The notes beneath the pieces are model-generated. The model saw only the letters and a program-made list of their open reading frames with translations, was not told the origin of the DNA and made no database searches. A DNA stretch of 64,000 bases from Candidatus Mycobacterium wuenschmannii (lineage in GTDB: Bacteria > Actinomycetota > Actinomycetes > Mycobacteriales > Mycobacteriaceae), in contig NZ_CP126981.1 in the NCBI RefSeq assembly GCF_030252325.1, positions 4,836,001 to 4,900,000 on the forward strand, in the 5' to 3' direction. Shown piece by piece: positions 1 to 64,000 of the stretch; positions within the stretch are counted from its first letter, which is position 1, and every line of letters starts with the position of its first letter. The position numbers and the translations under genes are program-made.

Positions 1-379
1 GTCGTAGCGGAGCGCCGGCGCGGGCGATCGGCATCGATGTGGTCTGGGGCGGCCGGCCGGCAACGCCGTCGTGGCGGCCGATCTCGAAGCTGAGCGCCGG
101 GCCGTCGGGGTTGCCGATGTTGACCGTTTGCCCGTCGTGCAGGTCGATCGTCGGGGCGCGCCGGCCGTTGACGTAGGTCCCGTTGAGCGAGCCGTTGTCG
201 ATCGCCCGCCAGCGGCCCTGCTCGAAGCGCAGTAATAGGTGCGCCCGCGAGATCAGCGGATGGGTGATGCGCATGTCGGCGCGCAGATCGCGGCCGACCA
301 CGATGTCGTGTCCTGCGGCGAACGTGCGTTGGGATCCGTCGTAGCGGACTGTCAGCGCGGGCGGGGCTGCAGAATTCAT
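1..379 (-). CDS. FHA-domain protein, N-terminal part (runs off the left edge)
   Basis: The reading frame starts at ATG 379 and is open for 126 codons to the window edge, so the protein is incomplete. The visible part is a forkhead-associated phosphothreonine-binding domain: VVGRD around residues 27-31, SRAH at about 44-47 and NGTYVNG at about 65-71, the usual FHA contact residues. It starts 10 bp after the upstream oxidoreductase gene on the same strand, so the two are probably co-transcribed. From memory, the tail after the domain (GRPPQTTS) resembles the first FHA domain of the Rv1747 ABC exporter, a substrate of Ser/Thr kinase PknF. The position next to an Rv3359-like gene instead suggests the short FHA protein Rv3360. 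The missing C-terminus would decide between them. Confidence 0.85.
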   Translation of the reverse strand, partial: MNSAAPPALTVRYDGSQRTFAAGHDIVVGRDLRADMRITHPLISRAHLLLRFEQGRWRAIDNGSLNGTYVNGRRAPTIDLHDGQTVNIGNPDGPALSFEIGRHDGVAGRPPQTTSMPIARAGAPLR

Positions 380-389
380 CGCCCCAACA

Positions 390-1586
390 TTAGCTGCTCG
401 GCACGCTGTCCGGGGCTCCGGTGACCACGCAGCGGGTGCGTGTGTAGATCGTCGGCATGCAGCGGTTGCAGTGCGTGCACGCCGAGTGGACGGCGGCGCC
501 GTCGCGGGCGATCCGGTTGATCAGATCGGGCTCGGCCAACAGCGCGCGGCCCATCGCGACGAATTGGAAGCCTTCGGCCATCGCCAGGTCCATCGTCTCG
601 CGATTGGTGATGCCGCCCAACAGGATCAGCGGGATGGTCAGCTCGGCGCGGAACTGCCTGGCCTCGCGCAGCAAGTACGCCTCGCGGTAGGGGTATTCGC
701 GCAGGAACTTGTTGCCGGTCATCCGCATGCCCCAGCGCAGCGGTGGCTTGAAGGCACCGGCAAATTCCTTGAGCGGCGCGTCGCCGCGGAACAGATACAT
801 CGGGTTGACCAGCGAGCTGCCCGCGGTGAGCTCGATGGCGTCCAGGGCGCCGTCGCCCTCCAACCACTTTGCGGTGGTGATCGCCTCCTCGACCGAGATG
901 CCGCCGCGCACGCCGTCGGACATGTTGAGCTTCGCGGTCACCGCGATCTGGTCTTTGACCGCTCGTCGGACCGCCATGACCATCCCGCGGGCCACCTTGG
1001 CGCGGTTCTCCAGCGATCCGCCGAACTCGTCGTTGCGGCGGTTGATCAGCGGGCTCAGGAACGAGCTGGCTAGATAGTTGTGGCCCAAATGCACTTCCAC
1101 GGCGTCGAATCCGGCGTCGACAGCCAGCCTGGCCGCGTTGGCGTGGTCGGCGATCACGGTGTCGATGTCGTCGCGGCTGGCTTTCTTGGCGAACCGCATG
1201 CCGATCGGGTTGAAGAAGCGGACCGGTGCCAGCGCTGTGGCCTTGTTGGATTTCGCGTTGGCGACCGGTCCGGCATGGCCGATCTGCGCGCTGACCGCCG
1301 CGCCCTCGGCGTGGATTGCGTCGGTCAGCTTGCGGAAACCGGGCACGGCCTCCGGACGCATCCAGATGCCGTTGCCTTCGGTGCGGCCGCCCTGCGAGAC
1401 CGCGCAGTAGGCGACGGTGGTCATGCCGACGCCGCCGGCGGCCGGCAATCGGTGGTACTCGATGAGGTCGTCGCTGACCAGCGCGCCGGGCGTGCGGGCT
1501 TCGAAGGTCGCGGATTTGATCGTGCGATTGCGCAGCGTGATGGGCCCGAGCTTCGCCGGTGCCAGCACGTCCGGGGCTTCGGACAT
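390..1586 (-). CDS. NADH:flavin oxidoreductase, old yellow enzyme family
   Basis: A 398-residue FMN-binding TIM-barrel reductase of the OYE/2,4-dienoyl-CoA-reductase class. The N-terminus ([18 protein letters not shown]) is the typical first barrel strand. IGHAG, the [14 protein letters not shown] stretch and the C-terminal GGITNRE and [13 protein letters not shown] segments are family landmarks for FMN and substrate binding. The C-terminal cysteines (CTHCNRC) recall the iron-sulfur cluster of larger relatives, but the extra flavodoxin domains are absent. A longer frame reaches back to 1745 but would run into folD. ATG 1586 is preferred because the family alignment begins there. It is divergent from folD with a 49 bp gap. 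It appears to be the counterpart of Rv3359. The substrate is unknown. Confidence 0.9.
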
Positions 1587-1635
1587 GGTCAGGAGCGTAC
1601 TAGCCGGTGTCGGCTGGCATGCCAGACTGGACGGC

Positions 1636-2481
1636 GTGGCTGCAATCACGTTGGACGGCAAACTCACCCGCGATGAAATCTTCGTCGACCTCAAGGAGCG
1701 GGTCGAGGCGCTGACCGCGGCGGGCAAGACGCCCGGCTTGGGCACCGTGCTGGTGGGCGACGATCCGGGGTCGCAGGCCTACGTCCGCGGCAAGCACGCC
1801 GACTGCGCCAAGGTCGGTATCACCTCGCTGCGCCGCGACCTGCCCGCCGACATCACCCAGGCCAAGCTGAACGAGACCATCGACGAACTGAACGCCAACC
1901 CCGAGTGCACCGGCTACATCGTCCAGTTGCCGCTGCCCAAGCACCTCGACGAGAACGCGGCGCTGGAGCGAATCGACCCGGCGAAGGACGCCGACGGATT
2001 GCACCCGACGAACCTCGGGCGCCTGGTGCTGATGGACCCGGCGCCGCTACCCTGCACGCCGCGCGGAATCGTGCACCTGTTGCGGCGCTTCGACGTCGAG
2101 ATCGCCGGCGCGCACGTCGTGGTGATCGGCCGTGGTGTGACGGTAGGACGCCCGCTCGGGCTGTTGCTGACCCGTCGTTCCGAGAACGCGACGGTGACGT
2201 TGTGCCACACCGGAACTCGCGATCTCGCCGAGCTGACGCGGCAGGCCGACATCATCGTCGCCGGTGTCGGGGTGCCGCACATGCTGACCGCCGACATGGT
2301 GCGCCCGGGCGCCGCCGTAATCGACGTCGGCGTGAGCCGGGTCGACGACAAGCTCACCGGCGACGTGCATCCCGATGTGTGGGAGGTGGCCGGGGCGGTG
2401 TCGCCGAACCCGGGTGGCGTCGGGCCGCTGACGCGGGCGTTCTTGTTGAGCAACGTCGTCGAGTTGGCCGAAGGCCGGTAG
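1636..2481 (+). CDS. folD: Bifunctional methylenetetrahydrofolate dehydrogenase / cyclohydrolase
   Basis: A 281-residue FolD, which interconverts 5,10-methylene-THF and 10-formyl-THF with NADP in the cytosol. The catalytic motif has Tyr49 and Lys53 ([16 protein letters not shown]). The cofactor loop [16 protein letters not shown] and the C-terminal [16 protein letters not shown] are both intact. The frame stays open upstream to 1417, inside the divergent gene. GTG 1636 is chosen because it gives the same length as the M. tuberculosis enzyme (281 aa) and a similar N-terminus ([14 protein letters not shown]). A small membrane-protein gene follows after 2 bp, so the two are co-transcribed. Confidence 0.96.
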
Positions 2482-2483
2482 GC

Positions 2484-2756
2484 ATGCGAAGGCTTCGGCC
2501 GCAATGGCCGATCGTCGGGGTGGTGCTCATCTATGTGGTGGCATTCAGCTTGGTGGCGGCCAACTTCTGGCGCCGTGGCGCGCTGCTGATCGGCATTGGC
2601 GTCGGCGTGGCGGCGGTGCTGCGGCTGGCTCTGAACGACCAACGCGCCGGGCTGCTGGTGGTGCGCAGCAAGGGAATTGACTTCGCCATGCTGGCGACGG
2701 TCGCGACGGCGATGGTCTACATCGCGTGGACGATCGACCCGCTGGGGACGCGCTAG
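2484..2756 (+). CDS. DUF3017 small membrane protein
   Basis: A 90-residue protein with three predicted membrane helices: roughly residues 10-27 (IVGVVLIYVVAFSLVAA), 31-48 (GALLIGIGVGVAAVLRL) and 67-84 (FAMLATVATAMVYIAW). A basic RSKG patch separates the second and third. This matches the actinobacterial DUF3017 family (Rv3355c position). No function is established. It begins 2 bp after folD, so translation is probably coupled. Its stop overlaps by 4 bp the stop of the convergent DUF732 gene. Confidence 0.88.
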   Translation: MRRLRPQWPIVGVVLIYVVAFSLVAANFWRRGALLIGIGVGVAAVLRLALNDQRAGLLVVRSKGIDFAMLATVATAMVYIAWTIDPLGTR

Positions 2757-3112
2757 ACGCCCGGTACCCCGGTTACGCCGTTGCCGCCCAGTCTTTCTGG
2801 GCAGTATGTCTGAATTGCGATGGTGGTAAACGCACGCGCCACCTGAGGCGACACGCCGCGCCGCGCGACACCCGACGCGGCCACGGCGAAGCTGCCGCCG
2901 GGCTGCTCCAGCATCGGGCAGATCGACTGGCCCACCGCCATCGCATTGCCCGGTTCGCCGTACTCGATGCCGGCGTGGCTGAGTGCGTCGATGAAGTTGT
3001 CGTCGCTGGGGTCTGCGCCGCCCGGTATCGAGAGTGCGGTGGCGACGGTGATCAGGCATGCGACGCCCAGCAGTGCCCGGACGGCCAAGGGTTGATTGCT
3101 GAGCATCGGCAT
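2753..3112 (-). CDS. Secreted DUF732 protein
   Basis: A 119-residue exported protein. Residues about 11-33 form a Sec signal peptide (VRALLGVACLITVATALSIP, then GGA before DPSDDNF), with cleavage expected near residue 33. The mature part is a compact DUF732 domain: a D-x-x-F-I-D-A-L start, GQSIC with the first cysteine and TYCPE with the second. The two cysteines are conserved in the family and probably form a disulfide. ATG 3112 gives the canonical signal peptide. A longer frame extends to 3340 but adds low-quality sequence overlapping the 13E12 promoter. It appears to be the Rv3354 counterpart. The function is unknown. Confidence 0.85.
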   Translation of the reverse strand: MPMLSNQPLAVRALLGVACLITVATALSIPGGADPSDDNFIDALSHAGIEYGEPGNAMAVGQSICPMLEQPGGSFAVAASGVARRGVSPQVARAFTTIAIQTYCPERLGGNGVTGVPGV

Positions 3113-3228
3113 AGTCACGAACTGTGCTCTACCGCAGTCACATTCAGAGCGCGACGCGGTCAAGGTTCGCGCACATTTGGTTATCCACAGGGTGGCTGCG
3201 GTGGGGTGCGGTTGTCGGTGGGCGTCGT

Positions 3229-3250
3229 TATAATTCGAACATGCGTTCGA
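3229..3250 (+). promoter_or_regulatory. Promoter -10 plus perfect LexA (SOS) box over the start of the 13E12 gene
   Basis: A consensus -10 hexamer TATAAT lies at 3229-3234. It is followed directly by TCGAAC (3235-3240), four bases, and GTTCGA (3245-3250), an exact match to the mycobacterial SOS box TCGAAC-N4-GTTCGA. The ATG at 3241 forms the first three of the four central bases. The expected transcription start, about 7 nt after the -10, coincides with the ATG, so the message should be leaderless and bound LexA would cover the start point. No convincing -35 is visible. Confidence 0.85.
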
Positions 3251-4602
3251 GTAGTCAGATTGAGGTGGTCGAGCGTCTCGACGCGCTGCGGGCTGCTTGG
3301 AAGAGCGTCGTGGACCTGACCTTCGATGCGCTGACCACACCCGAGCGGCTCAACGTCCTGGAGACCTTCGAGGTGTTCCGCCGCCAGATTCCGGCCGTCG
3401 AGCACGCACTCGTCAACGAACTGGCCCGGGTGGAGCCTGAAGTGTTGGGCGGCAAACTGCCCGCCGTGTTGGCCGACCGATTGCGGATCACCCGGGCTGA
3501 GGCGTCGCGGCGGATGCACGAGGCCGCCGAACTCGGCGAGCGGACCGCGTTGACTGGGGAGGCGATGGCCCCGGTGCTGGCCGCGACCGCTCAGGCCCAG
3601 CGCGACGGGAAGATCGGCGCCGGGCACGTCGCGGTGATCCGGTCGTTCTGGCACCGCATCCCCGACTTCGTCGACGTCGACACCCGGGCCCGCGCTGAAG
3701 CCGACCTGGCCCGGCGTGCCGGGGAGCACCGCCCCGACGAACTGTCGCGGTTGGCGCAGAAGTTGATGGACTGCATCAATCCCGACGGCGACTTCACCGA
3801 CATCGACCGCGCCAAACGGCGCGGGGTGGTGGTCGGCAAGCAGGACATCGACGGGATGTCACCGATCACCGGCTACCTGACGCCGGAGGCGCGGGCGACG
3901 TGGGATGCGATGTTCGCGAAATTGGCTGCCCCCGGCATGTGCAACCCCGACGACCTCGAGCCCTGCGTGAGCGGAACGCCCTCGGAGGCGCAGATACAGG
4001 GCGACACCCGCAGCCTGGCGCAGCGCACCCACGACGCGCTCGTCGCCGCCGGCCGCGCGCTGCTGGCCTCCGGCGATCTCGGTCAGCACAACGGCCTGCC
4101 CACCTCGATCATCGTCACCACGACGTTGCAAGACCTGGAAGCCGGCGCCGGCCGCGGATTGACCGCCGGCGGCACCCTGCTTCCCATGTCGGATGTGATC
4201 CGGCTGGCCTCCCACGCGCATCACTACCTGGCGATCTTCCACAACGGCAAAGCGTTGGCGCTGTATCACACGAAGCGCCTGGCCACCCCGGCACAACGCC
4301 TCGTCCTCCACGCCAGGGATCGCGGCTGCACCTTCCCCGGCTGCCCTACGCCCGCCGACCGGTGCGAGGTCCACCACGACGACCCCTACCGAAACAACCC
4401 CGTCACCGACGTCAACCACCTCACCCTGACCTGCCACCCCAACCACGACATGACCGAAAAAGGCTGGACCACCCGCAAAAACCACCGGTATGAAACCGAA
4501 TGGATCCCACCAGCCCACCTCGACCACGGCCAACCCCGCACCAACACCTACCACCACCCCGAAAAACTCCTCCGAGACAGCGACGACGACGAGGGGCCTT
4601 AG
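3241..4602 (+). CDS. REP13E12-family HNH endonuclease protein (DUF222)
   Basis: A 453-residue protein of the mycobacterial 13E12 repeat family. The N-terminal three quarters is the DUF222 domain (LTFDALTTPERLNVLETFE, then PAVEHALVNELA and RITRAEASRRMHEAAELG). The C-terminus holds a complete HNH nuclease module: CTFPGC, CEVHHDDPY, VNHLTLTCHPNHDMTEKGW, which supplies two zinc Cys pairs and the catalytic His. ATG 3241 is chosen over an upstream extension because it matches the usual family N-terminus and sits exactly where a leaderless transcript from the TATAAT/LexA promoter would begin. Family members in M. tuberculosis are often DNA-damage inducible. The cellular role is unproven, and some copies act as integration targets or remnants. 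This copy looks intact. Confidence 0.9.
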   Translation: MRSSSQIEVVERLDALRAAWKSVVDLTFDALTTPERLNVLETFEVFRRQIPAVEHALVNELARVEPEVLGGKLPAVLADRLRITRAEASRRMHEAAELGERTALTGEAMAPVLAATAQAQRDGKIGAGHVAVIRSFWHRIPDFVDVDTRARAEADLARRAGEHRPDELSRLAQKLMDCINPDGDFTDIDRAKRRGVVVGKQDIDGMSPITGYLTPEARATWDAMFAKLAAPGMCNPDDLEPCVSGTPSEAQIQGDTRSLAQRTHDALVAAGRALLASGDLGQHNGLPTSIIVTTTLQDLEAGAGRGLTAGGTLLPMSDVIRLASHAHHYLAIFHNGKALALYHTKRLATPAQRLVLHARDRGCTFPGCPTPADRCEVHHDDPYRNNPVTDVNHLTLTCHPNHDMTEKGWTTRKNHRYETEWIPPAHLDHGQPRTNTYHHPEKLLRDSDDDEGP

Positions 4603-4913
4603 TACGGCAGCGTCTGGGGAAGCAGGTTTGATCTCTCGAGGCAGAAGTTCGCGACTGCCGCGCCAATGACCAGAGCGGACTGATGCATGTTCAGTCCCGC
4701 GTTCTCCTGGTTCACCGCGGCGACCAGTGGATCAAAAGCGACCGCAGGCAGTCGATCGCACAACTGCCGGCCGTACGCGGCGTTCGTCGCGGGAAGGCCG
4801 GCTGGCACGCCGACCGATTGAACCCCCGAGAGGTAGGCGGCGTCACCGTCGTCGGCATGGGCGAGCGGTGCGGCGCCCACCGCGAGGGCACACAAGAACG
4901 CAACGAGTTTCAC
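4599..4913 (-). CDS. Secreted DUF732 protein
   Basis: A 104-residue exported protein with a short signal peptide (KLVAFLCALAVGAAPLAHA) cut before DDGDAAYL. The DUF732 core follows, with its two cysteines in RQLCDRL and ANFCLER. GTG 4913 is preferred because it puts a lysine directly after the start and begins 14 bp after the upstream methyltransferase stop. GTG 4952 is possible but overlaps the methyltransferase by 25 bp. The gene is the last in the metY-metX-methyltransferase run. Its 3' end overlaps the convergent 13E12 stop by 4 bp. The function is unknown. Confidence 0.82.
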   Translation of the reverse strand: MKLVAFLCALAVGAAPLAHADDGDAAYLSGVQSVGVPAGLPATNAAYGRQLCDRLPAVAFDPLVAAVNQENAGLNMHQSALVIGAAVANFCLERSNLLPQTLPY

Positions 4914-4927
4914 GCCTCGAAGAATAG

Positions 4928-5659
4928 CTACGACAGCGTCGCGCGTACGCACACCGTCACATACGGCAACGCAAGCCCGCCCGCGTTGGCCAGGGCCGGA
5001 TGCGTCGCGAGCAGTTCACGCACCTCACCCAGCACCTTGGTCCGCACCTGGGTCGGTGAGGTGATGCAGTAGCTGCGCGAGGCGACCAAATCGATCAACG
5101 CCTGCGGCGTCAGGTAATTCGTCCACTCGACCTGATGGCGCTGCACATCGGTGAACGGCTCCGGCAGCGTCACGTGATCGCGCATCGGATCGCCGTCGCG
5201 GCCGATGATGCGGCCGAGTTCGCGCACCCAGCCGGACCGCTCGTCGCGCGTGTTCCACACCAGGCCCAGCCGCCCGCCGGGCCGCAGCACCCGCGCCAGC
5301 TCGGGAATCGCGCGGGCCGGGTTGAACCAGTGCCAGGCCTGCGCCACCAGCACCGCGTCAACACTGTTGTCCGCCAACGGAATATCTTCGGCGGTACCCA
5401 ACAGCGCCGGCGTGCCGGGCAGCGATACGCGCAGCGTCTCCAGCATCTCGGCGATCGGATCGACGGCCACCACGTCCAGCCCCCGCTCGACGAGCCGGCT
5501 GGTCAGCTTTCCGGTCCCGGCGCCGAGGTCCAGCACGTCGCGCGCGCCCGACGGCAGCAACCAGTCGATCGCGTCCGGCGGATACGACGGGCGCCCACGC
5601 TCGTACGCGGCCGCTTCAGAGCCGAACGACAATGAGCGGGCCTGTGAAGACTGAGTCAC
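4928..5659 (-). CDS. SAM-dependent class I methyltransferase
   Basis: A 243-residue Rossmann-fold methyltransferase. Motif I DLGAGTG is at about residues 44-50, the acidic VVAVDP loop ends strand 2, and [22 protein letters not shown] is the motif II region typical of UbiE/BioC-like enzymes. [13 protein letters not shown] is motif III. The start is taken as GTG 5659, which overlaps the metX stop in a GTGA arrangement and suggests translational coupling. GTG 5668 adds three residues. It corresponds to Rv3342, which likewise follows metA in M. tuberculosis. The substrate is unknown. As third gene of a SAM-IV-controlled operon it is probably repressed when SAM is plentiful. Confidence 0.88.
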
Positions 5660-6795
5660 CGCGAACACGCACCCTTCGCCGCGGCCAGATCAAGGGTCTC
5701 TTGCACCAGCGCCCCAACCGAATCCGTCTCGACCAGGAACCCGTCGTGCCCGTAGATCGAGTCGACCACCCGTAGCCCGTCGCAGCCGGGCAGCAGCGAG
5801 GCGAGCTTTTCCTGTAGCCGCAGGGGATAGAGCCGGTCGGAGGTAATCCCACCGACGACCGCCGGCACCGGGCAACCACGCAACGCGGCTTCGACGCCGC
5901 CGCGACCCCGACCGACGTCGTGGCTCGACAGCGAATCGGTGAGCACCACGTAGCTGCCGGCGTCGAAGCGCGACACCAGCTTGGCGCCCTGATGCTGCAG
6001 GTAGCTCTGCACGGCGTAGCGCCCTCCGGCCGCCGGGTCCTCGTCAGCCTGTGCCTCGTTCGAGAACCGGGTGTCCAGCTCCTCCTCGCCGCGATAGGTC
6101 AGGTGCGCGAAACGCCTCGCGATTTCCAGGCCGGCGTCCGGCGCACGGCCGGTGCCGTGATAGTCACCGCCCTGCCAGTTCGGGTCGGCCTTGATCGCCG
6201 CGGTCTGGGTGCACTGGGTGCCGATCTGGTCGGCGGTGGCTCGCGCGCCCACCGCCAGCAGCAAACCCGCGCCGACCCGGTCGGGATGGGAGACCATCCA
6301 CTCCAGCGCCCGCGCACCGCCCATCGACCCGCCGAGCACCGCGGCCACCTCGGTGATGCCCAGGGCGGCCAGTGCCGTCACGTCGGCCTCGACCTGGTCG
6401 CGGATCGACACCAGCGGAAACCTTGAGCCCCAGGGTTTTCCGTCGGGTCCGGTCGAGCCCGGCCCGGTTGAGCCGCGGCAGCCGCCCAACACGTTGGTGG
6501 ACACCGCGCACCAGCGGTTGGTGTCGATCGGGGCGCCCGGTCCGGCGATGCCGTCCCACCAGCCCGGCGTGGGGTGCCCGGGCCCGGCGGGGCCGGTGAT
6601 GTGCGAGTCGCCGGTCAGCGCGTGCAGTACGACGACGACGTTGTCGCGGGTCGGCGACAGTTCGCCCCAGCGCTGGACGGCGATGCTGACGTCGTCGAGC
6701 ACCGTGCCGTTCTCCAGCGTCAGCGATCCCACGTCGACGATGCCGACCTCGCCTTCGGCGGGCAGAGTCTGCGTGGGCATGTCAGAGATTGTCAC
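5656..6795 (-). CDS. metX: Homoserine O-acetyltransferase
   Basis: A 379-residue alpha/beta-hydrolase-fold enzyme that acetylates homoserine with acetyl-CoA, the first committed step of methionine synthesis. The nucleophile Ser157 is in GGSMGG, the acid is in [10 protein letters not shown] and the base His350 is in YGHDGFL. The length equals that of M. tuberculosis MetA (379 aa), and much of the sequence is recognisably the same ([20 protein letters not shown]). The start is GTG 6795, 11 bp after the metY stop. It lies in the operon metY-metX-methyltransferase downstream of the SAM-IV riboswitch. It is called metA in some mycobacterial annotations. Confidence 0.97.
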
Positions 6796-6806
6796 CTGCG
6801 GGCCCC

Positions 6807-8147
6807 TCAGAACGCCGCCGCGGCATGCGGATCGCCGGCTCCGAAGTGCTTGCGGGCGGCGGCGAAACCGAGTTCGAGGTCGGCCACGATGTCGTCGATG
6901 CCCTCGATACCGACCGCCAGCCGCACCAACCCGGGGCTGACGCCGGCCGAGAGTTGCTCCGTGGGGCTGAGCTGCGCGTGCGTCGTCGACGCCGGGTGGA
7001 TCACCAGTGACCGTACGTCACCGATGTTGGCGACGTGGCTGTGCAGCTTCAGCGCGTTGACGAACGCCTTGCCCGCCTCGACGCCACCGGCCAGCTCGAA
7101 CGACAGCACGGCCCCGGTTCCCTTGGGCGCCAGCTGCTTTCCACGCGCGAACCACGGCGAACTCACCAACCCGGCGTAATTGACCGACAGCACGCCGTCG
7201 TGGCGGTCCAGGTACTCCGCCACCCGCTGCGCGTTGGCGACGTGCCGCTCGATGCGCAGGCTCAGTGTCTCCAGACCTTGGGCCACCAGGAACGCGTTGA
7301 ACGGCGACGCCGCCGACCCCAGGTCGCGCAGCAGTTGCACCCGCGCCTTGAGCGCGAACGCGGGCGGCCCGAGCTCGGCGTAGACCACCCCGTGGTAGCT
7401 CGGGTCAGGGGTGGTGAAGCCGGGGAAGTGGCCGTTCGTCCAGTCGAAAGTGCCGCCGTCGACCAGCACGCCGGCGATCGCGGAACCGTGCCCACCGAGG
7501 TATTTGGTGGCCGAGTGCACGACGATGTCGGCGCCGTGGCTGATCGGCTGGATCAGGTAAGGGGTGGCGACGGTGTTGTCGACGATCAACGGGACACCGT
7601 TGGCATGGGCCACCGCCGAGACGCCCGGGATGTCCAGGATGTCGATCTTCGGGTTGGAGATCGTCTCGGCGAAGAAGGCCTTGGTGTTGGGTCGGACCGC
7701 GGCCCGCCACGAGTCCAGATCGTCTGGGTCGTCGACGAAGCTGACCTCGATGCCGAGCTTGGCCAACGAGTAGTGGAAGAGGTTGTAAGTGCCGCCGTAG
7801 AGCCGCGGGCTTGACACGATGTGGTCCCCGGCCGCGGCCAGGTTCAGGATTGCGAACGTCTCGGCGGCTTGACCCGAGGACAGGAACAGCGCGGCCACTC
7901 CGCCTTCCAGCGCGGCGATGCGTTGCTCGACGACGTCGGTGGTCGGGTTGCCGATCCGGGTGTAGATGTTGCCGGGCTCCTCGAGGCCGAACAGGGCGGC
8001 GGCGTGCGAAGTGTCGTTGAAGACGTAGGACGTGGTCTGGAAGATCGGCAGGGCGCGGGCGCCGGTCGCGGCGCACGGCTGCTGGCCCACGTGGATCTGT
8101 TTGGTCTCGAACGACCAATTCTCGCTGGAGCTGTCATCGATGCTCAT
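6807..8147 (-). CDS. metY: O-acetylhomoserine sulfhydrylase (PLP enzyme)
   Basis: A 446-residue Cys/Met-metabolism PLP enzyme that makes homocysteine from O-acetylhomoserine and sulfide. The PLP lysine is Lys215 in [13 protein letters not shown]. The substrate-binding [22 protein letters not shown] and the phosphate-binding SSGQAAE segments are intact. The length (about 445) is typical of MetY and not of the shorter MetB/MetC group. It corresponds to Rv3340, annotated metC in M. tuberculosis. The leader of about 160 nt upstream contains the SAM-IV riboswitch, and metX follows after 11 bp. Confidence 0.96.
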
Positions 8148-8187
8148 GTGAAGCGTTCCCTGTCTGACTCAGGGGCCCATCACGGCG

Positions 8188-8308
8188 GACCCGCGCTTGC
8201 CGCGTAGCCGCTGCTCGGCTACGAAACCTGGTCCTCACCCGGAGCACCCCACCGCGGTTGGAGGGTTGCCGGCCAGCAAGCCGGGGCTAAACGCTGGCAC
8301 TCATGACC
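8188..8308 (-). ncRNA. SAM-IV riboswitch
   Basis: On the minus strand, about 40 nt upstream of metY, lies an RNA of about 121 nt that matches from memory the mycobacterial SAM-IV aptamer. It opens with GGUCAUGAGUGCCAGCG, continues with the GCUUGCUGGCCGGCAACCC core and the GGUGGGGUGC strand, then a GUAGCCG...CGGCUAC hairpin, and closes with GGCAAGCGCGGGUC. Its 5' end coincides with the expected start site downstream of the TAAGCT -10. SAM-IV senses S-adenosylmethionine and turns off the downstream sulfur-assimilation genes, here metY, metX and the methyltransferase. Confidence 0.93.
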
Positions 8309-8321
8309 GAAAAGAAGCTTA
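8309..8321 (-). promoter_or_regulatory. Candidate -10 and start site of the metY operon
   Basis: On the minus strand TAAGCT (8321 to 8316) fits the mycobacterial TANNNT -10. About 7 nt later (near 8309) the SAM-IV aptamer begins. The same hexamer also occurs one step upstream (8326-8321). No clear -35 is seen. Confidence 0.5.
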
Positions 8322-8351
8322 GCTTATCAAGGCGATCCGGTGCCAGCCGTC

Positions 8352-8400
8352 ACCTCGACCCCCGATCGAGGTCGACAACAGCGGAAACACCCTTGATAAC
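8352..8400 (+). promoter_or_regulatory. Candidate icd2 promoter with a 7-bp inverted repeat
   Basis: ACCTCGA (8352-8358) and TCGAGGT (8366-8372) form a perfect 7-bp inverted repeat with a 7-nt loop. TCGACA (8372-8377) and GATAAC (8395-8400) are spaced 17 bp and could be the -35 and -10 of icd2. The repeat abuts the -35, as an operator would. Together with the riboswitch this accounts for the 312 bp between metY and icd2. Confidence 0.4.
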
Positions 8401-8459
8401 GTGACAGCCAGATTCACCGCGAACCCCGTCAGGATCTGACCGACACCGGGAGAAACACC

Positions 8460-10697
<2,238 letters not shown>

Positions 10698-10698
10698 C

Positions 10699-11739
10699 TC
10701 AGTCGACCAAACCGCGGAGGGTCTCGATCAGCTTGACCCGCTCGTGGGCGGTCTCGGCGACGGGCACCACGTTCAGTGTGGTGACGCCGGCCTCGCGGAA
10801 CGCGGCGATGCGCTCCTTGACGAATCCGGGCGTGCCGATCAGCGACACGTCGCGCACCAACTCGTCGGGCACCGCCTTGGCGGCGGCTTCCTTGTCGCCG
10901 TCCAGATACAGCTCCTGGATGCGGTCGGCCTGCGCTCCGTAGCCGTAGCGGGTGGCCAGCGTGTGGTAGAAGTTCTTGCCCTTGGCGCCCATGCCGCCGA
11001 TGTAGAGCGCCAGGTGCGGCTTGACGATCTCGCGCAGCGGCTCGACGTTGTCGCCGATGGCGAGCGTCGGGCCGGCGAACACCTCGAGGTCGCCCAGGGC
11101 GGCGTCGCGCTTGGCCTTGCCGGCGTCGAGCGCCTTACCCCAGACGTCGTTGGCCTTCTCGGGGAGGAAGAAGATGGGCTGCCAGCCCTCGGCGAGCTCG
11201 GCCGCCAGCTCGACGTTCTTGGGTCCGAGCGCGGCGATCAGGATCGGAATGCGTTCGCGGACAGGCTTGTTGATCAGCTTCAGCGACTTGCCCAGGCCGG
11301 TGCCCTGCTCGGCCGGAAGCGGGATCTCGTAGTGCTCACCCTGATACTGCAGCTTCTCGCGCCGCCAGACCTGGCGGCAGATCTCGATGACCTCGCGGGT
11401 GCGGGCGATCGGTGCGTCGTAGCGGACGCCGTGGAAACCCTCGATCACCTGCGGGCCGGACGCGCCGAGGCCCAGGGTGTATCGACCGTCGGAGACGTAG
11501 TCCAGACCGGCGGCGGTCATCGCGGTCAGGGTGGGCGTGCGGGTGTAGAGCTGCAGGATGCCCGACGCCAGTTCAACCCGCTCGGTGCTGGCGGCCAGGT
11601 AGCCGAGCGCGCTCACCGCGTCGAACGAATACGCCTCGGGGACAAAGACAATGTCGAGGCCGGCGCGCTCGAGGTCGGCCACCTCGGCGGCGACCTCTTT
11701 GAAGCCGCCCGCGTAGTTGATCCCTAGTCCGATTCGCAT
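10699..11739 (-). CDS. LLM-class F420-dependent oxidoreductase
   Basis: A 346-residue bacterial-luciferase-like (LLM) TIM-barrel protein. Features seen are the N-terminal [34 protein letters not shown], the [20 protein letters not shown] cofactor region and [22 protein letters not shown] near the C-terminus. The pattern and length match Rv3520c-type enzymes, believed to use coenzyme F420 and often found near steroid or lipid catabolism genes. The substrate cannot be read from the sequence. An NTF2-like gene lies 20 bp upstream on the same strand, suggesting a two-gene operon facing a PadR regulator. Confidence 0.9.
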
Positions 11740-11759
11740 GTCTGGCTGCTCCCTAACGC

Positions 11760-12182
11760 TTAAGCCTGAGCGAACTGGCCGGCCAGTTCGACGGCTTCTT
11801 GCTGAATTCTCGGAAATTGTGCGCCCATCGCTTCGGACAAGGCCGTCGCTCCGGAAAGCGGTCGCACCATCACCTTAAAGTCGTCGATCAGGCCGTCCGC
11901 ATTGACGTGGATGAAGTCGCAGCCGTTGATCGTGACGCCGGGGGCGCCGACGATGCCGGTCTCGAATTCGAGGGCATGCAGGCCGTGCGCGCTGTCGTCG
12001 AATTCGCGTACGTAACTGAAGTTTTCGAACACCCGCAGCACACCGCGCAGGATCGCCGCCGTGATCGGCTTGCCCTCGTAGGGCTTGAACGCGACCGGGC
12101 TGGTGAACACGACGTCGTCGGCGAGCAGGGCCTGGATGGCGTCTTCGTCGCGATCTTCGACCGCTTTGCGGAACGGATGCAT
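11760..12182 (-). CDS. SnoaL/NTF2-like fold protein
   Basis: A 140-residue protein with the features of the SnoaL-like polyketide cyclase / NTF2 superfamily: HPFRKAVEDRDEDAIQALLADDVVFTSP at the N-terminus (alpha helix then first strand) and alternating beta strands ending in DGLIDDFKVMVRPL. Such proteins are small ligand-binding or isomerase domains. GAGG lies just upstream of ATG 12182. It is divergent from the padR-like gene with a 111 bp AT-rich spacer, and is followed 20 bp downstream by the LLM oxidoreductase. The PadR protein may repress this pair (inference from position). Confidence 0.85.
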   Translation of the reverse strand: MHPFRKAVEDRDEDAIQALLADDVVFTSPVAFKPYEGKPITAAILRGVLRVFENFSYVREFDDSAHGLHALEFETGIVGAPGVTINGCDFIHVNADGLIDDFKVMVRPLSGATALSEAMGAQFPRIQQEAVELAGQFAQA

Positions 12183-12250
12183 CGGATACCTCGAATGTGT
12201 GGAGTTGGGTCTGCTCGACAGTAGAACGTAGACCTCGATATGTCCATAGG

Positions 12251-12287
12251 TGATTAATCAACTTTTTTACTATCACTGAGATACGAT
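12251..12287. promoter_or_regulatory. PadR-gene promoter and palindromic operator candidate
   Basis: TGATTAATCA (12251-12260) is a perfect 10-bp palindrome in an AT-rich stretch between the divergent NTF2-like and PadR genes. TACGAT (12282-12287) is a TANNNT -10 followed by only 6 nt before ATG 12294. With no ribosome-binding site visible, the padR transcript is probably leaderless. Confidence 0.5.
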
Positions 12288-12293
12288 CGACAA

Positions 12294-12863
12294 ATGTCGC
12301 TGCGTGACGCCGTGCTGGCCGCCCTGCTGGCGGGGGAGTCGTCCGGCTATGACTTGGCCAAGGACTTCGACGCGTCGGTGGCGAACTTCTGGATGGCCAC
12401 GCCGCAGCAGCTGTACAAGGAACTCGAGCGCCTCGCCGAGCAGGGCTTGATCCAGGCCCGCGTCGTCGAGCAGGAGCGTCGGCCCAACAAGCGGATGTTC
12501 TCGCTGACCGAGGCCGGCTACGAGGCGATCCGCGAGTTCACCGCGCGATCGCCCAAGCCGTCGGCGATCCGCGACGAACTACTGATCAAGGTGTCGGCCT
12601 TCGATGTTGGCGATGCGGCCGCCGTGCGCGACCTGATCGCCGAGCGCCGCGACCGGGCCGTGGCGAAAGTCGAACGGTACGAACGGCTTCGGTCGCGGAT
12701 TCTGGATGGCCGCAGCGAGGACGAGTTCCTCGCCGACGCGCCGCGGGTCGGCCCATATCTGACGCTGCTGCGGGGCATCTCCTACGAGGAAGAGAACGTC
12801 CGGTGGGCCGAGCGGGCGCTGGCGATCGTCGAGCAGCGTCAGGGCGCCGGCTCGGTCAGGTAG
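12294..12863 (+). CDS. PadR-family transcriptional regulator
   Basis: A 189-residue regulator. The N-terminal winged helix is characteristic of PadR (LRDAVLAALLAGESSGYDLAKDFDASVANFW, then QLYKELERLAEQGLIQARVV and KRMFSLTEAGYEAIREF). The C-terminal half is the helical Vir_act_alpha_C-type dimerisation region (LLIKVSAFDVGDAAAVRDLIAERRDR). It is transcribed divergently from the NTF2-like/LLM pair, the likely target along with its own promoter. The 3' end overlaps the convergent TetR gene by 25 bp. The ligand is unknown, though PadR proteins often sense phenolic or hydrophobic compounds. Confidence 0.92.
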   Translation: MSLRDAVLAALLAGESSGYDLAKDFDASVANFWMATPQQLYKELERLAEQGLIQARVVEQERRPNKRMFSLTEAGYEAIREFTARSPKPSAIRDELLIKVSAFDVGDAAAVRDLIAERRDRAVAKVERYERLRSRILDGRSEDEFLADAPRVGPYLTLLRGISYEEENVRWAERALAIVEQRQGAGSVR

Positions 12864-13405
12864 CGGGCGAGCACGGGGCGCAGCCACTCGACGAGCTGGG
12901 CATCGGACATCGAGACCAGCGGTGGGACGCCGAGGATGTAGCGGGCCACTGCGACGCCGAGCAGTTGCGAGCCGACCAGCGAGGCCCGCTCGGCTGCGCG
13001 GTCGGGGGTGACAGCCGCCAGCGCGGGCGCCACCTGGCTGACGAACACGGTCAGCAGCGCGTCCGCGGCGGCCCGGTTGGTCGCTGCGGCGCGCAGCAGT
13101 GGGAGCAGCGGGCCCTGCGGGCCCCAGGCGTCGACGAACACCGGCAGCAGCACGTCGGCAAGCTGATCGGGCGGGACCCCGGCCAGGTCCGGGAATGTGA
13201 TGACGAACTGCGACGCCGCCGCGAACAGCCCTGATTTGCTGCCGAAGTAGTGCATGACCAGCGCCGGGTCGACCTCGGCCGCGGACGCGACCGAACGGAT
13301 TGTGGTGCGCTCGAATCCGTGCATGCCGAACTGGGTTCGGGCGATGTCCAGAATCGCGGCCCGGGTGGCCGGGCCGTCGCGGCCGTCGCGCGCTTTCGAA
13401 GGCAT
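12839..13405 (-). CDS. TetR-family transcriptional regulator
   Basis: A 188-residue regulator. The N-terminal helix-turn-helix reads ATRAAILDIARTQFGMHGFERTTIRSVASAAEVDPALVMHYFGSK, a textbook TetR domain. The C-terminal helices (GSQLLGVAVARYILGVPPL) form the ligand and dimer domain. ATG 13405 is chosen because MPSKARDGRDGPATR begins the domain; the frame continues to 13546 but would cross the divergent gene. Two matching palindromes lie in the 97 bp between this gene and the divergent hypothetical/monooxygenase pair, indicating autoregulation and control of the pair. Confidence 0.92.
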   Translation of the reverse strand: MPSKARDGRDGPATRAAILDIARTQFGMHGFERTTIRSVASAAEVDPALVMHYFGSKSGLFAAASQFVITFPDLAGVPPDQLADVLLPVFVDAWGPQGPLLPLLRAAATNRAAADALLTVFVSQVAPALAAVTPDRAAERASLVGSQLLGVAVARYILGVPPLVSMSDAQLVEWLRPVLARYLTEPAP

Positions 13406-13419
13406 GCGCCGCAGTGTAT

Positions 13420-13433
13420 TCAACAACTGTTGA
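13420..13433. promoter_or_regulatory. TetR operator O1
   Basis: TCAACA-AC-TGTTGA is a 14-bp palindrome (6-bp arms, 2-bp centre) lying 14 bp upstream of the TetR start codon. It shares its core with O2 at 13462-13479, with centres 44 bp apart. Confidence 0.75.
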
Positions 13434-13461
13434 CATCGGAGGCGAATCGGCCTAGCTTCGA

Positions 13462-13479
13462 GTTCAACAGTTGTTGAAC
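13462..13479. promoter_or_regulatory. TetR operator O2
   Basis: GTTCAACA-GT-TGTTGAAC is an 18-bp palindrome (perfect 8-bp arms, 2-bp centre) located 23 bp upstream of the divergent gene at 13503. It contains the O1 core TCAACA/TGTTGA. Confidence 0.8.
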
Positions 13480-13502
13480 CACTCCGACGAGAGGTCACGC
13501 TC

Positions 13503-13907
13503 ATGACCGTCACCGCCATCCAGATCGGACTCGACCCGGACGTCATCGATTACTCCTCGGCCGACTTCGCGCAGTTTCCGGGCCTGTCGAAGGAGAAACT
13601 CCGAACCGCCAACGACGAGAACCTCGCCGGCCTGCGCGCCGCCGGCTACGACGTCGACAACTGCCTCATCGATTTCGGTGCGGCCGGCGTCGACAAGGCG
13701 CGGAAGTCGTTGGCGGCCAAGCGCTATGACGCCGTGCTGATCGGCGCTGGGGTGCGGTTGGTGCCGGGCAACACGTTGCTGTTCGAGGCGATCGTCAACG
13801 CCGCCCATGAGACCCAGCCCGGCTGCCGGTTCGTGTTCAACCGCGCGGCGGTATCCACTCCCGACGACATCCGGCGCTGGTACCCCAACCCCGAGGCGGT
13901 GGCGTGA
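13503..13907 (+). CDS. Conserved hypothetical protein, partner of the FAD monooxygenase
   Basis: A 134-residue cytoplasmic protein that I do not recognise. It begins TVTAIQIGLDPDVIDYSSADF and has an alpha/beta look: AGLRAAGYDVDNCLIDFG, then KRYDAVLIGAGVRL, then TLLFEAIVNAAHE, and a C-terminal STPDDIRRWYP. The alternation of hydrophobic strands with amphipathic helices, and a GAGVR turn after a strand, would fit a small Rossmann- or flavodoxin-like fold, but no cofactor motif is certain. The start follows an AGAGG sequence at good spacing. It overlaps the monooxygenase gene and sits directly behind the TetR operators, so it is part of the TetR-controlled unit. Confidence 0.75.
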   Translation: MTVTAIQIGLDPDVIDYSSADFAQFPGLSKEKLRTANDENLAGLRAAGYDVDNCLIDFGAAGVDKARKSLAAKRYDAVLIGAGVRLVPGNTLLFEAIVNAAHETQPGCRFVFNRAAVSTPDDIRRWYPNPEAVA

Positions 13908-15366
13908 TGACGGCCTTCGAATTCGACGTCGTGGTGGTGGGTGCGGGCCCGACGGGCCTGACCGCGGCCGGTGATCTCGCGCGATCCGGACGGTCGGTCG
14001 TGGTGCTGGAGCGCTGGCCATCGGTCAACCCGTCCAGCCGCGCGTTCGCCACCCAGGCCCGCACGCTGGAGGTGCTGGACGCTCGCGGCCTCGCCGACGA
14101 TCTGCTGGCCCGCTCGTACAAGGCTTCGGGGGTAACGCTTTTCGGCGGTGCCCGGCTCGACCTGACTCACCTCGATTCGCCCTATCGGTTCGCGATGATC
14201 ACCCCGCAGACCAACGTCGACCAGGCGATCGCGGACTACGCCGTCGCGCAGGGCGTCGACATCCGCCGCGGCACCGAGGTCGTCGGTGTCGAGCAGGACG
14301 CCGACGGGGTGTGGGTGACCACCAGCGACCAGAACCGTTGGCGAGCAGAGTATTTGATCGGCGCCGACGGGGCGCACAGCACGGTCCGCAAATTGCTCGG
14401 TGTCGACTTCCCAGGCAAGACGGTACTGAGGTCCGTGGTGCTGGCCGACGTGAAGCTGGCCCACGGCCCGACCGGCGGGCTGACAGTGGGGAGCACCCGC
14501 AACGAGTTGGGGTTCCTGGCGCCCTACGACCGTCACGAGGGGGATGGTCGTTGGTACCGGGCGATGGTGTGGGACCGCAATCATCAGGTCCCGGACGGCG
14601 AGCCTGTGCAGCGCGACGAGATCGCGCGGATACTTGCCCGCGCGATGAAGGCCGACCTCGGACTGCTCGACGTCAGTTGGACCTCCCGATTCCATTGCGA
14701 CGAACGGCAAGTCGTGCAGTACCGGCACGGCAGGGTGTTTCTGGCCGGCGACGCGGCACACGTGCACTCGCCGATGGGCGGTCAGGGGATGAATACTGGA
14801 ATTCAGGACGCCGCCAACCTGGCCTGGAAGATCGACGCCGTTTTGGCCGGAGCCGACGACGCCGTGCTGGACAGCTATCAGACCGAGCGGCATCCGATCG
14901 GCAAGCGGGTGCTGCTGCAGTCCGGGATGATGGCGCGCGGCGTCACGCTACATCCGCGAATTGCGCGAGCCATCCGAAACATGTTGGTGCCCAGACTGCT
15001 TGGGGTATCCAAGGTGCGCGACGCGTTCGCCGGCAGCTTCGCCGGCACCACGCTGCGCTACGGGCACCGGGCCGACGAGAACGCCTTGGTCGGCACTCGC
15101 GCGACGCAAATCCCGTTGATCGGCGATCGGTTGACGCATATCCAGCGCGAACCGGGGTTCGTATTGATCCGCGAATGTGGCCGGGCCGCAATCGGTGTGA
15201 CCGATCTGCACCAGGCGGAGCGGGCCGACGCCGGACCCGCGGTGCTGGTGCGGCCCGACGGCTACATCGCGTGGGCCGGTGACTCGGCCGACTGCTCGCG
15301 GTGGCTGGACGCGCTGGCCAGGTGGACGGCTCCGGCCGCGCGACCGCACGTCGTACCTGCCGGCGC

Positions 15367-15370
<4 letters not shown>
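13904..15370 (+). CDS. FAD-dependent aromatic-type monooxygenase
   Basis: A protein of about 488 residues in the PheA/TfdB group of FAD hydroxylases. The dinucleotide-binding VVVVGAGPTGLTAAGDLARSG is at the N-terminus, followed by LERWPSVNPSSRA. The mid-protein LIGADGAHSTVRKLLG is the DG motif. HGRVFLAGDAAHVHSPMGGQGMNTGIQDAANLAWK is the FAD ribityl-binding GD motif. The C-terminal thioredoxin-like domain (AGPAVLVRPDGYIAWAGD) is also typical. The start is GTG 13904 (4-bp overlap) or ATG 13907 (1-bp overlap with the previous stop). Either way it is coupled to the small upstream gene under the TetR repressor. The substrate is probably an aromatic or polycyclic compound. The stop overlaps the convergent hydrolase by 4 bp. 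Confidence 0.9.
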
Positions 15371-17304
<1,934 letters not shown>

Positions 17305-17314
17305 CGAGTGGGGC

Positions 17315-18358
17315 ATGAGCGAACCGGCCAAAGCAAGCGTTCTGCAGCGACTCCGGACGCGGTATGCCTGGCTGGACCACGCCATTCGGGCCAATGACTG
17401 GTTCGACGAATGCCAGGGCAACTTCTTCGCGGCCGGGCTGACGTACTACACCATCTTCGCGTTGTTCCCTTTGCTGATGGTCGGTTTCAGCGTCGCCGGC
17501 TTCCTGCTGTTTCAGCATCCTGAGGTGCTGGATGCGATCGACAAGAAGGTCCGGCACGCGGTGCCCGGCGTGCTGGGGCAGCAGATGCTCGACCTGATGA
17601 ACTCGGCGATCGAGGCCCGCACCTCGGTCGGGGTGATCGGCCTGACCGTCGCGGTTTGGGTCGGGCTGAGCTGGATGAGCAATCTGCGGGTGGCGCTGAC
17701 CGAACTGTGGCGGCAGAGCAACGGGTCGCACGGTTACGTTCGCACCAAGTTCTCCGACCTGGGCGCCATGGTGTCGTCGTTCGTGGCGATCTTCGCGACG
17801 CTGGCGCTCAGCGCCTTGGCCGGGGCGGCGCCGATGGCCCGACTGCTGCGCACGGTGGGGGTCCACGACCTGCCGGTCCTGGACGCGCTGCTGCGTGGGG
17901 CCTCGCTGCTGGTGTCATTCCTGTTGTCCTGGTTGGTGTTCGGCTGGATGATCGCGCGGCTGCCGCGGTATCCGGTCGACTTTCGCAGTTCCGTCCGGGC
18001 GGCGTTGCTCGCCGCGGTCGGATTCGAGCTGTTCAAGTTGGTCGCCACGATCTATCTGAAATCCGTGCTGCGCAGTCCGGCCGGCGCGACCTTCGGCCCG
18101 GTGCTGGGGTTGATGGTGTTCGCGTACGTCACCGCGCGGCTGTTGCTGTACGCGACGGCCTGGGCGGCGACGGCCGACGGTCATCCGCTCGCGGATCGCG
18201 AAGATCCGCCCCGGGCTTCGCCGGAGATCTCGGTGACGGTGCCGAGGCTGCCACCCGTCGACGCACTCAAGGCGCGGCAAATCACCACTGCTGCGGTGGT
18301 GGGCGCCATTGGCGCGCTTGGTCTTTCGCGGCTCACCCGGCGCGGCAAGGACGGCTAG
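17315..18358 (+). CDS. YihY/YhjD-family inner-membrane protein
   Basis: A 347-residue polytopic membrane protein of the YihY (virulence factor BrkB) family. Family signatures are NFFAAGLTYYTIFALFPLLMVGFSVAGF (first helix pair), VGVIGLTVAVWVGLSWMSNLRVALTELW, and YRYPVD-like RLPRYPVDFRSSVRAALLAAVGFELFK near helix 5. About six membrane helices are evident, with a charged cytoplasmic C-terminal tail (SRLTRRGKDG). It is the Rv3335c counterpart downstream of trpS. Despite the historical ribonuclease BN label, a transport or envelope role is more likely. The stop codon abuts the convergent sugE stop (18358/18359). Confidence 0.9.
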   Translation: MSEPAKASVLQRLRTRYAWLDHAIRANDWFDECQGNFFAAGLTYYTIFALFPLLMVGFSVAGFLLFQHPEVLDAIDKKVRHAVPGVLGQQMLDLMNSAIEARTSVGVIGLTVAVWVGLSWMSNLRVALTELWRQSNGSHGYVRTKFSDLGAMVSSFVAIFATLALSALAGAAPMARLLRTVGVHDLPVLDALLRGASLLVSFLLSWLVFGWMIARLPRYPVDFRSSVRAALLAAVGFELFKLVATIYLKSVLRSPAGATFGPVLGLMVFAYVTARLLLYATAWAATADGHPLADREDPPRASPEISVTVPRLPPVDALKARQITTAAVVGAIGALGLSRLTRRGKDG

Positions 18359-18673
18359 CTAGCCCACCAGTTTCAGGCCCGCAATGCAGCCGATGACGCC
18401 GATGATCAGCAGCACCTTCACCGGCGACGACGGCTCCGCGCCGGTCGCCATCGCGTAGCCGACGGTGAGCGCCGCACCGATGCCGACCCAGACCGCGTAG
18501 CTGGTACCGGTGGGCAGGCTGCGCATGGCGAAGGCCAACCCGGCCATCGAGAACACCAGGGACGCAGCGAAAATCAGCGAGGGGACCAGCCGGGTGAACC
18601 CGTCGGAGCGGTCCAGTGCCGTCGCCCACACCGCTTCGAGCACACCGGAGGCCACCAGGATCAGCCAGGCCAT
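18359..18673 (-). CDS. sugE: SugE-type small multidrug resistance (SMR) transporter
   Basis: A 104-residue four-helix SMR protein. The essential membrane glutamate is Glu13 in GVLEAVWATALDRSDGF. The sequence around it, with W-A and a following S/D-G-F, is of the SugE/Gdx subtype and not the EmrE drug-pump subtype. The third helix carries GTSYAVWVGIGAALTV and the fourth LLIIGVIGCIAGLK. Gdx proteins export guanidinium in exchange for protons, but no guanidine riboswitch was recognised here. It starts 13 bp after nagA on the same strand, so it is the likely last gene of the dacB1-sugI-nagA run. The association with sugar genes may be incidental. Confidence 0.88.
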   Translation of the reverse strand: MAWLILVASGVLEAVWATALDRSDGFTRLVPSLIFAASLVFSMAGLAFAMRSLPTGTSYAVWVGIGAALTVGYAMATGAEPSSPVKVLLIIGVIGCIAGLKLVG

Positions 18674-18686
18674 CGCACGCTCCTTC

Positions 18687-19823
18687 TCATGTCTCGCCGA
18701 CCCAGTCGCCGTGGGCCAGCACGCGGTGTACCGTCATATCGTGTTCTAGCACAACCAGATTCGCCCTACCGCCGACGCGTAGGCCGGTGTCGAGACCGAC
18801 GGCCCGCGCGGGCGTCGTCGACGACATCGTTACGGCCGCCAACAGCGCGGCATCGCGATCGGGTCCGAACCCGGCGGTGGTGGCGAACAGTCGATCCATG
18901 GTCGCGGTGCTACCCGCGATGGTCGACGTGCCGCGGACCCGGGCCACCCCGTCGACCACGTCGACCGGTACCGACCCGAGCGCGAATTCGCCGTCGGGCA
19001 GGCCCGCCGCGGCGGTGGCGTCGGTGACCAGCGCGACCCGGTCGGCGCCGGCCGTCGCGATCGCCGCCTGCACCATTGCCGGATGGACGTGCACGCCGTC
19101 GGCGATCAGTTCGACGGTCACTCCCTGATCTTCCAGCAGCGCCAGCGCGGGCCCGGGTTCGCGGTGATGCAGCGTCCGCATCGCGTTGAACAGGTGGGTG
19201 GCGAGGGTGGCGCCCAGGCCGATGGCGTGCCGGGTCAGGTCGTACGTGCCGTCCGTATGTCCCAGCGCCACAACCACTCCGGCGTCGATCAGTCGGCGGA
19301 TCGCGTCGTCGCTGCCGGGACGTTCGGGCGCGAGCGTGACCATCCGGATCGCGCCGTCCGCGGCGGTCAGCAGGGCGTCGATCTCGGTCGCGGTGGCGTC
19401 CCGCATCTGCGCGCGATCGTGTGCCCCGCAGTGCGCCGCGCTCAGCCAGGGCCCCTCGAGATGAATGCCGGCGATGACGCCGTCGCGGGTGGCGTCGGCG
19501 AGTCCGCGCACCGCGGCCAGCAGGTCCGCGGGCGACGCGGTGACCAGGCTGGCCAATGTCGTGGTGGTGCCATGCCGACGATGAAAGTCGGCCGCCCGCA
19601 ACACCTCCGCGGCGTCGCCGGTGAGGTAGGACGCGCCGCCGCCGCCATGCACGTGGATGTCGACGAAGCCCGGGACCACGAGCCCGTCGGGCAGATCGAC
19701 GTCCGGGGTTCGCGGCGGTGCACCCGCGCCGCATCCGGTGATGGCGGCGTCCATGGTCTGCACCCAGCCCGGGTGGCAGATGCCTTGTTCGAGTACGACG
19801 GTGCCGGCCGCGATCAGCGGCAT
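18687..19823 (-). CDS. nagA: N-acetylglucosamine-6-phosphate deacetylase
   Basis: A 378-residue amidohydrolase that deacetylates GlcNAc-6-phosphate, feeding wall-derived amino sugars into metabolism. Metal ligands are visible as the HxH pair His57/His59 (GFVDIHVHGGGG), Glu in IHLEGPWLS, His in VALGHTDGTYD and the NAMRTLHHREPG loop. ELIADGVHVHP and TDATAAAGLPDG supply the substrate His and catalytic Asp. The start is ATG 19823, overlapping the upstream sugar-transporter gene by 10 bp. It corresponds to Rv3332. The neighbouring dacB1 and sugI suggest peptidoglycan-fragment recycling. Confidence 0.95.
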   Translation of the reverse strand: MPLIAAGTVVLEQGICHPGWVQTMDAAITGCGAGAPPRTPDVDLPDGLVVPGFVDIHVHGGGGASYLTGDAAEVLRAADFHRRHGTTTTLASLVTASPADLLAAVRGLADATRDGVIAGIHLEGPWLSAAHCGAHDRAQMRDATATEIDALLTAADGAIRMVTLAPERPGSDDAIRRLIDAGVVVALGHTDGTYDLTRHAIGLGATLATHLFNAMRTLHHREPGPALALLEDQGVTVELIADGVHVHPAMVQAAIATAGADRVALVTDATAAAGLPDGEFALGSVPVDVVDGVARVRGTSTIAGSTATMDRLFATTAGFGPDRDAALLAAVTMSSTTPARAVGLDTGLRVGGRANLVVLEHDMTVHRVLAHGDWVGET

Positions 19824-21217
19824 GCCGGCACATCCGTTGCCGCGTCCGCGGTTTCGTCGGGCCAGTGGCCGTTGTTCTCCCAGAAGCGGCGGATGTCCTC
19901 GAGCTGTCGGCCCTTGGTTTCGGGGGCGAACCGATAGACCAGGAAGAGCCCGACGGTCGCGAGGCCGGCGAACACCATGAACATCCCGGCGCCGCCGAGT
20001 GAATTCAGCATCGTCAAGAAGACGGCTTCGATCAAGGCGTTCGCTGTCAGGTTCGCGGTGAGCATCGCGCTCGACCCCAGCGATCGCAGGTGCGCCGGGA
20101 AGCTCTCGCCGGCGTAGACCCAGACCAGCGCGCCGAAGCCGAAGGTGAAGCCCATGGTGAACAGCAACAGGCCGGCATAGCCGAGCCCGGAGGTCGCTTC
20201 CGACCTCGCGGCGAACACGCCGACCAGCACCAAATCGCCGAGAATCATCGCGGAGATGCCGGACAACAGGATGGGTCGACGCCCCACGCGGTCGACCAGC
20301 ACCAGGGAGGTCAACACCGCACCCAGCGAGGCCAGCTGAATGAGCGCCGGCAGCACGAGCAGGGAGAAGTTGCCTTCGAATCCCATGGCCTGGAACAACA
20401 AAGGGCTGTAATAGATGATCCCGTTGATGCCACTGAGCTCCGCGAAGAAGCCGAGGCCGACGACGAAGGCGGTGGCGCGCAGGTAGGGCAGGCGCAGCAT
20501 CTCGAGCAGCGAGCCGCCGCGCTCCTCGCGCATCGCGTCGGCGATCTCGGCCAGCTCCGTTTCGACATCCCGATTCGGCTCGACCCGCAGCAGCGCGGTG
20601 CGGGCATCGTCGACCCGGTTCTTGAATAGATACCAGCGCGCGGTGTCCGGCATCGTCGCCAGCAGCGGGAGTACGAGCAGCGCCGGCACCGCCGCCAGCC
20701 CGAGCATCCATCGCCAGCTGCCCGAATCCGCAAGCGCGAAAGCCGACAGGTACCCGCCGATGATCCCGAGAATGGTCGCCACCTGGTAGGTGACCAACAG
20801 CGAACCCCGCAGCCGGGCCGGCGCCGACTCGGCGATGTACACCGGCGTCACAGTCGCGGACAGTCCGATCGTCATGCCCAGCAGCATCCGCGCCGTCATC
20901 AGCCACGGCATGGACACCGCGGCCGCGCCGAGCAGCGAGAAGACGGCGTAGCCGCCCGCCACCAGCATCATCGACTTCTTGCGACCGATGGCGTTGGCCA
21001 GAAACCCGCCACTCAGGGCGCCGCAGATCTCGCCGATCACCACCATCGTGGTGAGCAGTTCCTGCTTGCGAACGGTCAGGCTGAAATCGTTTGTGATGAA
21101 CAGCAAGGCACCGGCGATGTTGGACAGGTCGTAGCCGCAGATGATTCCGAGAGCCGCCGCGGTGACGGCGATGAGTAATCGCCGTCGCGTGCGCAGTGAC
21201 TCGCCGATGCGGCTCAC
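19814..21217 (-). CDS. sugI: Major facilitator sugar transporter (SugI-like)
   Basis: A 467-residue MFS sugar-porter-family protein with twelve helices. Signatures are GYDLSNIAGALLFI in helix 1, GGFLANAIGRKKSMM between helices 2 and 3, RMLLGMTIGLSATVTPVYIAESAPARLRG around helix 4, PDTARWYLFKN at the central loop, LVDRVGRRPILL and FPAHLRSLGSS in the second half, and RFAPETKGRQLEDI at the end. All are standard sugar-porter motifs. It is the counterpart of Rv3331. It lies 46 bp downstream of dacB1 and overlaps nagA by 10 bp, so an amino-sugar or wall-sugar substrate is plausible but unproven. Confidence 0.93.
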   Translation of the reverse strand: MSRIGESLRTRRRLLIAVTAAALGIICGYDLSNIAGALLFITNDFSLTVRKQELLTTMVVIGEICGALSGGFLANAIGRKKSMMLVAGGYAVFSLLGAAAVSMPWLMTARMLLGMTIGLSATVTPVYIAESAPARLRGSLLVTYQVATILGIIGGYLSAFALADSGSWRWMLGLAAVPALLVLPLLATMPDTARWYLFKNRVDDARTALLRVEPNRDVETELAEIADAMREERGGSLLEMLRLPYLRATAFVVGLGFFAELSGINGIIYYSPLLFQAMGFEGNFSLLVLPALIQLASLGAVLTSLVLVDRVGRRPILLSGISAMILGDLVLVGVFAARSEATSGLGYAGLLLFTMGFTFGFGALVWVYAGESFPAHLRSLGSSAMLTANLTANALIEAVFLTMLNSLGGAGMFMVFAGLATVGLFLVYRFAPETKGRQLEDIRRFWENNGHWPDETADAATDVPACR

Positions 21218-21263
21218 AGTCTCCCCTCCGGAGTGGGCCGCCCCGGGTTCTCCAGGCCGCTGC

Positions 21264-22499
21264 TTAGTGCTGCGGCCGTCGGTTCATCGAGCGCGCCACC
21301 ATGATCAAGCCAAACACGATGACCGTACCGATCACCGCGACACCGACCCTAACCGGCAATGCGTCGACGCTCGGTATTAGCGCGGCCGCATTTGTCGCGG
21401 GCCCGGAGTCACCGGCAGCGGCGGCCTTCGGGGCCACCAGCGACGGGTCGGGTTCGATCAGCGTGCCGACCCGGGTGCCCGGCGCGGTGGCGAAGCCGTA
21501 GTCCAGCAGATGGGCGGCCTGCTGCCACGGCGCGATCGGCTGACGGGTGCCGTGCAGCAGCACTGCCATCAGCCGGCGGCCGTCCCGGTTGGCGGCGCCG
21601 ACGAATGTCTGTCCGGCGTCGTCGGTGTATCCGGTCTTGCCGCCGAGCGCGCCCGGGTAGTGGTAGAGCAACTGGTTGTCGTTCTCGAGCTCGTAGCCGG
21701 GGCTGTCGCCGTGGCCGGGGAAGTCGAACTTCTCGGTGTGCACGATGTCGGCGAAAGTCGAGTTCTCCCAGGCATATCGGTAGAACAGTCCGATGTCGTA
21801 CGCCGACGTGCTCATGCCGGGGCCGTCCAGGCCCGACGGTGTGGCGGCGCGGGTGTCCTTGCCGCCGAGTTTGGCGGCGAGTGCGTTGATCTTGTCCAGC
21901 GCCGCCGGCATCCCGCCCAGTTGCATGGCCAGCGAGTGCGCCGCGTCGTTGCCGGAGTGCATCAGCAGCCCGTGCAGCAACTGGTTCACGGTGTAGATGC
22001 CGCCCGGGGCAACGCCGACCTTGGTGCCCTCCGCGGAGGCGTCCTCGGGCGTGCCGTCGACAATCTTGTTGAGGTTGAGTTCGCGCAGTGCCGCTGTCGC
22101 GACCAGCACCTTGATCACGCTGGCCGGGCGGTGTCGCCCGTGCGGGTCACGGGCGGCGACGATCGCGCCGGTGTCGAGGTCGGCCACCACCCAGGCTTCG
22201 GCGGAGATGTCGCCGGGCACCGGCGGCGTGCCGGCCGCTGTGACGACGCCGCAGCCGCTGAGTTCGTTACCGCCGATCGGCTTCGTCGGCACCGGGAGCG
22301 GCAACGGCGGCTCGCCGGCCTGCGGGACCTCCGATGAGTCGACAGCCGCCGGGGTCGCCACCTTGTAGGGGCAGAGGTCGTGGACGACTCCGGGCCCGGG
22401 GTTGGGCTCCGCGAACGCCACGGGCATGCCGAGCAGAGCCGGGGAGCCGAGCATGAAACCCGCTGCTGCCAGGCACGACGCAGTCCTGAAGATCGCCAT
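21264..22499 (-). CDS. dacB1: D-alanyl-D-alanine carboxypeptidase
   Basis: A 411-residue penicillin-binding protein (family S11) that trims the fifth D-Ala from peptidoglycan stems outside the membrane. A Sec signal lies at about residues 8-30 ([23 protein letters not shown]). Catalytic motifs are SVIK at 127-130, SGN at 182-184 and KTG at 288-290. A C-terminal hydrophobic helix ([18 protein letters not shown]) followed by SMNRRPQH anchors it. ATG 22499 is chosen because it begins a clean signal peptide. The length is close to M. tuberculosis DacB1 (405). It heads the dacB1-sugI-nagA-sugE run and may itself be transcribed from genes upstream. Confidence 0.95.
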
Positions 22500-22558
22500 G
22501 ATGTGTGCAGAGTAGGCGATCGGCCGCCCGATTCCGGGGAGCCGCGCTGTGACTGGTG

Positions 22559-23590
22559 TTACGGATGTGGCAGATCGAGGTAGGCGATGCCGGGCCCGGC
22601 GATGCGACCGAGCCACAACCGACCGGGCACTTCCACCAGTCCGGTGACCAACCCGAAGTCGGGATGCTGCGTGTGCGCCTGGGCCACCACGCGCCCGTCG
22701 TCGGGGTCGAACCCCGCCACCCACACCGTGGCCTTCGGGTTGGGCAGCCAGCTGTAGGGCAGCAGCTTCCACATGATGCTGCGGATGATCGGCGCCCGCG
22801 GGCCCAGCCATTCGTTGAACGCGTTGCGGTCGGAGACCAACGCCACCCAGATCCGGCCGTCCAGGCCGGTGGAGATGTTGTCGGGGAAGCCCGGCAATTC
22901 GGTGACCAGCGCGGTGACGGTGCCGGCCCGCTCACCGGTCAGCCAGTACTTCGACACCCGACAGCCGGCGCTCTCGGCGTACACCACCGCGGATTCGTCG
23001 GCGGTCAGCGTGACGCCGTTGGCGAAGTACAGGTCGTCGACCAGTCGGGTGACGGTGCCGTCGGTGTCGCGGCGGAACAGCGCGCCGGTCGGGCGGCCCT
23101 CGATGACTGAGCCCTTGTAGTGCTCATAGTAGAAGCGGCTGGTCGACTCGGTGAAAAAGATTGTGCCGTCTGATGATTCAACGACGTTCGAGCAGAAAGT
23201 GAGCGGCCGGCCGTCGATTTCGCTGACCAGGGTCTCGATGGCGTCGCCGGTCGGGTCGTAGCGCAGCAGACCGCGGTGGCTGTCGCAGATCAGCAGTCGG
23301 CCGTCGTGGGCGACCGCCAACCCCAGCGGGCGACCGCCGGTGTCGGCGATTACGTCCACGGAGCCGCCGTCGGGGCTGACCCGCACGATGCGGCCGTCCT
23401 CGACGCCGGTGAAGATGTTGCCGTCGGCGTCGGCCACGACGTCCTCGGCGGCGGTGCCGGGGATGTCGACAATGTGCAGCGCCGCAGTGAAGCTCGGCTC
23501 GGGCAGCGGGCGTGACCCCGGCGGCTGCCAGCGGATCGGATCGATACTGGGCTTGATGGCGCCACTCCTCCTCATCGCTTCGCTCTGCAT
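22559..23590 (-). CDS. SMP-30/strictosidine-synthase-like beta-propeller protein
   Basis: A 343-residue six-bladed beta-propeller. Repeated blade motifs include [77 protein letters not shown] (strictosidine-synthase signature), and [20 protein letters not shown]. Members are calcium-dependent lactonases or esterases; the substrate is unknown. The N-terminus is uncertain. ATG 23590 and ATG 23575 both lie within a dispersed repeat element (23567-23605) that also contains an AGGAGG on this strand, so the first ten residues may be repeat-derived. It starts 19 bp after the aminotransferase. Confidence 0.85.
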
Positions 23591-23605
23591 CGTCGCTGGC
23601 GCGGT
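23567..23605. repeat. Dispersed ~40-bp repeat, copy A
   Basis: Read on the plus strand it begins CTCCTCATCGC and continues TTCGCTCTGC, ATCGTCGC, TGGCGCGG. Degenerate relatives occur at about 49061-49100 and 61078-61125. It covers the start region of the SMP-30 gene. Confidence 0.55.
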
Positions 23606-23609
23606 TTAC

Positions 23610-24932
23610 TCATGGCGCGTCCTTCAGCACCCGGCGCAGGATGCTCTCGATGGTGTCGAACTCGGTTTGCCCGCTGATCAGCGGGGGAGCGATGACGACC
23701 ACCGGGTCGCCGCGATCGTCGGTGCGGCAGTACAGCCCAGCCGCGAACAACGACGATGCGATGTGCGGCAACAGCTTTGCGGCCTCGGCGCGGGTGAAGG
23801 TCTCCCGCGTCGCCTGGTCCTTGACCAACTCGATCGAGTAGAAGTAGCCCTCGCCGCGCACGTCGCCGACGATCGGCAGGTCGTAGAGCCGCTCGAGGGT
23901 GGCCCGCAGGGCCGGTGCCTGCCGCGTGACGTGGGCGTTGATGCCTTCGCGTTCGAAGATGTCGAGGTTGGCCAGCGCGACCGCCGCCGACACCGGATGG
24001 CCGCCGAAGGTGTAGCCGTGCGGAAACACCGTCGCGCCGTCGTCGAAGGGTTCGAACAGCCGGTCGCTGGCGACCATCGCGCCGATCGGTGAGTAGCCCG
24101 ACGTCAGCCCCTTGGCGCAGGTGATCATGTCGGGCTGATAGCCGAAGTCGTTGCAGGCGAACATCGATCCGATGCGACCCCAGGCGCAGATCACCTCATC
24201 GGAGACCAGCAGGACGTCGTAGTGGTCGCAGATCTCCCGGACCCGGTCGAAGTAGCCGGGCGGCGGCGGGATCGAGCCGCCCGCGTTTTGCACCGGTTCG
24301 AGGAACACCGCGGCGACGGTGTCGGGCCCCTCGAACTCGATCGCCTCGGCGATGCGGTCCGCGGCCCATCGTCCGAATTCCTTTGCATCCGAACGCAATA
24401 GGTCCGACGCGCGGTAGAAATTGGTGTTGGGTACGCGAAAGCCGCCGGGCGTCAGCGGTTCGAACGGCGTCTTGTAGGCCGGCAGGCCGGTGATCGCCAG
24501 TGCGCCCTGCGGGGTGCCGTGGTAGGCCACCGCGCGCGAAATGACTTTGTACTTGCCGGGTTTGCCGGTCAGCTTGAAGTACTGCTTGGCCAGCTTCCAG
24601 GCTGACTCGACCGCTTCGCCGCCGCCGCTGGTGAAAAAGACCCGGTTCAGGTCGCCCGGGGCGTAGCCCGCGATCCGGTCGGCCAGTTCGATCGCGGGCG
24701 GGGTGGCGTATCCCCACAGCGGAAAATAGGCCAGCGTGCCTGCCTGCCGCGCGGCCGCCTCGGCCAGCTCGGCCCGGCCGTGCCCGACCTGCACCACGAA
24801 GAGCCCGGACAGCCCGTCGAGGTAACTCTTGCCGGCGTCGTCGAAGATCGTCACGCCCTCGCCGCGGACGATGACCGGAGGTGTGATGCCAGGCCCGTGC
24901 TTGGCGAAATGCAGCCAGAGGTGATCGCTCAT
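23610..24932 (-). CDS. Class III PLP aminotransferase
   Basis: A 440-residue fold-type I aminotransferase. The PLP lysine is in MITCAKGLTSGYSPIGAM. The cofactor aspartate is in VLLVSDEVICAWGRIG. NRVFFTSGGGEAVESAWKLAKQYF binds the phosphate, and AYHGTPQGALAITG is the usual Tyr-His loop. The C-terminus GYFYSIELVKD and PPLISGQTEFDTIESILRRVL are typical of the beta-alanine:pyruvate / diamine aminotransferase group. It is the counterpart of Rv3329. The start ATG 24932 overlaps the MOSC gene stop by 4 bp (ATGA), so the two are co-translated. The amino donor cannot be assigned. Confidence 0.92.
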   Translation of the reverse strand: MSDHLWLHFAKHGPGITPPVIVRGEGVTIFDDAGKSYLDGLSGLFVVQVGHGRAELAEAAARQAGTLAYFPLWGYATPPAIELADRIAGYAPGDLNRVFFTSGGGEAVESAWKLAKQYFKLTGKPGKYKVISRAVAYHGTPQGALAITGLPAYKTPFEPLTPGGFRVPNTNFYRASDLLRSDAKEFGRWAADRIAEAIEFEGPDTVAAVFLEPVQNAGGSIPPPPGYFDRVREICDHYDVLLVSDEVICAWGRIGSMFACNDFGYQPDMITCAKGLTSGYSPIGAMVASDRLFEPFDDGATVFPHGYTFGGHPVSAAVALANLDIFEREGINAHVTRQAPALRATLERLYDLPIVGDVRGEGYFYSIELVKDQATRETFTRAEAAKLLPHIASSLFAAGLYCRTDDRGDPVVVIAPPLISGQTEFDTIESILRRVLKDAP

Positions 24933-25585
24933 GTGGCACGTTGCCGCGCAAAGCTTTTCAGCTCCGCAGACAGCGCGTCGGCCTTCAGGAGTTCGGGCGC
25001 CAGGCTGGGGTCTTTCATCCGGGCGGTGAAGACCAGTCCGATCGTCACGTCGTGCTCGGGGCGGTATTCGATCGTGATGGCGTCACCCGCGCGGACCTCG
25101 CCGGGGTTCAGGACGCGGAAGTAGGCGCCGGGCACGCCGGCGTCGGTGAAGGTCTTGATCCACCTCGGGCGGTCCAGAAACGAGGCGAACGTCCGGCACG
25201 GCGTGCGGGGCGCGGTGACTTCCAATAGCAATGTGCCGGACCCGATCCGCCATCGTTCGCCGATGCGGGTCTGGGTGAGGTCGACACCGACGGTGGTGAG
25301 ATTCTCGCCGAACATGCCGTTGTCGAGTCGGACCCCGAGCTGGTCCTGCCAGGTGTCGAGATCCTCGCGGGCGTAGGCGTAGACCGCCTGGTCGGGTCCG
25401 CCGTGCAGCTTCGGGTTGCCGATGGTGTCGCCGATCAGCCCGCTGGCGTCGCTCTGTGAATGTCCCGGCGCGCGAACCGCAACGGCGTCCTCGACCGGCT
25501 TTTTGTCGATCCCGGTCAGCGGCGACTGGGCCCGAGGATCGGGGTTGGTGCGCGGCCGCGCCACGTTGACCGACAAGACGTGCAT
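24929..25585 (-). CDS. MOSC-domain protein (YiiM-like)
   Basis: A 218-residue protein with a beta-strand-rich MOSC fold. KLHGGPDQAVYAYAREDLDTW and GMFGENLTTVGVDL are the family core. The conserved cysteine is in TAPRTPCRTFASF. The C-terminal YiiM-type extension follows VRAGDAI. MOSC proteins handle sulfur at molybdenum cofactor or form N-hydroxylated base reductases such as YiiM; which applies here is not evident. ATG 25585 lies 52 bp from the divergent sigJ start. It probably heads the minus-strand unit with the aminotransferase. Confidence 0.9.
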   Translation of the reverse strand: MHVLSVNVARPRTNPDPRAQSPLTGIDKKPVEDAVAVRAPGHSQSDASGLIGDTIGNPKLHGGPDQAVYAYAREDLDTWQDQLGVRLDNGMFGENLTTVGVDLTQTRIGERWRIGSGTLLLEVTAPRTPCRTFASFLDRPRWIKTFTDAGVPGAYFRVLNPGEVRAGDAITIEYRPEHDVTIGLVFTARMKDPSLAPELLKADALSAELKSFARQRAT

Positions 25586-25608
25586 TCGTCCACCATAGCG
25601 GCGCCAGG

Positions 25609-25635
25609 TGCCACGGATTGGGGGTTAGGCTCGTC
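25609..25635 (+). promoter_or_regulatory. Putative SigJ (ECF41) autoregulatory promoter
   Basis: TGCCACG (25609-25615), 16 bp, then CGTC (25632-25635), with ATG 25638 two bases later. ECF41 sigma factors recognise TGTCACA and CGTC. Five of seven -35 bases match, the -10 is exact, and the 16-bp spacing equals that before the neighbouring CMD gene. The message would be essentially leaderless. Confidence 0.65.
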
Positions 25636-25637
25636 AG

Positions 25638-26579
25638 ATGACCTCCGCGCAGCAGGTCACCGAATTCGAGGCGTTGCGGCCGCATCTGCTGTCGGTCGCC
25701 TATCGGCTGACCGGCTCGGTGGCCGACGCCGAAGACATCGTGCAGGACGCGTGGCTGCGCTGGGCGGGGCGCGACGACGACATCCGGGATCTGCGGGCGT
25801 GGTTGACGACGATCGTCAGCCGGCTAGGGCTGGATTGGCTGCGGTCGGCGCCTCGGCGCCGGGAAAGCTATGTGGGCCAATGGTTACCGGAGCCGGTCGT
25901 GACCGGTTTCGACGGCAGCGACCCGCTTTCGGTGGTCGTCTCCCACGAGGATGCGCGTTTCGCGGCGATGGTCGTGCTGGAGCGGCTGTCGCCAGATCAG
26001 CGGGTCGCGTTCGTGTTGCACGACGGGTTCGCCGTGCCGTTCGCCGACGTGGCCGAGGTGCTGGGTACCACCGCGGCCGCGGCCCGTCAGTTGGCGTCGC
26101 GCGCGCGCCGGGCGGTGAGCGCCGAACCGCCGCCGACGCCCGACCCGGCCCACGACGAGGTCGTCGGCAAGCTGATGGCCGCAATCATGTCCGGCGACAT
26201 GGCCGCCACCGTCGCGCTGCTGCACCCGGGCGTCACATTCACCGGCGACTCCAACCGCGCGGCACCGACGGCGGCCCGCGTCATCCACGGCCCGGACAAG
26301 GTCGCGCGGTTCCTGTTCGGTCTCGCTCAGCGGTACGGGCCTTCGTTCATGACGGCGAGCCAGCTGGCGCTGATCAACGGCGAACTCGGCGCGTACACAT
26401 CAGGGTCGCCGGGCGACGACGGGCATCAGCCGATGATGCCGCGCATCACCGCGATGACCGTGCGCGACGGCAAGGTCATCGCCCTCTGGGATATCGCCAA
26501 CCCCGAGAAGTTCAGTGGTTCGCCTCTGAAGGATCAGGCGCAGTCGTCCAAGGCACCCGGCAGGAGTCGCCGGAGTTGA
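25638..26579 (+). CDS. sigJ: ECF sigma factor SigJ with fused SnoaL-like domain (ECF41 group)
   Basis: A 313-residue sigma factor. Region 2 is FEALRPHLLSVAYRLTGSVADAEDIVQDAWLRW. Region 4 is LERLSPDQRVAFVLHDGFAVPFADVAEVLGTTAAAARQLASRARR. After a proline-rich linker, residues from about 175 form an NTF2/SnoaL-like domain (MAAIMSGDMAATVALLHPGVTFTGD) that in ECF41 factors replaces an anti-sigma factor. The C-terminus DGKVIALWDIANPEKF is typical. The length and sequence resemble M. tuberculosis SigJ (Rv3328c, 312 aa). The DGGGR linker signature of the group is degenerate here (DSNR). It faces the CMD gene tail-to-tail with a 68-bp coding overlap. Confidence 0.94.
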   Translation: MTSAQQVTEFEALRPHLLSVAYRLTGSVADAEDIVQDAWLRWAGRDDDIRDLRAWLTTIVSRLGLDWLRSAPRRRESYVGQWLPEPVVTGFDGSDPLSVVVSHEDARFAAMVVLERLSPDQRVAFVLHDGFAVPFADVAEVLGTTAAAARQLASRARRAVSAEPPPTPDPAHDEVVGKLMAAIMSGDMAATVALLHPGVTFTGDSNRAAPTAARVIHGPDKVARFLFGLAQRYGPSFMTASQLALINGELGAYTSGSPGDDGHQPMMPRITAMTVRDGKVIALWDIANPEKFSGSPLKDQAQSSKAPGRSRRS

Positions 26580-27117
26580 AGCCCTGCTCGGTGATGCCGA
26601 GCGCGGAATTCATTCGGGCACGCATGTTTTCGATACCGACCTGGTAGGTCAGCTCGATCACCCCGTCGTCGCCGAAGCGGGCGCGCAGGTCGGCTACCTG
26701 CTCGTCGGTGACGGTGTGTGGGTCGGCCGTCATCGCGTCGGCGTAGGCGATCGCGGCGCGCTCGTCGTCGGTGAAAAGCGCTGAGGTGGCGTAGTTGTCG
26801 ATCTCTTTGAGACGGTCGATGTCCAGCCCGTCGAGGCGCTGCAGCATCGACCCGAAGTCGACGCACCACGAGCAGCCGATGGAGCGCGCGGTCCAGAACA
26901 CCGCCAGTTCGCGGACGTTGGCGGGCAGCCGCCGCGACGCCGACTGCAGCATCGCCTCGTGGACGGCGTTGGCGACCATCAGCCGGGGATGGTGTGCCTC
27001 GACGGCGAACGGCTCGGGCACTTCGCCGAAGCGCCGCTTGGTGTACCGGTACATTGCGCGGACCAGCCAGTTCGCGCGGTTGGGTGGCAGGGGTTCGATT
27101 CGCGTTTTCTGTGTCAT
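26512..27117 (-). CDS. Carboxymuconolactone decarboxylase / AhpD-like protein
   Basis: A 201-residue CMD-family protein. The redox centre is a CxxC pair, Cys82 and Cys85 (TARSIGCSWCVDFG), preceded by RRLPANVRELAVFWTAR, the family helix carrying the proton-relay Glu. The His usually found after the second Cys is absent. LTYQVGIENMRARMNSALGI closes the domain. ATG 27117 is chosen; the frame continues upstream into the glycine-rich gene. ECF41 sigma factors are characteristically linked to such carboxymuconolactone decarboxylase, oxidoreductase or epimerase genes, and a matching promoter lies 8 bp upstream. The 3' end overlaps sigJ by 68 bp in the opposite direction. Confidence 0.9.
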   Translation of the reverse strand: MTQKTRIEPLPPNRANWLVRAMYRYTKRRFGEVPEPFAVEAHHPRLMVANAVHEAMLQSASRRLPANVRELAVFWTARSIGCSWCVDFGSMLQRLDGLDIDRLKEIDNYATSALFTDDERAAIAYADAMTADPHTVTDEQVADLRARFGDDGVIELTYQVGIENMRARMNSALGITEQGFNSGDSCRVPWTTAPDPSEANH

Positions 27118-27125
27118 ACAGATCA

Positions 27126-27152
27126 GACGAGGCAGCCCGCCACTGTGTGACA
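27126..27152 (-). promoter_or_regulatory. SigJ (ECF41) target promoter of the CMD gene
   Basis: On the minus strand, TGTCACA (27152 to 27146) and CGTC (27129 to 27126) are separated by exactly 16 bp and followed 8 bp later by ATG 27117. Both elements match the ECF41 consensus perfectly. The start site would fall a few bases before the ATG. Confidence 0.8.
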
Positions 27153-27175
27153 GGCTGCCGCGTCGACGGCGCGGG

Positions 27176-27823
27176 CTACTTGTGGCTGCCTCCAGCGCCG
27201 CCGGAGGACGTGCTGCCCCCGCCGCTGGAGATCCCGCCGCCGCCGCCGCCCGACATGCCGCCGCCTGCCGAGGCGCCGCCACCCGACATGCCGCCGCCTG
27301 CCGAGGCACCGCCACCTGCTGATGCGCCGCCGCCGGCGTGGCCGCCGTCGCCGCCGGACATGCCTCCGCCGCCCGCTGAAGCGCCACCACCACCGGGATG
27401 GCCGCCGTCAGCGGGCGGGGTGCCGCCGCCGGGGTGACCGCCGTCGGCGGGTGGTGGCGTGTGGTGTCCAGGATCGCCGGGCGCCGGACCCCCTCCGGTC
27501 ACCGGCTGTGGCATCGGCTGCTGGCGTGACGAATCGTATGGTCCACCAACGCATACCGCGTTACCGGTGCCGATGCATGCCGGGTCTTGGGGACCGGTGG
27601 GATGGATGACCTGCGGCGAATTATCCGGGGGAATGCGATGGTCGCTCGCGCACAGGATCGAGATGGCGGGGTTCGCCACGCATCGCGGGTCTCCCGGACC
27701 GGTGATGGGATCGTCCAGGGGAGGCGATGCGAACGCCTGAGCGGTGGCGCCGCACAGCAGCCATGCCGTCGTCGCAGGAATCGTGAACCACGTGTACTTG
27801 GTGAAAACCCTTGCGCCGCGCAT
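27176..27823 (-). CDS. Secreted glycine-rich repeat protein
   Basis: A 215-residue exported protein of no recognised family. A signal peptide covers about residues 1-32 (YTWFTIPATTAWLLCGATAQAFA before SPPLDD). The mature N-terminal part contains two related motifs, TGPGDPRC...C and TGPQDPAC...C, giving four cysteines that probably form two disulfides. From about residue 108 the protein is low-complexity Gly/Ser/Pro with an 11-residue tandem unit (MSGGGASAGGG, DNA period 33 bp at 27249-27314). It starts at ATG 27823 behind a strong AAAGGAGAG. It is followed by the SigJ-dependent CMD gene after 58 bp. The role is unknown; a wall or surface protein is the simplest reading. Confidence 0.8.
   Translation of the reverse strand: MRGARVFTKYTWFTIPATTAWLLCGATAQAFASPPLDDPITGPGDPRCVANPAISILCASDHRIPPDNSPQVIHPTGPQDPACIGTGNAVCVGGPYDSSRQQPMPQPVTGGGPAPGDPGHHTPPPADGGHPGGGTPPADGGHPGGGGASAGGGGMSGGDGGHAGGGASAGGGASAGGGMSGGGASAGGGMSGGGGGGISSGGGSTSSGGAGGSHK
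27249..27314. repeat. 33-bp tandem repeat within the glycine-rich gene
   Basis: Two near-identical 33-bp units, each beginning CCCGACATG on the plus strand (27249 and 27282), encode the 11-residue unit MSGGGASAGGG on the minus strand. Shorter degenerate units flank them. Confidence 0.8.
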
Positions 27824-27919
27824 ATATTGCTCTCCTTTATCGACCTCGTTGTCACAGATGCCGACAACGGTATGGGCCGCAGCTATGGCAATTCGATAGG
27901 GAAGCTATGAATCAGTGAT

Positions 27920-27984
27920 GAGTGCGTGCCTGACGGCGGTGCCGCGTCGAATGTGAAGCCAGCCGCGCACTCGTCAGCCGTCAG
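27920..27984. other. Interleaved inverted repeats downstream of sdhB
   Basis: GAGTGCG (27920-27926) pairs with CGCACTC (27966-27972). CTGACGGC (27930-27937) pairs with GCCGTCAG (27977-27984). The order A-B-A'-B' gives a pseudoknot-like topology or two mutually exclusive hairpins. The last arm covers the sdhB stop codon. It may be the terminator or 3' structure of the sdh operon, but no T-run follows. Confidence 0.4.
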
Positions 27985-28772
27985 CGAGCGAACATCAGCG
28001 CGCGCTTGACCTCTTGGATCGCCTTGGTCACCTCGATGCCGCGCGGGCAGGCGTCGGTGCAGTTGAACGTCGTGCGGCAGCGCCATACCCCGTCGACCTC
28101 GTTGAGGATGTCGAGTCGCTCGGCGGCGCCCTCGTCGCGGCTGTCGAAGATGAACCGGTGCGCGTTGACGATCGCGGCCGGCCCGAAGTAGCTGCCCTCG
28201 TTCCAGAACACCGGGCAACTCGTCGTGCACGCCGCGCACAGGATGCACTTCGTGGTGTCGTCGTAGCGGGCGCGGTCGGTCTGGCTCTGAATCCGTTCCC
28301 GCGTCGGGGGATTGCCACTCGTCATCAGATACGGCTTGATCGCGCGGTAGGCGTCGAAAAACGGCTCCATGTCGACGATCAGGTCCTTCTCGACGGGCAG
28401 CCCGCGGATCGGCTCGATCGTGATGGTGAAGTCCTTCCTGGGCTTCTTGGGCAGCAGATCGCGCATCAGCATCTTGCAGGCCAGGCGGTTGTGGCCGTTG
28501 ATCCGCACCGCGTCGGAGCCGCACACACCGTGCGCGCAGGACCGGCGGAATGTCAGCGAGCCGTCCAGGTAGCTCTTCACGTAGATCAGCAGGTTGAGCA
28601 CGCGGTCGGTGGGCAGGCACGGCACCCGGAAGCTCTGCCAGCCACCCGAATCGGCGTACTGCTCCGGATTTTCCGGGTTGTACCGGGCGATCTTGAGCGT
28701 AACCATGACCGCACCCTCGGGGACGGCCGGGAGCGGCGGATCGCCGGCGGGCGCTTCCTGGAGGTCGGTCAT
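27981..28772 (-). CDS. sdhB: Succinate dehydrogenase iron-sulfur subunit
   Basis: A 263-residue SdhB, which carries electrons from the flavoprotein to the membrane anchor. The 2Fe-2S ligands are CAHGVCGSDA with the later CKML cysteine (RLACKMLMRD). The second domain holds CILCAACTTSCPVFW and CTDACPRGI for the 4Fe-4S and 3Fe-4S clusters. FRRSCAHGVCGSDAVRING is near-universal. ATG 28772 is 16 bp after the sdhA stop. It is the last gene of sdhCDAB (Rv3316-Rv3319 order). Confidence 0.96.
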   Translation of the reverse strand: MTDLQEAPAGDPPLPAVPEGAVMVTLKIARYNPENPEQYADSGGWQSFRVPCLPTDRVLNLLIYVKSYLDGSLTFRRSCAHGVCGSDAVRINGHNRLACKMLMRDLLPKKPRKDFTITIEPIRGLPVEKDLIVDMEPFFDAYRAIKPYLMTSGNPPTRERIQSQTDRARYDDTTKCILCAACTTSCPVFWNEGSYFGPAAIVNAHRFIFDSRDEGAAERLDILNEVDGVWRCRTTFNCTDACPRGIEVTKAIQEVKRALMFAR

Positions 28773-28788
28773 CAGTACTCCGAATCCA

Positions 28789-30561
28789 TCAGTACTTACG
28801 CTCCTTGGGTTCGTATCGGGTCTGCACCACCGGTTTGAAGTCCAGCCGGATGTCGCTGAGCAGGTCGGGGCGCTGCTTGTCGGACCCGATTTCCTTGTAG
28901 GCCATGGTGTGGCGCATGAAGTTGACGTCGTCGCGGTTGGGGTAGTCCTCGCGGGCGTGACCGCCGCGGGATTCCTTGCGGTTCAACGCACCGACGACGG
29001 TGACCTCGGCGAGCTCCAGCAGGAAACCGAGTTCGATGGCCTCCAGCAGGTCACTGTTGAACCGCTTCCCCTTGTCGTGCACCGAGATTCGCGAGTAGCG
29101 CTCCTTGAGCGTGTGAATGTCGGTCAGCGCTTGCTTCAGCGTCTCCTCGGTGCGGAACACCGCGGCGTTGTTGTCCATCGTCTGCTGCAGCGCGCCACGG
29201 ATGTCGGCGACCCGCTCGTTGCCGTGCTCGGACAGGATGTCACCGACCCAGCCGACCACCATGGTCGCCGGGTCCGGTGGCATCTCGACGAAGTCGTGGC
29301 CCTTGGCGTAGGCGGCCGCGGCGATTCCGGCGCGACGGCCGAATACGTTGATGTCCAACAGCGAATTGGTGCCGAGCCGGTTGGCGCCGTGCACCGACAC
29401 ACACGCACACTCGCCGGCGGCGTACAGGCCGGGCACCGCATTGGTGTTGTCCCGCAACACCTGTCCGGTGATCGTGGTCGGAATGCCGCCCATCACGTAG
29501 TGGCAGGTGGGGTACACCGGGACGAGCTCCTTGACCGGGTCGACGCCGAGGTAGGTGCGGGCGAACTCGGTGATGTCGGGCAGCTTGGCGTTGAGCACCT
29601 CCTCGCCGAGATGGCGGACATCTATGTAGACGTAGTCCTTGTGTGGACCGGCGCCGCGGCCTTCCAGGACCTCGCGGACCATCGAACGGGCGACGATGTC
29701 GCGCGGTGCCAGGTCGACGATCGTCGGCGCATAGCGTTCCATGAAGCGCTCGCCTTCGCCGTTGAGCAACCGGCCGCCCTCGCCTCGCACGGCCTCGGAG
29801 ATCAGGATGCCCAGGCCGGCCAGGCCGGTCGGGTGGAACTGATGAAACTCCATGTCCTCCAACGGAAGTCCCTTGCGGAACACAATGCCGATGCCGTCGC
29901 CGGTCAGCGTGTGCGCGTTGGAGGTGGTCTTGTACATCCGGCCCGATCCGCCGGTGGCGAGCACGACGGCCTTGGCGTGGAATACATGGATATTCCCGGT
30001 TGCCAATTCGTAAGCGACGACTCCGGTGGCCACCGGGCCGTTCTTGGTGTCGGTGAGCACCAGGTCGAGCGCGTAGAACTCGTTGAAGAACTCGACGTCG
30101 TGCTTGACGCAGTTCTGGTACAGCGTCTGCAGGATCATGTGGCCGGTTCGGTCTGCGGCATAACAGGATCGGCGCACCGGCGCCTTGCCGTGGTCGCGGG
30201 TGTGCCCGCCGAAACGACGCTGATCGATGCGACCCTCGGGGGTGCGGTTGAACGGCATCCCCATCTTCTCCAGGTCGAGCACCGCGTCAATGGCTTCCTT
30301 GCACATCACCTCGACCGCGTCCTGGTCGGCGAGGTAGTCGCCGCCCTTGACGGTGTCGAAGGTGTGCCACTCCCAGTTGTCGTCCTCGACGTTGGCCAGC
30401 GCCGCGCACATGCCGCCCTGGGCCGCGCCGGTGTGGCTGCGGGTGGGGTAGAGCTTCGTCAAAACCGCTGTGCGGACCCGTGGTCCGGCCTCGACGGCGG
30501 CGCGCATCCCGGCGCCGCCGGCCCCGACGATCACCACGTCGTATCGGTGTTCGCTGATCAT
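28789..30561 (-). CDS. sdhA: Succinate dehydrogenase flavoprotein subunit
   Basis: A 590-residue SdhA that oxidises succinate to fumarate. The N-terminal VVIVGAGGAGMRAAVEAG binds FAD. RSHTGAAQGGMCAAL contains the His that covalently holds the flavin. The active-site region has HQFHPTGLAGLGILISEAVRGEGG and ARGIVR-like RDIVARSMVREVLEGRG. HGANRLGTNSLLD and RKESRGGHAREDYPNRDD near the C-terminus are typical. The start is ATG 30561, 20 bp after the sdhD stop. It lies between sdhD and sdhB in the operon. Confidence 0.97.
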   Translation of the reverse strand: MISEHRYDVVIVGAGGAGMRAAVEAGPRVRTAVLTKLYPTRSHTGAAQGGMCAALANVEDDNWEWHTFDTVKGGDYLADQDAVEVMCKEAIDAVLDLEKMGMPFNRTPEGRIDQRRFGGHTRDHGKAPVRRSCYAADRTGHMILQTLYQNCVKHDVEFFNEFYALDLVLTDTKNGPVATGVVAYELATGNIHVFHAKAVVLATGGSGRMYKTTSNAHTLTGDGIGIVFRKGLPLEDMEFHQFHPTGLAGLGILISEAVRGEGGRLLNGEGERFMERYAPTIVDLAPRDIVARSMVREVLEGRGAGPHKDYVYIDVRHLGEEVLNAKLPDITEFARTYLGVDPVKELVPVYPTCHYVMGGIPTTITGQVLRDNTNAVPGLYAAGECACVSVHGANRLGTNSLLDINVFGRRAGIAAAAYAKGHDFVEMPPDPATMVVGWVGDILSEHGNERVADIRGALQQTMDNNAAVFRTEETLKQALTDIHTLKERYSRISVHDKGKRFNSDLLEAIELGFLLELAEVTVVGALNRKESRGGHAREDYPNRDDVNFMRHTMAYKEIGSDKQRPDLLSDIRLDFKPVVQTRYEPKERKY

Positions 30562-30581
30562 GTCGCCGCTCTCGATCTATC

Positions 30582-31052
30582 TCAGGAGGAAATGTTCGGG
30601 TCGAACGTCAGCAGCACGTAGGTCCCGAGCACCAACGTGAAGGCCATCGACAGCACGAGCAGGCTGTTCAACCAAAAACGGGTGGAGTCCTTGCGGCTGT
30701 AGTCGTCGATGATGGTGCGTAACCCATTGCCGCCGTGCAGCTGAGCCAGCCAGAGCAGCAGCAGATCCCACGTCTGCCAGAATGGCGAATGCCAGCGCTG
30801 CGCAACGTAATTGAAGTCGATGCGGTAGACGCCGTCCTCCCACATCAGCATCACGAACAGGTGCCCGAGCGCCAGGAACACCAGCACGATGCCGGAGAAC
30901 CGCATGAACAACCACGCGTACTTCTCGAAGTTCGGCATGCCACCGCGACGCCGCGGGGATCGTGGGTTGTCCAGGCTGGCCGGGCGGTCGTGGCTGCGCT
31001 GACGGATCGGCGCTGCGTCACCCCGGCCGAGTTGAAGATCAGGTGAGGTCAT
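30582..31052 (-). CDS. sdhD: Succinate dehydrogenase membrane anchor subunit
   Basis: A 156-residue hydrophobic subunit with three helices: WLFMRFSGIVLVFLALGHLFVMLM (with the quinone/heme-side His), TWDLLLLWLAQLHGGNGLRTII (second His), and FWLNSLLVLSMAFTLVLGTYVLLTF. A charged N-terminal segment of about 40 residues (RQRSHDRPASLDNPRSPRRRGG) precedes them. ATG 31052 overlaps the sdhC stop (ATGA), indicating coupling. Confidence 0.92.
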   Translation of the reverse strand: MTSPDLQLGRGDAAPIRQRSHDRPASLDNPRSPRRRGGMPNFEKYAWLFMRFSGIVLVFLALGHLFVMLMWEDGVYRIDFNYVAQRWHSPFWQTWDLLLLWLAQLHGGNGLRTIIDDYSRKDSTRFWLNSLLVLSMAFTLVLGTYVLLTFDPNISS

Positions 31053-31477
31053 CGGAAGTGCTCCGTCATGTGGATGCCGACGACGACCGCGGCGGGCACC
31101 ACCACCAGGATCCAGACGACGGCGATCGCCCAGAGCATCTGTCGCTGATAGCGCGGGCCCTGACCCCAGAAGTCGATCAGGATGACGCGGATGCCGTTGA
31201 GCGCGTGGAACAGGACCGCGGCGACAAGTCCGAGTTCCATCAATCCGACCAGTGGGGTCTTGTAAGTCGAGATGACTTCGTCGTAGGCCTGCGGGCTGAT
31301 GCGTACCAACGCGGTGTCGAGCACATGGATGAAGAGAAAGAAGAAGACGGTGGCGCCGGTGATCCGGTGCAGCACCCACGACCACATTCCTGGATCACCG
31401 CGATAGAGGGTGCGACGCAGACGCCGTAGCCGCGATGACTCTTCCGGTGTAGCCGGATTCGCGGACGTCGTCGTCAT
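31049..31477 (-). CDS. sdhC: Succinate dehydrogenase cytochrome b556 subunit
   Basis: A 142-residue SdhC. The conserved SWVLHRITGATVFFFLFIHVLDTALV includes the Arg/Ser/His of the quinone and heme sites. LFHALNGIRVILIDFW is the second helix, with the heme ligand His and the family NGIR signature. A third helix follows (AIAVVWILVVVPAAVVVGI). ATG 31477 is preferred, preceded by GGGGAGA; a longer frame to 31609 lacks support. A TACATT -10 on the minus strand (31513 to 31508) sits about 30 bp upstream. It is the first gene of sdhCDAB and divergent from cdd. Confidence 0.92.
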   Translation of the reverse strand: MTTTSANPATPEESSRLRRLRRTLYRGDPGMWSWVLHRITGATVFFFLFIHVLDTALVRISPQAYDEVISTYKTPLVGLMELGLVAAVLFHALNGIRVILIDFWGQGPRYQRQMLWAIAVVWILVVVPAAVVVGIHMTEHFR

Positions 31478-31507
31478 CAGCGTCTCCCCTGTAGTGGCGG
31501 GCAATTC

Positions 31508-31513
31508 AATGTA
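31508..31513 (-). promoter_or_regulatory. Candidate -10 of the sdhCDAB operon
   Basis: On the minus strand TACATT (TANNNT) lies 30 bp upstream of the sdhC ATG, giving a 5' leader of about 24 nt that contains the GGGGAGA ribosome site. No clear -35 is seen. Confidence 0.35.
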
Positions 31514-31673
31514 GCCCCAACTTTCACGGCCGACTGCCCATTCTTGCGGCCGAATGAAGCGCTTCGTGTCCCCCCGCGCTTTTGGCCGCGCAGAATCTAG
31601 GCTGGCCATGTGAATTAGCCAACAGTGGACGGGGTTTGCCGGATGCAGTGCAATGGCGCGGAGGGTCGCGGCC

Positions 31674-32084
31674 GTGGCTGACGCGATTGACTGGAAGTTG
31701 CTGCGCGACAGTGCGATTCAGGTGGCACGGGGGGCCTACGCGCCCTACTCGGGTTTCCCGGTGGGCGCGGCCGCGCTGGTCGACGACGGCCGCCTGGTCA
31801 CGGGCTGCAATGTGGAGAATGTCTCATATGGCCTAGGTCTCTGCGCGGAGTGCGCTGTGGTTTGCGCGCTGCATGCCAGCGGAGGCGGCCGGCTCATCGC
31901 AGTCGCATGCGTCGATGGCGGGGGGGCCGCGCTGATGCCGTGCGGCCGATGCCGTCAGGTGCTGCTCGAGCACGGCGGACCTGACCTGCTGATCGGCCAC
32001 CCCGACGGCCCTCGGCGACTCGGCGATCTGTTGCCGTACGCCTTCGGCCCGCAGGATCTGGCGAACTACCGGAGCCGCGGGTGA
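31674..32084 (+). CDS. cdd: Cytidine deaminase
   Basis: A 136-residue tetrameric-type cytidine deaminase. Zinc and catalytic residues are Cys57-Ala-Glu59 (LCAECAVVCAL) and Pro89-Cys90-Gly-Arg-Cys93. CNVENVSYGL binds the ribose. GTG 31674 is chosen over the upstream start at 31653 because GGAGGG precedes it by 8 nt and the N-terminus ADAIDWKLLR then matches the M. tuberculosis enzyme. It overlaps deoA by 4 bp in the salvage operon cdd-deoA-add. Confidence 0.94.
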   Translation: MADAIDWKLLRDSAIQVARGAYAPYSGFPVGAAALVDDGRLVTGCNVENVSYGLGLCAECAVVCALHASGGGRLIAVACVDGGGAALMPCGRCRQVLLEHGGPDLLIGHPDGPRRLGDLLPYAFGPQDLANYRSRG

Positions 32085-33373
32085 GTCACGACGCGCCGAC
32101 GGTGATCCGCACCAAACGCGACGGCGGCCGGCTGACCGACGACGCGATCGACTGGATCATCGACGCCTACACCCGTGGGCAGGTCGCCGACGAGCAGATG
32201 TCGGCTTTGCTGATGGCGATCTTTCTGCGCGGCATGGACTACGCCGAGATCGCGCGCTGGACGTCCGCGATGGTGAACTCCGGTGCGCAACTGGATTTCA
32301 GCGACCTACGCCGCGACGGACGTCCCGTGCAGACCGTCGACAAGCACTCGACCGGCGGAGTGGGCGACAAGATCACGCTGCCGCTGGTGTCGGTGATCGC
32401 CGCGTGCGGCGGGGTGGTGCCGCAGGCGTCCGGGCGCGGGCTCGGCCACACCGGCGGGACGCTGGACAAGCTGGAGTCGATCGCCGGATTCACCGGGTCG
32501 ATCACCAATGCGCAAGTCCGTCAACAGCTTTGCGACGTCGGCGCGGCCATCTTCGCGGCCGGGCAGTTGGCTCCTGCGGACGCGAAACTGTATGCGCTGC
32601 GCGACATCACGGCCACGGTCGAATCGCTGCCGCTGATCGCGAGCTCGGTGATGAGTAAGAAGATCGCCGAGGGCACCGGCGCCCTGGTGCTCGACGTCAA
32701 GGTCGGCTCGGGCGCACTGATGAGCTCGGAAGCGCGCTGCCGCGAGCTAGCCGAAACCATGGTCGCGCTGGGCGCCGAGCACGGCCTGCCGACCAGCGCG
32801 GTGCTGACCGACATGAACCGGCCACTGGGCGCGGCCGTCGGCAACGCGCTCGAAGTCGCCGAAGCGCTGGAGGTGCTGTCCGGCGGCGGCCCGCCGGACG
32901 TGGTGGGCCTGACCATCGGCCTGGCCCGCGAGATGCTCGAACTGGCCGGCATCGACCGGCGCGATCCCGAGCAGACGCTGCGTGACGGGACCGCGATGGA
33001 CCGGTTCCGCGCGTTGATCGCCGCCCAAGGCGGCGACTTGTCCGTCCCGTTGCCGGTCGGTCAGCACTCCGAAACCGTCACCACCAATCGCAACGGCACA
33101 ATGGGAGACATCGACGCAATGGCAGTGGGGCTCGCGGTGTGGCGGCTCGGCGCGGGTAGATCCCGCCCGGGTGAACAGGTTCAGGCCGGCGCCGGGATAC
33201 AGATCCACCGCCGCTCGGGCAGCCCGGTATCGGCCGGCGACGCCTTGTTCACCCTCTACACCGACACCCCGGAACGCCTGCCGGCCGCGCTGGCCGAACT
33301 GAGCGCGGGCTACGCGATCACCGACACGCCGCCGGCCGGACGGCCGCTGATCATCGATCGGATCACGCCATGA
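32081..33373 (+). CDS. deoA: Thymidine phosphorylase
   Basis: A 430-residue nucleoside phosphorylase of glycosyltransferase family 3 that splits thymidine to thymine and deoxyribose-1-phosphate. The signature is [47 protein letters not shown] is the phosphate/pyrimidine region, and [11 protein letters not shown] follows. GTG 32081 overlaps the cdd stop (GTGA). The stop overlaps the add start by 4 bp. It corresponds to Rv3314c. Confidence 0.95.
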
Positions 33374-34458
33374 CGACGCCGCCGAGCCTCGAGACGATCA
33401 CGCGGGCGCCGAAGGCGCTGCTGCACGACCACCTCGACGGCGGCCTGCGGCCCTCGACCGTCCTCGACATCGCCGGCCAGATCGGGTACGACGGCCTGCC
33501 TGCCACCGACGTCGACACCCTCGCGGAGTGGTTCCGCACGGCCTCGCACAGCGGATCGCTGGAGCGCTACCTCGAGCCGTTCTCGCACACGGTCGCGGTG
33601 ATGCAGACCCCCGAGTCGTTGCACCGCGTGGCCTTCGAATGCGTCGAAGACCTGTCGGCGGACGCCGTGGTCTACGCCGAGGTGCGGTTCGCCCCCGAGT
33701 TGCACATCAACCGCGGCCTGTCGTTCGACGCCGTGGTCGACGCGGTGCTCGCCGGTTTTGCCGACGGCGAAAAGGCCGCCGCCGCCGCCGGCCGTCCGAT
33801 CGTGGTGCGCTGCCTGGTCACCGCGATGCGACACGCGGCGCTGTCCCGGGAGATCGCCGAGCTGGCGATCCGTTTCCGCGACAAGGGCGTGGTCGGTTTC
33901 GACATCGCCGGCGCCGAGGCCGGGTATCCGCCCACCCGGCACCTGGACGCCTTCGAGTACATGCGAAATTACAATGCGCGCTTCACGATTCATGCGGGTG
34001 AGGCGTTCGGACTGCCGTCGATTCAGGAGGCCATCGCGTTCTGCGGCGCCGACCGCCTCGGCCACGGTGTGCGGATCGTCGACGACATCGAGGTTGCCGA
34101 TGACGGCGAGGTGCGGCTCGGCCGGCTCGCATCGATCCTGCGGGACAAGCGGATTCCGCTCGAGATGTGCCCGAGTTCGAATGTGCAGACCGGTGCGGTC
34201 GACAGCATCGCCGAGCACCCGTTCGACCTGCTGGCCCGCACCCGGTTCCGCGTCACCGTCAACACCGACAACCGGTTGATGAGCGACACGACGATGACCC
34301 GCGAAATGGCGCTGCTTGTCGATGCTTTCGGCTACGGGTGGAGTGATCTGCTGCGTTTCACCGTCAACGCGATGAAGTCGGCGTTCATCCCGTTCGACGA
34401 GCGGCTGGCGCTCATCGACGAGGTGATCAAGCCGCGCTACGCGGTGCTGGTGGGCTGA
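33370..34458 (+). CDS. add: Adenosine deaminase
   Basis: A 362-residue zinc amidohydrolase converting adenosine to inosine. His19 and His21 in LLHDHLDGG start the zinc site. [10 protein letters not shown] gives the third His and the catalytic region. GHGVRIVDD holds the catalytic His, and [13 protein letters not shown] contributes the metal Asp (TDN). The length fits bacterial Add. ATG 33370 overlaps deoA (ATGA). It corresponds to Rv3313c. Confidence 0.95.
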
Positions 34459-34463
34459 CCCGG

Positions 34464-35285
34464 CTACATCACGATGTGGCCGGCGTCGACAGGCACCGCG
34501 ATGCCCGTGACGTAGCGGGTCCGCGGGCTGACCAGCCAGAGCACCGCCTCGGTGACGTCCTGCGCCTCCACCAGCGGTACGTCGGGCAGCAGAGTCGACG
34601 AGATCGCCGGGTTGGGGTTCGCCGTCATTCCGTTGATCACGAAGTCGTTGATGATCATCGGCGTCGCGACACCGCTGGGATTCACCGAGTTGACGCGGAT
34701 CTTGTGCGGCGCATAGGCATTCGCGGCCGACCGCATCATGCCGACCACGCCGTGCTTGGACGCGGCGTAGGCGAACATCGCGGCGCTGCCGTCGCCGCCG
34801 CGGCCCACCAGCCCTTGCGACGAGCTGACCAGCACGATCGAGCCTCCGCGCCCCTTGCGAATGATCGACGGCACGGTAGCCAACAACGTATGCCACGTCC
34901 CGGTGAGGTTGGTGTCGACGACAGCGGCGAACACCGGTTCGGCGCGCGCTGCCGGGTCGCCGATGGCCACCACTCCGGCGTTGGCGACGACGATGTCGAT
35001 CTCGCCGAGCTCGTCGATGCCCGCCTGCACGCCGGCCTCCAGTGCAGTCAGGTCGCGGACGTCGGCGACGACGGACACCACTCTGCGACCGGCGTCCCGC
35101 ACCAGCTGCGCCGTCTTGTCGAGGTCGGATCGGCGCGCCAACGGGTATGGGATTGCCTCGACGTCGGCGCAGATGTCGACCGCGATGATGTCGGCGCCTT
35201 GTTCCGCCAGCGCGACGGCGTGGCTGCGCCCTTGGCCGCGCGCGGCGCCGGTGATGACCGCGACGGTGTTCTCGAGTTCACCCAT
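34464..35285 (-). CDS. Short-chain dehydrogenase, mycofactocin-coupled type
   Basis: A 273-residue SDR. The nucleotide loop TGAARGQGRSHAVALAEQGADIIAVDIC, followed by an insert (YPLARRSDLDKTAQLV), is the pattern of the TIGR03971-type dehydrogenases that hold NAD tightly and pass electrons to mycofactocin. Catalysis uses Ser of LVSSSQG and the YAASK motif. NPSGVATPM and YVTGIAVPVDAGHIV complete the fold. It lies convergent with add (5 bp apart) and divergent from the NTF2-like gene that begins the sulfotransferase cassette. The alcohol substrate is unknown. Confidence 0.88.
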   Translation of the reverse strand: MGELENTVAVITGAARGQGRSHAVALAEQGADIIAVDICADVEAIPYPLARRSDLDKTAQLVRDAGRRVVSVVADVRDLTALEAGVQAGIDELGEIDIVVANAGVVAIGDPAARAEPVFAAVVDTNLTGTWHTLLATVPSIIRKGRGGSIVLVSSSQGLVGRGGDGSAAMFAYAASKHGVVGMMRSAANAYAPHKIRVNSVNPSGVATPMIINDFVINGMTANPNPAISSTLLPDVPLVEAQDVTEAVLWLVSPRTRYVTGIAVPVDAGHIVM

Positions 35286-35359
35286 GACCGGAAACGTACC
35301 TGTCGATTCGACCCAAACCGGCCGAGATCGGGGACGGGGTCTGTCACGATGCCAGAGAT

Positions 35360-35806
35360 ATGACGGACAGCAGCGCAGTGCGGATTGCCAACCTGATCTA
35401 CCGCTACGCCGAACTCCTGGACTCCGGCGATCTGGACGGGGTGGCCGGTCTGTTCACGCACGGCAGGATCTGCGGCGTCGAGGACGGTCCGCCGGAGACG
35501 GTGTTCACCGGCGCCGCCGGAGTGCGACAGATGTACGAGATGGCCACCCGCATCTACGACGACGGCACGCCAAAGACCAAGCACCACACCAGCAATGTGC
35601 AGCTGGACATCGACGAGGATGGCGGCAGTGCCCGCAGTACGTCGTACTACAGCGTCACTCAGGCGACGCCGACGCTACCGCTGCAGGTGATCGTCACCGG
35701 GCATTACAAGGACACCTTTCACCGCGTCGACGGGGACTGGTGGTTCGACACCCGCACCATGTTCGTCGACCAGCTGGGCGACGTCAGTCAGCACCTGAAG
35801 TTCTGA
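35360..35806 (+). CDS. SnoaL/NTF2-like protein
   Basis: A 148-residue SnoaL-like domain protein. VRIANLIYRYAELLDSGDLDGVAGLFT is the family helix and first strand. TGAAGVRQMYE, TKHHTSNVQLDIDEDG and YKDTFHRVDGDWWFDTRTMFVDQLGD form the beta-sheet cone found in ring-hydroxylating dioxygenase small subunits and cyclase-like proteins. It begins the plus-strand run NTF2-like, sulfotransferase, DUF1214 and SDR, with 4 bp to the next gene. The function is probably binding or conversion of the same hydrophobic substrate the neighbours act on (inference). Confidence 0.85.
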   Translation: MTDSSAVRIANLIYRYAELLDSGDLDGVAGLFTHGRICGVEDGPPETVFTGAAGVRQMYEMATRIYDDGTPKTKHHTSNVQLDIDEDGGSARSTSYYSVTQATPTLPLQVIVTGHYKDTFHRVDGDWWFDTRTMFVDQLGDVSQHLKF

Positions 35807-35810
35807 CCGC

Positions 35811-37004
35811 GTGGCCGATACTTTCGACATCGCCACCGTGCTGGCGGACGCGCAGCGCAAGGAGTCGCTGACCGATTGGGGGCCCGGCGATTTCGCGCCC
35901 GCCCTGACCGTGTTGCTGGACGACTACGCCGCGGCGGACCTGAACGCCGTCGGGGAGCACATCCTGCGCTCGGGCATTGTGCACAGCCTGCGCATGCGGC
36001 TGCGTACCCAGGAGTGGGTCCGGCGGCACCCGGAGATTCTGCAGGAGCGCATCCTGGCGCCGATCGTCGTCGTCGGCATGATGCGCAGCGGCACCACGTT
36101 GCTGCAGCGGCTGTTGGCCGCCGATCCGCGGTTCCATTGTGCCTACGGCTGGGAGGTGGTGGAGGTCGCTCCGCGCCTCGATTACCGTTTCGGCGGCACC
36201 GATCCGCGCATCGCGGTCAGCGAGTTGCGCGAGGCGAAGTCCCGCGAACTCGCGCCGGACCTGTTCGTCATCCACCCGATGTATGCGCGCGAGGCCGAAG
36301 AGGAGATCGTGTTCCTCGCGGACGCGTTCCTGTCGCACGTGCCCGAGTCCGGCGCACACCTGCCGCGGTACCGATCGTGGCTCGACGCGCAGGATTTCGC
36401 CCCCGCTTACAGCTACCTGCACCGGATGCTGCAATTCCTGCAATGGCAGAAGCGGCAGCGTTGCGACGGCGAAGCCGCGGCGCGGCGCTGGGTGCTGAAG
36501 TCGCCGGCCCACCTCGGCTATCTGGACGCGCTGCGAGCGCAGTTCGCGGACCTGCACCTCGTGCACATGCACCGCGATCCCTGCGCCACGATCGCGTCGG
36601 GCGCGAGCCTCAATTCGACCCTGCACGCCATGCACGCCGATCGCGTCGACCCGCACCGGGTCGGCGCGCAATGGCTGCAGCGGATGGGCTGGACCAACGA
36701 CCGCGCGATGGCCGTCCGCGCCGGCTGGCCCGATGAGGCGGGCCGCGTCACCGACATCGGATTCGAGGACGCGGTCCGGGATCCGATCGGGCAGGTGGCC
36801 CGGGTCTATGCCGCAGCGGGCCTGGAGCTGACCGCCGAGGCGGAGGTCGCCATGCGGCGCTGGCTCGATGAACGGCCCCGGGAAGCGGCGCGCCCGCCCT
36901 ACGCCCTGGACGCCTACGGGCTGCGTCCAGATCAGGTCGATGATCGGTTTGCGTTGTACAACAAGAGGTTTGATGAATACATCGGTAAGCGAGGAGTGGT
37001 ATGA
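35811..37004 (+). CDS. Sulfotransferase-family protein
   Basis: A 397-residue PAPS-dependent sulfotransferase-like protein. The 5'-phosphosulfate loop is APIVVVGMMRSGTTLLQRLLA (Arg92-Ser-Gly-Thr-Thr96). The 3'-phosphate region shows RRWVLKSPAHLGYLDAL and LHLVHMHRDPCATIASGASL, the usual K-S/P and RDP motifs. Mycobacteria carry many such Stf-family enzymes that sulfate glycolipids, sterol-like molecules or xenobiotics; the acceptor here is unknown. The start is GTG 35811, 4 bp after the NTF2-like gene. The stop overlaps the next gene by 4 bp. Confidence 0.88.
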   Translation: MADTFDIATVLADAQRKESLTDWGPGDFAPALTVLLDDYAAADLNAVGEHILRSGIVHSLRMRLRTQEWVRRHPEILQERILAPIVVVGMMRSGTTLLQRLLAADPRFHCAYGWEVVEVAPRLDYRFGGTDPRIAVSELREAKSRELAPDLFVIHPMYAREAEEEIVFLADAFLSHVPESGAHLPRYRSWLDAQDFAPAYSYLHRMLQFLQWQKRQRCDGEAAARRWVLKSPAHLGYLDALRAQFADLHLVHMHRDPCATIASGASLNSTLHAMHADRVDPHRVGAQWLQRMGWTNDRAMAVRAGWPDEAGRVTDIGFEDAVRDPIGQVARVYAAAGLELTAEAEVAMRRWLDERPREAARPPYALDAYGLRPDQVDDRFALYNKRFDEYIGKRGVV

Positions 37005-38245
37005 CAGTCGATCCGGTTGCGACCGAAGCCCAGCACGAGCAGGAACTTGCCGCGCTTGAGTTGATCAAGCATCCCGTCGTCGCGGCGGCCTACAAGAGCG
37101 TCGCCGAAACGTGGCTGGGTCGAGCCAAAGCGTCCGACGCGATGCGCGATCGCTTCGACGACGCCTTCGCCGAGGTGATGTTCTCGGCCGCGATGTGGTC
37201 GTCCAACCAGGACAAGCTGCGGCCGAAAGTCAGCTGCATCACCCGGCTGGCCCACCCGCTCGACGGCCACCGCATTCCCGGATCACGTTGGGGGATCGAC
37301 AATCCCGACAGCGTGTATCGAGTCATTCCGATATCTGGTGACGAGCGCTACGAGATTCACGGCAGGGTCGGCGAGCACCGCATGACCGAGAACTACTTCA
37401 CGCTCTGGGACGCCAACATGGGCACTGTCGACGTCCTCAATGGCCGAACCATGCAGATTGATTCCGACGGCAGCTACACGATCACGGTGGACTCCGAACC
37501 CGCCGACGGTCGGCCGAACCATGTGCGCAGCACGGCCGCGGCACACGAGTTCTACATTCGCGACGTGCTGCTCGACTGGGCTCACGACGACCCGAATCAC
37601 ATTGAGGTGCAACGACTCGGCGGCGCGTCCAGTACGCCGGCCCGCACGCTCGACGAACAGGCCGACGCGACCGCGGCGATGATGTCGTACTTCGCCAACT
37701 TCACGGGGAAGCTGAGTCACGGCGTCTACAAGATGCCGCCGAACCACTTCGACCTGGGTTGGTCGGCGGACAGGGTCGGGGCGATGCGCAACCAGGTGTA
37801 CGTGATGGGCCGCTTCGAGCTCGCCCCCGGCGAGGCGTTCGTGGTCGACGTCAGCGACGGCGGGGCCGAGTACTTCACCGTTCCGCTGAGCAACATCTGG
37901 GGCACCACGCTCGAGCTCGTCGACCGCACCGGCAGCCTGAACAAGGCCCAGTCGGTCGCCAACGAAGACGGTAGCTACACCTACGTGATCTCGCCCGAGG
38001 ACCCGGGCGTCGCGAACTGGATTGACTCCGACGGCCTGCGGGAAGGCATCCTGACGCTGAGAATGGCCGAGTTCGGCGACGCCGGTCCACAGCCGGATCT
38101 CGGCGCCCACGGACGGGTCATCATGCTGGATCGGCTCGACGACGAGGTGCCGCACCTGCCGCGAATCAGCCCGCAGGACAGGGCGACTCAGCTTGCCGAG
38201 CGACGCCGGTCGTATTTGCGCCGGCTGCCGGAGGGAACGGCCTGA
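37001..38245 (+). CDS. DUF1214-type conserved protein
   Basis: A 414-residue protein without signal peptide or membrane helices. The C-terminal half has the look of DUF1214 (VYVMGRFELAPGEAFVVDV, then YFTVPLSNIWGTTLELVDRTGSLNKAQSV and YTYVISPEDPGVANWID). The N-terminal half is a beta-rich region (DSVYRVIPISGDERYEIHGRVGEHRMTENYFTLWD). DUF1214/DUF1254 proteins are widespread and mostly uncharacterised. It is embedded between a sulfotransferase (4-bp overlap) and an SDR (1-bp overlap), so it belongs to the same pathway. I assign no catalytic function. Confidence 0.82.
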   Translation: MTVDPVATEAQHEQELAALELIKHPVVAAAYKSVAETWLGRAKASDAMRDRFDDAFAEVMFSAAMWSSNQDKLRPKVSCITRLAHPLDGHRIPGSRWGIDNPDSVYRVIPISGDERYEIHGRVGEHRMTENYFTLWDANMGTVDVLNGRTMQIDSDGSYTITVDSEPADGRPNHVRSTAAAHEFYIRDVLLDWAHDDPNHIEVQRLGGASSTPARTLDEQADATAAMMSYFANFTGKLSHGVYKMPPNHFDLGWSADRVGAMRNQVYVMGRFELAPGEAFVVDVSDGGAEYFTVPLSNIWGTTLELVDRTGSLNKAQSVANEDGSYTYVISPEDPGVANWIDSDGLREGILTLRMAEFGDAGPQPDLGAHGRVIMLDRLDDEVPHLPRISPQDRATQLAERRRSYLRRLPEGTA

Positions 38246-39075
38246 TGACACGCTGGTTGATCACCGGATGCTCCACCGGCTTCGGTCGCGAAATCGCCCG
38301 GGCCGCGCTCGCGGACGGCCACCGTGTGGTGGTGACCGCGCGACGGGCCGAGGCGGTCCAGGATGTGGTCGACGAGTTCGGCGACAGTGCGCTTGCCGTC
38401 GCTCTGGACGTGACCGACGCCGGACAGATCGCCGCCGCGATCGCGGCGGCCGAGCAGGCGTTCGGTGGAATCGACGTGCTGGTCAACAACGCCGGCCACG
38501 GGTATCTGTCCGCCGTCGAGGAGGGCGAGGATGCCGAAGTCCGAAAGTTGTTCGACGTCAACTTCTTCGGTTCGGTCGACATGATTAAGGCGGTGCTGCC
38601 GGGGATGCGGGCGAGGGGGTCCGGGCACATCATCAACATGTCGTCGATGACCGGGCTGGTGGCCAATCCGCCCAACGCCTACTACTCCTCGACCAAGTTC
38701 GCGCTGGAGGCCGTGACCGAGGCGTTGGCCACCGAGGTTCGGCCCTTGGGTATCAACGTCACCGCGATCGAGCCGGGTGCCTTTCGCACCGACTGGGCAA
38801 CGCGGTCGATGAAGGAGTCCGGCCGCCCGATCGACGATTATCACGACGTGGCTGCCCGCAAGGATCTGATCAAGCAGTTCGCCGACCACCTCCCGGGCGA
38901 CCCGCGCAAGGTCGCCGAAGCGGTGCTGATGGTGACCAAGCTGGACGAGCCTCCGCTTCGGTTGCTGCTCGGCCGCGACGTACTCAAGGCGATGCGCGAC
39001 AAAATAACCGCGCTGTCCGCGTCGATCGAGGAGTGGAAAGCGGTCACCAAGGACGTGAACTTCCCGGACCCGTAG
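38245..39075 (+). CDS. Short-chain dehydrogenase/reductase
   Basis: A 276-residue classical SDR. TGCSTGFGREIARAAL is the NAD(P) loop (TGxxxGxG). VLVNNAGHGYLSAVEE is the NNAG motif. IINMSSMTGLVANPPNAYYSSTKFALE carries the catalytic Ser and YxxxK. IEPGAFRTDW is the usual PG motif. An Arg after the second strand (VTARR) suggests NADP preference. The start codon shares one base with the previous stop (TGATG). It is the last gene of the sulfotransferase cassette, tail-to-tail with the Rv3311-like gene. Confidence 0.9.
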   Translation: MTRWLITGCSTGFGREIARAALADGHRVVVTARRAEAVQDVVDEFGDSALAVALDVTDAGQIAAAIAAAEQAFGGIDVLVNNAGHGYLSAVEEGEDAEVRKLFDVNFFGSVDMIKAVLPGMRARGSGHIINMSSMTGLVANPPNAYYSSTKFALEAVTEALATEVRPLGINVTAIEPGAFRTDWATRSMKESGRPIDDYHDVAARKDLIKQFADHLPGDPRKVAEAVLMVTKLDEPPLRLLLGRDVLKAMRDKITALSASIEEWKAVTKDVNFPDP

Positions 39076-39094
39076 GGCGTTTTCGCGCCCGGCG

Positions 39095-40354
39095 TCACTC
39101 GCTCCGGAGCCGTGAGTCCACGAAGCGCTCGAGTTCCTCCCACGCCTCGACCGCGTCGAGGTATGGGGACGCGGGCCTGCTTGTGGCCGAGTCGGGTTCG
39201 AGGATGTAGGTGATCAGCGTGCCCAGCGGCTGATCGGCGGCCAGCGCTTTCTCGACCGTGGTGTCCTCGGAATACTCGCCGAGGTCGCGGAGGAACTCGA
39301 CGGCCAGGTCGAGCTGCTCGTGGTCGACCGCGTCGGGTCCGCCGGCGAGGTCGTCGGCCAGCCCGCTCAGCACGTAGACGTTGTCCTCGGTGATGTCGAC
39401 GTGCAGTGAGCCGTCGGTGGCCGCGGTACGGATGTCGTCGTAGGTGCTCAGGTCGGACAGGTCGTGATCGTGCTCGTCGGCGAGGTAACGGGCCAGGGCG
39501 CGCTCCGAGCTGAACACGCTGATTCTTCCGTTGCGGCCCAAGAAGATCGGTCGATCGTCGAAGTAGCACCGCAGCGTGTAGTGGTTGCTGGTGCCGGTCA
39601 TGATCCGGATCGGGTCGATGCCGACCTTGGCCCAGAAGTCCTCGTCGGCTCCGAGCACCACCGGGTCGCCGGCCGCGCGGGCGGTCTCGTCGACCACGGG
39701 CTCGGGTTCGGGCTCGACCGCGGTCTCGGCCTCCGGTTCGGCCACCTCTTCCTCGTACGGCTCGGCCAGTTCCGCCGCCGCCGCTTCGGAAGCCTTGGAG
39801 TCGACGTCGGGGATGCTGACGATCGCGTCGACGGCGCTGAGCACGTCGTCCCAGCCGCGTCCGACGACGTCGGCGATCGCGTGCCAGCGCTTGAGTCCGG
39901 CCTTGCCGCTGAAGTGGTCGATGCCGCCGCTGAGCGAGCCCAACGTCGGATTGCCGTTGAAGAACTTCAGCACCGCGGGCAGCTCGCACACCGACCCGAT
40001 CGACGAGACGATCGTCAGCGCGTTGGCCAGCGTCTCGACCGACTCGGCGGTCGGCTTGTCCGACACCAGGTCTTCGACCGCGACGAGGTCGAACTGCTTG
40101 TCCTCGGGGGGATCCAGCTTGTGGGCGTTGGCCTCGGTCAGCGCCGGCCATGCCGGGTGGTCGACCAGGTCGTTGTCGGAGTTGGTCCGCACAAACCCGG
40201 CCAGATCGGCGGGCGACTCGAAGATGTAGAGGTCTTCGTCCTTGCCCAGGAACGCCTCCCACTCGTCGCCGGAGTCGCGCCAGCGGGGCGCCCACACGGT
40301 GTAACGGTCGCCGTCGGTCAGGCTCAAGCGGATAGGCACGAGGTCAGCAGCCAT
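39095..40354 (-). CDS. Conserved mycobacterial protein (Rv3311-like)
   Basis: A 419-residue acidic cytoplasmic protein, about the length of Rv3311. The N-terminus (PIRLSLTDGDRYTVWAPRWRDSGDEWEAFLGKDEDLYIFESPADLAGFVRT) and a related C-terminal segment (LRCYFDDRPIFLGRNGRISVFSSERALARYLADEHDHDL) look like two copies of the same beta/alpha domain, separated by an acidic Glu/Pro linker (EPYEEEVAEPEAETAVEPE). No enzymatic motif is apparent. ATG 40354 is chosen over 40387 because it matches the family start. The function is unknown. It is convergent with the SDR. Confidence 0.85.
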   Translation of the reverse strand: MAADLVPIRLSLTDGDRYTVWAPRWRDSGDEWEAFLGKDEDLYIFESPADLAGFVRTNSDNDLVDHPAWPALTEANAHKLDPPEDKQFDLVAVEDLVSDKPTAESVETLANALTIVSSIGSVCELPAVLKFFNGNPTLGSLSGGIDHFSGKAGLKRWHAIADVVGRGWDDVLSAVDAIVSIPDVDSKASEAAAAELAEPYEEEVAEPEAETAVEPEPEPVVDETARAAGDPVVLGADEDFWAKVGIDPIRIMTGTSNHYTLRCYFDDRPIFLGRNGRISVFSSERALARYLADEHDHDLSDLSTYDDIRTAATDGSLHVDITEDNVYVLSGLADDLAGGPDAVDHEQLDLAVEFLRDLGEYSEDTTVEKALAADQPLGTLITYILEPDSATSRPASPYLDAVEAWEELERFVDSRLRSE

Positions 40355-40454
40355 GCGGCACACAATAGCGAGGGCCGCGGCGAACACGCGCTCGGGCGGG
40401 TGTCCGCGGCTGGCATTTTAATGAAAAATACCTGTGGATTTGCCGTGCGGCGTT

Positions 40455-40495
40455 TAAGATTCAGCCACGCAGGGTCGGGGGTGCCGTCCGCGGAC
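40455..40495 (+). promoter_or_regulatory. Candidate promoter of the PE-PPE hydrolase gene
   Basis: TAAGAT (40455-40460) fits TANNNT in an AT-rich stretch. GTCCGCGGAC (40486-40495), a 10-bp palindrome, lies between the likely start site and ATG 40509. A GGGAGAA ribosome site precedes the ATG. Confidence 0.4.
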
Positions 40496-40508
40496 AAGGG
40501 AGAATCCG

Positions 40509-41858
40509 ATGACGACGGCTGTCCGGACCCGTTCGATGAGCGCTGTAGTGCTGGCCGCGGCGTGCGCCACCGCGATCGGCATGACCCCGGCCGTTCAGTC
40601 CGGCCTTCGGACCCTGGCCACCGAGGTCGGCCTGGCCGCCAACCTGGGCTGGATCATGGGCGGCACCGGCAACCCGATCCCGGACTCGAACTACCTCGGC
40701 AACGTCGAGACCCTCTATCTCAACGACAGCTATCTGCCCAATGCGGACAGCTACTCCTTCGTCGGACTGACCACACCGGAGCAGTTCTGCCCGATCATCT
40801 GCTCGCCCGACCAGCCCTACCTGACCTTTGGCGACTCGGTCGATGTGGGCGTCGGGAACCTGAATACCACCGTCCTCCCGGCTCTGGCCGACAACGAGGT
40901 CTCGGTGCTCGGCTACTCGCAGAGCGCGACCGTTGCCACCGTGTGGATGAACCAACTGATCGACAGCAACAACCCGAACCTGGACAACCTGCACGTCACG
41001 TTGCTCGGCGATCCCAACAACGTGGTCAGCGGCATCCTCGACCGCTTCCAATTCGCCGACGGCACGCATCTTCCGTTCCTCAACATTCCGCTGGACCTCA
41101 GCCCGACGCCGACCGAGGGCATCGACACCGATGTCTTCATCGGCCAGTACGACGGCTGGAACAGCTTCCCGTCCGACCCGAGCAACCTGTACGCGGTGCT
41201 GAACGCATTGATCGGCATCCAGACGGTGCACCCGTACTACCCGGATCCCGAGGCGGGCGTGAACCTCGACATCGGCAACGTCATCGACCTCGGCAAGATC
41301 GGCGACACCAACTTCTATTCGATTCCCGCGCCCCTGCCGACGTTGGCCTTCATGTACGACGGCGGGCCCGTGGGTCGGTTCTTCTACGACAGCTTCAGCC
41401 CGTACGCGACGCTGATGAACAACTGGGCCTACGGCAACCCGGGCGACCCGTTCGTCGGCGTCAACGGCACCGATGCGATCGGACCGTGGCAGGTCGATGC
41501 GTACGGCCAGCTGATGGAGTCCGGTGTGGCCGGGTTCTTCTTGAAGATGGACCCGCTGCAGATGCTCGCCGGGATGCAATACGCTGCGGCGCAGACGATT
41601 ATCGGCCCGACCAACGACATCCTCTCCGCTCTCGGGCAGCCAGACCTGTCCCCGTCCGTCGTCGACTCGCTCATGTCGGGCTACGACTTCACAAACCAGC
41701 TCGACACGATGTTTCTCGCCCAGCTCGAGATGCTGTCGGCAACTTTCCCGTCGCTGGCGCCTGACGTGCTCTTCGACGGCTCCCCGCTGATCTCCGCTCA
41801 GCCGCTGATCGACCTCGTCGGATACGGGTTCGACATCTTCAACGGGTTCGGCGCCTAG
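40509..41858 (+). CDS. Exported PE-PPE-domain serine hydrolase (no PE or PPE domain)
   Basis: A 449-residue protein. An N-terminal hydrophobic segment (about residues 10-28, MSAVVLAAACATAIGMTP) suggests export or anchoring. The PE-PPE catalytic domain follows: GWIMGGTGNPIP, YLTFGDSVDVGVGNL, then the nucleophile elbow GYSQSA with Ser137. DVFIGQYDGWNSFPSDPSNLYAVLNALIG probably supplies the acid, and TVHPYY the His region. This is the alpha/beta-hydrolase module usually found fused behind PE domains and in cutinase-like esterases. It sits between the Rv3311-like gene and upp, where M. tuberculosis carries the acid phosphatase sapM. The substrate is likely a lipid ester (family inference). Confidence 0.9.
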   Translation: MTTAVRTRSMSAVVLAAACATAIGMTPAVQSGLRTLATEVGLAANLGWIMGGTGNPIPDSNYLGNVETLYLNDSYLPNADSYSFVGLTTPEQFCPIICSPDQPYLTFGDSVDVGVGNLNTTVLPALADNEVSVLGYSQSATVATVWMNQLIDSNNPNLDNLHVTLLGDPNNVVSGILDRFQFADGTHLPFLNIPLDLSPTPTEGIDTDVFIGQYDGWNSFPSDPSNLYAVLNALIGIQTVHPYYPDPEAGVNLDIGNVIDLGKIGDTNFYSIPAPLPTLAFMYDGGPVGRFFYDSFSPYATLMNNWAYGNPGDPFVGVNGTDAIGPWQVDAYGQLMESGVAGFFLKMDPLQMLAGMQYAAAQTIIGPTNDILSALGQPDLSPSVVDSLMSGYDFTNQLDTMFLAQLEMLSATFPSLAPDVLFDGSPLISAQPLIDLVGYGFDIFNGFGA

Positions 41859-41876
41859 GGGGCTAGGGTCTGACGC

Positions 41877-42500
41877 GTGGATGTGCGCGTCGTCGATCAC
41901 CCGTTGGCCGCTATCCGGCTGACCACGCTGCGGGACGCGAACACCGACAGTGCGACGTTTCGCGCCGCGCTGAGCGAGTTGACGCTGATGCTGGTCTACG
42001 AGGCGACCCGTGGGCTGGCACGCGAGAACATCAGTGTCCGAACACCATTGGCCGAGACCACCGGCGCGCGGCTGGCCACCCCGCCGCTGCTGGTCGCGGT
42101 GCTACGGGCCGGCATGGGCATGGTCGAGTCGGCCCATGTGCTGCTGCCGGAAGCGTCGGTCGGATTCGTCGGTGTGGCTCGCGACGAGGAGACCGCCCTT
42201 CCCACAGAGTATTTGGAGTCGCTGCCGGGCGATCTGGCCGGCCGGCCGGTGATCGTGCTGGACCCGATGCTGGCCACCGGCGGCTCGATGGCCCACACCG
42301 TTGCGCTGCTGCAGCGTCGCGGCGCCGACGACATCACCGTGTTGTGCGTGGTCGCGGCGCCGGAAGGTGTTGCGGCGCTGGAGAACGCGGCACCGACCGC
42401 GCGGCTGTTCACCGCGGCCGTCGACCGGGGTCTCGACGCCGACGCGTACATCGTGCCTGGGCTCGGTGATGCCGGCGACCGGCAATTCGGACCCCGCTGA
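41877..42500 (+). CDS. upp: Uracil phosphoribosyltransferase
   Basis: A 207-residue Upp that converts uracil and PRPP to [19 protein letters not shown] is the family N-terminus, with the Arg-rich loop [23 protein letters not shown] binds uracil and phosphate. [17 protein letters not shown] is the PRPP-binding loop. The C-terminal [15 protein letters not shown] recognises uracil. It starts at GTG 41877. It corresponds to Rv3309c. Confidence 0.96.
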
Positions 42501-42503
42501 GGA

Positions 42504-44075
42504 TCACCAGTCGCGGACGGCGGCGTTCAGCTCGTCGCGCAGCGCGGTGGCGCGACGGCGCTCGCCCGAGCAGGCTTCCAGGTAGAACTTGACCTTCGGC
42601 TCGGTCCCGGACGGCCGCACTACCACCCGGGCCGTTGCGGCGTCGTCGCCGCCGGTGAAGAGCAGCGCATCGGTCCGCGGCACTAGATCCTCTGTCGTGC
42701 AGTCGAATCCGGCGATTCGAGCGGGCGGGTCGGATCGCAGGCGGCGCATCAGCGCGGCGGCTTCGTCGGCGTTGGCGACCGGACGTGATACCGCGCCGCC
42801 GAGGTGGTACCCGAAGCGGCGGCCCAGGTCATCGAGCGCATCGAGCACCGGGCGGCCAGCCTCCTTGCGCGTCGCGACCAGGTCGCAGGCCAGCACCGCG
42901 GCGCTGATCCCGTCCTTGTCCCGGACCGCCTCGGGGTCGACGCAATGTCCGATGGCCTCCTCGTACGCATACGCCAGCGTGCTGCCGGGCTGGTCGGCGT
43001 CGGCGCGGGCCAGCCATTTGAAACCGGTCAGCGTCTCCACGTGCCGCGCCCCGTACCGCGCGGCGATCGCCGCCAGCATGCGCGACGACACCACCGTGCT
43101 GGCCACCACGGCGTGCGCGGTGTCGAGCTGCGACAAGATGTAATCGCCGAGGAGCCAACCGGTTTCGTCACCGGACAGCATTCGCCAACCGGCCGGGGTC
43201 GGGATGCCGACTGCGCATCGGTCCGCGTCGGGGTCGAGCGCGATCGCCACGTCGGCGCCGATCTCGGCGGCCAGTGTCAGCAGCGCGTCGGTGGCGCCCG
43301 GTTCCTCGGGGTTGGGAAACGCGACGGTGGGAAAGTCCGGGTCGGGTGCGAACTGGGCGGCGACCGTGTGCACGTCGTCGAAGCCCGCGCGCCGCAGCGT
43401 CTCGACGGCCACCTGCCCGCCGACGCCGTGCAGGGGTGTCAGCGCCACGCGGATCGCGCCCGCGGTGCCGCGCCGGACTCGCGCGGCGCGCTCGATGTAG
43501 CGCTCCAGCAGGCCCGCGTCGGTGGGGCTGACGGGGGTGCGGGCGATCTGGTCGGCGAACGGCGCTGCGGCGATGGTGGTTTCGATGTCCCGGTCGACGG
43601 GAGGGACGATCTGGATGCCGCCGTCGAGGTAGACCTTGTAACCGTTGTCGGCGGGCGGATTGTGCGAGGCGGTGATCTGAATTCCGGCTGCGGCGTTCGT
43701 TTCCCGGACCGCGAACGCCAGCACCGGTGTCGGCGCCGGATGGGGCAGAAGTGTCACCGAAAAACCCTGGGCGGCAAACACTTCGGCGGTTGCGGTGGCG
43801 AATGTCGCGGACCCGTGCCGGGCGTCGCGACCGACGATCACCGTCGACCCGCCCGCGCCCCGCTCGGTGAGCACCCGCGCCACCGCCCAGCTGGCCCGCA
43901 GCACCACCGCGAGGTTCATCGCGTCCGGGCCGCCACGGATCGGGCCGCGTAGGCCCGCGGTGCCGAAGGACAGCGGGCGGGCGAATCGCGCGGCCAGCTC
44001 GTCCGCGTCGCAGTCGGCGAGCTCGGCCGCCGTCACCGGGTCGGGATCGTGAGCGATCCACTCGGTGGGGTGCAC
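42504..44075 (-). CDS. pmmB: Phosphomannomutase / phosphoglucomutase-family enzyme
   Basis: A 523-residue alpha-D-phosphohexomutase. The phosphorylated serine is Ser137 in ITASHNPPADNGYK. The metal loop is DPDADRCA, and the sugar loop GYEEA-like YAYEEAIGHCVDP. The C-terminal phosphate site is VVRPSGTEPKVKFYLE. The length (about 520) and sequence fit the bacterial PGM2/PmmB group. GTG 44075 shares one base with the deoD stop. It corresponds to Rv3308. Purine nucleoside phosphorylase releases ribose-1-phosphate and PmmB-type mutases can isomerise pentose phosphates, so the pairing makes biochemical sense (inference). Confidence 0.94.
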   Translation of the reverse strand: MHPTEWIAHDPDPVTAAELADCDADELAARFARPLSFGTAGLRGPIRGGPDAMNLAVVLRASWAVARVLTERGAGGSTVIVGRDARHGSATFATATAEVFAAQGFSVTLLPHPAPTPVLAFAVRETNAAAGIQITASHNPPADNGYKVYLDGGIQIVPPVDRDIETTIAAAPFADQIARTPVSPTDAGLLERYIERAARVRRGTAGAIRVALTPLHGVGGQVAVETLRRAGFDDVHTVAAQFAPDPDFPTVAFPNPEEPGATDALLTLAAEIGADVAIALDPDADRCAVGIPTPAGWRMLSGDETGWLLGDYILSQLDTAHAVVASTVVSSRMLAAIAARYGARHVETLTGFKWLARADADQPGSTLAYAYEEAIGHCVDPEAVRDKDGISAAVLACDLVATRKEAGRPVLDALDDLGRRFGYHLGGAVSRPVANADEAAALMRRLRSDPPARIAGFDCTTEDLVPRTDALLFTGGDDAATARVVVRPSGTEPKVKFYLEACSGERRRATALRDELNAAVRDW

Positions 44076-44881
44076 TACAGGCGCGCGACCACGTCGGCGA
44101 GTAGCGCGCCCAGCCGCGCCGCCGATGCGGCGCCGGTCTCCAGCACCTCGACATGGCTGAGTGGCCCGCCGGTGATTCCGGCGGCCATGTTGGTGACCAG
44201 CGATATGCCGAGCACCTCGGCGCCGGCGGCGCGCGCCGCGATCGTCTCGTGCACGGTTGACATGCCGACCAGGTCGGCGCCCAGCGTGCGCAGCATCCGG
44301 ATCTCGGCGGGCGTCTCGAAGTGCGGGCCGGGCAGGCCGGCGTACACGCCCTCGGCCAGGTTCGGGTCGACCGTCCGGGCGATCGTGCGCAGCCGCGGGG
44401 AGTACGCGTCGACCATGTCGACGAACTGCGCTCCGACCAGTGGCGACCGCGCGGTCAGGTTGAGGTGGTCGCTGATCAGCACCGGCTGGCCCACCGCGAA
44501 ATCCGGGCGCACGGCGCCGGCGGCGTTGGTCAGCACGACGACGCGTGCGCCCGCCGCGCAGGCGGTGCGCACCGGATGGACCACGTGCTGCAGGTCGTGG
44601 CCCTCGTAGGCGTGCACGCGACCGGCCAACACCAACACGCGGTGCACGCCGATCGACACCGACAGCACCTGGCCGGTGTGGCCCTCGGCCGAGGGCGGGG
44701 TGAATCCCGGCACCTCGGCCATCGGCACGGTCGCGATCGGCCGACCCAGGGCGGACACCGCGGGTGCCCAGCCGGATCCCAACACGATCGCGACGCTGTG
44801 GTCGGTAAACCCGATGTGGTCGGCGATGAACTGTGCCGCGGTGCTCGCGAGCGCGTCAGGGCCGAGCCGAACGTCATACAC
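44075..44881 (-). CDS. deoD: Purine nucleoside phosphorylase
   Basis: A 268-residue trimeric-type PNP releasing purine base and (deoxy)ribose-1-phosphate. [11 protein letters not shown] is the phosphate loop. [25 protein letters not shown] is the substrate segment. [29 protein letters not shown] is the classic signature, and [30 protein letters not shown] completes the site. It corresponds to Rv3307, also called punA. It is the first gene of the deoD-pmmB pair on the minus strand. Confidence 0.95.
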
Positions 44882-44891
44882 AGAGGGCAGC

Positions 44892-45323
44892 CTAATCGGC
44901 GACGCGTTCGCTGAGTTGGTTCAGCACGCGCAAGAAGACGTTGCGCTCGTCGGCGGAGAGCTGCCCGAGCCAGTGCTCCTCGCCGCGCTGGATGTCCGCC
45001 TGCACCGCGTCCTTGACGGCGCGGCCCGCTTCGGTGATGGCGAGTAACCGGGCGCGACGGTCGTCGGGATCGGGCGCTCGTTCGATGTGTCCGTGCCGCT
45101 GCAGCTCGTCGAGTGTGGGGATGATGCGGGTCTTGTCGGCGCCGATCGCCTTCGCGAGCGCCGCCTGGGTGCGAATCGGGGAGCGGTCCAACGCGGTGAG
45201 CACGACGTAGCCCCACATCGACAATCCGTGCGACTCCAGCACGGGCAGCTCGGCCGCCACGGCCTGGCGGCCCAGTTCCGCCAGCATCTCCGCGAGGTCC
45301 CGACGAGATGCCCTGCGCGCCAT
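44892..45323 (-). CDS. MarR-family transcriptional regulator
   Basis: A 143-residue winged-helix regulator. [67 protein letters not shown] is a complete MarR DNA-binding domain with the wing DPDDRR. The flanking helices form the dimer interface. ATG 45323 is chosen over a longer frame (45410) because the region upstream contains the operator and divergent promoter. A 24-bp palindrome in the 51-bp divergent gap indicates control of itself and of the neighbouring maleylpyruvate-isomerase-like gene. Confidence 0.92.
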
Positions 45324-45345
45324 CCGGTGATGATAGAGCTGGACA

Positions 45346-45369
45346 TATCGTATGCGCGTACATACGATA
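45346..45369. promoter_or_regulatory. MarR operator with overlapping divergent -10 elements
   Basis: TATCGTATG (45346-45354), 6 bp, CATACGATA (45361-45369) form a perfect 9-bp inverted repeat. Each arm contains a TACGAT -10: plus strand 45363-45368, six bases before ATG 45375, and minus strand 45352 to 45347. A further half-site CATACGA occurs at 45378-45384 just inside the plus-strand gene. Confidence 0.8.
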
Positions 45370-45374
45370 AGCAA

Positions 45375-45995
45375 ATGCATACGAACGAAGACCTCCGCCC
45401 GTTGCACCACGTTGTCGTGCAGACGTCCGTGGACGTCGTCTCGGAAGTCACCGCTGAGGACCTGGCCCGGCCCACCCCCTGCACCGGCTGGGATCTCGCC
45501 GAGCTACTCGCACACATGACCGTCCAGCACCTCGGCTTTGCCGCCGCGGCCCGCGGCAACGGGGCGCAGGTTGGGTTGTGGGATCCCGAGACCGTCAGGG
45601 CGCAGGTGCTGGCCGATCCCGCGGGTGCCTACGCCGCGGCCGCCGCCGACGTTCTCGACGCCTTCGCCGGCGACGTGCTCGAGGCGCCGTTCCGGCTGCC
45701 GGAGTTAGCGCCGGACGCGCCCTTCCCGGGCGCGATGGCGATCGGCTTTCACTACATCGACTACGTCGTGCACGGCTGGGACGTGGCCCGCAGCCTGCGG
45801 CGTGGCTACGAATTGCCGGCCGACGTGCTGGCTGCCGCGTTGCCGTTGGCGCTCTTCGTTCCGGACGGCGACTTTCGCGCCGTCGCGAACGCGCCGTTCG
45901 GCCCGGCGGTAGCGGCGTCTGATTCGGGGAGTGACCTCGACCGCATCGTCGCCCATCTGGGTCGCGCCCCGCGGTGGGAGCCCGACCGGCGGTGA
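45375..45995 (+). CDS. Mycothiol-dependent maleylpyruvate isomerase-fold protein (DinB-like)
   Basis: A 206-residue protein of the TIGR03086/mycothiol maleylpyruvate isomerase N-terminal family. The N-terminal helix ends in DLARPTPCTGWDLAELLAHMTVQH, where the His (HMTVQH) and later residues of the HYIDYVVHGWDVARSL segment form the metal site of the DinB-like four-helix bundle. Such enzymes use mycothiol as cofactor or detoxify via thiol transfer. ATG 45375 is 6 bp after a TACGAT -10, so translation is probably leaderless. It is controlled by the divergent MarR through the palindrome at 45346-45369. The substrate is unknown. Confidence 0.87.
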   Translation: MHTNEDLRPLHHVVVQTSVDVVSEVTAEDLARPTPCTGWDLAELLAHMTVQHLGFAAAARGNGAQVGLWDPETVRAQVLADPAGAYAAAAADVLDAFAGDVLEAPFRLPELAPDAPFPGAMAIGFHYIDYVVHGWDVARSLRRGYELPADVLAAALPLALFVPDGDFRAVANAPFGPAVAASDSGSDLDRIVAHLGRAPRWEPDRR

Positions 45996-46007
45996 GATAC
46001 TGCGACG

Positions 46008-47192
46008 ATGGCTTCCACCCCGGCGCTGGATCGCGTCGACGACACGGTGCGGCGTCGCGGCACCGACCTCGTCGAGCTGTCGCATGCGATTCACGCCGAG
46101 CCGGAGTTGGCGTTCGCCGAGCATCGCAGTTGCGCCAAGGCTCAAACACTGGTCGCTGAGCGCGGTTTCGACGTCACCGCCGCTGCGGGGGGACTGGACA
46201 CCGCTTTTCGCGCCGACTTCGGTAGCGGCCCGCTGACCGTCGGCATCTGCGCCGAATACGATGCGCTGCCCGAGATCGGGCACGCCTGCGGACACAACAT
46301 CATTGCGGCCTCGGCGGTCGGGGCGGCGCTGGCGCTGGCCGACGTCGCCGACGAACTGGGGCTGCGGGTGTCGCTGCTGGGCACGCCGGCCGAGGAGTTC
46401 GGCGGCGGAAAAGTGTTGCTGCTCAACGCCGGTGTGTTCGACGACGTGGCCGTGTCGGTGATGGTGCATCCCGGCCCGGTGGACATCGCCGCCGCTCGCT
46501 CGCTGACCTTGTCCGCGGTGCGAGTTATCTACCGCGGCAAGGAATCCCACGCTTCAGCCGCGCCGTTCCTGGGAATCAACGCCGCCGACGCGGTCACCGT
46601 CGCACAGGTCGCGATCGGATTGCTGCGCCAGCAACTGGCGCCGGGGCAGCAGGTGCACGGCATCGTCACGCAGGGCGGGCAGGTGGCGAACGTCATTCCA
46701 GGGCGGACCGAATTGCAGTACACCTTGCGGGCCACCGACGCGACATCGCTGGCCGACCTGGAAACCAAAGTGAACAACTGCTTTCTGGCCGGCGCGGTGG
46801 CCACCGGCTGCGACTACGCGGTGGAACAAACCGAGCCGATCTACGACGCGCTCAAGCCCGATCCGTGGCTGGCCGACACCGTTCGCGCGGAAATGACGCG
46901 GCTGGGCCGCGCCCCCGTCGACGCCGCGCTGGAAGCGGCCCTGCCGCTGGGCAGCACCGACATGGGCAACGTGACCCAGTTGCTGCCGGGCATCCACCCG
47001 ATGGTCGCGGTCGATGCCGGTGGCGCGTCTTTGCATCAGCCTGATTTCGCCGCGGCGGCCGCGAGTCCCAGCGCCGACAAGGCGGTGCTCGACGGCGCGA
47101 TGATGTTGGCGCGCACAGTGGTTCACCTCGCCGAGTGCGGCGAGCAACGCGACCGGGTGCTGGCCGCGCATGCCCAGCGGGTGGCCTCATGA
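46008..47192 (+). CDS. amiB1: M20-family amidohydrolase (AmiB1-like)
   Basis: A 394-residue peptidase M20/amidohydrolase that cleaves N-acyl amino acids or related amides. The metal site shows AEYDALPEIGHACGHN (with the ligand Cys/His) and GTPAEEFGGGK with the catalytic Glu pair. The dimerisation domain contains SHASAAPFLGINAADAV. LGSTDMGNVTQLLPGIHP and LHQPDF carry late ligands. The order, with a second M20 gene overlapping by 4 bp, matches Rv3306c-Rv3305c. It starts 12 bp after the upstream maleylpyruvate-isomerase-like gene, so MarR control could extend here. Confidence 0.9.
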   Translation: MASTPALDRVDDTVRRRGTDLVELSHAIHAEPELAFAEHRSCAKAQTLVAERGFDVTAAAGGLDTAFRADFGSGPLTVGICAEYDALPEIGHACGHNIIAASAVGAALALADVADELGLRVSLLGTPAEEFGGGKVLLLNAGVFDDVAVSVMVHPGPVDIAAARSLTLSAVRVIYRGKESHASAAPFLGINAADAVTVAQVAIGLLRQQLAPGQQVHGIVTQGGQVANVIPGRTELQYTLRATDATSLADLETKVNNCFLAGAVATGCDYAVEQTEPIYDALKPDPWLADTVRAEMTRLGRAPVDAALEAALPLGSTDMGNVTQLLPGIHPMVAVDAGGASLHQPDFAAAAASPSADKAVLDGAMMLARTVVHLAECGEQRDRVLAAHAQRVAS

Positions 47193-48361
47193 GCCTGTCG
47201 GATCTCGCTACCACCTGGCTGGCCGGCCACCACGACGACCTGGTCGGCTGGCGGCGGCACATCCACCGCTACCCGGAGTTGGGGCGCCAGGAATTCGCCA
47301 CCACGCAGTTCGTCGCCGAGCGGTTGGCCGAGGCCGGCCTCAACCCCAAGGTACTGCCCGGCGGCACGGGGCTGACCTGCGACCTCGGCCCGGATGGCGA
47401 CGCGCGGGTCGCGCTGCGGGCCGACATGGACGCGTTGCCGATGGCCGAACGCACGGCGCTCCCGTTCACCTCGACGATGCCCAACGCCGCGCATGCCTGC
47501 GGCCACGACGGGCACACCGCGATCCTGCTGGGCACGGCGTTGGCCCTGGCCCAATCGCCGGAACTGCCGATCGGGATCCGGTTGATCTTCCAGCCCGCCG
47601 AGGAGTTGATGCCCGGCGGCGCGATCGACACCATCGCCGCGGGTGCGATGTCCGGCGTCGGCCGCATCTTCGCGCTGCACTGCGACCCCCGCCTGGAGGT
47701 CGGCAAGATCGCCGTGAAGCCGGGGCCGATCACGTCGGCGGCCGACATGATCCACATCAGCCTCTCGTCACCGGGTGGGCACACGTCGCGGCCACACCTG
47801 ACCGGCGATCTGGTCTACGCACTGGGCACGCTGATCACCGGGCTGCCCGGGGTGCTGTCCCGCCGGACCGATCCCCGCAACAGCACGATCATGGTGTGGG
47901 GCGCGGTCAACGCGGGCGTCGCGGCCAACGCGATCCCACAGACCGGGACGCTCGACGGCACGGTCCGCACCGCCAGCCGCGAGGCCTGGCTGGGCATGGA
48001 GGCCATCGTCCGCGAGACCGTGACGTCGCTGCTGGACCCGCTACACGTCGAGCACCACCTGCGGTACAACCGCGGCGTGCCGCCGGTGGTCAACGAAGAG
48101 GTCTCGACGCGCATCCTCACCCACGCCATCGAGGCGATCAGCCCGGAAGCCCTGGCCGACACCAAACAGTCCGGCGGCGGCGAGGACTTCTCCTGGTACC
48201 TGGAGGAGGTGCCCGGCGCGATGGCCCGCCTCGGGGTGTGGCCGGGCCACGGTCCTCAGTTGGACCTGCACCAACCGACGTTCGACCTCGATGAGCGAGC
48301 GCTGGGGATCGGGGTGCGACTGATGGTCAACATCGTCGAGCAGTCCGCGGCCCTGGGCTAG
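47189..48361 (+). CDS. amiA1: M20-family N-acyl-L-amino acid amidohydrolase (AmiA1-like)
   Basis: A 390-residue M20 hydrolase paralogous to the preceding gene. GWRRHIHRYPELGRQEFATT opens the catalytic domain. ALRADMDALPMAERTALPFTS and NAAHACGHDGHTAILLG hold metal ligands. LIFQPAEELMPGG carries the catalytic Glu, and GGHTSRPHLTGDLVYAL belongs to the satellite domain. QSGGGEDFSWYLEEVPGAMARLG is the usual C-terminal motif. ATG 47189 overlaps the previous stop (ATGA). It is the Rv3305c counterpart. A pair of overlapping hairpin-forming repeats follows. Confidence 0.92.
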   Translation: MSLSDLATTWLAGHHDDLVGWRRHIHRYPELGRQEFATTQFVAERLAEAGLNPKVLPGGTGLTCDLGPDGDARVALRADMDALPMAERTALPFTSTMPNAAHACGHDGHTAILLGTALALAQSPELPIGIRLIFQPAEELMPGGAIDTIAAGAMSGVGRIFALHCDPRLEVGKIAVKPGPITSAADMIHISLSSPGGHTSRPHLTGDLVYALGTLITGLPGVLSRRTDPRNSTIMVWGAVNAGVAANAIPQTGTLDGTVRTASREAWLGMEAIVRETVTSLLDPLHVEHHLRYNRGVPPVVNEEVSTRILTHAIEAISPEALADTKQSGGGEDFSWYLEEVPGAMARLGVWPGHGPQLDLHQPTFDLDERALGIGVRLMVNIVEQSAALG

Positions 48362-48376
48362 CGCTTTCACTCCCGT

Positions 48377-48461
48377 CACAGCGCGGTCGGCATGACCGCT
48401 GTGCCCGCCTCGTAGCGAATTTCACCGTCGGCGCTCCGGATTTTCGCTCGAAGGCGGGCAC
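48377..48461. terminator. Overlapping inverted repeats between amiA1 and the cyclotransferase gene
   Basis: Hairpin 1: CACAGCGCGGTC (48377-48388), 5-nt loop, GACCGCTGTG (48394-48403), with a 2-nt bulge. Hairpin 2: GTGCCCGCCT (48401-48410) with AGGCGGGCAC (48452-48461), and inside it AGCGAA (48414-48419) with TTCGCT (48443-48448). The hairpins share GTG at 48401-48403, so they compete. The site lies between convergent genes, fitting a bidirectional terminator, but no U-run follows either. The function is inferred only from position. Confidence 0.5.
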
Positions 48462-48512
48462 ATCGAGTGCCCCGACCGGCGGGGGACTGGTGGGGCGGGT
48501 GGGACTACGGCG

Positions 48513-48992
48513 CTATTCGCCGTGACCCGGGCCGACGTTGCGGGCCGGTCCGGTCCGGATCTTGTGCACGTAATCGCTTGGCGCGCCCGCGATTTCGGCG
48601 GCGTCGGCCATGACGCCGATGTAGCGCGCCGAGGGCAGTCCGCCCTCCCAGGCGTCCACCACGTAAAGCCAGGCCAGCACCGGGTCGGTGTCGGTGTCGG
48701 ATGCGACGCGCTCGACCCGGCAGCGGATCTTCTTGTGCACGCCGAGTTCGGAGCCTTCCCAGCGGTCGAGGTTGCTCTCGTCGGCCGAGGTCATGTCGTA
48801 GAGCACGACGAACACCTTCGACGTCGGGTCCTCGACGACGGTGGCCAGCGCGCCTTCCCAGCCGATGTCCTCGCCGCCAAAAGTCAGCCGCCAGCCGTGT
48901 AACCAGCCGGTTCCGGCCATCGGCGAATGGGGTGCACGCTGCTGCATCTGTTCCGGATGCATGTTCGAGCCATAGGCGGCGTAGAGCGGCAC
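48513..48992 (-). CDS. Gamma-glutamylcyclotransferase-like protein (Rv3304-like)
   Basis: A 159-residue single-domain protein of the GGCT/AIG2-like fold. The N-terminal LYAAYGSNMHPEQMQQRAPHSP is the YGSN substrate loop. The catalytic-type Glu is in LDRWEGSELGVHKKIRCRV. AWLYVVDAWEGGLPSARYIGVMADAAEIAGAP is typical of the actinobacterial branch. The reaction is cyclisation of gamma-glutamyl amines if the family assignment holds, but this branch has not been assigned a substrate. ATG 48992 is divergent from lpdA (118 bp). It appears to be the Rv3304 counterpart. Confidence 0.88.
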   Translation of the reverse strand: MPLYAAYGSNMHPEQMQQRAPHSPMAGTGWLHGWRLTFGGEDIGWEGALATVVEDPTSKVFVVLYDMTSADESNLDRWEGSELGVHKKIRCRVERVASDTDTDPVLAWLYVVDAWEGGLPSARYIGVMADAAEIAGAPSDYVHKIRTGPARNVGPGHGE

Positions 48993-49060
48993 GGGGAAAT
49001 CTTAAACGGCGTCCGCAGACGCGGCGCATATCCGCAACGTTCCTCGGCTGATGGCCCGGC

Positions 49061-49100
49061 TTCTCCTCAGCCGCTGAGCGGCTGCATCGTCGCCGGGCTA
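49061..49100. repeat. Dispersed ~40-bp repeat, copy B
   Basis: It begins TTCTCCTCA, then a CCGCT...AGCGG variant, GCTGCATCGTCGCCGGGC. It is related to copies at 23567-23605 and 61078-61125 and lies just upstream of lpdA. Confidence 0.5.
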
Positions 49101-49110
49101 GGTTGTTGAC

Positions 49111-50517
49111 GTGGCGACCCGCATCGTGATCATCGGTGGAGGACCGGCCGGCTACGAGGCGGCGCTCATCGCGGCAGCGCGCAGCGCCAGCGTCACGGTC
49201 ATCGACTCCGAGGGCATCGGCGGTGCCGCCGTGCTGTTCGACGTGGTCCCATCGAAAGCGTTCATCGCCTCGACCGGCGTGCGCACCGAATTGCGACGCG
49301 GGCCGCACCTGGGCTTCAGCGTCGACATCGAAGCCGCGAAGATCTCCCTGCCGGAGATCCATCAGCGCGTCAAGCGGCTCGCCGCCGAGCAGTCCGCTGA
49401 CGTCAAGGCGCAACTGCTCGGCGCCGGCGTCGACGTCGTCGAGGGCAAGGGTGAACTGGTCGACACGGCACCGGGCCTGGCCGCACACCGTGTCCAGGCC
49501 ACCGCGCCGGACGGCAGCACCACCATCTACGACGCCGACGTCGTGCTGATCGCCACCGGCGCCAGCCCCCGCGAGTTGCCGACCGCTCGCACCGACGGCG
49601 AACGCATCCTGAACTGGCGGCAGCTCTACGACCTCGACGCGCTGCCGGAGCACCTGATCGTGGTCGGCTCCGGCGTCACCGGCGCCGAATTCGTGCACGC
49701 CTACACGGAATTGGGCGTCGACGTGACGGTGGTCGCCAGCCGCGACCAGATCCTGCCCTACGAGGACGCCGACGCCGCCGAGGTGCTGGAACGGATCTTC
49801 GCCGAACGCGGCGTGCAGCTCGTCAAGAACGCCCGCGCCGACTCGGTGACCCGCACCGACAACGGCGTCCTGGTCACACTGCAGGACGGCCGGACCGTCG
49901 AGGGCAGCCACGCGCTGATGACGATCGGGTCGGTGCCCAACACCGGCGGCCTCGGCCTGGACCGGGTCGGCATCGAACTCGGGCCCGGCAACTACCTGAC
50001 CGTCGACCGGGTGTCCCGCACGCCGGTGACCAACATCTACGCCGCCGGCGACTGCACCGGGCTGCTGCCGCTGGCCTCGGTCGCCGCGATGCAGGGCCGC
50101 ATCGCGATGTGGCACGCGCTCGGTGAGGCCGTCACCCCGATCCGGCTGCGTACCGTCGCCGCCGCCGTGTTCACCCGGCCCGAACTGGCCGCCGTCGGCG
50201 TCCCGCAATCGGCCATCGACGACGGGACGGTCCAGGCCCGCACGATCATGCTGCCGCTGCGCACCAACGCCCGGGCCAAGATGTCCGGCCTGCGGCACGG
50301 CTTCGTGAAGCTGTTCTGCCGTCCGGCCACCGGCGTGGTGATCGGCGGGGTAGTGGTGGCGCCGATCGCCTCCGAGCTGATCCTGCCGATCGCGATGGCC
50401 GTACAGACCCGGCTGACCGTCAACCATCTGGCGCAGACGCTGAGCGTCTACCCCTCGCTGTCCGGATCGATCACCGAGGCGGCGCGCAGGCTGATGGCGC
50501 ACGATGACCTGGATTAA
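49111..50517 (+). CDS. lpdA: NAD(P)H quinone reductase LpdA (flavoprotein disulfide-reductase family, no redox cysteines)
   Basis: A 468-residue two-dinucleotide-binding-domain flavoprotein. VIIGGGPAGYEAALIAAARSA binds FAD, LIVVGSGVTGAEFVHAYTELGVDVT binds NAD(P), and NIYAAGDCTGLLPLASVAAMQG is the second FAD motif. The position of the redox disulfide (normally GGxCxNxGCxPSK) reads GGAAVLFDVVPSK, so both cysteines are replaced (Ala40, Val45). The C-terminal His-Glu base is also missing (SVYPSLSGS). It therefore cannot be a lipoamide dehydrogenase. This agrees with M. tuberculosis LpdA (Rv3303c), a quinone reductase. It starts at GTG 49111. glpD2 follows 62 bp downstream. Confidence 0.93.
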   Translation: MATRIVIIGGGPAGYEAALIAAARSASVTVIDSEGIGGAAVLFDVVPSKAFIASTGVRTELRRGPHLGFSVDIEAAKISLPEIHQRVKRLAAEQSADVKAQLLGAGVDVVEGKGELVDTAPGLAAHRVQATAPDGSTTIYDADVVLIATGASPRELPTARTDGERILNWRQLYDLDALPEHLIVVGSGVTGAEFVHAYTELGVDVTVVASRDQILPYEDADAAEVLERIFAERGVQLVKNARADSVTRTDNGVLVTLQDGRTVEGSHALMTIGSVPNTGGLGLDRVGIELGPGNYLTVDRVSRTPVTNIYAAGDCTGLLPLASVAAMQGRIAMWHALGEAVTPIRLRTVAAAVFTRPELAAVGVPQSAIDDGTVQARTIMLPLRTNARAKMSGLRHGFVKLFCRPATGVVIGGVVVAPIASELILPIAMAVQTRLTVNHLAQTLSVYPSLSGSITEAARRLMAHDDLD

Positions 50518-50547
50518 TACCGACCCGGTAGCCTTGGACCAGCGACC

Positions 50548-50559
50548 TACTGGCGAGTA
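50548..50559. promoter_or_regulatory. Possible operator upstream of glpD2
   Basis: TACT-GGCG-AGTA is a 4+4+4 inverted repeat 21 bp before the glpD2 GTG, of the kind bound by mycobacterial TetR-type regulators of lipid genes. It is short enough to arise by chance. Confidence 0.3.
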
Positions 50560-50579
50560 ACCGACAGGAGACCTGTGCC

Positions 50580-52304
50580 GTGAGCGATCCGGCTTCGTTT
50601 CTCGGACCCGAACAGCGCGCCGCGGCCTGGAACCGCCTCGGCAGCGAGCAGTTCGACGTGGTGGTCATCGGCGGCGGAGTGGTCGGGTCGGGAGCTGCGC
50701 TCGACGCCGCCACTCGCGGCCTCAAGGTCGCGCTGGTCGAGGCTCGCGACTTCGCCTCCGGCACGTCGAGTCGCTCGTCGAAGATGTTCCACGGCGGACT
50801 GCGCTACCTCGAGCAGCTGGAATTCGGACTGGTCCGCGAGGCGCTCTTCGAGCGCGAGCTCTCGCTCACCACGCTCGCGCCACACCTGGTCAAGCCGCTC
50901 CCGTTTCTCTACCCGTTGACCAACCGGTGGTGGGAACGCCCCTACGTGGCGTCCGGCATCATGCTCTACGACCAACTCGGCGGCGCGAAATCCGTTCCCG
51001 CGCAGAAGCATTTGACGCGGGCCGGTGCCCTGCGGCTGTCGCCGGGGCTGAAGCGCAGCGCGCTGATCGGTGGAATCCGCTACTACGACACCGTCGTCGA
51101 CGACGCCCGGCACACGTTGACGGTGGTACGTACCGCCGCCCACTACGGCGCCGTGGTGCGGTCGTCGACACAGGTGGTGTCGCTACTGCGCGAGGGTGAC
51201 CGGGTCACCGGCGTGCGGGTGCGCGATTCCGAGGACGGCGCCGTCACAGACGTGCACGGCCACGTCGTGGTGAACGCGACCGGGGTGTGGACCGACGAGA
51301 TTCAGGCATTGTCCAAGCAGCGCGGGCGTTTTCGGGTGCGCGCCTCCAAAGGCGTGCACATCGTGGTGCCACGGGACCGGATCGTCAGCGATGTGGCGAT
51401 CATCCTGCGGACCGAGAAGTCGGTGATGTTCGTGATCCCCTGGGGCAACCACTGGATCATCGGCACCACCGACACCGACTGGAATCTCGACCTCGCGCAC
51501 CCGGCCGCCACCAAGGCCGACATCGACTACATCCTGGGCACCGTCAACACCGTGCTCGCTACTCCGTTGAGCCACAACGACATCGACGGCGTCTACGCCG
51601 GGCTGCGGCCACTGCTGGCCGGGGAGAGCGACGAGACGTCCAAGCTGTCCCGCGAGCACGCGGTCGCGGTGCCCGCCCCGGGTCTGGTCGCGATCGCCGG
51701 CGGCAAGTACACCACCTACCGGGTGATGGGTGAGGACGCGATTGATGCTGCGGCGCAATACGTTCCGGCCAGGGTGGCGCCGTCGATCACCGAGAAGGTG
51801 CCGCTGCTGGGCGCCGACGGGTACTTCGCGCTGATCAACCAGACCGAACACGTCGGCGCCGAGGAAGGCCTGCACCCGTATCGGGTCCGCCACCTGCTGG
51901 ACCGCTACGGGTCGTTGATGAACGAGGTGCTGGCGATGGCGGGCGAGCGCCGCGACCTGCTCAACCCGATCGCCGCCGCGCCGGGCTACCTGCGCGTCGA
52001 GGCGGCCTACGCCGCCGCCGCCGAGGGGGCGCTGCACCTCGAGGACATCCTGGCGCGACGGACCCGCATCGCCATCGAGTACTCGCATCGGGGCGTCGAC
52101 TGCGCCCGCGAGGTGGCCGACATCGTCGCGCCCATCCTGGGCTGGTCGGCGGCCGACGTGGACCGCGAGGTGGAGACCTACGTCGCCCGCGTCGAGGCCG
52201 AGGTGCTCTCGCAGGCCCAGCCCGACGACGCCTCCGCCGACGCGCTGCGCGCCAGCGCACCCGAGGCGCGCGCCGAAATCCTCGAGCCGGTGCCACTGAC
52301 CTAG
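50580..52304 (+). CDS. glpD2: Glycerol-3-phosphate dehydrogenase (FAD, quinone-linked)
   Basis: A 574-residue GlpD oxidising glycerol-3-phosphate to dihydroxyacetone phosphate and reducing membrane quinone. VVVIGGGVVGSGAALDAATRGLKVALVEARDFASGTSSRSSKMFHGGLRYLE is the FAD and substrate-phosphate region. SKGVHIVVPRDRI and IPWGNHWIIGTTDTDW follow, then YAGLRPLL and AGGKYTTYRVMGEDAID. The C-terminal domain (ARRTRIAIEYSHRG) is normal. GTG 50580 is preceded by AGGAGA. It is probably linked to lpdA upstream, another quinone-reducing flavoprotein, as in Rv3303c-Rv3302c. Confidence 0.95.
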   Translation: MSDPASFLGPEQRAAAWNRLGSEQFDVVVIGGGVVGSGAALDAATRGLKVALVEARDFASGTSSRSSKMFHGGLRYLEQLEFGLVREALFERELSLTTLAPHLVKPLPFLYPLTNRWWERPYVASGIMLYDQLGGAKSVPAQKHLTRAGALRLSPGLKRSALIGGIRYYDTVVDDARHTLTVVRTAAHYGAVVRSSTQVVSLLREGDRVTGVRVRDSEDGAVTDVHGHVVVNATGVWTDEIQALSKQRGRFRVRASKGVHIVVPRDRIVSDVAIILRTEKSVMFVIPWGNHWIIGTTDTDWNLDLAHPAATKADIDYILGTVNTVLATPLSHNDIDGVYAGLRPLLAGESDETSKLSREHAVAVPAPGLVAIAGGKYTTYRVMGEDAIDAAAQYVPARVAPSITEKVPLLGADGYFALINQTEHVGAEEGLHPYRVRHLLDRYGSLMNEVLAMAGERRDLLNPIAAAPGYLRVEAAYAAAAEGALHLEDILARRTRIAIEYSHRGVDCAREVADIVAPILGWSAADVDREVETYVARVEAEVLSQAQPDDASADALRASAPEARAEILEPVPLT

Positions 52305-52320
52305 CGGATAACCTGGGCCC

Positions 52321-53250
52321 ATGCGCCGCCCCGCCCCACTGCCGGTGCGCGACGGGCTGGGGCCCGCGCGGGTGCTGGTGCGCGGCGGATCCGTGATCGA
52401 CGAGCTACACGACCGGTTCGGCGACCGCGCGCGGGCGAGAGTGGTGGCGGGCGAGGTGGTGTGCGCCGACGGCTCGGTTGTCGACGAGACGACGGAACTG
52501 CCCGCCGGTGCGGCCGTCTACCTCTACCGCGATCTGCGCGACGAGGTTACGGTGCCGTTCGACATTCCGGTGCTCCATCGCGACGACGACATCGTGGTCG
52601 CCGACAAGCCGCACTTTCTGGCCACCATGCCCCGCGGCCGACACGTCGCGGAGACGGCGCTGGTGCGACTGCGGCGCCAACTCGGACTCGACGAGTTGAG
52701 CCCGGCCCACCGACTCGACCGGCTGACCGCCGGGGTGCTGTTGTTCACCGCCCGCCGCGAAGTCCGCGGCGCGTATCAAACCATGTTCGCCCGCGGCGAG
52801 GTGCGCAAGACGTACCTGGCCCGAGCCGCGGTCGATCCGGGTGTCACGCTGCCGCGGCTACTACGCAGTCGAATCATCAAGCGGCGCAGCGTCTTCCAGG
52901 CCTTTGAAGAAGACGGTGAGGTCAATGCCGAAACTCTGGTGGAGCTGGTGTCCGCCGACGGACTGTACCGCCTGACGCCGCGGACCGGGCGGACACACCA
53001 GCTGCGCGTGCACATGGCGTCACTGGGCCTTCCCATTCATGGAGACCCGTTGTATCCCAGGGTGATTGACGTCGCCGCCGATGATTTCTCGACACCGCTG
53101 CAATTGCTGGCGCAGCGCATCGAATTCGAAGATCCGCTCAGCGGCGCGCGCCGCGAATTCGTCAGTCGCCGACGGTTGTCAGCAGCGTTCCATGCCGGGG
53201 CTGAGCAGCGGCAGGTCATGGCCGATGACGATGTGGCCGGGCCGGGCTGA
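52321..53250 (+). CDS. RluA-family RNA pseudouridine synthase
   Basis: A 309-residue pseudouridine synthase isomerising uridines in rRNA or tRNA. The catalytic aspartate is Asp133 in AHRLDRLTAGVLLFT. VVADKPHFLATMPRG is the substrate loop, and RTGRTHQLRVHMASLGLPIHGDPLYP the conserved C-terminal motif. The N-terminal 70 residues act as an S4-like extension. It corresponds to Rv3300c. It begins 16 bp after glpD2. In M. tuberculosis phoY1 lies between these two genes, and here it is absent. Confidence 0.92.
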   Translation: MRRPAPLPVRDGLGPARVLVRGGSVIDELHDRFGDRARARVVAGEVVCADGSVVDETTELPAGAAVYLYRDLRDEVTVPFDIPVLHRDDDIVVADKPHFLATMPRGRHVAETALVRLRRQLGLDELSPAHRLDRLTAGVLLFTARREVRGAYQTMFARGEVRKTYLARAAVDPGVTLPRLLRSRIIKRRSVFQAFEEDGEVNAETLVELVSADGLYRLTPRTGRTHQLRVHMASLGLPIHGDPLYPRVIDVAADDFSTPLQLLAQRIEFEDPLSGARREFVSRRRLSAAFHAGAEQRQVMADDDVAGPG

Positions 53251-53391
53251 CACGGTGGGTGCGGGGGTCCCCCGCACCGACGAAGCGGCCGAGGTCACCG
53301 CGCTGAGCACCTGTCGCGCCCAGTCGGAGAGGCCGGTAGCGGCGGTCAGCTCAGCGAATCGTGCGCTGACAAAGTCTTGAAGTGTTACCAC
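53179..53391 (-). CDS. Possible small protein antisense to the pseudouridine-synthase 3' end
   Basis: A 70-codon frame starting at GTG 53391. AAAGGA sits 8 nt upstream, a good ribosome site. The first 40 residues (VTLQDFVSARFAELTAATGLSDWARQVLS) look like a helical protein. The last 24 codons overlap the pseudouridine-synthase gene on the other strand, and SPGMERC is the end. No family is recognised. It could be the truncated remnant of a longer gene or a genuine small protein. Confidence 0.35.
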   Translation of the reverse strand: MVTLQDFVSARFAELTAATGLSDWARQVLSAVTSAASSVRGTPAPTVSARPGHIVIGHDLPLLSPGMERC

Positions 53392-53622
53392 GAGGTCCGT
53401 CCTTTGCTAAGTGGCGGGCAATTCATCAACGTTTGGGGAGCCGTCTTTGGCTCAAAAGGGCCGACTTTTGTGATCAATCCCATGTCATATGGGTCGTGCG
53501 ACGCAGGTCACGTGAACTACAACAAGAAGTCGACTGCTGGTATTCCACAATATTCGGTACGCCAGGGATGGGTCGAAGGCACGCGTCAACAACGCGTGAA
53601 TAATTCGCCGGCCGTCACCGAG

Positions 53623-53690
53623 CGTGAACGGGTGGCAAACGGCGGCTGAAATCGTAAAACCCGCCTGCTCCGGTGCTTGCCGGGGATAAT
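53623..53690 (+). promoter_or_regulatory. Candidate phosphate-responsive pstS promoter
   Basis: Three heptamers at exact 11-bp spacing, CGTGAAC (53623-53629), GGCAAAC (53634-53640) and GCTGAAA (53645-53651), resemble the complement of the actinobacterial PHO box. A GATAAT -10 (53685-53690) lies 34 bp downstream with no good -35, as expected for an activated promoter. RegX3 would be the likely activator. Confidence 0.45.
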
Positions 53691-53721
53691 GTCCGCGGTG
53701 CGAATCTTGTTACCATGCCTC

Positions 53722-53772
53722 ATGGATGCGAGCGACACAGCAGTGTGGCGTACATGTCGCCAGTGCGATTGA
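53722..53772 (+). CDS. Possible leaderless 16-residue upstream ORF in the pstS leader
   Basis: ATG 53722 opens the peptide MDASDTAVWRTCRQCD and stops at 53772, 27 bp before pstS. A TACCAT -10-like hexamer ends 5 bp before the ATG, so a leaderless transcript is possible. No homologue is known to me. Confidence 0.25.
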   Translation: MDASDTAVWRTCRQCD

Positions 53773-53799
53773 CTCCGCTGACCGTCTGAAGGAATTGGA

Positions 53800-54912
53800 T
53801 TGAATTTCAACCGATTTAGCGCCGCGCTGAGCATTCTCGCGACAGGCATGCTGATCCTGTCGGCGTGTGGCAGTCACGACAACGCCGCAAGCGGCAGTTC
53901 GAGCACGACGGTGCCGCCGGTGAAGGTGACCTGCGGTGGCAAGCCGGATCTGAAGGCCAGTGGCTCGACGGCTCAGAAGAATGCGATGACCGAGTTCGTC
54001 AAGGCATACACCGCCGCCTGCCCCGGGCAGTCGCTGGACTATGCGGCCAACGACTCCAGCGCCGGCATCAACGAATTCCTGGACAACAAAAACGATTTCG
54101 GCGGGTCGGACTCGGTGCTGTCACGTGTCGAATACGACCGTGCCCAGCAGCGGTGCGGGTCACCCACCTGGAACCTGCCGATGGTCGTGAGCCCGATCGC
54201 GATCGCCTTCAACGTCAACGGTGTCACGTCGCTGAACCTCGACGGCCTCACCGCCGCCCAGATCTTCAACGGCCAGATCGACATGTGGAACGACGGCGCC
54301 ATCCAGTTGCAGAACCTCGGGGTGAAGCTGCCCAACGAGCCGATCAAGGTCGTCTACCGCAGCGACGAGTCCGGGACCACCGACAACTTCCAGCGCTACC
54401 TCGACACCGCTTCCCGCGGCACGTGGGGATTCCCGGCCGGCCGGAAGTTCAACGGTGGCGTCGGCGAGGGTGCGGTCGGCAACGACGGCGCCGCGGAGAA
54501 GGTCAAGAGCACCGAGGGCTCGGTCACCTATCTCGCCTGGTCGTTCGCCCAGGCGCAGCACCTCAACGCCGCCAGCATCATCACCTCGGCCGGCCCCGAG
54601 CCGGTGTCGATCAGCCCGGAGTCGGTCGGCAAGACGATCTCCTCGGCCTGGTTCATCAAGAAGGGCGACGACTTGGCCCTGGACACCATCTCGTTCTATC
54701 GGCCGAATCAGCCGGGCTCGTATCCGATCGTGCTGGCGACCTACGAGATCGTCTGCTCCAAATACCCGGATCCCAAGGTGGGCGAGGCCGTACGGGCCTT
54801 CCTGCAGAGCGCCATCGGGCCCGGTCAGAAAACCCTGACCAGCGCCGGATACATTCCTATTCCCGACGAGTTCAAGCCGCGGTTGCTGAACTCCATCAAC
54901 GCGATCTCCTGA
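53800..54912 (+). CDS. pstS: Phosphate-binding lipoprotein (PstS3-like)
   Basis: A 370-residue periplasmic phosphate receptor. The lipoprotein signal peptide ends in LILSACGS, with the lipidated Cys at residue 23. [16 protein letters not shown], the DFGGSDS loop and [17 protein letters not shown] are the phosphate-binding Thr/Ser/Asp/Arg sites. [17 protein letters not shown] and [11 protein letters not shown] close the fold. The start is TTG 53800, with AAGGA 7 nt before it. The sequence is closest in memory to M. tuberculosis PstS3 (Rv0928). No pstC, pstA or pstB gene lies alongside. Instead a PPE gene begins 10 bp downstream, so the pair is co-transcribed. Confidence 0.93.
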
Positions 54913-54922
54913 GTTTTGCATC

Positions 54923-56131
54923 ATGGAGTTCACGACGCTGCCGCCGGAGGTCATCTCGGCGTTGATCCATTCCGGGCCCGGCTCGGAGTCGCTGGTTGAT
55001 GCGGCGGCGGCCTGGCGTCAGCTCGCGGCCGACCTGGAGGACGCCGCCGACAGCTACGCCGCCGCGGTGTCGTCGATGGCCGACACCTGGCACGGCCCGT
55101 CCTCGGCGGCGATGAACCAGTCCGTCGCGCCCTATCTGACCTGGCTTCGCACCACCTCGCAGCAGGCCCAGCAGGTCGCGGCGTCGGCTCAGGCCGCGGC
55201 GACGGCGTTCAACGCGGCCAGCGCATCGGTGGTCCCGACCGCGACGGTGTTCGCCAACCGCACGCAACTGGCGCAGCTGCTGGCCACCAACACCTTCGGC
55301 CGGAACATGCCGGCGATCGCCGCCAACGAGGCGGCCTACCAGCAGATGTGGGCGAATAATTCCGCCGCGATGACCCGCTATCAGGCCGCCACGGCGCAGG
55401 CCACCAACCTGCCGCAGTTCACCTCGCCGAACTCGACGACCAACCCGTCGGCGCAGGCCGATCAGGCCGCCGCGCAGAACGCGGCCACCGCCAACTCGGC
55501 CGGCTCGAACGCGGCCCAGACCGCCGCGCAGTCGGCGGCGAGTTCGGCTCTGCCGGCCGCCCCCATCGCCGTCGACCCCAACCAGGGGTACATCGGGCTG
55601 GCGAACACTTACGCCAACCAGTTCGTGTCGTCCGGCTTCCCGATCAACCTGCTCAGCTACCTGGCGCAGAGCCAGTCCGCGCAGGCGTTGTCGGGGGTGA
55701 GCGCTCAGGTCGGCCAGGGCGTGTCCGAGGGCGAAGAAGCGCTGGGCGGCGGATTAGGCGGCGCGGCAGCAGGATTGGGGGCGCTGGGCGCCGGGGGCGG
55801 CGGCCTGGGCGCGCTGGGTGCGGCCGGGCTTTCGGCACCCGCGGCGGCGGCCGCGACGGGTGTGGCCGTACCGATGGGCGGCCTGATGGCGCCCCCGGCC
55901 GCCGGCACGCTGCTGGCGACCTCGCAAGCGCCCGTACAACTCGCCTCGGCGGCAACGCCACTCGGCGCGGGTGAGGTGGCGGCGAGCGGGCCGATGCTGC
56001 CACCGCTGATGGCGCCGCCGATTTCGGCGGGCAGCGGCTGGCGCAAGCGCAAGTCGCAGAAGTACGAAGACATTTCGATCGGCGCCGAGCTCAAGGGCAA
56101 CGTGATGAAACCGCCGCCGTCGGCGGGCTAG
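54923..56131 (+). CDS. Orphan PPE-family protein
   Basis: A 402-residue PPE protein. The N-terminal domain starts MEFTTLPPEV with PPE at residues 7-9. WHG at 56-58 is the WxG turn between the paired helices, and residues to about 175 are the conserved PPE fold (AANEAAYQQMWANNSAAMTRYQ). From about 180 the sequence is Ala/Gln/Ser-rich, then Gly/Ala-rich (ALGGGLGGAAAGLGALGAGGGG), ending in a basic tail WRKRKSQKY...KGNVMKPPPSAG. The GxxSVPxxW and PPW signatures of other sublineages are not seen. No PE partner gene is adjacent, which is unusual for ESX-exported PPE proteins. It lies 10 bp after pstS. Confidence 0.92.
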   Translation: MEFTTLPPEVISALIHSGPGSESLVDAAAAWRQLAADLEDAADSYAAAVSSMADTWHGPSSAAMNQSVAPYLTWLRTTSQQAQQVAASAQAAATAFNAASASVVPTATVFANRTQLAQLLATNTFGRNMPAIAANEAAYQQMWANNSAAMTRYQAATAQATNLPQFTSPNSTTNPSAQADQAAAQNAATANSAGSNAAQTAAQSAASSALPAAPIAVDPNQGYIGLANTYANQFVSSGFPINLLSYLAQSQSAQALSGVSAQVGQGVSEGEEALGGGLGGAAAGLGALGAGGGGLGALGAAGLSAPAAAAATGVAVPMGGLMAPPAAGTLLATSQAPVQLASAATPLGAGEVAASGPMLPPLMAPPISAGSGWRKRKSQKYEDISIGAELKGNVMKPPPSAG

Positions 56132-56167
56132 CCTTCAAAAGGCCTGCAGCAGGCCATAATTCGACAG

Positions 56168-56500
56168 TCAGGCGCCGGTGTGCCGCGGGCAGAACGCGGC
56201 GATGCTGACGCCGACGAAAAACCCGGCGTGATAGCCGTCCAGGCCGCTCTGCTGCATCACGTCGTTGGCGACATCGCCGGAGGGCCTGCCGCCGTCGAGC
56301 GCGTCGCACACCTGGTGACCGGCGATGACCGCCGCCTGGCCGGAAGCGAATGTGATCTGCTTGGACTGCAACGCATTCAAGAAGCTCGCGTCGACGTTGT
56401 CGGCGTGCGCCGCAGGCGCGACGATGGCTGAGACAGTGAGCGGTAGGGCCACCAGGACCGAGCCGGTCACCAGTGACCGCACATGATTGATCAAGCGCAC
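56168..56500 (-). CDS. Secreted DUF732 protein
   Basis: A 110-residue exported protein. The signal peptide (LVTGSVLVALPLTVSAIVAPAAHA) is cut before DNVDASFLNALQ. The DUF732 core follows with its two cysteines in GHQVCDALDGG and IAAFCPRH. GTG 56500 has AAAGGA 11 nt upstream; GTG 56479 is an alternative. It is the third DUF732 gene in the window. It is convergent with the PPE gene (36 bp). The function is unknown. Confidence 0.82.
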   Translation of the reverse strand: MRLINHVRSLVTGSVLVALPLTVSAIVAPAAHADNVDASFLNALQSKQITFASGQAAVIAGHQVCDALDGGRPSGDVANDVMQQSGLDGYHAGFFVGVSIAAFCPRHTGA

Positions 56501-56675
56501 TCGGGTGGTCGTCCTTTCTCATCCGGTCCGCTGAGCAGAATCGCGAGTATTCATCGCAGCAAGCAGAGACTGCTGACATTGCGATCATTGCATGCCGTAC
56601 CCGGACTTTTGAAGCGCGCGCTGGTGCCGGCGCAGGTAACTCCGATCGTTTACCGAATGGACATGCTCTGGGCAT

Positions 56676-57431
56676 TCAGCGTTGGCAGGCCGGGCACCAA
56701 TACGCCACCCGATCGCCGCTGTCGTCGTAGGTGATCGGCGATCCGCAGCGACGGCAGTTCTCGGCACGGCGACCGTACACCCAGAACTGCCGTCCGGGCC
56801 GGGCATCTCCGGTGGTGCATCGAGTGCGGCGTAACCGGTTGACCCACAACATGTCGCGAGCGCGGACGGCCAGGCGGTGCGGATCGCGGATCGCGCTCAC
56901 CGGTGCGGTCGGCAGGTGCCCGCTGACGAAACATAGTTCGTTGCAGAACACATTGCCGATGCCGGCCATCACCCGCTGGTCGAGCAACGCCTCGGCGATC
57001 GGCCGGTTCGGGTCCGCGACCAGGTTGTCCGCGGCCCGCGCGGCGTCCCAGTCGTCGCCCAGCAGATCGGGGCCCAGATGGTCGACGACCTGGCCGTCGT
57101 GGTCGCGCTCGAGGATCTGCAGGATGCCCAGGTCGATGCCGATCGCGCGAATCTCGGCTGTTTCCAAGATGATTCGAACGCGGTAGTCGACGCGCCGCGC
57201 TTTCGACGTGATGCGCCAGGCGCCGTCCATCTTCAGGTGCGAGTGGACGCTGGCCGGTCCGACGCGGATGAAAAGGTGCTTGCCGCGGCTGAGCACCTCG
57301 TCGACGACCAGGCCGCTGAGGTCGGCGGTCGCGTACCGGGGCACCCGGACGTCGCAGCGGGTCAGGGTCTGCCCGACCAAGGCCGCACGCAGTTTGTCGG
57401 CGGTCCGGAAGACCGTGTCACCTTCGGGCAT
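56676..57431 (-). CDS. nei: Fpg/Nei-family DNA glycosylase (endonuclease VIII)
   Basis: A 251-residue base-excision glycosylase/AP lyase that removes oxidised pyrimidines. The N-terminal [15 protein letters not shown] supplies the Pro2 nucleophile and Glu3. GKHLFIRV carries the conserved Lys, and [12 protein letters not shown] is the void-filling region. [24 protein letters not shown] is the H2TH motif. The C-terminal zinc finger is [12 protein letters not shown]...WCPACQR. It corresponds to Rv3297 (Nei1). The start lies 3 bp after the lhr stop, so it is co-transcribed with that helicase. Confidence 0.95.
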
Positions 57432-57434
57432 CGG

Positions 57435-60400
57435 CTACCGCAGCCGCAGACCGCGCGGGGTCCGGGAGAAGCCGGCCTCGGCCAGGGCCGTGGCAACCGC
57501 GCCCGGTGCCTCGGGCGCCAGCACCGGGGTGCTGTTGATCCGCTCGATCAGGATCGAGTTGACCTGGCGGCCCGAGACCAGCCCGGCCAGTGCGGCCGCC
57601 GCGGCGTGGTTGGCCTCCGGGACGTCGTCAGCAAAGCTCAGCATCGACCGGCCGCCGCGTTCGAGGAACCACACCAGCTCGCCGTCGACCAGCACCACCA
57701 ACGCGCCGGCCTTGCGGCCCGGGCGGGCCGCGTCGTCCTCGGCCGACCGCGTCGGCCAGGGCAGCGCCGCGCCGTACGGGTTGGCCGGATCGGCGGCGGC
57801 CAGCACCACCGCGCGGTACTCCGGCCGCTCGGGGTCGACGCCGTCGAGATAGCTGCGCAGGCGGTCGACGGTCGATGCCACCGCGAACTGGGCGCCGCCC
57901 AGTGACTCGACGAAATAGCCGCGCTGGCAGCGGCCGGCGTCCTCGAACGCCGTCAGCACCTTGTAGAGCATCGCGAAGCCGCCCGGTATCCCTTCGGCAC
58001 CGACCGCGCCGCGGGTGAGCACCCCGTGCCTGTTCAGCAGCAGCTCCGCCTGGTGGTGGGCGCGGGTGGTGGAATCCGATTCGGGCGCGGGCAGCGCCGA
58101 CCAGCGGCCGGCTACCGTCGGATCGGCGGCCCGTGCCTGTGGGTTGGCGACGCTGTAGCGGCTCAGCCGCGGTGGGCGCTTGGTGCGGGCCTGCCGGTGG
58201 GCGGGCGCGGAGCGTTTGCGACCCGGGCCGCCGGACAGCAGCGCGCGCACCGGAGCGAACGTGTCGCCGGTGACCCAGCCGGCCCAGATCAATTCCCAGA
58301 GCGCGGTTTTCAGCTCGGCTTCGCCGATGCCCGGCTGGCCCAGCTGCCGGAAGAAGAAGGCGCCGCCGCCCGAGAGCAGGTCCAGGATCGACCGGTGGGT
58401 TGCGGTGAATTCGATTCCCGACCCCGCGGCCAGCGTCAGCGGAGCGGCGTCGGCGGCGTGGAAGGCGACCCAGCCGTCGCTGCCGGAGATGGAACCGGCG
58501 CCCGACCACATCACCTCGCCGGAGGCCAGCAACTCGTCGAGCAGCGCGGGGGAGTAGTCGCGCACCCGCGGCGCCAGCACGAGCGACTCGACCGCCGACG
58601 CCGGCAGTGGCACTCCGGCGAGTTGGTCGATCACCGCGAGCAGGCCGTCCAGTCCCGAGTTGGGCGCCGAGCCCGCGCCCACCCCGTGCCAGGCCGGCAG
58701 GAATCGCGCGTACGCGCTGGTGGTGACCGGCTCGACCTGGGCGCGCAACGCCGCAAGCGAGCGGCGCCGCAGAATCCGCAGCACGTCGGCGTCACACCAC
58801 TCGTCGCCGGCCGCGTCGGTGGAGAACTCGCCGCGGACCAGCTTCCCGTCGGCGGCCAGCCGGCCCAGCACGTCGGCGGCCACGCGCACGCCGAGCCCGA
58901 ACCGGGTGGCGACGTCGGCGGTGGTGAACGGCGCATGGGTACGCGCGTAGCGGCTCAGCAGCTCGCCCAGCGGGTCGGCCACCGCCTCGGTGAAGCTCGC
59001 GGGCACCCCGACCGGCACCGCCACCCCGACGCCGTCGCGCAGTCGGCCGATGTCCTCGATCGCCACCCACCAGCTGCCGCCGGCGAACGACACCGGCAGC
59101 GCCCGCTTGGCGGCGTACAGCGCCTCCAGCCAGCCGCCGACGTCGGCTCCGCCGGCGCGCGCGGTGATTTCGTCGGCGGTCAGCGGGCCGAGCAGGCGCA
59201 GCAGGTCCGCGACCGCCTCGGCGTCGCGGGCGGCCCGGTCCGCCGTCAGGTGCTGCAGCTGTCGACCGGTGCCGGCGACCACCTCGGGGTCGAGCAGCTC
59301 GCGCAGCTCGACGCGGCCGAGCAACTCGGCCAGCAACGTGGGGTCAAGCGAGAGCGCCGCCGCGCGGCGCTCGGCCAGCGGGCTGTCGCCCTCGTACATG
59401 AACGCGCCGACGTAGCCGAACAGCAGCGAGGCGGCGAACGGTGACGGGGTCTGGGTCTCGGTCTCGACGACGCGGATCTTGCGGGTGGCGATGTCGGTCA
59501 TCAGCCCGGCCAGGGTCGGCACGTCGTAGACGTCCTGCAGGCATTCGCGGACCGTCTCCAGCACGATCGGGAAGTCCGGATACTTGCGGGCCACGTCGAG
59601 CAGTTGCGCGGCGCGCTGCCGCTGATGCCATAGCGGCGAGCGCTTACCCGGATGCCGCCGGGGCAGCAGCAGGGCGCGCGCCGCGCATTCCCGGAAGCGG
59701 GAGGCGAACAACGCCGAGCCGCCGACCTCCGCGGTGACGACCGGATCGATCTCGTCGGCGTCGAACACGAAAAGCTCTGCACCCGGCGGAGTTTCGGCTC
59801 CGGATTCGGAAGGTGTGTCGGGCAGCCGCACCACGATGCCATCGTCTGAGGCGGTCGGCTTCTCGTCGATGCCGTAACGCTCACGCAGCCGTCGGCTCAC
59901 CGCCAGGGCGAGCGGACCGTGCACGCGCAGGCCGTAGGGGGAGTGCAGGATCACCCGCCAGTCGCCCAGCTCGTCGCGGAACCGCTCGACCAACAGGGTG
60001 GCGTCGGTGGGTACCACGTTGGTCGCGGAGCGCTGATCGTCGAGCAACCGCCACAGGTTCTCGGTGGCGTACTCGTTGAAACCCAGTTCCGCGCAACGAC
60101 TCTCGAAGGGCCCGCGATCGAGGGCGGCCAGCTCGCCGGTGAACGCGCCCACCGCGCGTCCGAGTTCGGCGGGGCGCCCGGAGTCGTCACCGCGCCAGAA
60201 CGGCAACCGGGCCGGCTCGCCCGGCGCCGGGATCACCAGCACCCGGTCGTGGGTGATCTCGGTGATTCGCCAGCTGGTGGCACCCAGCGCGATGACGTCG
60301 CCCGGCCGCGACTCATAGACCATCTCCTCGTCGAGTTCGCCTACCCGCGAGGGCGTTTCAGAGTCGGTGGCCAGGTAGACGGTGAACAGGCCGCGGTCGG

Positions 60401-62054
60401 GGATCGCGCCGCCGGAGGTCACTGCGAGCCGCTGCGCGCCCGGGCGCGCCGTGACGGTGCCGTTGTCGCGGTCGTACACCAGCCGCGGCCGCAGTTCGGC
60501 GAACTCGGTCGACGGATACTTCCCGGACAGCAGGTCCAGAGTGGCCTCGAATGCGCTGTGCGGCAACGTCGCAAAAGGCGCGCTGCGCCGGACGGTGTCG
60601 AACCAGCGGTCGACGTCCAGCGGTTCGAGCGCCGACGCCGCCACGGTGTGCTGGGCCAGGATGTCGAGTGGGTTGGTGGGCACCCGCATGGTTTCGATCT
60701 GTCCGGTCAGCATGCGCTGTACGGTCACCGCGCAACCAATCAGATCCGTGCGGTGCTTGGGGAACAGCACCCCGTGCGAGATCTCGCCGACCTGGTGGCC
60801 GGCGCGGCCGATGCGCTGCAGGCCGCTGGCCACCGACGGCGGGGCCTCGACCTGGATGACCAGATCGACGGCGCCCATGTCGATGCCGAGTTCCAGGCTC
60901 GACGTCGCCACCACCGCCTTGAGCCGCCCGGATTTCAGGTCCTCTTCCACGATTGCGCGCTGTTCCTTGCTGACCGAGCCGTGGTGTGCCCGCGCCAACA
61001 GGGTTGGGGCGCCGTAGGTTTGGCCACTGCCCAGCAGGTGGGCGGGCGCGCCGCCGGCGACCTTCGGGTTGCGCGGCTTCTCCTCATCGCGTTCCGCGCT
61101 CTGCGGCGTCGCCGCGCGCGGGTTGGCCACGGCCGACACATCGTCCGCCGACGCCTCCGCATCCATCCGCTCGGCGTGAATCTCGTTCAGCCGCGCGGTC
61201 AGTCGCTCGGCGAGCCGTCGAGAGTTGGCGAACACGATCGTCGAGTTGTGCGATTCGACCAGGTCGACCAGTTGCGCCTCGACGTCGGGCCAGATGCTGC
61301 CGTTCTCCAAATTGGCCATGTCCGGAATCGGGACCTGCACCGCCAGCTCGAAGGTCTTCGCCGCGGGCGGGGAGACGATGGTCGCCGGCGACGACCCCGA
61401 CAGGAAGCGGGCCACCTCCTCGGCCGGCCGCACCGTCGCCGACAGACCGATGCGCTGCGCCGGTTTCGGCAGCATCTCGTCGAGCCGCTCCAGCGACAGC
61501 GCCAGATGTGCGCCGCGCTTGGTTGCGGCGATGGCATGGACCTCGTCGACGATCACCGTCTGCACGCCGGCCAGGGTTTCCCGCGCCGCCGAAGTCAGCA
61601 TCAGGAACAGCGACTCGGGCGTGGTGATCAGCACGTCGGGCGGATTGCTGATCAGTTGGCGGCGCTGGGCCGGGGGAGTGTCGCCGGACCTCAGGCCGAC
61701 GGTGATCTCCGGCGTCGGCAGACCCTTCTGCGCGGCGACGCGGGCCATGCCGGCCAGTGGCGTGCGCAGGTTGCGTTCGACGTCGACGGCCAGCGCCTTG
61801 AGCGGTGACACGTACAGCACCCGGGTGCCGGGTTCCCGCTCGCTACGCGGCGCGGCGGCCAGCGCGTCGATCGCCCACAGGAATGCGGCCAGCGTCTTGC
61901 CCGAACCGGTCGGCGCGATGACCAAGGTGTTGTGGCCGTCGGCGATCGCCGACCAGGCGTCGGCCTGCGCAGGTGTCGGTTCGGCGAACGTCCCGGCGAA
62001 CCAGTCGCGGGTGACGACGCTGAACCGCTCGAGCCCAGCAGGTACAGATGTCAC
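57435..62054 (-). CDS. lhr: Large helicase-related protein Lhr
   Basis: A 1539-residue superfamily 2 3'-5' DNA/RNA-DNA helicase. Walker A is APTGSGKT (Lys53). DEVH is in [29 protein letters not shown] is motif III, and ATSSLELGIDMGAVDLVIQVEAPPSVASGLQRIGRAGH covers motifs V-VI. The rest forms the Lhr core winged helix and long C-terminal extension. A segment near residues 310-330 (RAATPQSAERDEEKPRN) is encoded by a copy of the dispersed repeat (61078-61125) and looks like an in-frame insertion in a surface loop. It corresponds to Rv3296. In Mycobacterium Lhr is DNA-damage inducible. It is flanked by TetR (upstream) and nei (downstream). Confidence 0.95.
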   Translation of the reverse strand: MTSVPAGLERFSVVTRDWFAGTFAEPTPAQADAWSAIADGHNTLVIAPTGSGKTLAAFLWAIDALAAAPRSEREPGTRVLYVSPLKALAVDVERNLRTPLAGMARVAAQKGLPTPEITVGLRSGDTPPAQRRQLISNPPDVLITTPESLFLMLTSAARETLAGVQTVIVDEVHAIAATKRGAHLALSLERLDEMLPKPAQRIGLSATVRPAEEVARFLSGSSPATIVSPPAAKTFELAVQVPIPDMANLENGSIWPDVEAQLVDLVESHNSTIVFANSRRLAERLTARLNEIHAERMDAEASADDVSAVANPRAATPQSAERDEEKPRNPKVAGGAPAHLLGSGQTYGAPTLLARAHHGSVSKEQRAIVEEDLKSGRLKAVVATSSLELGIDMGAVDLVIQVEAPPSVASGLQRIGRAGHQVGEISHGVLFPKHRTDLIGCAVTVQRMLTGQIETMRVPTNPLDILAQHTVAASALEPLDVDRWFDTVRRSAPFATLPHSAFEATLDLLSGKYPSTEFAELRPRLVYDRDNGTVTARPGAQRLAVTSGGAIPDRGLFTVYLATDSETPSRVGELDEEMVYESRPGDVIALGATSWRITEITHDRVLVIPAPGEPARLPFWRGDDSGRPAELGRAVGAFTGELAALDRGPFESRCAELGFNEYATENLWRLLDDQRSATNVVPTDATLLVERFRDELGDWRVILHSPYGLRVHGPLALAVSRRLRERYGIDEKPTASDDGIVVRLPDTPSESGAETPPGAELFVFDADEIDPVVTAEVGGSALFASRFRECAARALLLPRRHPGKRSPLWHQRQRAAQLLDVARKYPDFPIVLETVRECLQDVYDVPTLAGLMTDIATRKIRVVETETQTPSPFAASLLFGYVGAFMYEGDSPLAERRAAALSLDPTLLAELLGRVELRELLDPEVVAGTGRQLQHLTADRAARDAEAVADLLRLLGPLTADEITARAGGADVGGWLEALYAAKRALPVSFAGGSWWVAIEDIGRLRDGVGVAVPVGVPASFTEAVADPLGELLSRYARTHAPFTTADVATRFGLGVRVAADVLGRLAADGKLVRGEFSTDAAGDEWCDADVLRILRRRSLAALRAQVEPVTTSAYARFLPAWHGVGAGSAPNSGLDGLLAVIDQLAGVPLPASAVESLVLAPRVRDYSPALLDELLASGEVMWSGAGSISGSDGWVAFHAADAAPLTLAAGSGIEFTATHRSILDLLSGGGAFFFRQLGQPGIGEAELKTALWELIWAGWVTGDTFAPVRALLSGGPGRKRSAPAHRQARTKRPPRLSRYSVANPQARAADPTVAGRWSALPAPESDSTTRAHHQAELLLNRHGVLTRGAVGAEGIPGGFAMLYKVLTAFEDAGRCQRGYFVESLGGAQFAVASTVDRLRSYLDGVDPERPEYRAVVLAAADPANPYGAALPWPTRSAEDDAARPGRKAGALVVLVDGELVWFLERGGRSMLSFADDVPEANHAAAAALAGLVSGRQVNSILIERINSTPVLAPEAPGAVATALAEAGFSRTPRGLRLR
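61078..61125. repeat. Dispersed ~45-bp repeat, copy C, inside lhr
   Basis: It reads TTCTCCTCATCGC, a GTTCCGCGCTCTGC variant, then GCGTCGCC and a GC-rich end. It resembles copies A (23567-23605) and B (49061-49100) and is translated in frame as part of Lhr. Confidence 0.5.
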
Positions 62055-62090
62055 CCGGACATCATGACAACGGGGTCCGACAAGTGACCA

Positions 62091-62747
62091 TCAGCGCTGG
62101 TCGGGAGCCACCGCCTTGGCCAGCGGGCCGGGGATGTCCTTCACTCGGGTGATCGCGTCGAGCAACGAATGCGCGCAGGAGTCGCTGAGCTGACCCGAGT
62201 CGGTCTCTGGATGGATGATCCGCTGCCGGCAGACCTCGAAGGTCAGCGCCAGCCAGCCGTGGATGACGATGCGGAGGTCGCGTTCGACGTCGGGCTCCAG
62301 GCTGCTGCCCGACCCGTCGACCTCGACGATGCGACTCATGATGTGTTCCATCTGGCGGTCCTTGGCCTCGTCGTCGATGCCGAGCAGGACCGGGTCGGAC
62401 CGGCCGAGGCCCACGTACGCCGCCCACGCCGCGTGCGGGTGCTCCTGGTGATATTGCATGTACGCGAGGACGCCGCCCCGAACCTCCTCGAAGAGGTTCT
62501 GCCCGGGAGTCGGTGGCGTATTCGTGGTTTCGAAGAGTTGGTCGGCCTGGCCCTTGACGACGGCGGCGAAGAACGCGCGCTTGTCCGGGAAGTAGTGGTA
62601 CATCAACGCCCGCGAGACACCGGCGCGCTCCGCGATCTCGTCGATGCGGACTTCGTCGTAGGGCCGCTGACCGAAGACTTCCGCGCCCAACGCGAGCAAC
62701 TCGGCGCGGCGATCGTCCGGGGATAACCGGCGCCTTGGCGTTCGCAT
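62091..62747 (-). CDS. TetR-family transcriptional regulator (Rv3295-like)
   Basis: A 218-residue regulator. RRAELLALGAEVFGQRPYDEVRIDEIAERAGVSRALMYHYFPDKRAFFAAVV is the TetR helix-turn-helix. The C-terminal domain holds helices such as GGVLAYMQYHQEHPHAAWAAYVGLGR. ATG 62747 is preferred. No ribosome site precedes it, but TACCAT (62760 to 62755) lies exactly 7 bp upstream, as for a leaderless mycobacterial promoter. Longer frames to 62909 are unsupported. lhr begins 36 bp after its stop, so it may autoregulate a TetR-lhr-nei unit. Confidence 0.9.
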   Translation of the reverse strand: MRTPRRRLSPDDRRAELLALGAEVFGQRPYDEVRIDEIAERAGVSRALMYHYFPDKRAFFAAVVKGQADQLFETTNTPPTPGQNLFEEVRGGVLAYMQYHQEHPHAAWAAYVGLGRSDPVLLGIDDEAKDRQMEHIMSRIVEVDGSGSSLEPDVERDLRIVIHGWLALTFEVCRQRIIHPETDSGQLSDSCAHSLLDAITRVKDIPGPLAKAVAPDQR

Positions 62748-63098
62748 AGAGCAGATGGTACTTGTCGATGCTTTGCGCTGGCCCGCAACGCTCGCCGAAG
62801 TCCTGCAAACTTCCATTTGTCCACGTGTACCGCGCAATGTGGGCCGCATCCTGGGCTGTAGTCGCATGTCTACCGAAGAAATGATGCGCTCAGCGAACGT
62901 TCGAACCATGCCGAACGCGGCTTCCTAACGTCGTCCGGTCGACGCGCACCGACGTCCGCGCGGCGCTTGGGCGGTCCGTCACCCGCCGCGCTCCGCTGGG
63001 TGACGGCGGACACGCGCGTGCGCTGGTTTTCGCCGCCGTTGCGCTGGGTATATGCGATTCGCGCAAGGGGATGCGTGTAGCGGCGATAGAGGTTCGAG
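62748..63098. other. Intergenic region between tetR and the small membrane-protein gene
   Basis: 351 bp between divergent genes. It holds the TACCAT -10 of the TetR gene at 62755-62760 and a perfect 9-bp inverted repeat CCGTCACCC (62976-62984) / GGGTGACGG (62998-63006) with a 13-nt loop, not followed by a T-run on either strand. Nothing else is recognisable. Confidence 0.55.
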
Positions 63099-63482
63099 AT
63101 GACGACTCAACAACACTCCAGCACGGGCGACCGCCTCGGGCGAGTCGACAACGAAGTGCACCACGCCATTCGCTATGCGGTGCTGGCCGGATTGACGGGC
63201 GTCGGATACCTCATCGTCGGAGCCCTGTGGGACAGCACGTGTCAGGGCAAGTTCTCCGTCGACACCGCCGCCTGCGGTGCGCCGCAACTGACCATCCTGG
63301 CGTTCGGCGGCCCGGTAATTCTGCTGGTTGCCGCGGTCTGGGCGTTCGTCCGCACCTACCGCGTCTGGCGTGACCACGGCACCTGGTGGGCCTGGCAGGG
63401 TGCCGGCTGGTTGCTGATGGTCCTGATGCTGGTGACGCTTACGATGGGTGCACCGATCGTCGGACCGGTGCTCGCCGGCTGA
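63099..63482 (+). CDS. Small membrane protein
   Basis: A 127-residue protein with three hydrophobic segments: AIRYAVLAGLTGVGYLIVGALW (about 23-44), LTILAFGGPVILLVAAVWAFV (about 64-84) and GAGWLLMVLMLVTLTMGAPIVGPVLAG (about 101-127). A hydrophilic loop with two cysteines (STCQGKFSVDTAACG) lies outside after helix 1 and could form a disulfide. RTYRVWRDHGTWWAW links helices 2 and 3. I do not recognise the family. ATG 63099 follows an AGAGG-type sequence. Confidence 0.75.
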   Translation: MTTQQHSSTGDRLGRVDNEVHHAIRYAVLAGLTGVGYLIVGALWDSTCQGKFSVDTAACGAPQLTILAFGGPVILLVAAVWAFVRTYRVWRDHGTWWAWQGAGWLLMVLMLVTLTMGAPIVGPVLAG

Positions 63483-63515
63483 AGCCTCCACTCGCGCACA
63501 TCACAGCTCGTTCTG

Positions 63516-63542
63516 GTTTGATGTCAACGCGGTTGTGGGTAC
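63516..63542 (+). promoter_or_regulatory. SigF-type promoter upstream of rsbW (P1)
   Basis: GTTT (63516-63519), 17 bp, GGGTAC (63537-63542). The mycobacterial SigF consensus is GTTT-N15-17-GGGTAT, so 9 of 10 positions match. It lies 173 bp before the rsbW ATG. Confidence 0.55.
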
Positions 63543-63680
63543 CTGCTCGGCGAACACGAGAGCATTTCGGCGGATGGTCCGCTGGTCACCTGAGTAACGG
63601 GTGACGACATCACGAATGCGACGAAACGAATGGCATGCGTATTACCTGGCGGCGATCATGACTAACCAGCTCGAACGCGA

Positions 63681-63686
63681 GGGTAC
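63681..63686 (+). promoter_or_regulatory. Possible second SigF -10 (P2)
   Basis: A second GGGTAC lies 28 bp before the rsbW ATG. The corresponding -35 position (GACT at 63660-63663) matches GTTT poorly. Confidence 0.35.
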
Positions 63687-63714
63687 TGTCAGTCAAACAA
63701 TGCTGGGAGGCTCG

Positions 63715-64000
63715 ATGACCGCTGCTGCGAAGCCGGCGAAAGATCAGCAACGCGGCGATCGCGCCATCGAGCTCCGAGTGGCAGCGACTCTAGAAAACCT
63801 GGCCGTGCTGCGCACCTTGGTCGGCGCGGTCGGCACCTTCGAGGATCTCGACTTCGACGCGGTGGCCGATCTGCGGCTCGCGGTCGACGAGGTCTGCACG
63901 AGGCTGATTCGCTCGGCCGTCCCCGGCGCCACCCTGGAAATCGTCATCGATCCGCACGACGACGAGTTGCGGGTCGAGGCATCGACGGCGTGCACCACCG
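63715..64000 (+). CDS. rsbW: Anti-sigma F factor RsbW/UsfX, N-terminal part (runs off the right edge)
   Basis: Ninety-five codons are visible from ATG 63715, behind GGGAGG at good spacing. The sequence (QRGDRAIELRVAATLENLAVLRTLVGAVGTFEDLDFDAVADLRLAVDEVCTRLIRSAVPGA) matches from memory the M. tuberculosis SigF anti-sigma factor RsbW/UsfX (Rv3287c). The VDEVCTRL helix contains the ATP-binding N-box of the HATPase/serine-kinase fold, in which the usual Asn of other family members is Thr. sigF would be expected immediately downstream. SigF-like promoters upstream fit the known autoregulation. Confidence 0.93.
   Translation, partial: MTAAAKPAKDQQRGDRAIELRVAATLENLAVLRTLVGAVGTFEDLDFDAVADLRLAVDEVCTRLIRSAVPGATLEIVIDPHDDELRVEASTACTT

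Follow-up and report, generated by a model that had tools for sequence, protein, structure and literature searches.

The stretch of DNA analysed here, referred to as the window, comprises 64,000 nucleotides from Candidatus Mycobacterium wuenschmannii. Its sigJ gene (25638..26579, plus strand) encodes an ECF41-type sigma factor of 313 amino acids, in which sigma2 and sigma4 regions are joined by a WLPEP linker and followed by a SnoaL-like C-terminal extension. The preliminary description of this DNA had named the protein SigJ, a factor of the ECF41 type with a SnoaL-like tail and a facing CMD gene, and family searches bear this out: it matches the NCBIfam SigJ model NF007214 at 408.6 bits (cut-off 271) and Mycobacterium tuberculosis SigJ, a member of the same protein family of known structure (PDB 5xe7), at 473 bits over 298 residues. 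Pfam Sigma70_r2 and Sigma70_r4_2 are both matched, and SnoaL_2 scores 24.6 bits, just below its cut-off of 27. The linker was found by reading the translation (GQWLPEPVVTG); WLPEP is the conserved motif of the ECF41 sigma2-sigma4 linker (PMC3426412). Convergent to sigJ is a CMD/AhpD-like gene (26512..27117, minus strand), which specifies a 201-residue protein bearing a CSWC motif, and the 3' ends of the two genes overlap by 68 bp.

On the other side of sigJ, and divergent from it, is a gene for a MOSC-domain protein (24929..25585, minus; Pfam MOSC, 122 bits), which is here placed between sigJ and a class-III aminotransferase gene (23610..24932, minus; NCBIfam PRK06541, 791.7 bits), with 4 bp shared between the MOSC stop and the aminotransferase start. 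Just upstream of CMD and on the same strand is a glycine-rich open reading frame (27176-27823), followed by a gene which we take to be sdhB-like (27981..28772, minus). In many relatives the aminotransferase and sdhB-like genes are, by synteny, conserved neighbours on the sigJ side and the CMD side respectively. The MOSC gene gave no tblastn match (E <= 1e-5) across the DNA of 80 sigJ loci, and the glycine-rich frame, which has no Pfam or NCBIfam match, likewise has no match in those loci. No anti-sigma gene adjoins sigJ, its neighbours being the MOSC, aminotransferase and CMD genes, the glycine-rich frame without a family match and the sdhB-like gene.

The relatives used for comparison are the best 80 sigJ loci, which together with the window give 81 sigJ upstream regions. 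Within the DNA examined for each, a CMD gene convergent to sigJ is present in 75 of the 80; the loci without one are L033, L038, L062, L068 and L071, the first and last of these being short stretches. Negative feedback through convergent transcription was considered and is weakened as a candidate, because although the 3' ends overlap in 40 of the 75 pairs, they lie more than 1 kb apart in 18.

By profile, the CMD assignment is weaker than that of SigJ. The CMD protein scores 21.9 bits against Pfam CMD (PF02627; cut-off 23), and 72 and 51 bits against the peroxidase-related NCBIfam models NF053654 and TIGR01926, both below cut-off. A profile of its relatives found eight PDB sequences at 35-46 bits, the best being Atu0492, followed by AhpD and other CMD-fold proteins. 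Helices make up almost the whole of the predicted model, for which the mean pLDDT is 77, with values below 50 at residues 86-95, just after the CxxC, and beyond residue 178. In AhpD an acidic residue stands 12 positions before the first cysteine and the catalytic histidine four positions after the second. Alignment of 92 CMD sequences, the window's included, shows CSWC, His53, Glu54 and Gly89 to be invariant, and position 70 to be either Glu or Asp. The CMD protein accordingly resembles AhpD/CMD-fold proteins (PDB 2gmy, 6k40, 6ohi, 2oyo) in its CxxC and in the acidic residue 12 before it (Glu or Asp in 92/92), but differs from AhpD in the Trp inside CSWC and in having Gly, in 92/92, four residues after the CxxC. 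It had been noted that the protein keeps CxxC and lacks the usual His, and both statements agree with the alignment, the place of the His being taken from the AhpD pattern. The protein may fall outside the standard AhpD-type peroxidases; its predicted role is presumably that of a disulphide or peroxide-type redox enzyme.

Ahead of CMD, at 27126..27152 on the minus strand, lies an exact copy of TGTCACA-N16-CGTC, as had been described, with the -35 element at 27152-27146, CGTC at 27129-27126 and 8 nt between CGTC and the ATG at 27117. Such an exact match is expected 0.04 times by chance in the window. In the whole genome of 5,102,433 bases it occurs once, as the CMD promoter; the reversed control pattern also occurs once, so uniqueness alone proves little. 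When one mismatch is allowed the genome has 53 sites, counting the exact one, and the reversed control has 39, and the single-genome scan that had been put forward as a means of defining the regulon therefore defines none.

Comparison among relatives is far more telling for the CMD side. The motif was scanned for in 74 of the 75 convergent relatives (L018, which lacks upstream DNA, was dropped) and in the window, and was found in all of them, with no mismatch in 40 rows, one in 34 and two in a single row, and with a spacer of 16 throughout. In the promoter alignment of 73 rows, from which L005, L018 and L046 were left out for their short flanks, every row has GTCAC and CGTC (73/73), and the first base of the -35 is T, C or G. 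By contrast, over the 48 columns that span positions 50 to 3 nt ahead of the -35, the information content is 0 to 0.28 bit per column; an operator proposed from an inverted repeat around the window's CMD -35 was rejected on this account, since the upstream flank is not conserved. On grounds of conservation, we regard the CMD promoter as genuine. Some spacer positions are also conserved beyond the published -35 and -10 elements: C, G and C occur at 6, 4 and 2 nt before CGTC in 68, 65 and 61 of the 73 rows (within 27130-27135, minus, in the window), all three being present in Rhodococcus L081 and both C in L080.

The register between motif and gene is likewise nearly fixed, with ATG following CGTC at 8 nt in 66 of the 73 rows and at 9 nt in five; of the other two, one, from Rhodococcus, has GTG at 7 nt, and one has no start there. 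In the rpoE9 operon of Sinorhizobium (S.) meliloti the same motif precedes the mapped start by 9 nt (PMC3616915), and if that spacing applies here the CMD transcript would begin at about 27117, where the A of its ATG lies. The CMD mRNA is thus probably leaderless, whereas the COE mRNAs of Bacillus licheniformis and Rhodobacter sphaeroides are given a 22/23-nt leader in PMC3426412.

PMC3426412 describes ECF41 factors and their tail, the CxxC-encoding COE genes (here CMD) that adjoin them, and the promoter consensus, and reports no detectable target other than the COE gene. The present locus shares with the Ecf41Bli-ydfG system of B. licheniformis and the Ecf41Rsp-RSP_0606 system of R. sphaeroides the SnoaL-like tail, WLPEP, the lack of an adjoining anti-sigma gene, and a CxxC CMD neighbour whose promoter is TGTCACA-N16-CGTC (TGTT in B. 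licheniformis); it differs from them in that its two genes are convergent with overlapping 3' ends and in the predicted leaderless CMD mRNA. With sigma2, sigma4 and SnoaL-like extension in one protein, a CxxC-encoding gene adjoining and the consensus promoter upstream of that gene, SigJ very probably turns on the facing CMD gene. The half of the earlier proposal that has SigJ activating CMD is upheld in this sense, by the conserved promoter and the linkage of the two genes.

SigJ is not the only factor that could read such a promoter. Further ECF41-like factors, at 37% and 40% identity, are encoded in the same genome, and one of them, at 2643520, lies behind a Pyr_redox_2 gene in an operon preceded by TGTCACA-N16-TGTC (L113 243-269; 305-2379), that is, by the same -35. 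It could be supposed, then, that CMD is transcribed mainly by another ECF41 factor such as this one, with SigJ as one of several readers. Genomes without sigJ bear on the question. SigJ was scored as present in 198 genomes of the genus at E <= 1e-80 and CMD at E <= 1e-30, and comparison of the two sets by eye gave 153 genomes with both, 14 with CMD only, 2 with SigJ only and 29 with neither. Among the 153, sigJ is in two pieces or frames in G076, G134 and G186, and the CMD promoters there still have CGTC (L150, L151, L166, L171, L172, L173, L188). Two of the CMD-only genomes, G086 and G089, contain sigJ fragments, and the promoter has CGTC in G086 and CGCC in G089, which is decayed. In the remaining 12 no SigJ relative exceeds 45% identity, and in every one of them the CMD promoter is TGTCACA-N16-CATC, the -35, spacer and 8-nt register being unchanged. 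All 12 also keep an oxidoreductase-linked ECF41 factor with [A/C/T]GTCACA-N16-TGTC about 1.2 kb upstream, and five of them have no other SigJ-like match at E <= 1e-25. Retention of a changed CMD promoter in this clade implies that CMD control there is independent of SigJ, which speaks for a second reader. Against it, the sites of the paralogue have TGTC, while the CMD -10 is CGTC in 73/73 rows with sigJ and CATC in 12/12 genomes without, as expected if SigJ selects CGTC, and it is to sigJ that CMD is linked. A SigJ -10 consensus quoted in PMC6728331, CGTCCT, also begins with CGTC. Control of CMD mainly by another ECF41 factor is accordingly considered unlikely, and SigJ is retained as the probable principal reader.

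In a quick CMD tree, a branch with SH-aLRT 95 sets the 12 sigJ-less genomes apart from the rest, so the change from CGTC to CATC counts as one event rather than twelve, and the sequence that they share around the -10 and upstream may partly reflect common descent. A common element around the CATC -10, TGTCACATT-N13-GCATCT, a pattern drawn from these 12 sites themselves, has no second site in these genomes, even when one mismatch is allowed. Flanks of 1.5 kb had pointed to relocation of CMD, which was rejected once stretches of 12-13 kb from seven of the genomes (L198-L204) showed the same neighbours. The aminotransferase is matched in six of the seven (where some matches run off the end of the stretch) and sdhB in two, with at least one of them in each, and the order and orientation of CMD are the same as in sigJ-bearing loci. 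On the basis of these 7 of the 12 genomes, sigJ is now read as having been lost in place while CMD stayed. It is tempting to suggest that the promoter passed from SigJ to another sigma factor through a near-single-base change in the -10, where SigJ had kept the G, although we would rate the chance of this at somewhat below even. The oxidoreductase-linked ECF41 factor may have taken over CMD in this clade, but its own sites have TGTC and not CATC.

Sites resembling the CMD promoter are also found elsewhere in the genus. A loosened motif, NGTCACA-N10-CNGNCNCGTC, has at least 150 sites in the 198 genomes, counts being lower bounds: at least 77 stand immediately ahead of CMD (in 77 genomes), at least 51 elsewhere in genomes with a listed CMD place and at least 22 in genomes without one. 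Fifteen regions containing 16 sites that are not at a listed CMD place were inspected, with Pfam applied to four genes and blastp likeness to the others. Three of the sites precede classic CMD genes, four a membrane/PNPOx-type gene, two an alpha/beta hydrolase gene and one a CMD relic; the remaining genes are sigma-like, of no clear type or, by reading, NmrA-like. Another ECF41-like gene is present in four of the 15 regions (L210, L216, L217, L218). In L211, L212, L213 and L214, which represent four genomes, the motif lies 35-42 nt before related membrane-protein genes (70-92% identical), that of L211 having a weak match to PNPOx_N (27.4 bits, cut-off 28.1), and no ECF41-like gene was found near these sites in the regions of 3.6-3.7 kb. 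This membrane-protein gene is a candidate second target of SigJ. In L215, from G115 with a genome of 3.27 Mb, CMD and sigJ survive as relics in several frames and the promoter is still readable as GGTCACA-N16-CGTC.

The preliminary description had gone further, and saw matching promoters on sigJ and CMD, with SigJ activating itself as well as CMD in a complete circuit, which would make the locus a self-amplifying module. The sequence on which this was founded, TGCCACG-N16-CGTC, is present upstream of sigJ as described, with the 16-bp spacing (25609..25635, plus; TGCCACG 25609-25615, CGTC 25632-25635, 2 nt before the ATG at 25638). It has two mismatches to the consensus, and comparison of the two promoters across sister species separates them clearly: the CMD motif is conserved and the sigJ motif is not, there being no copy at the corresponding position in any of the 80 relatives. 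The best match in each of the 81 sigJ upstream regions has two mismatches in 4, three in 19, four in 53 and five in 5, at scattered positions; those with two are the window, L040, L074 and L081, and the latter three have their site elsewhere. Random 135-nt stretches from the same loci reach two mismatches or fewer in 158 of 4000 (4.0%), and exactly two in 116 (2.9%), some of the better matches in this control being in all likelihood the CMD promoters themselves, and 4 of 81 is not clearly above this background. CGTC occurs within 12 nt of the sigJ start in only two of the 80 relatives (L024 and L053). L024 shares the window's TAGGCTCGTC but has nothing resembling a -35, and its best match overall has four mismatches. 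Furthermore, since a mere 2 nt separate CGTC from the sigJ ATG, the S. meliloti spacing would place the RNA start at about 25644, some 6 nt inside the gene, so that the near-leaderless starts proposed for both genes hold for CMD, with its 8 nt, and fail for sigJ, whose motif is too close to the ATG. The sigJ-side motif is judged to be a chance match.

A different element is conserved at this position. TANNNT, the SigA -10 in M. tuberculosis (PMC6728331), ends 6, 7 or 8 nt before the sigJ start in 55, 19 and 2 of the 81 upstream regions respectively, 76 in total, with 0.55 expected per offset. In the window it is TAGGCT (25626..25631, plus), which ends 6 nt before the ATG, and the CGTC of the claimed motif is simply the four bases that directly follow it. 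In two of the five exceptions, L034 and L072, a single base separates TAGGCT from a GTG, and an ATG follows 6 nt later; these are read as misplaced starts. We infer that sigJ has a leaderless, SigA-type promoter at TAGGCT.

Direct self-activation of sigJ was therefore set aside, its motif having two mismatches, lying near background and being unconserved, and the TANNNT element occupying the promoter place. The same promoter on the sigma gene is a facultative trait of ECF41 systems, and it is not found for sigJ. In PMC3426412 (Table 4) the motif is listed before the sigma gene in 38 of 126 orphans, 36 of 55 divergent pairs and 3 of 9 convergent pairs, and TGTCACA-N16-CGTC does precede the start of some other ECF41 genes of the genus (L190, L194 and G004 4314595), so self-activation may occur in the family, though not visibly in sigJ. 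Convergent pairs make up 9 of the 373 loci surveyed there (2%), with the motif before three ECF and four COE genes, usually on just one of the two; the present locus fits this one-motif pattern, which does not require self-activation (PMC3426412). Taken together, a SigJ that drives both itself and CMD is very improbable; there is no good sequence sign of direct self-activation, though an indirect route may exist. Back-to-back divergent pairs of TGTCACA-N16-CGTC occur in L190 and L194, and in G020, G022, G087, G150 and G174. In L194 one of these sites closely precedes another ECF41 gene, an arrangement suggesting that, where the layout is divergent, factor and partner are controlled together.

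Expression of CMD chiefly by read-through from upstream, with the motif of little consequence, can be given hardly any credence, for although the same-strand glycine-rich frame ends 23 bp before the motif in the window and there is no terminator-like site in 25500-27900 (an absence of little weight, as shuffles give 0.8), the upstream neighbour and its distance vary among relatives while the motif is fixed.

The reading that we prefer, with a probability of about 0.78, is a one-way ECF41 switch, in which a SigA-type promoter makes SigJ and SigJ drives CMD. Housekeeping SigA polymerase would transcribe sigJ from the leaderless TAGGCT promoter, and SigJ would then be held in check by its own SnoaL-like tail, as reported for ECF41 relatives. 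Once active, SigJ-RNA polymerase would recognise TGTCACA-N16-CGTC ahead of the facing gene and begin CMD transcription at the A of the ATG, give or take about 1 nt, yielding a leaderless message for a CMD/AhpD-like protein with CxxC.

In M. tuberculosis, sigJ reportedly controls sensitivity to hydrogen peroxide, to judge from the title of a study cited in PMC3426412. SigJ of that organism regulates sigI (PMC4821874), and 10 of the 41 links reconstructed in its sigma network are autoregulatory; sigJ may or may not be one of them. Literature searches joining sigJ, carboxymuconolactone decarboxylase and Mycobacterium returned nothing besides PMC3426412, and searches for TGTCACA with sigma factor, judged by title, no mycobacterial study.

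Judged from its sequence, the locus appears to be a mycobacterial member of a known ECF41 kind, with CMD as an ordinary but well-supported target. It offers a clean candidate for a direct SigJ target in mycobacteria, and puts right the idea, plausible but with little support, that SigJ activates itself. The clade that has lost sigJ, with its change from CGTC to CATC, is the possible novelty and the part most worth following: it constitutes a natural experiment, which could reveal both the -10 base that SigJ needs and the sigma factor that has replaced it.
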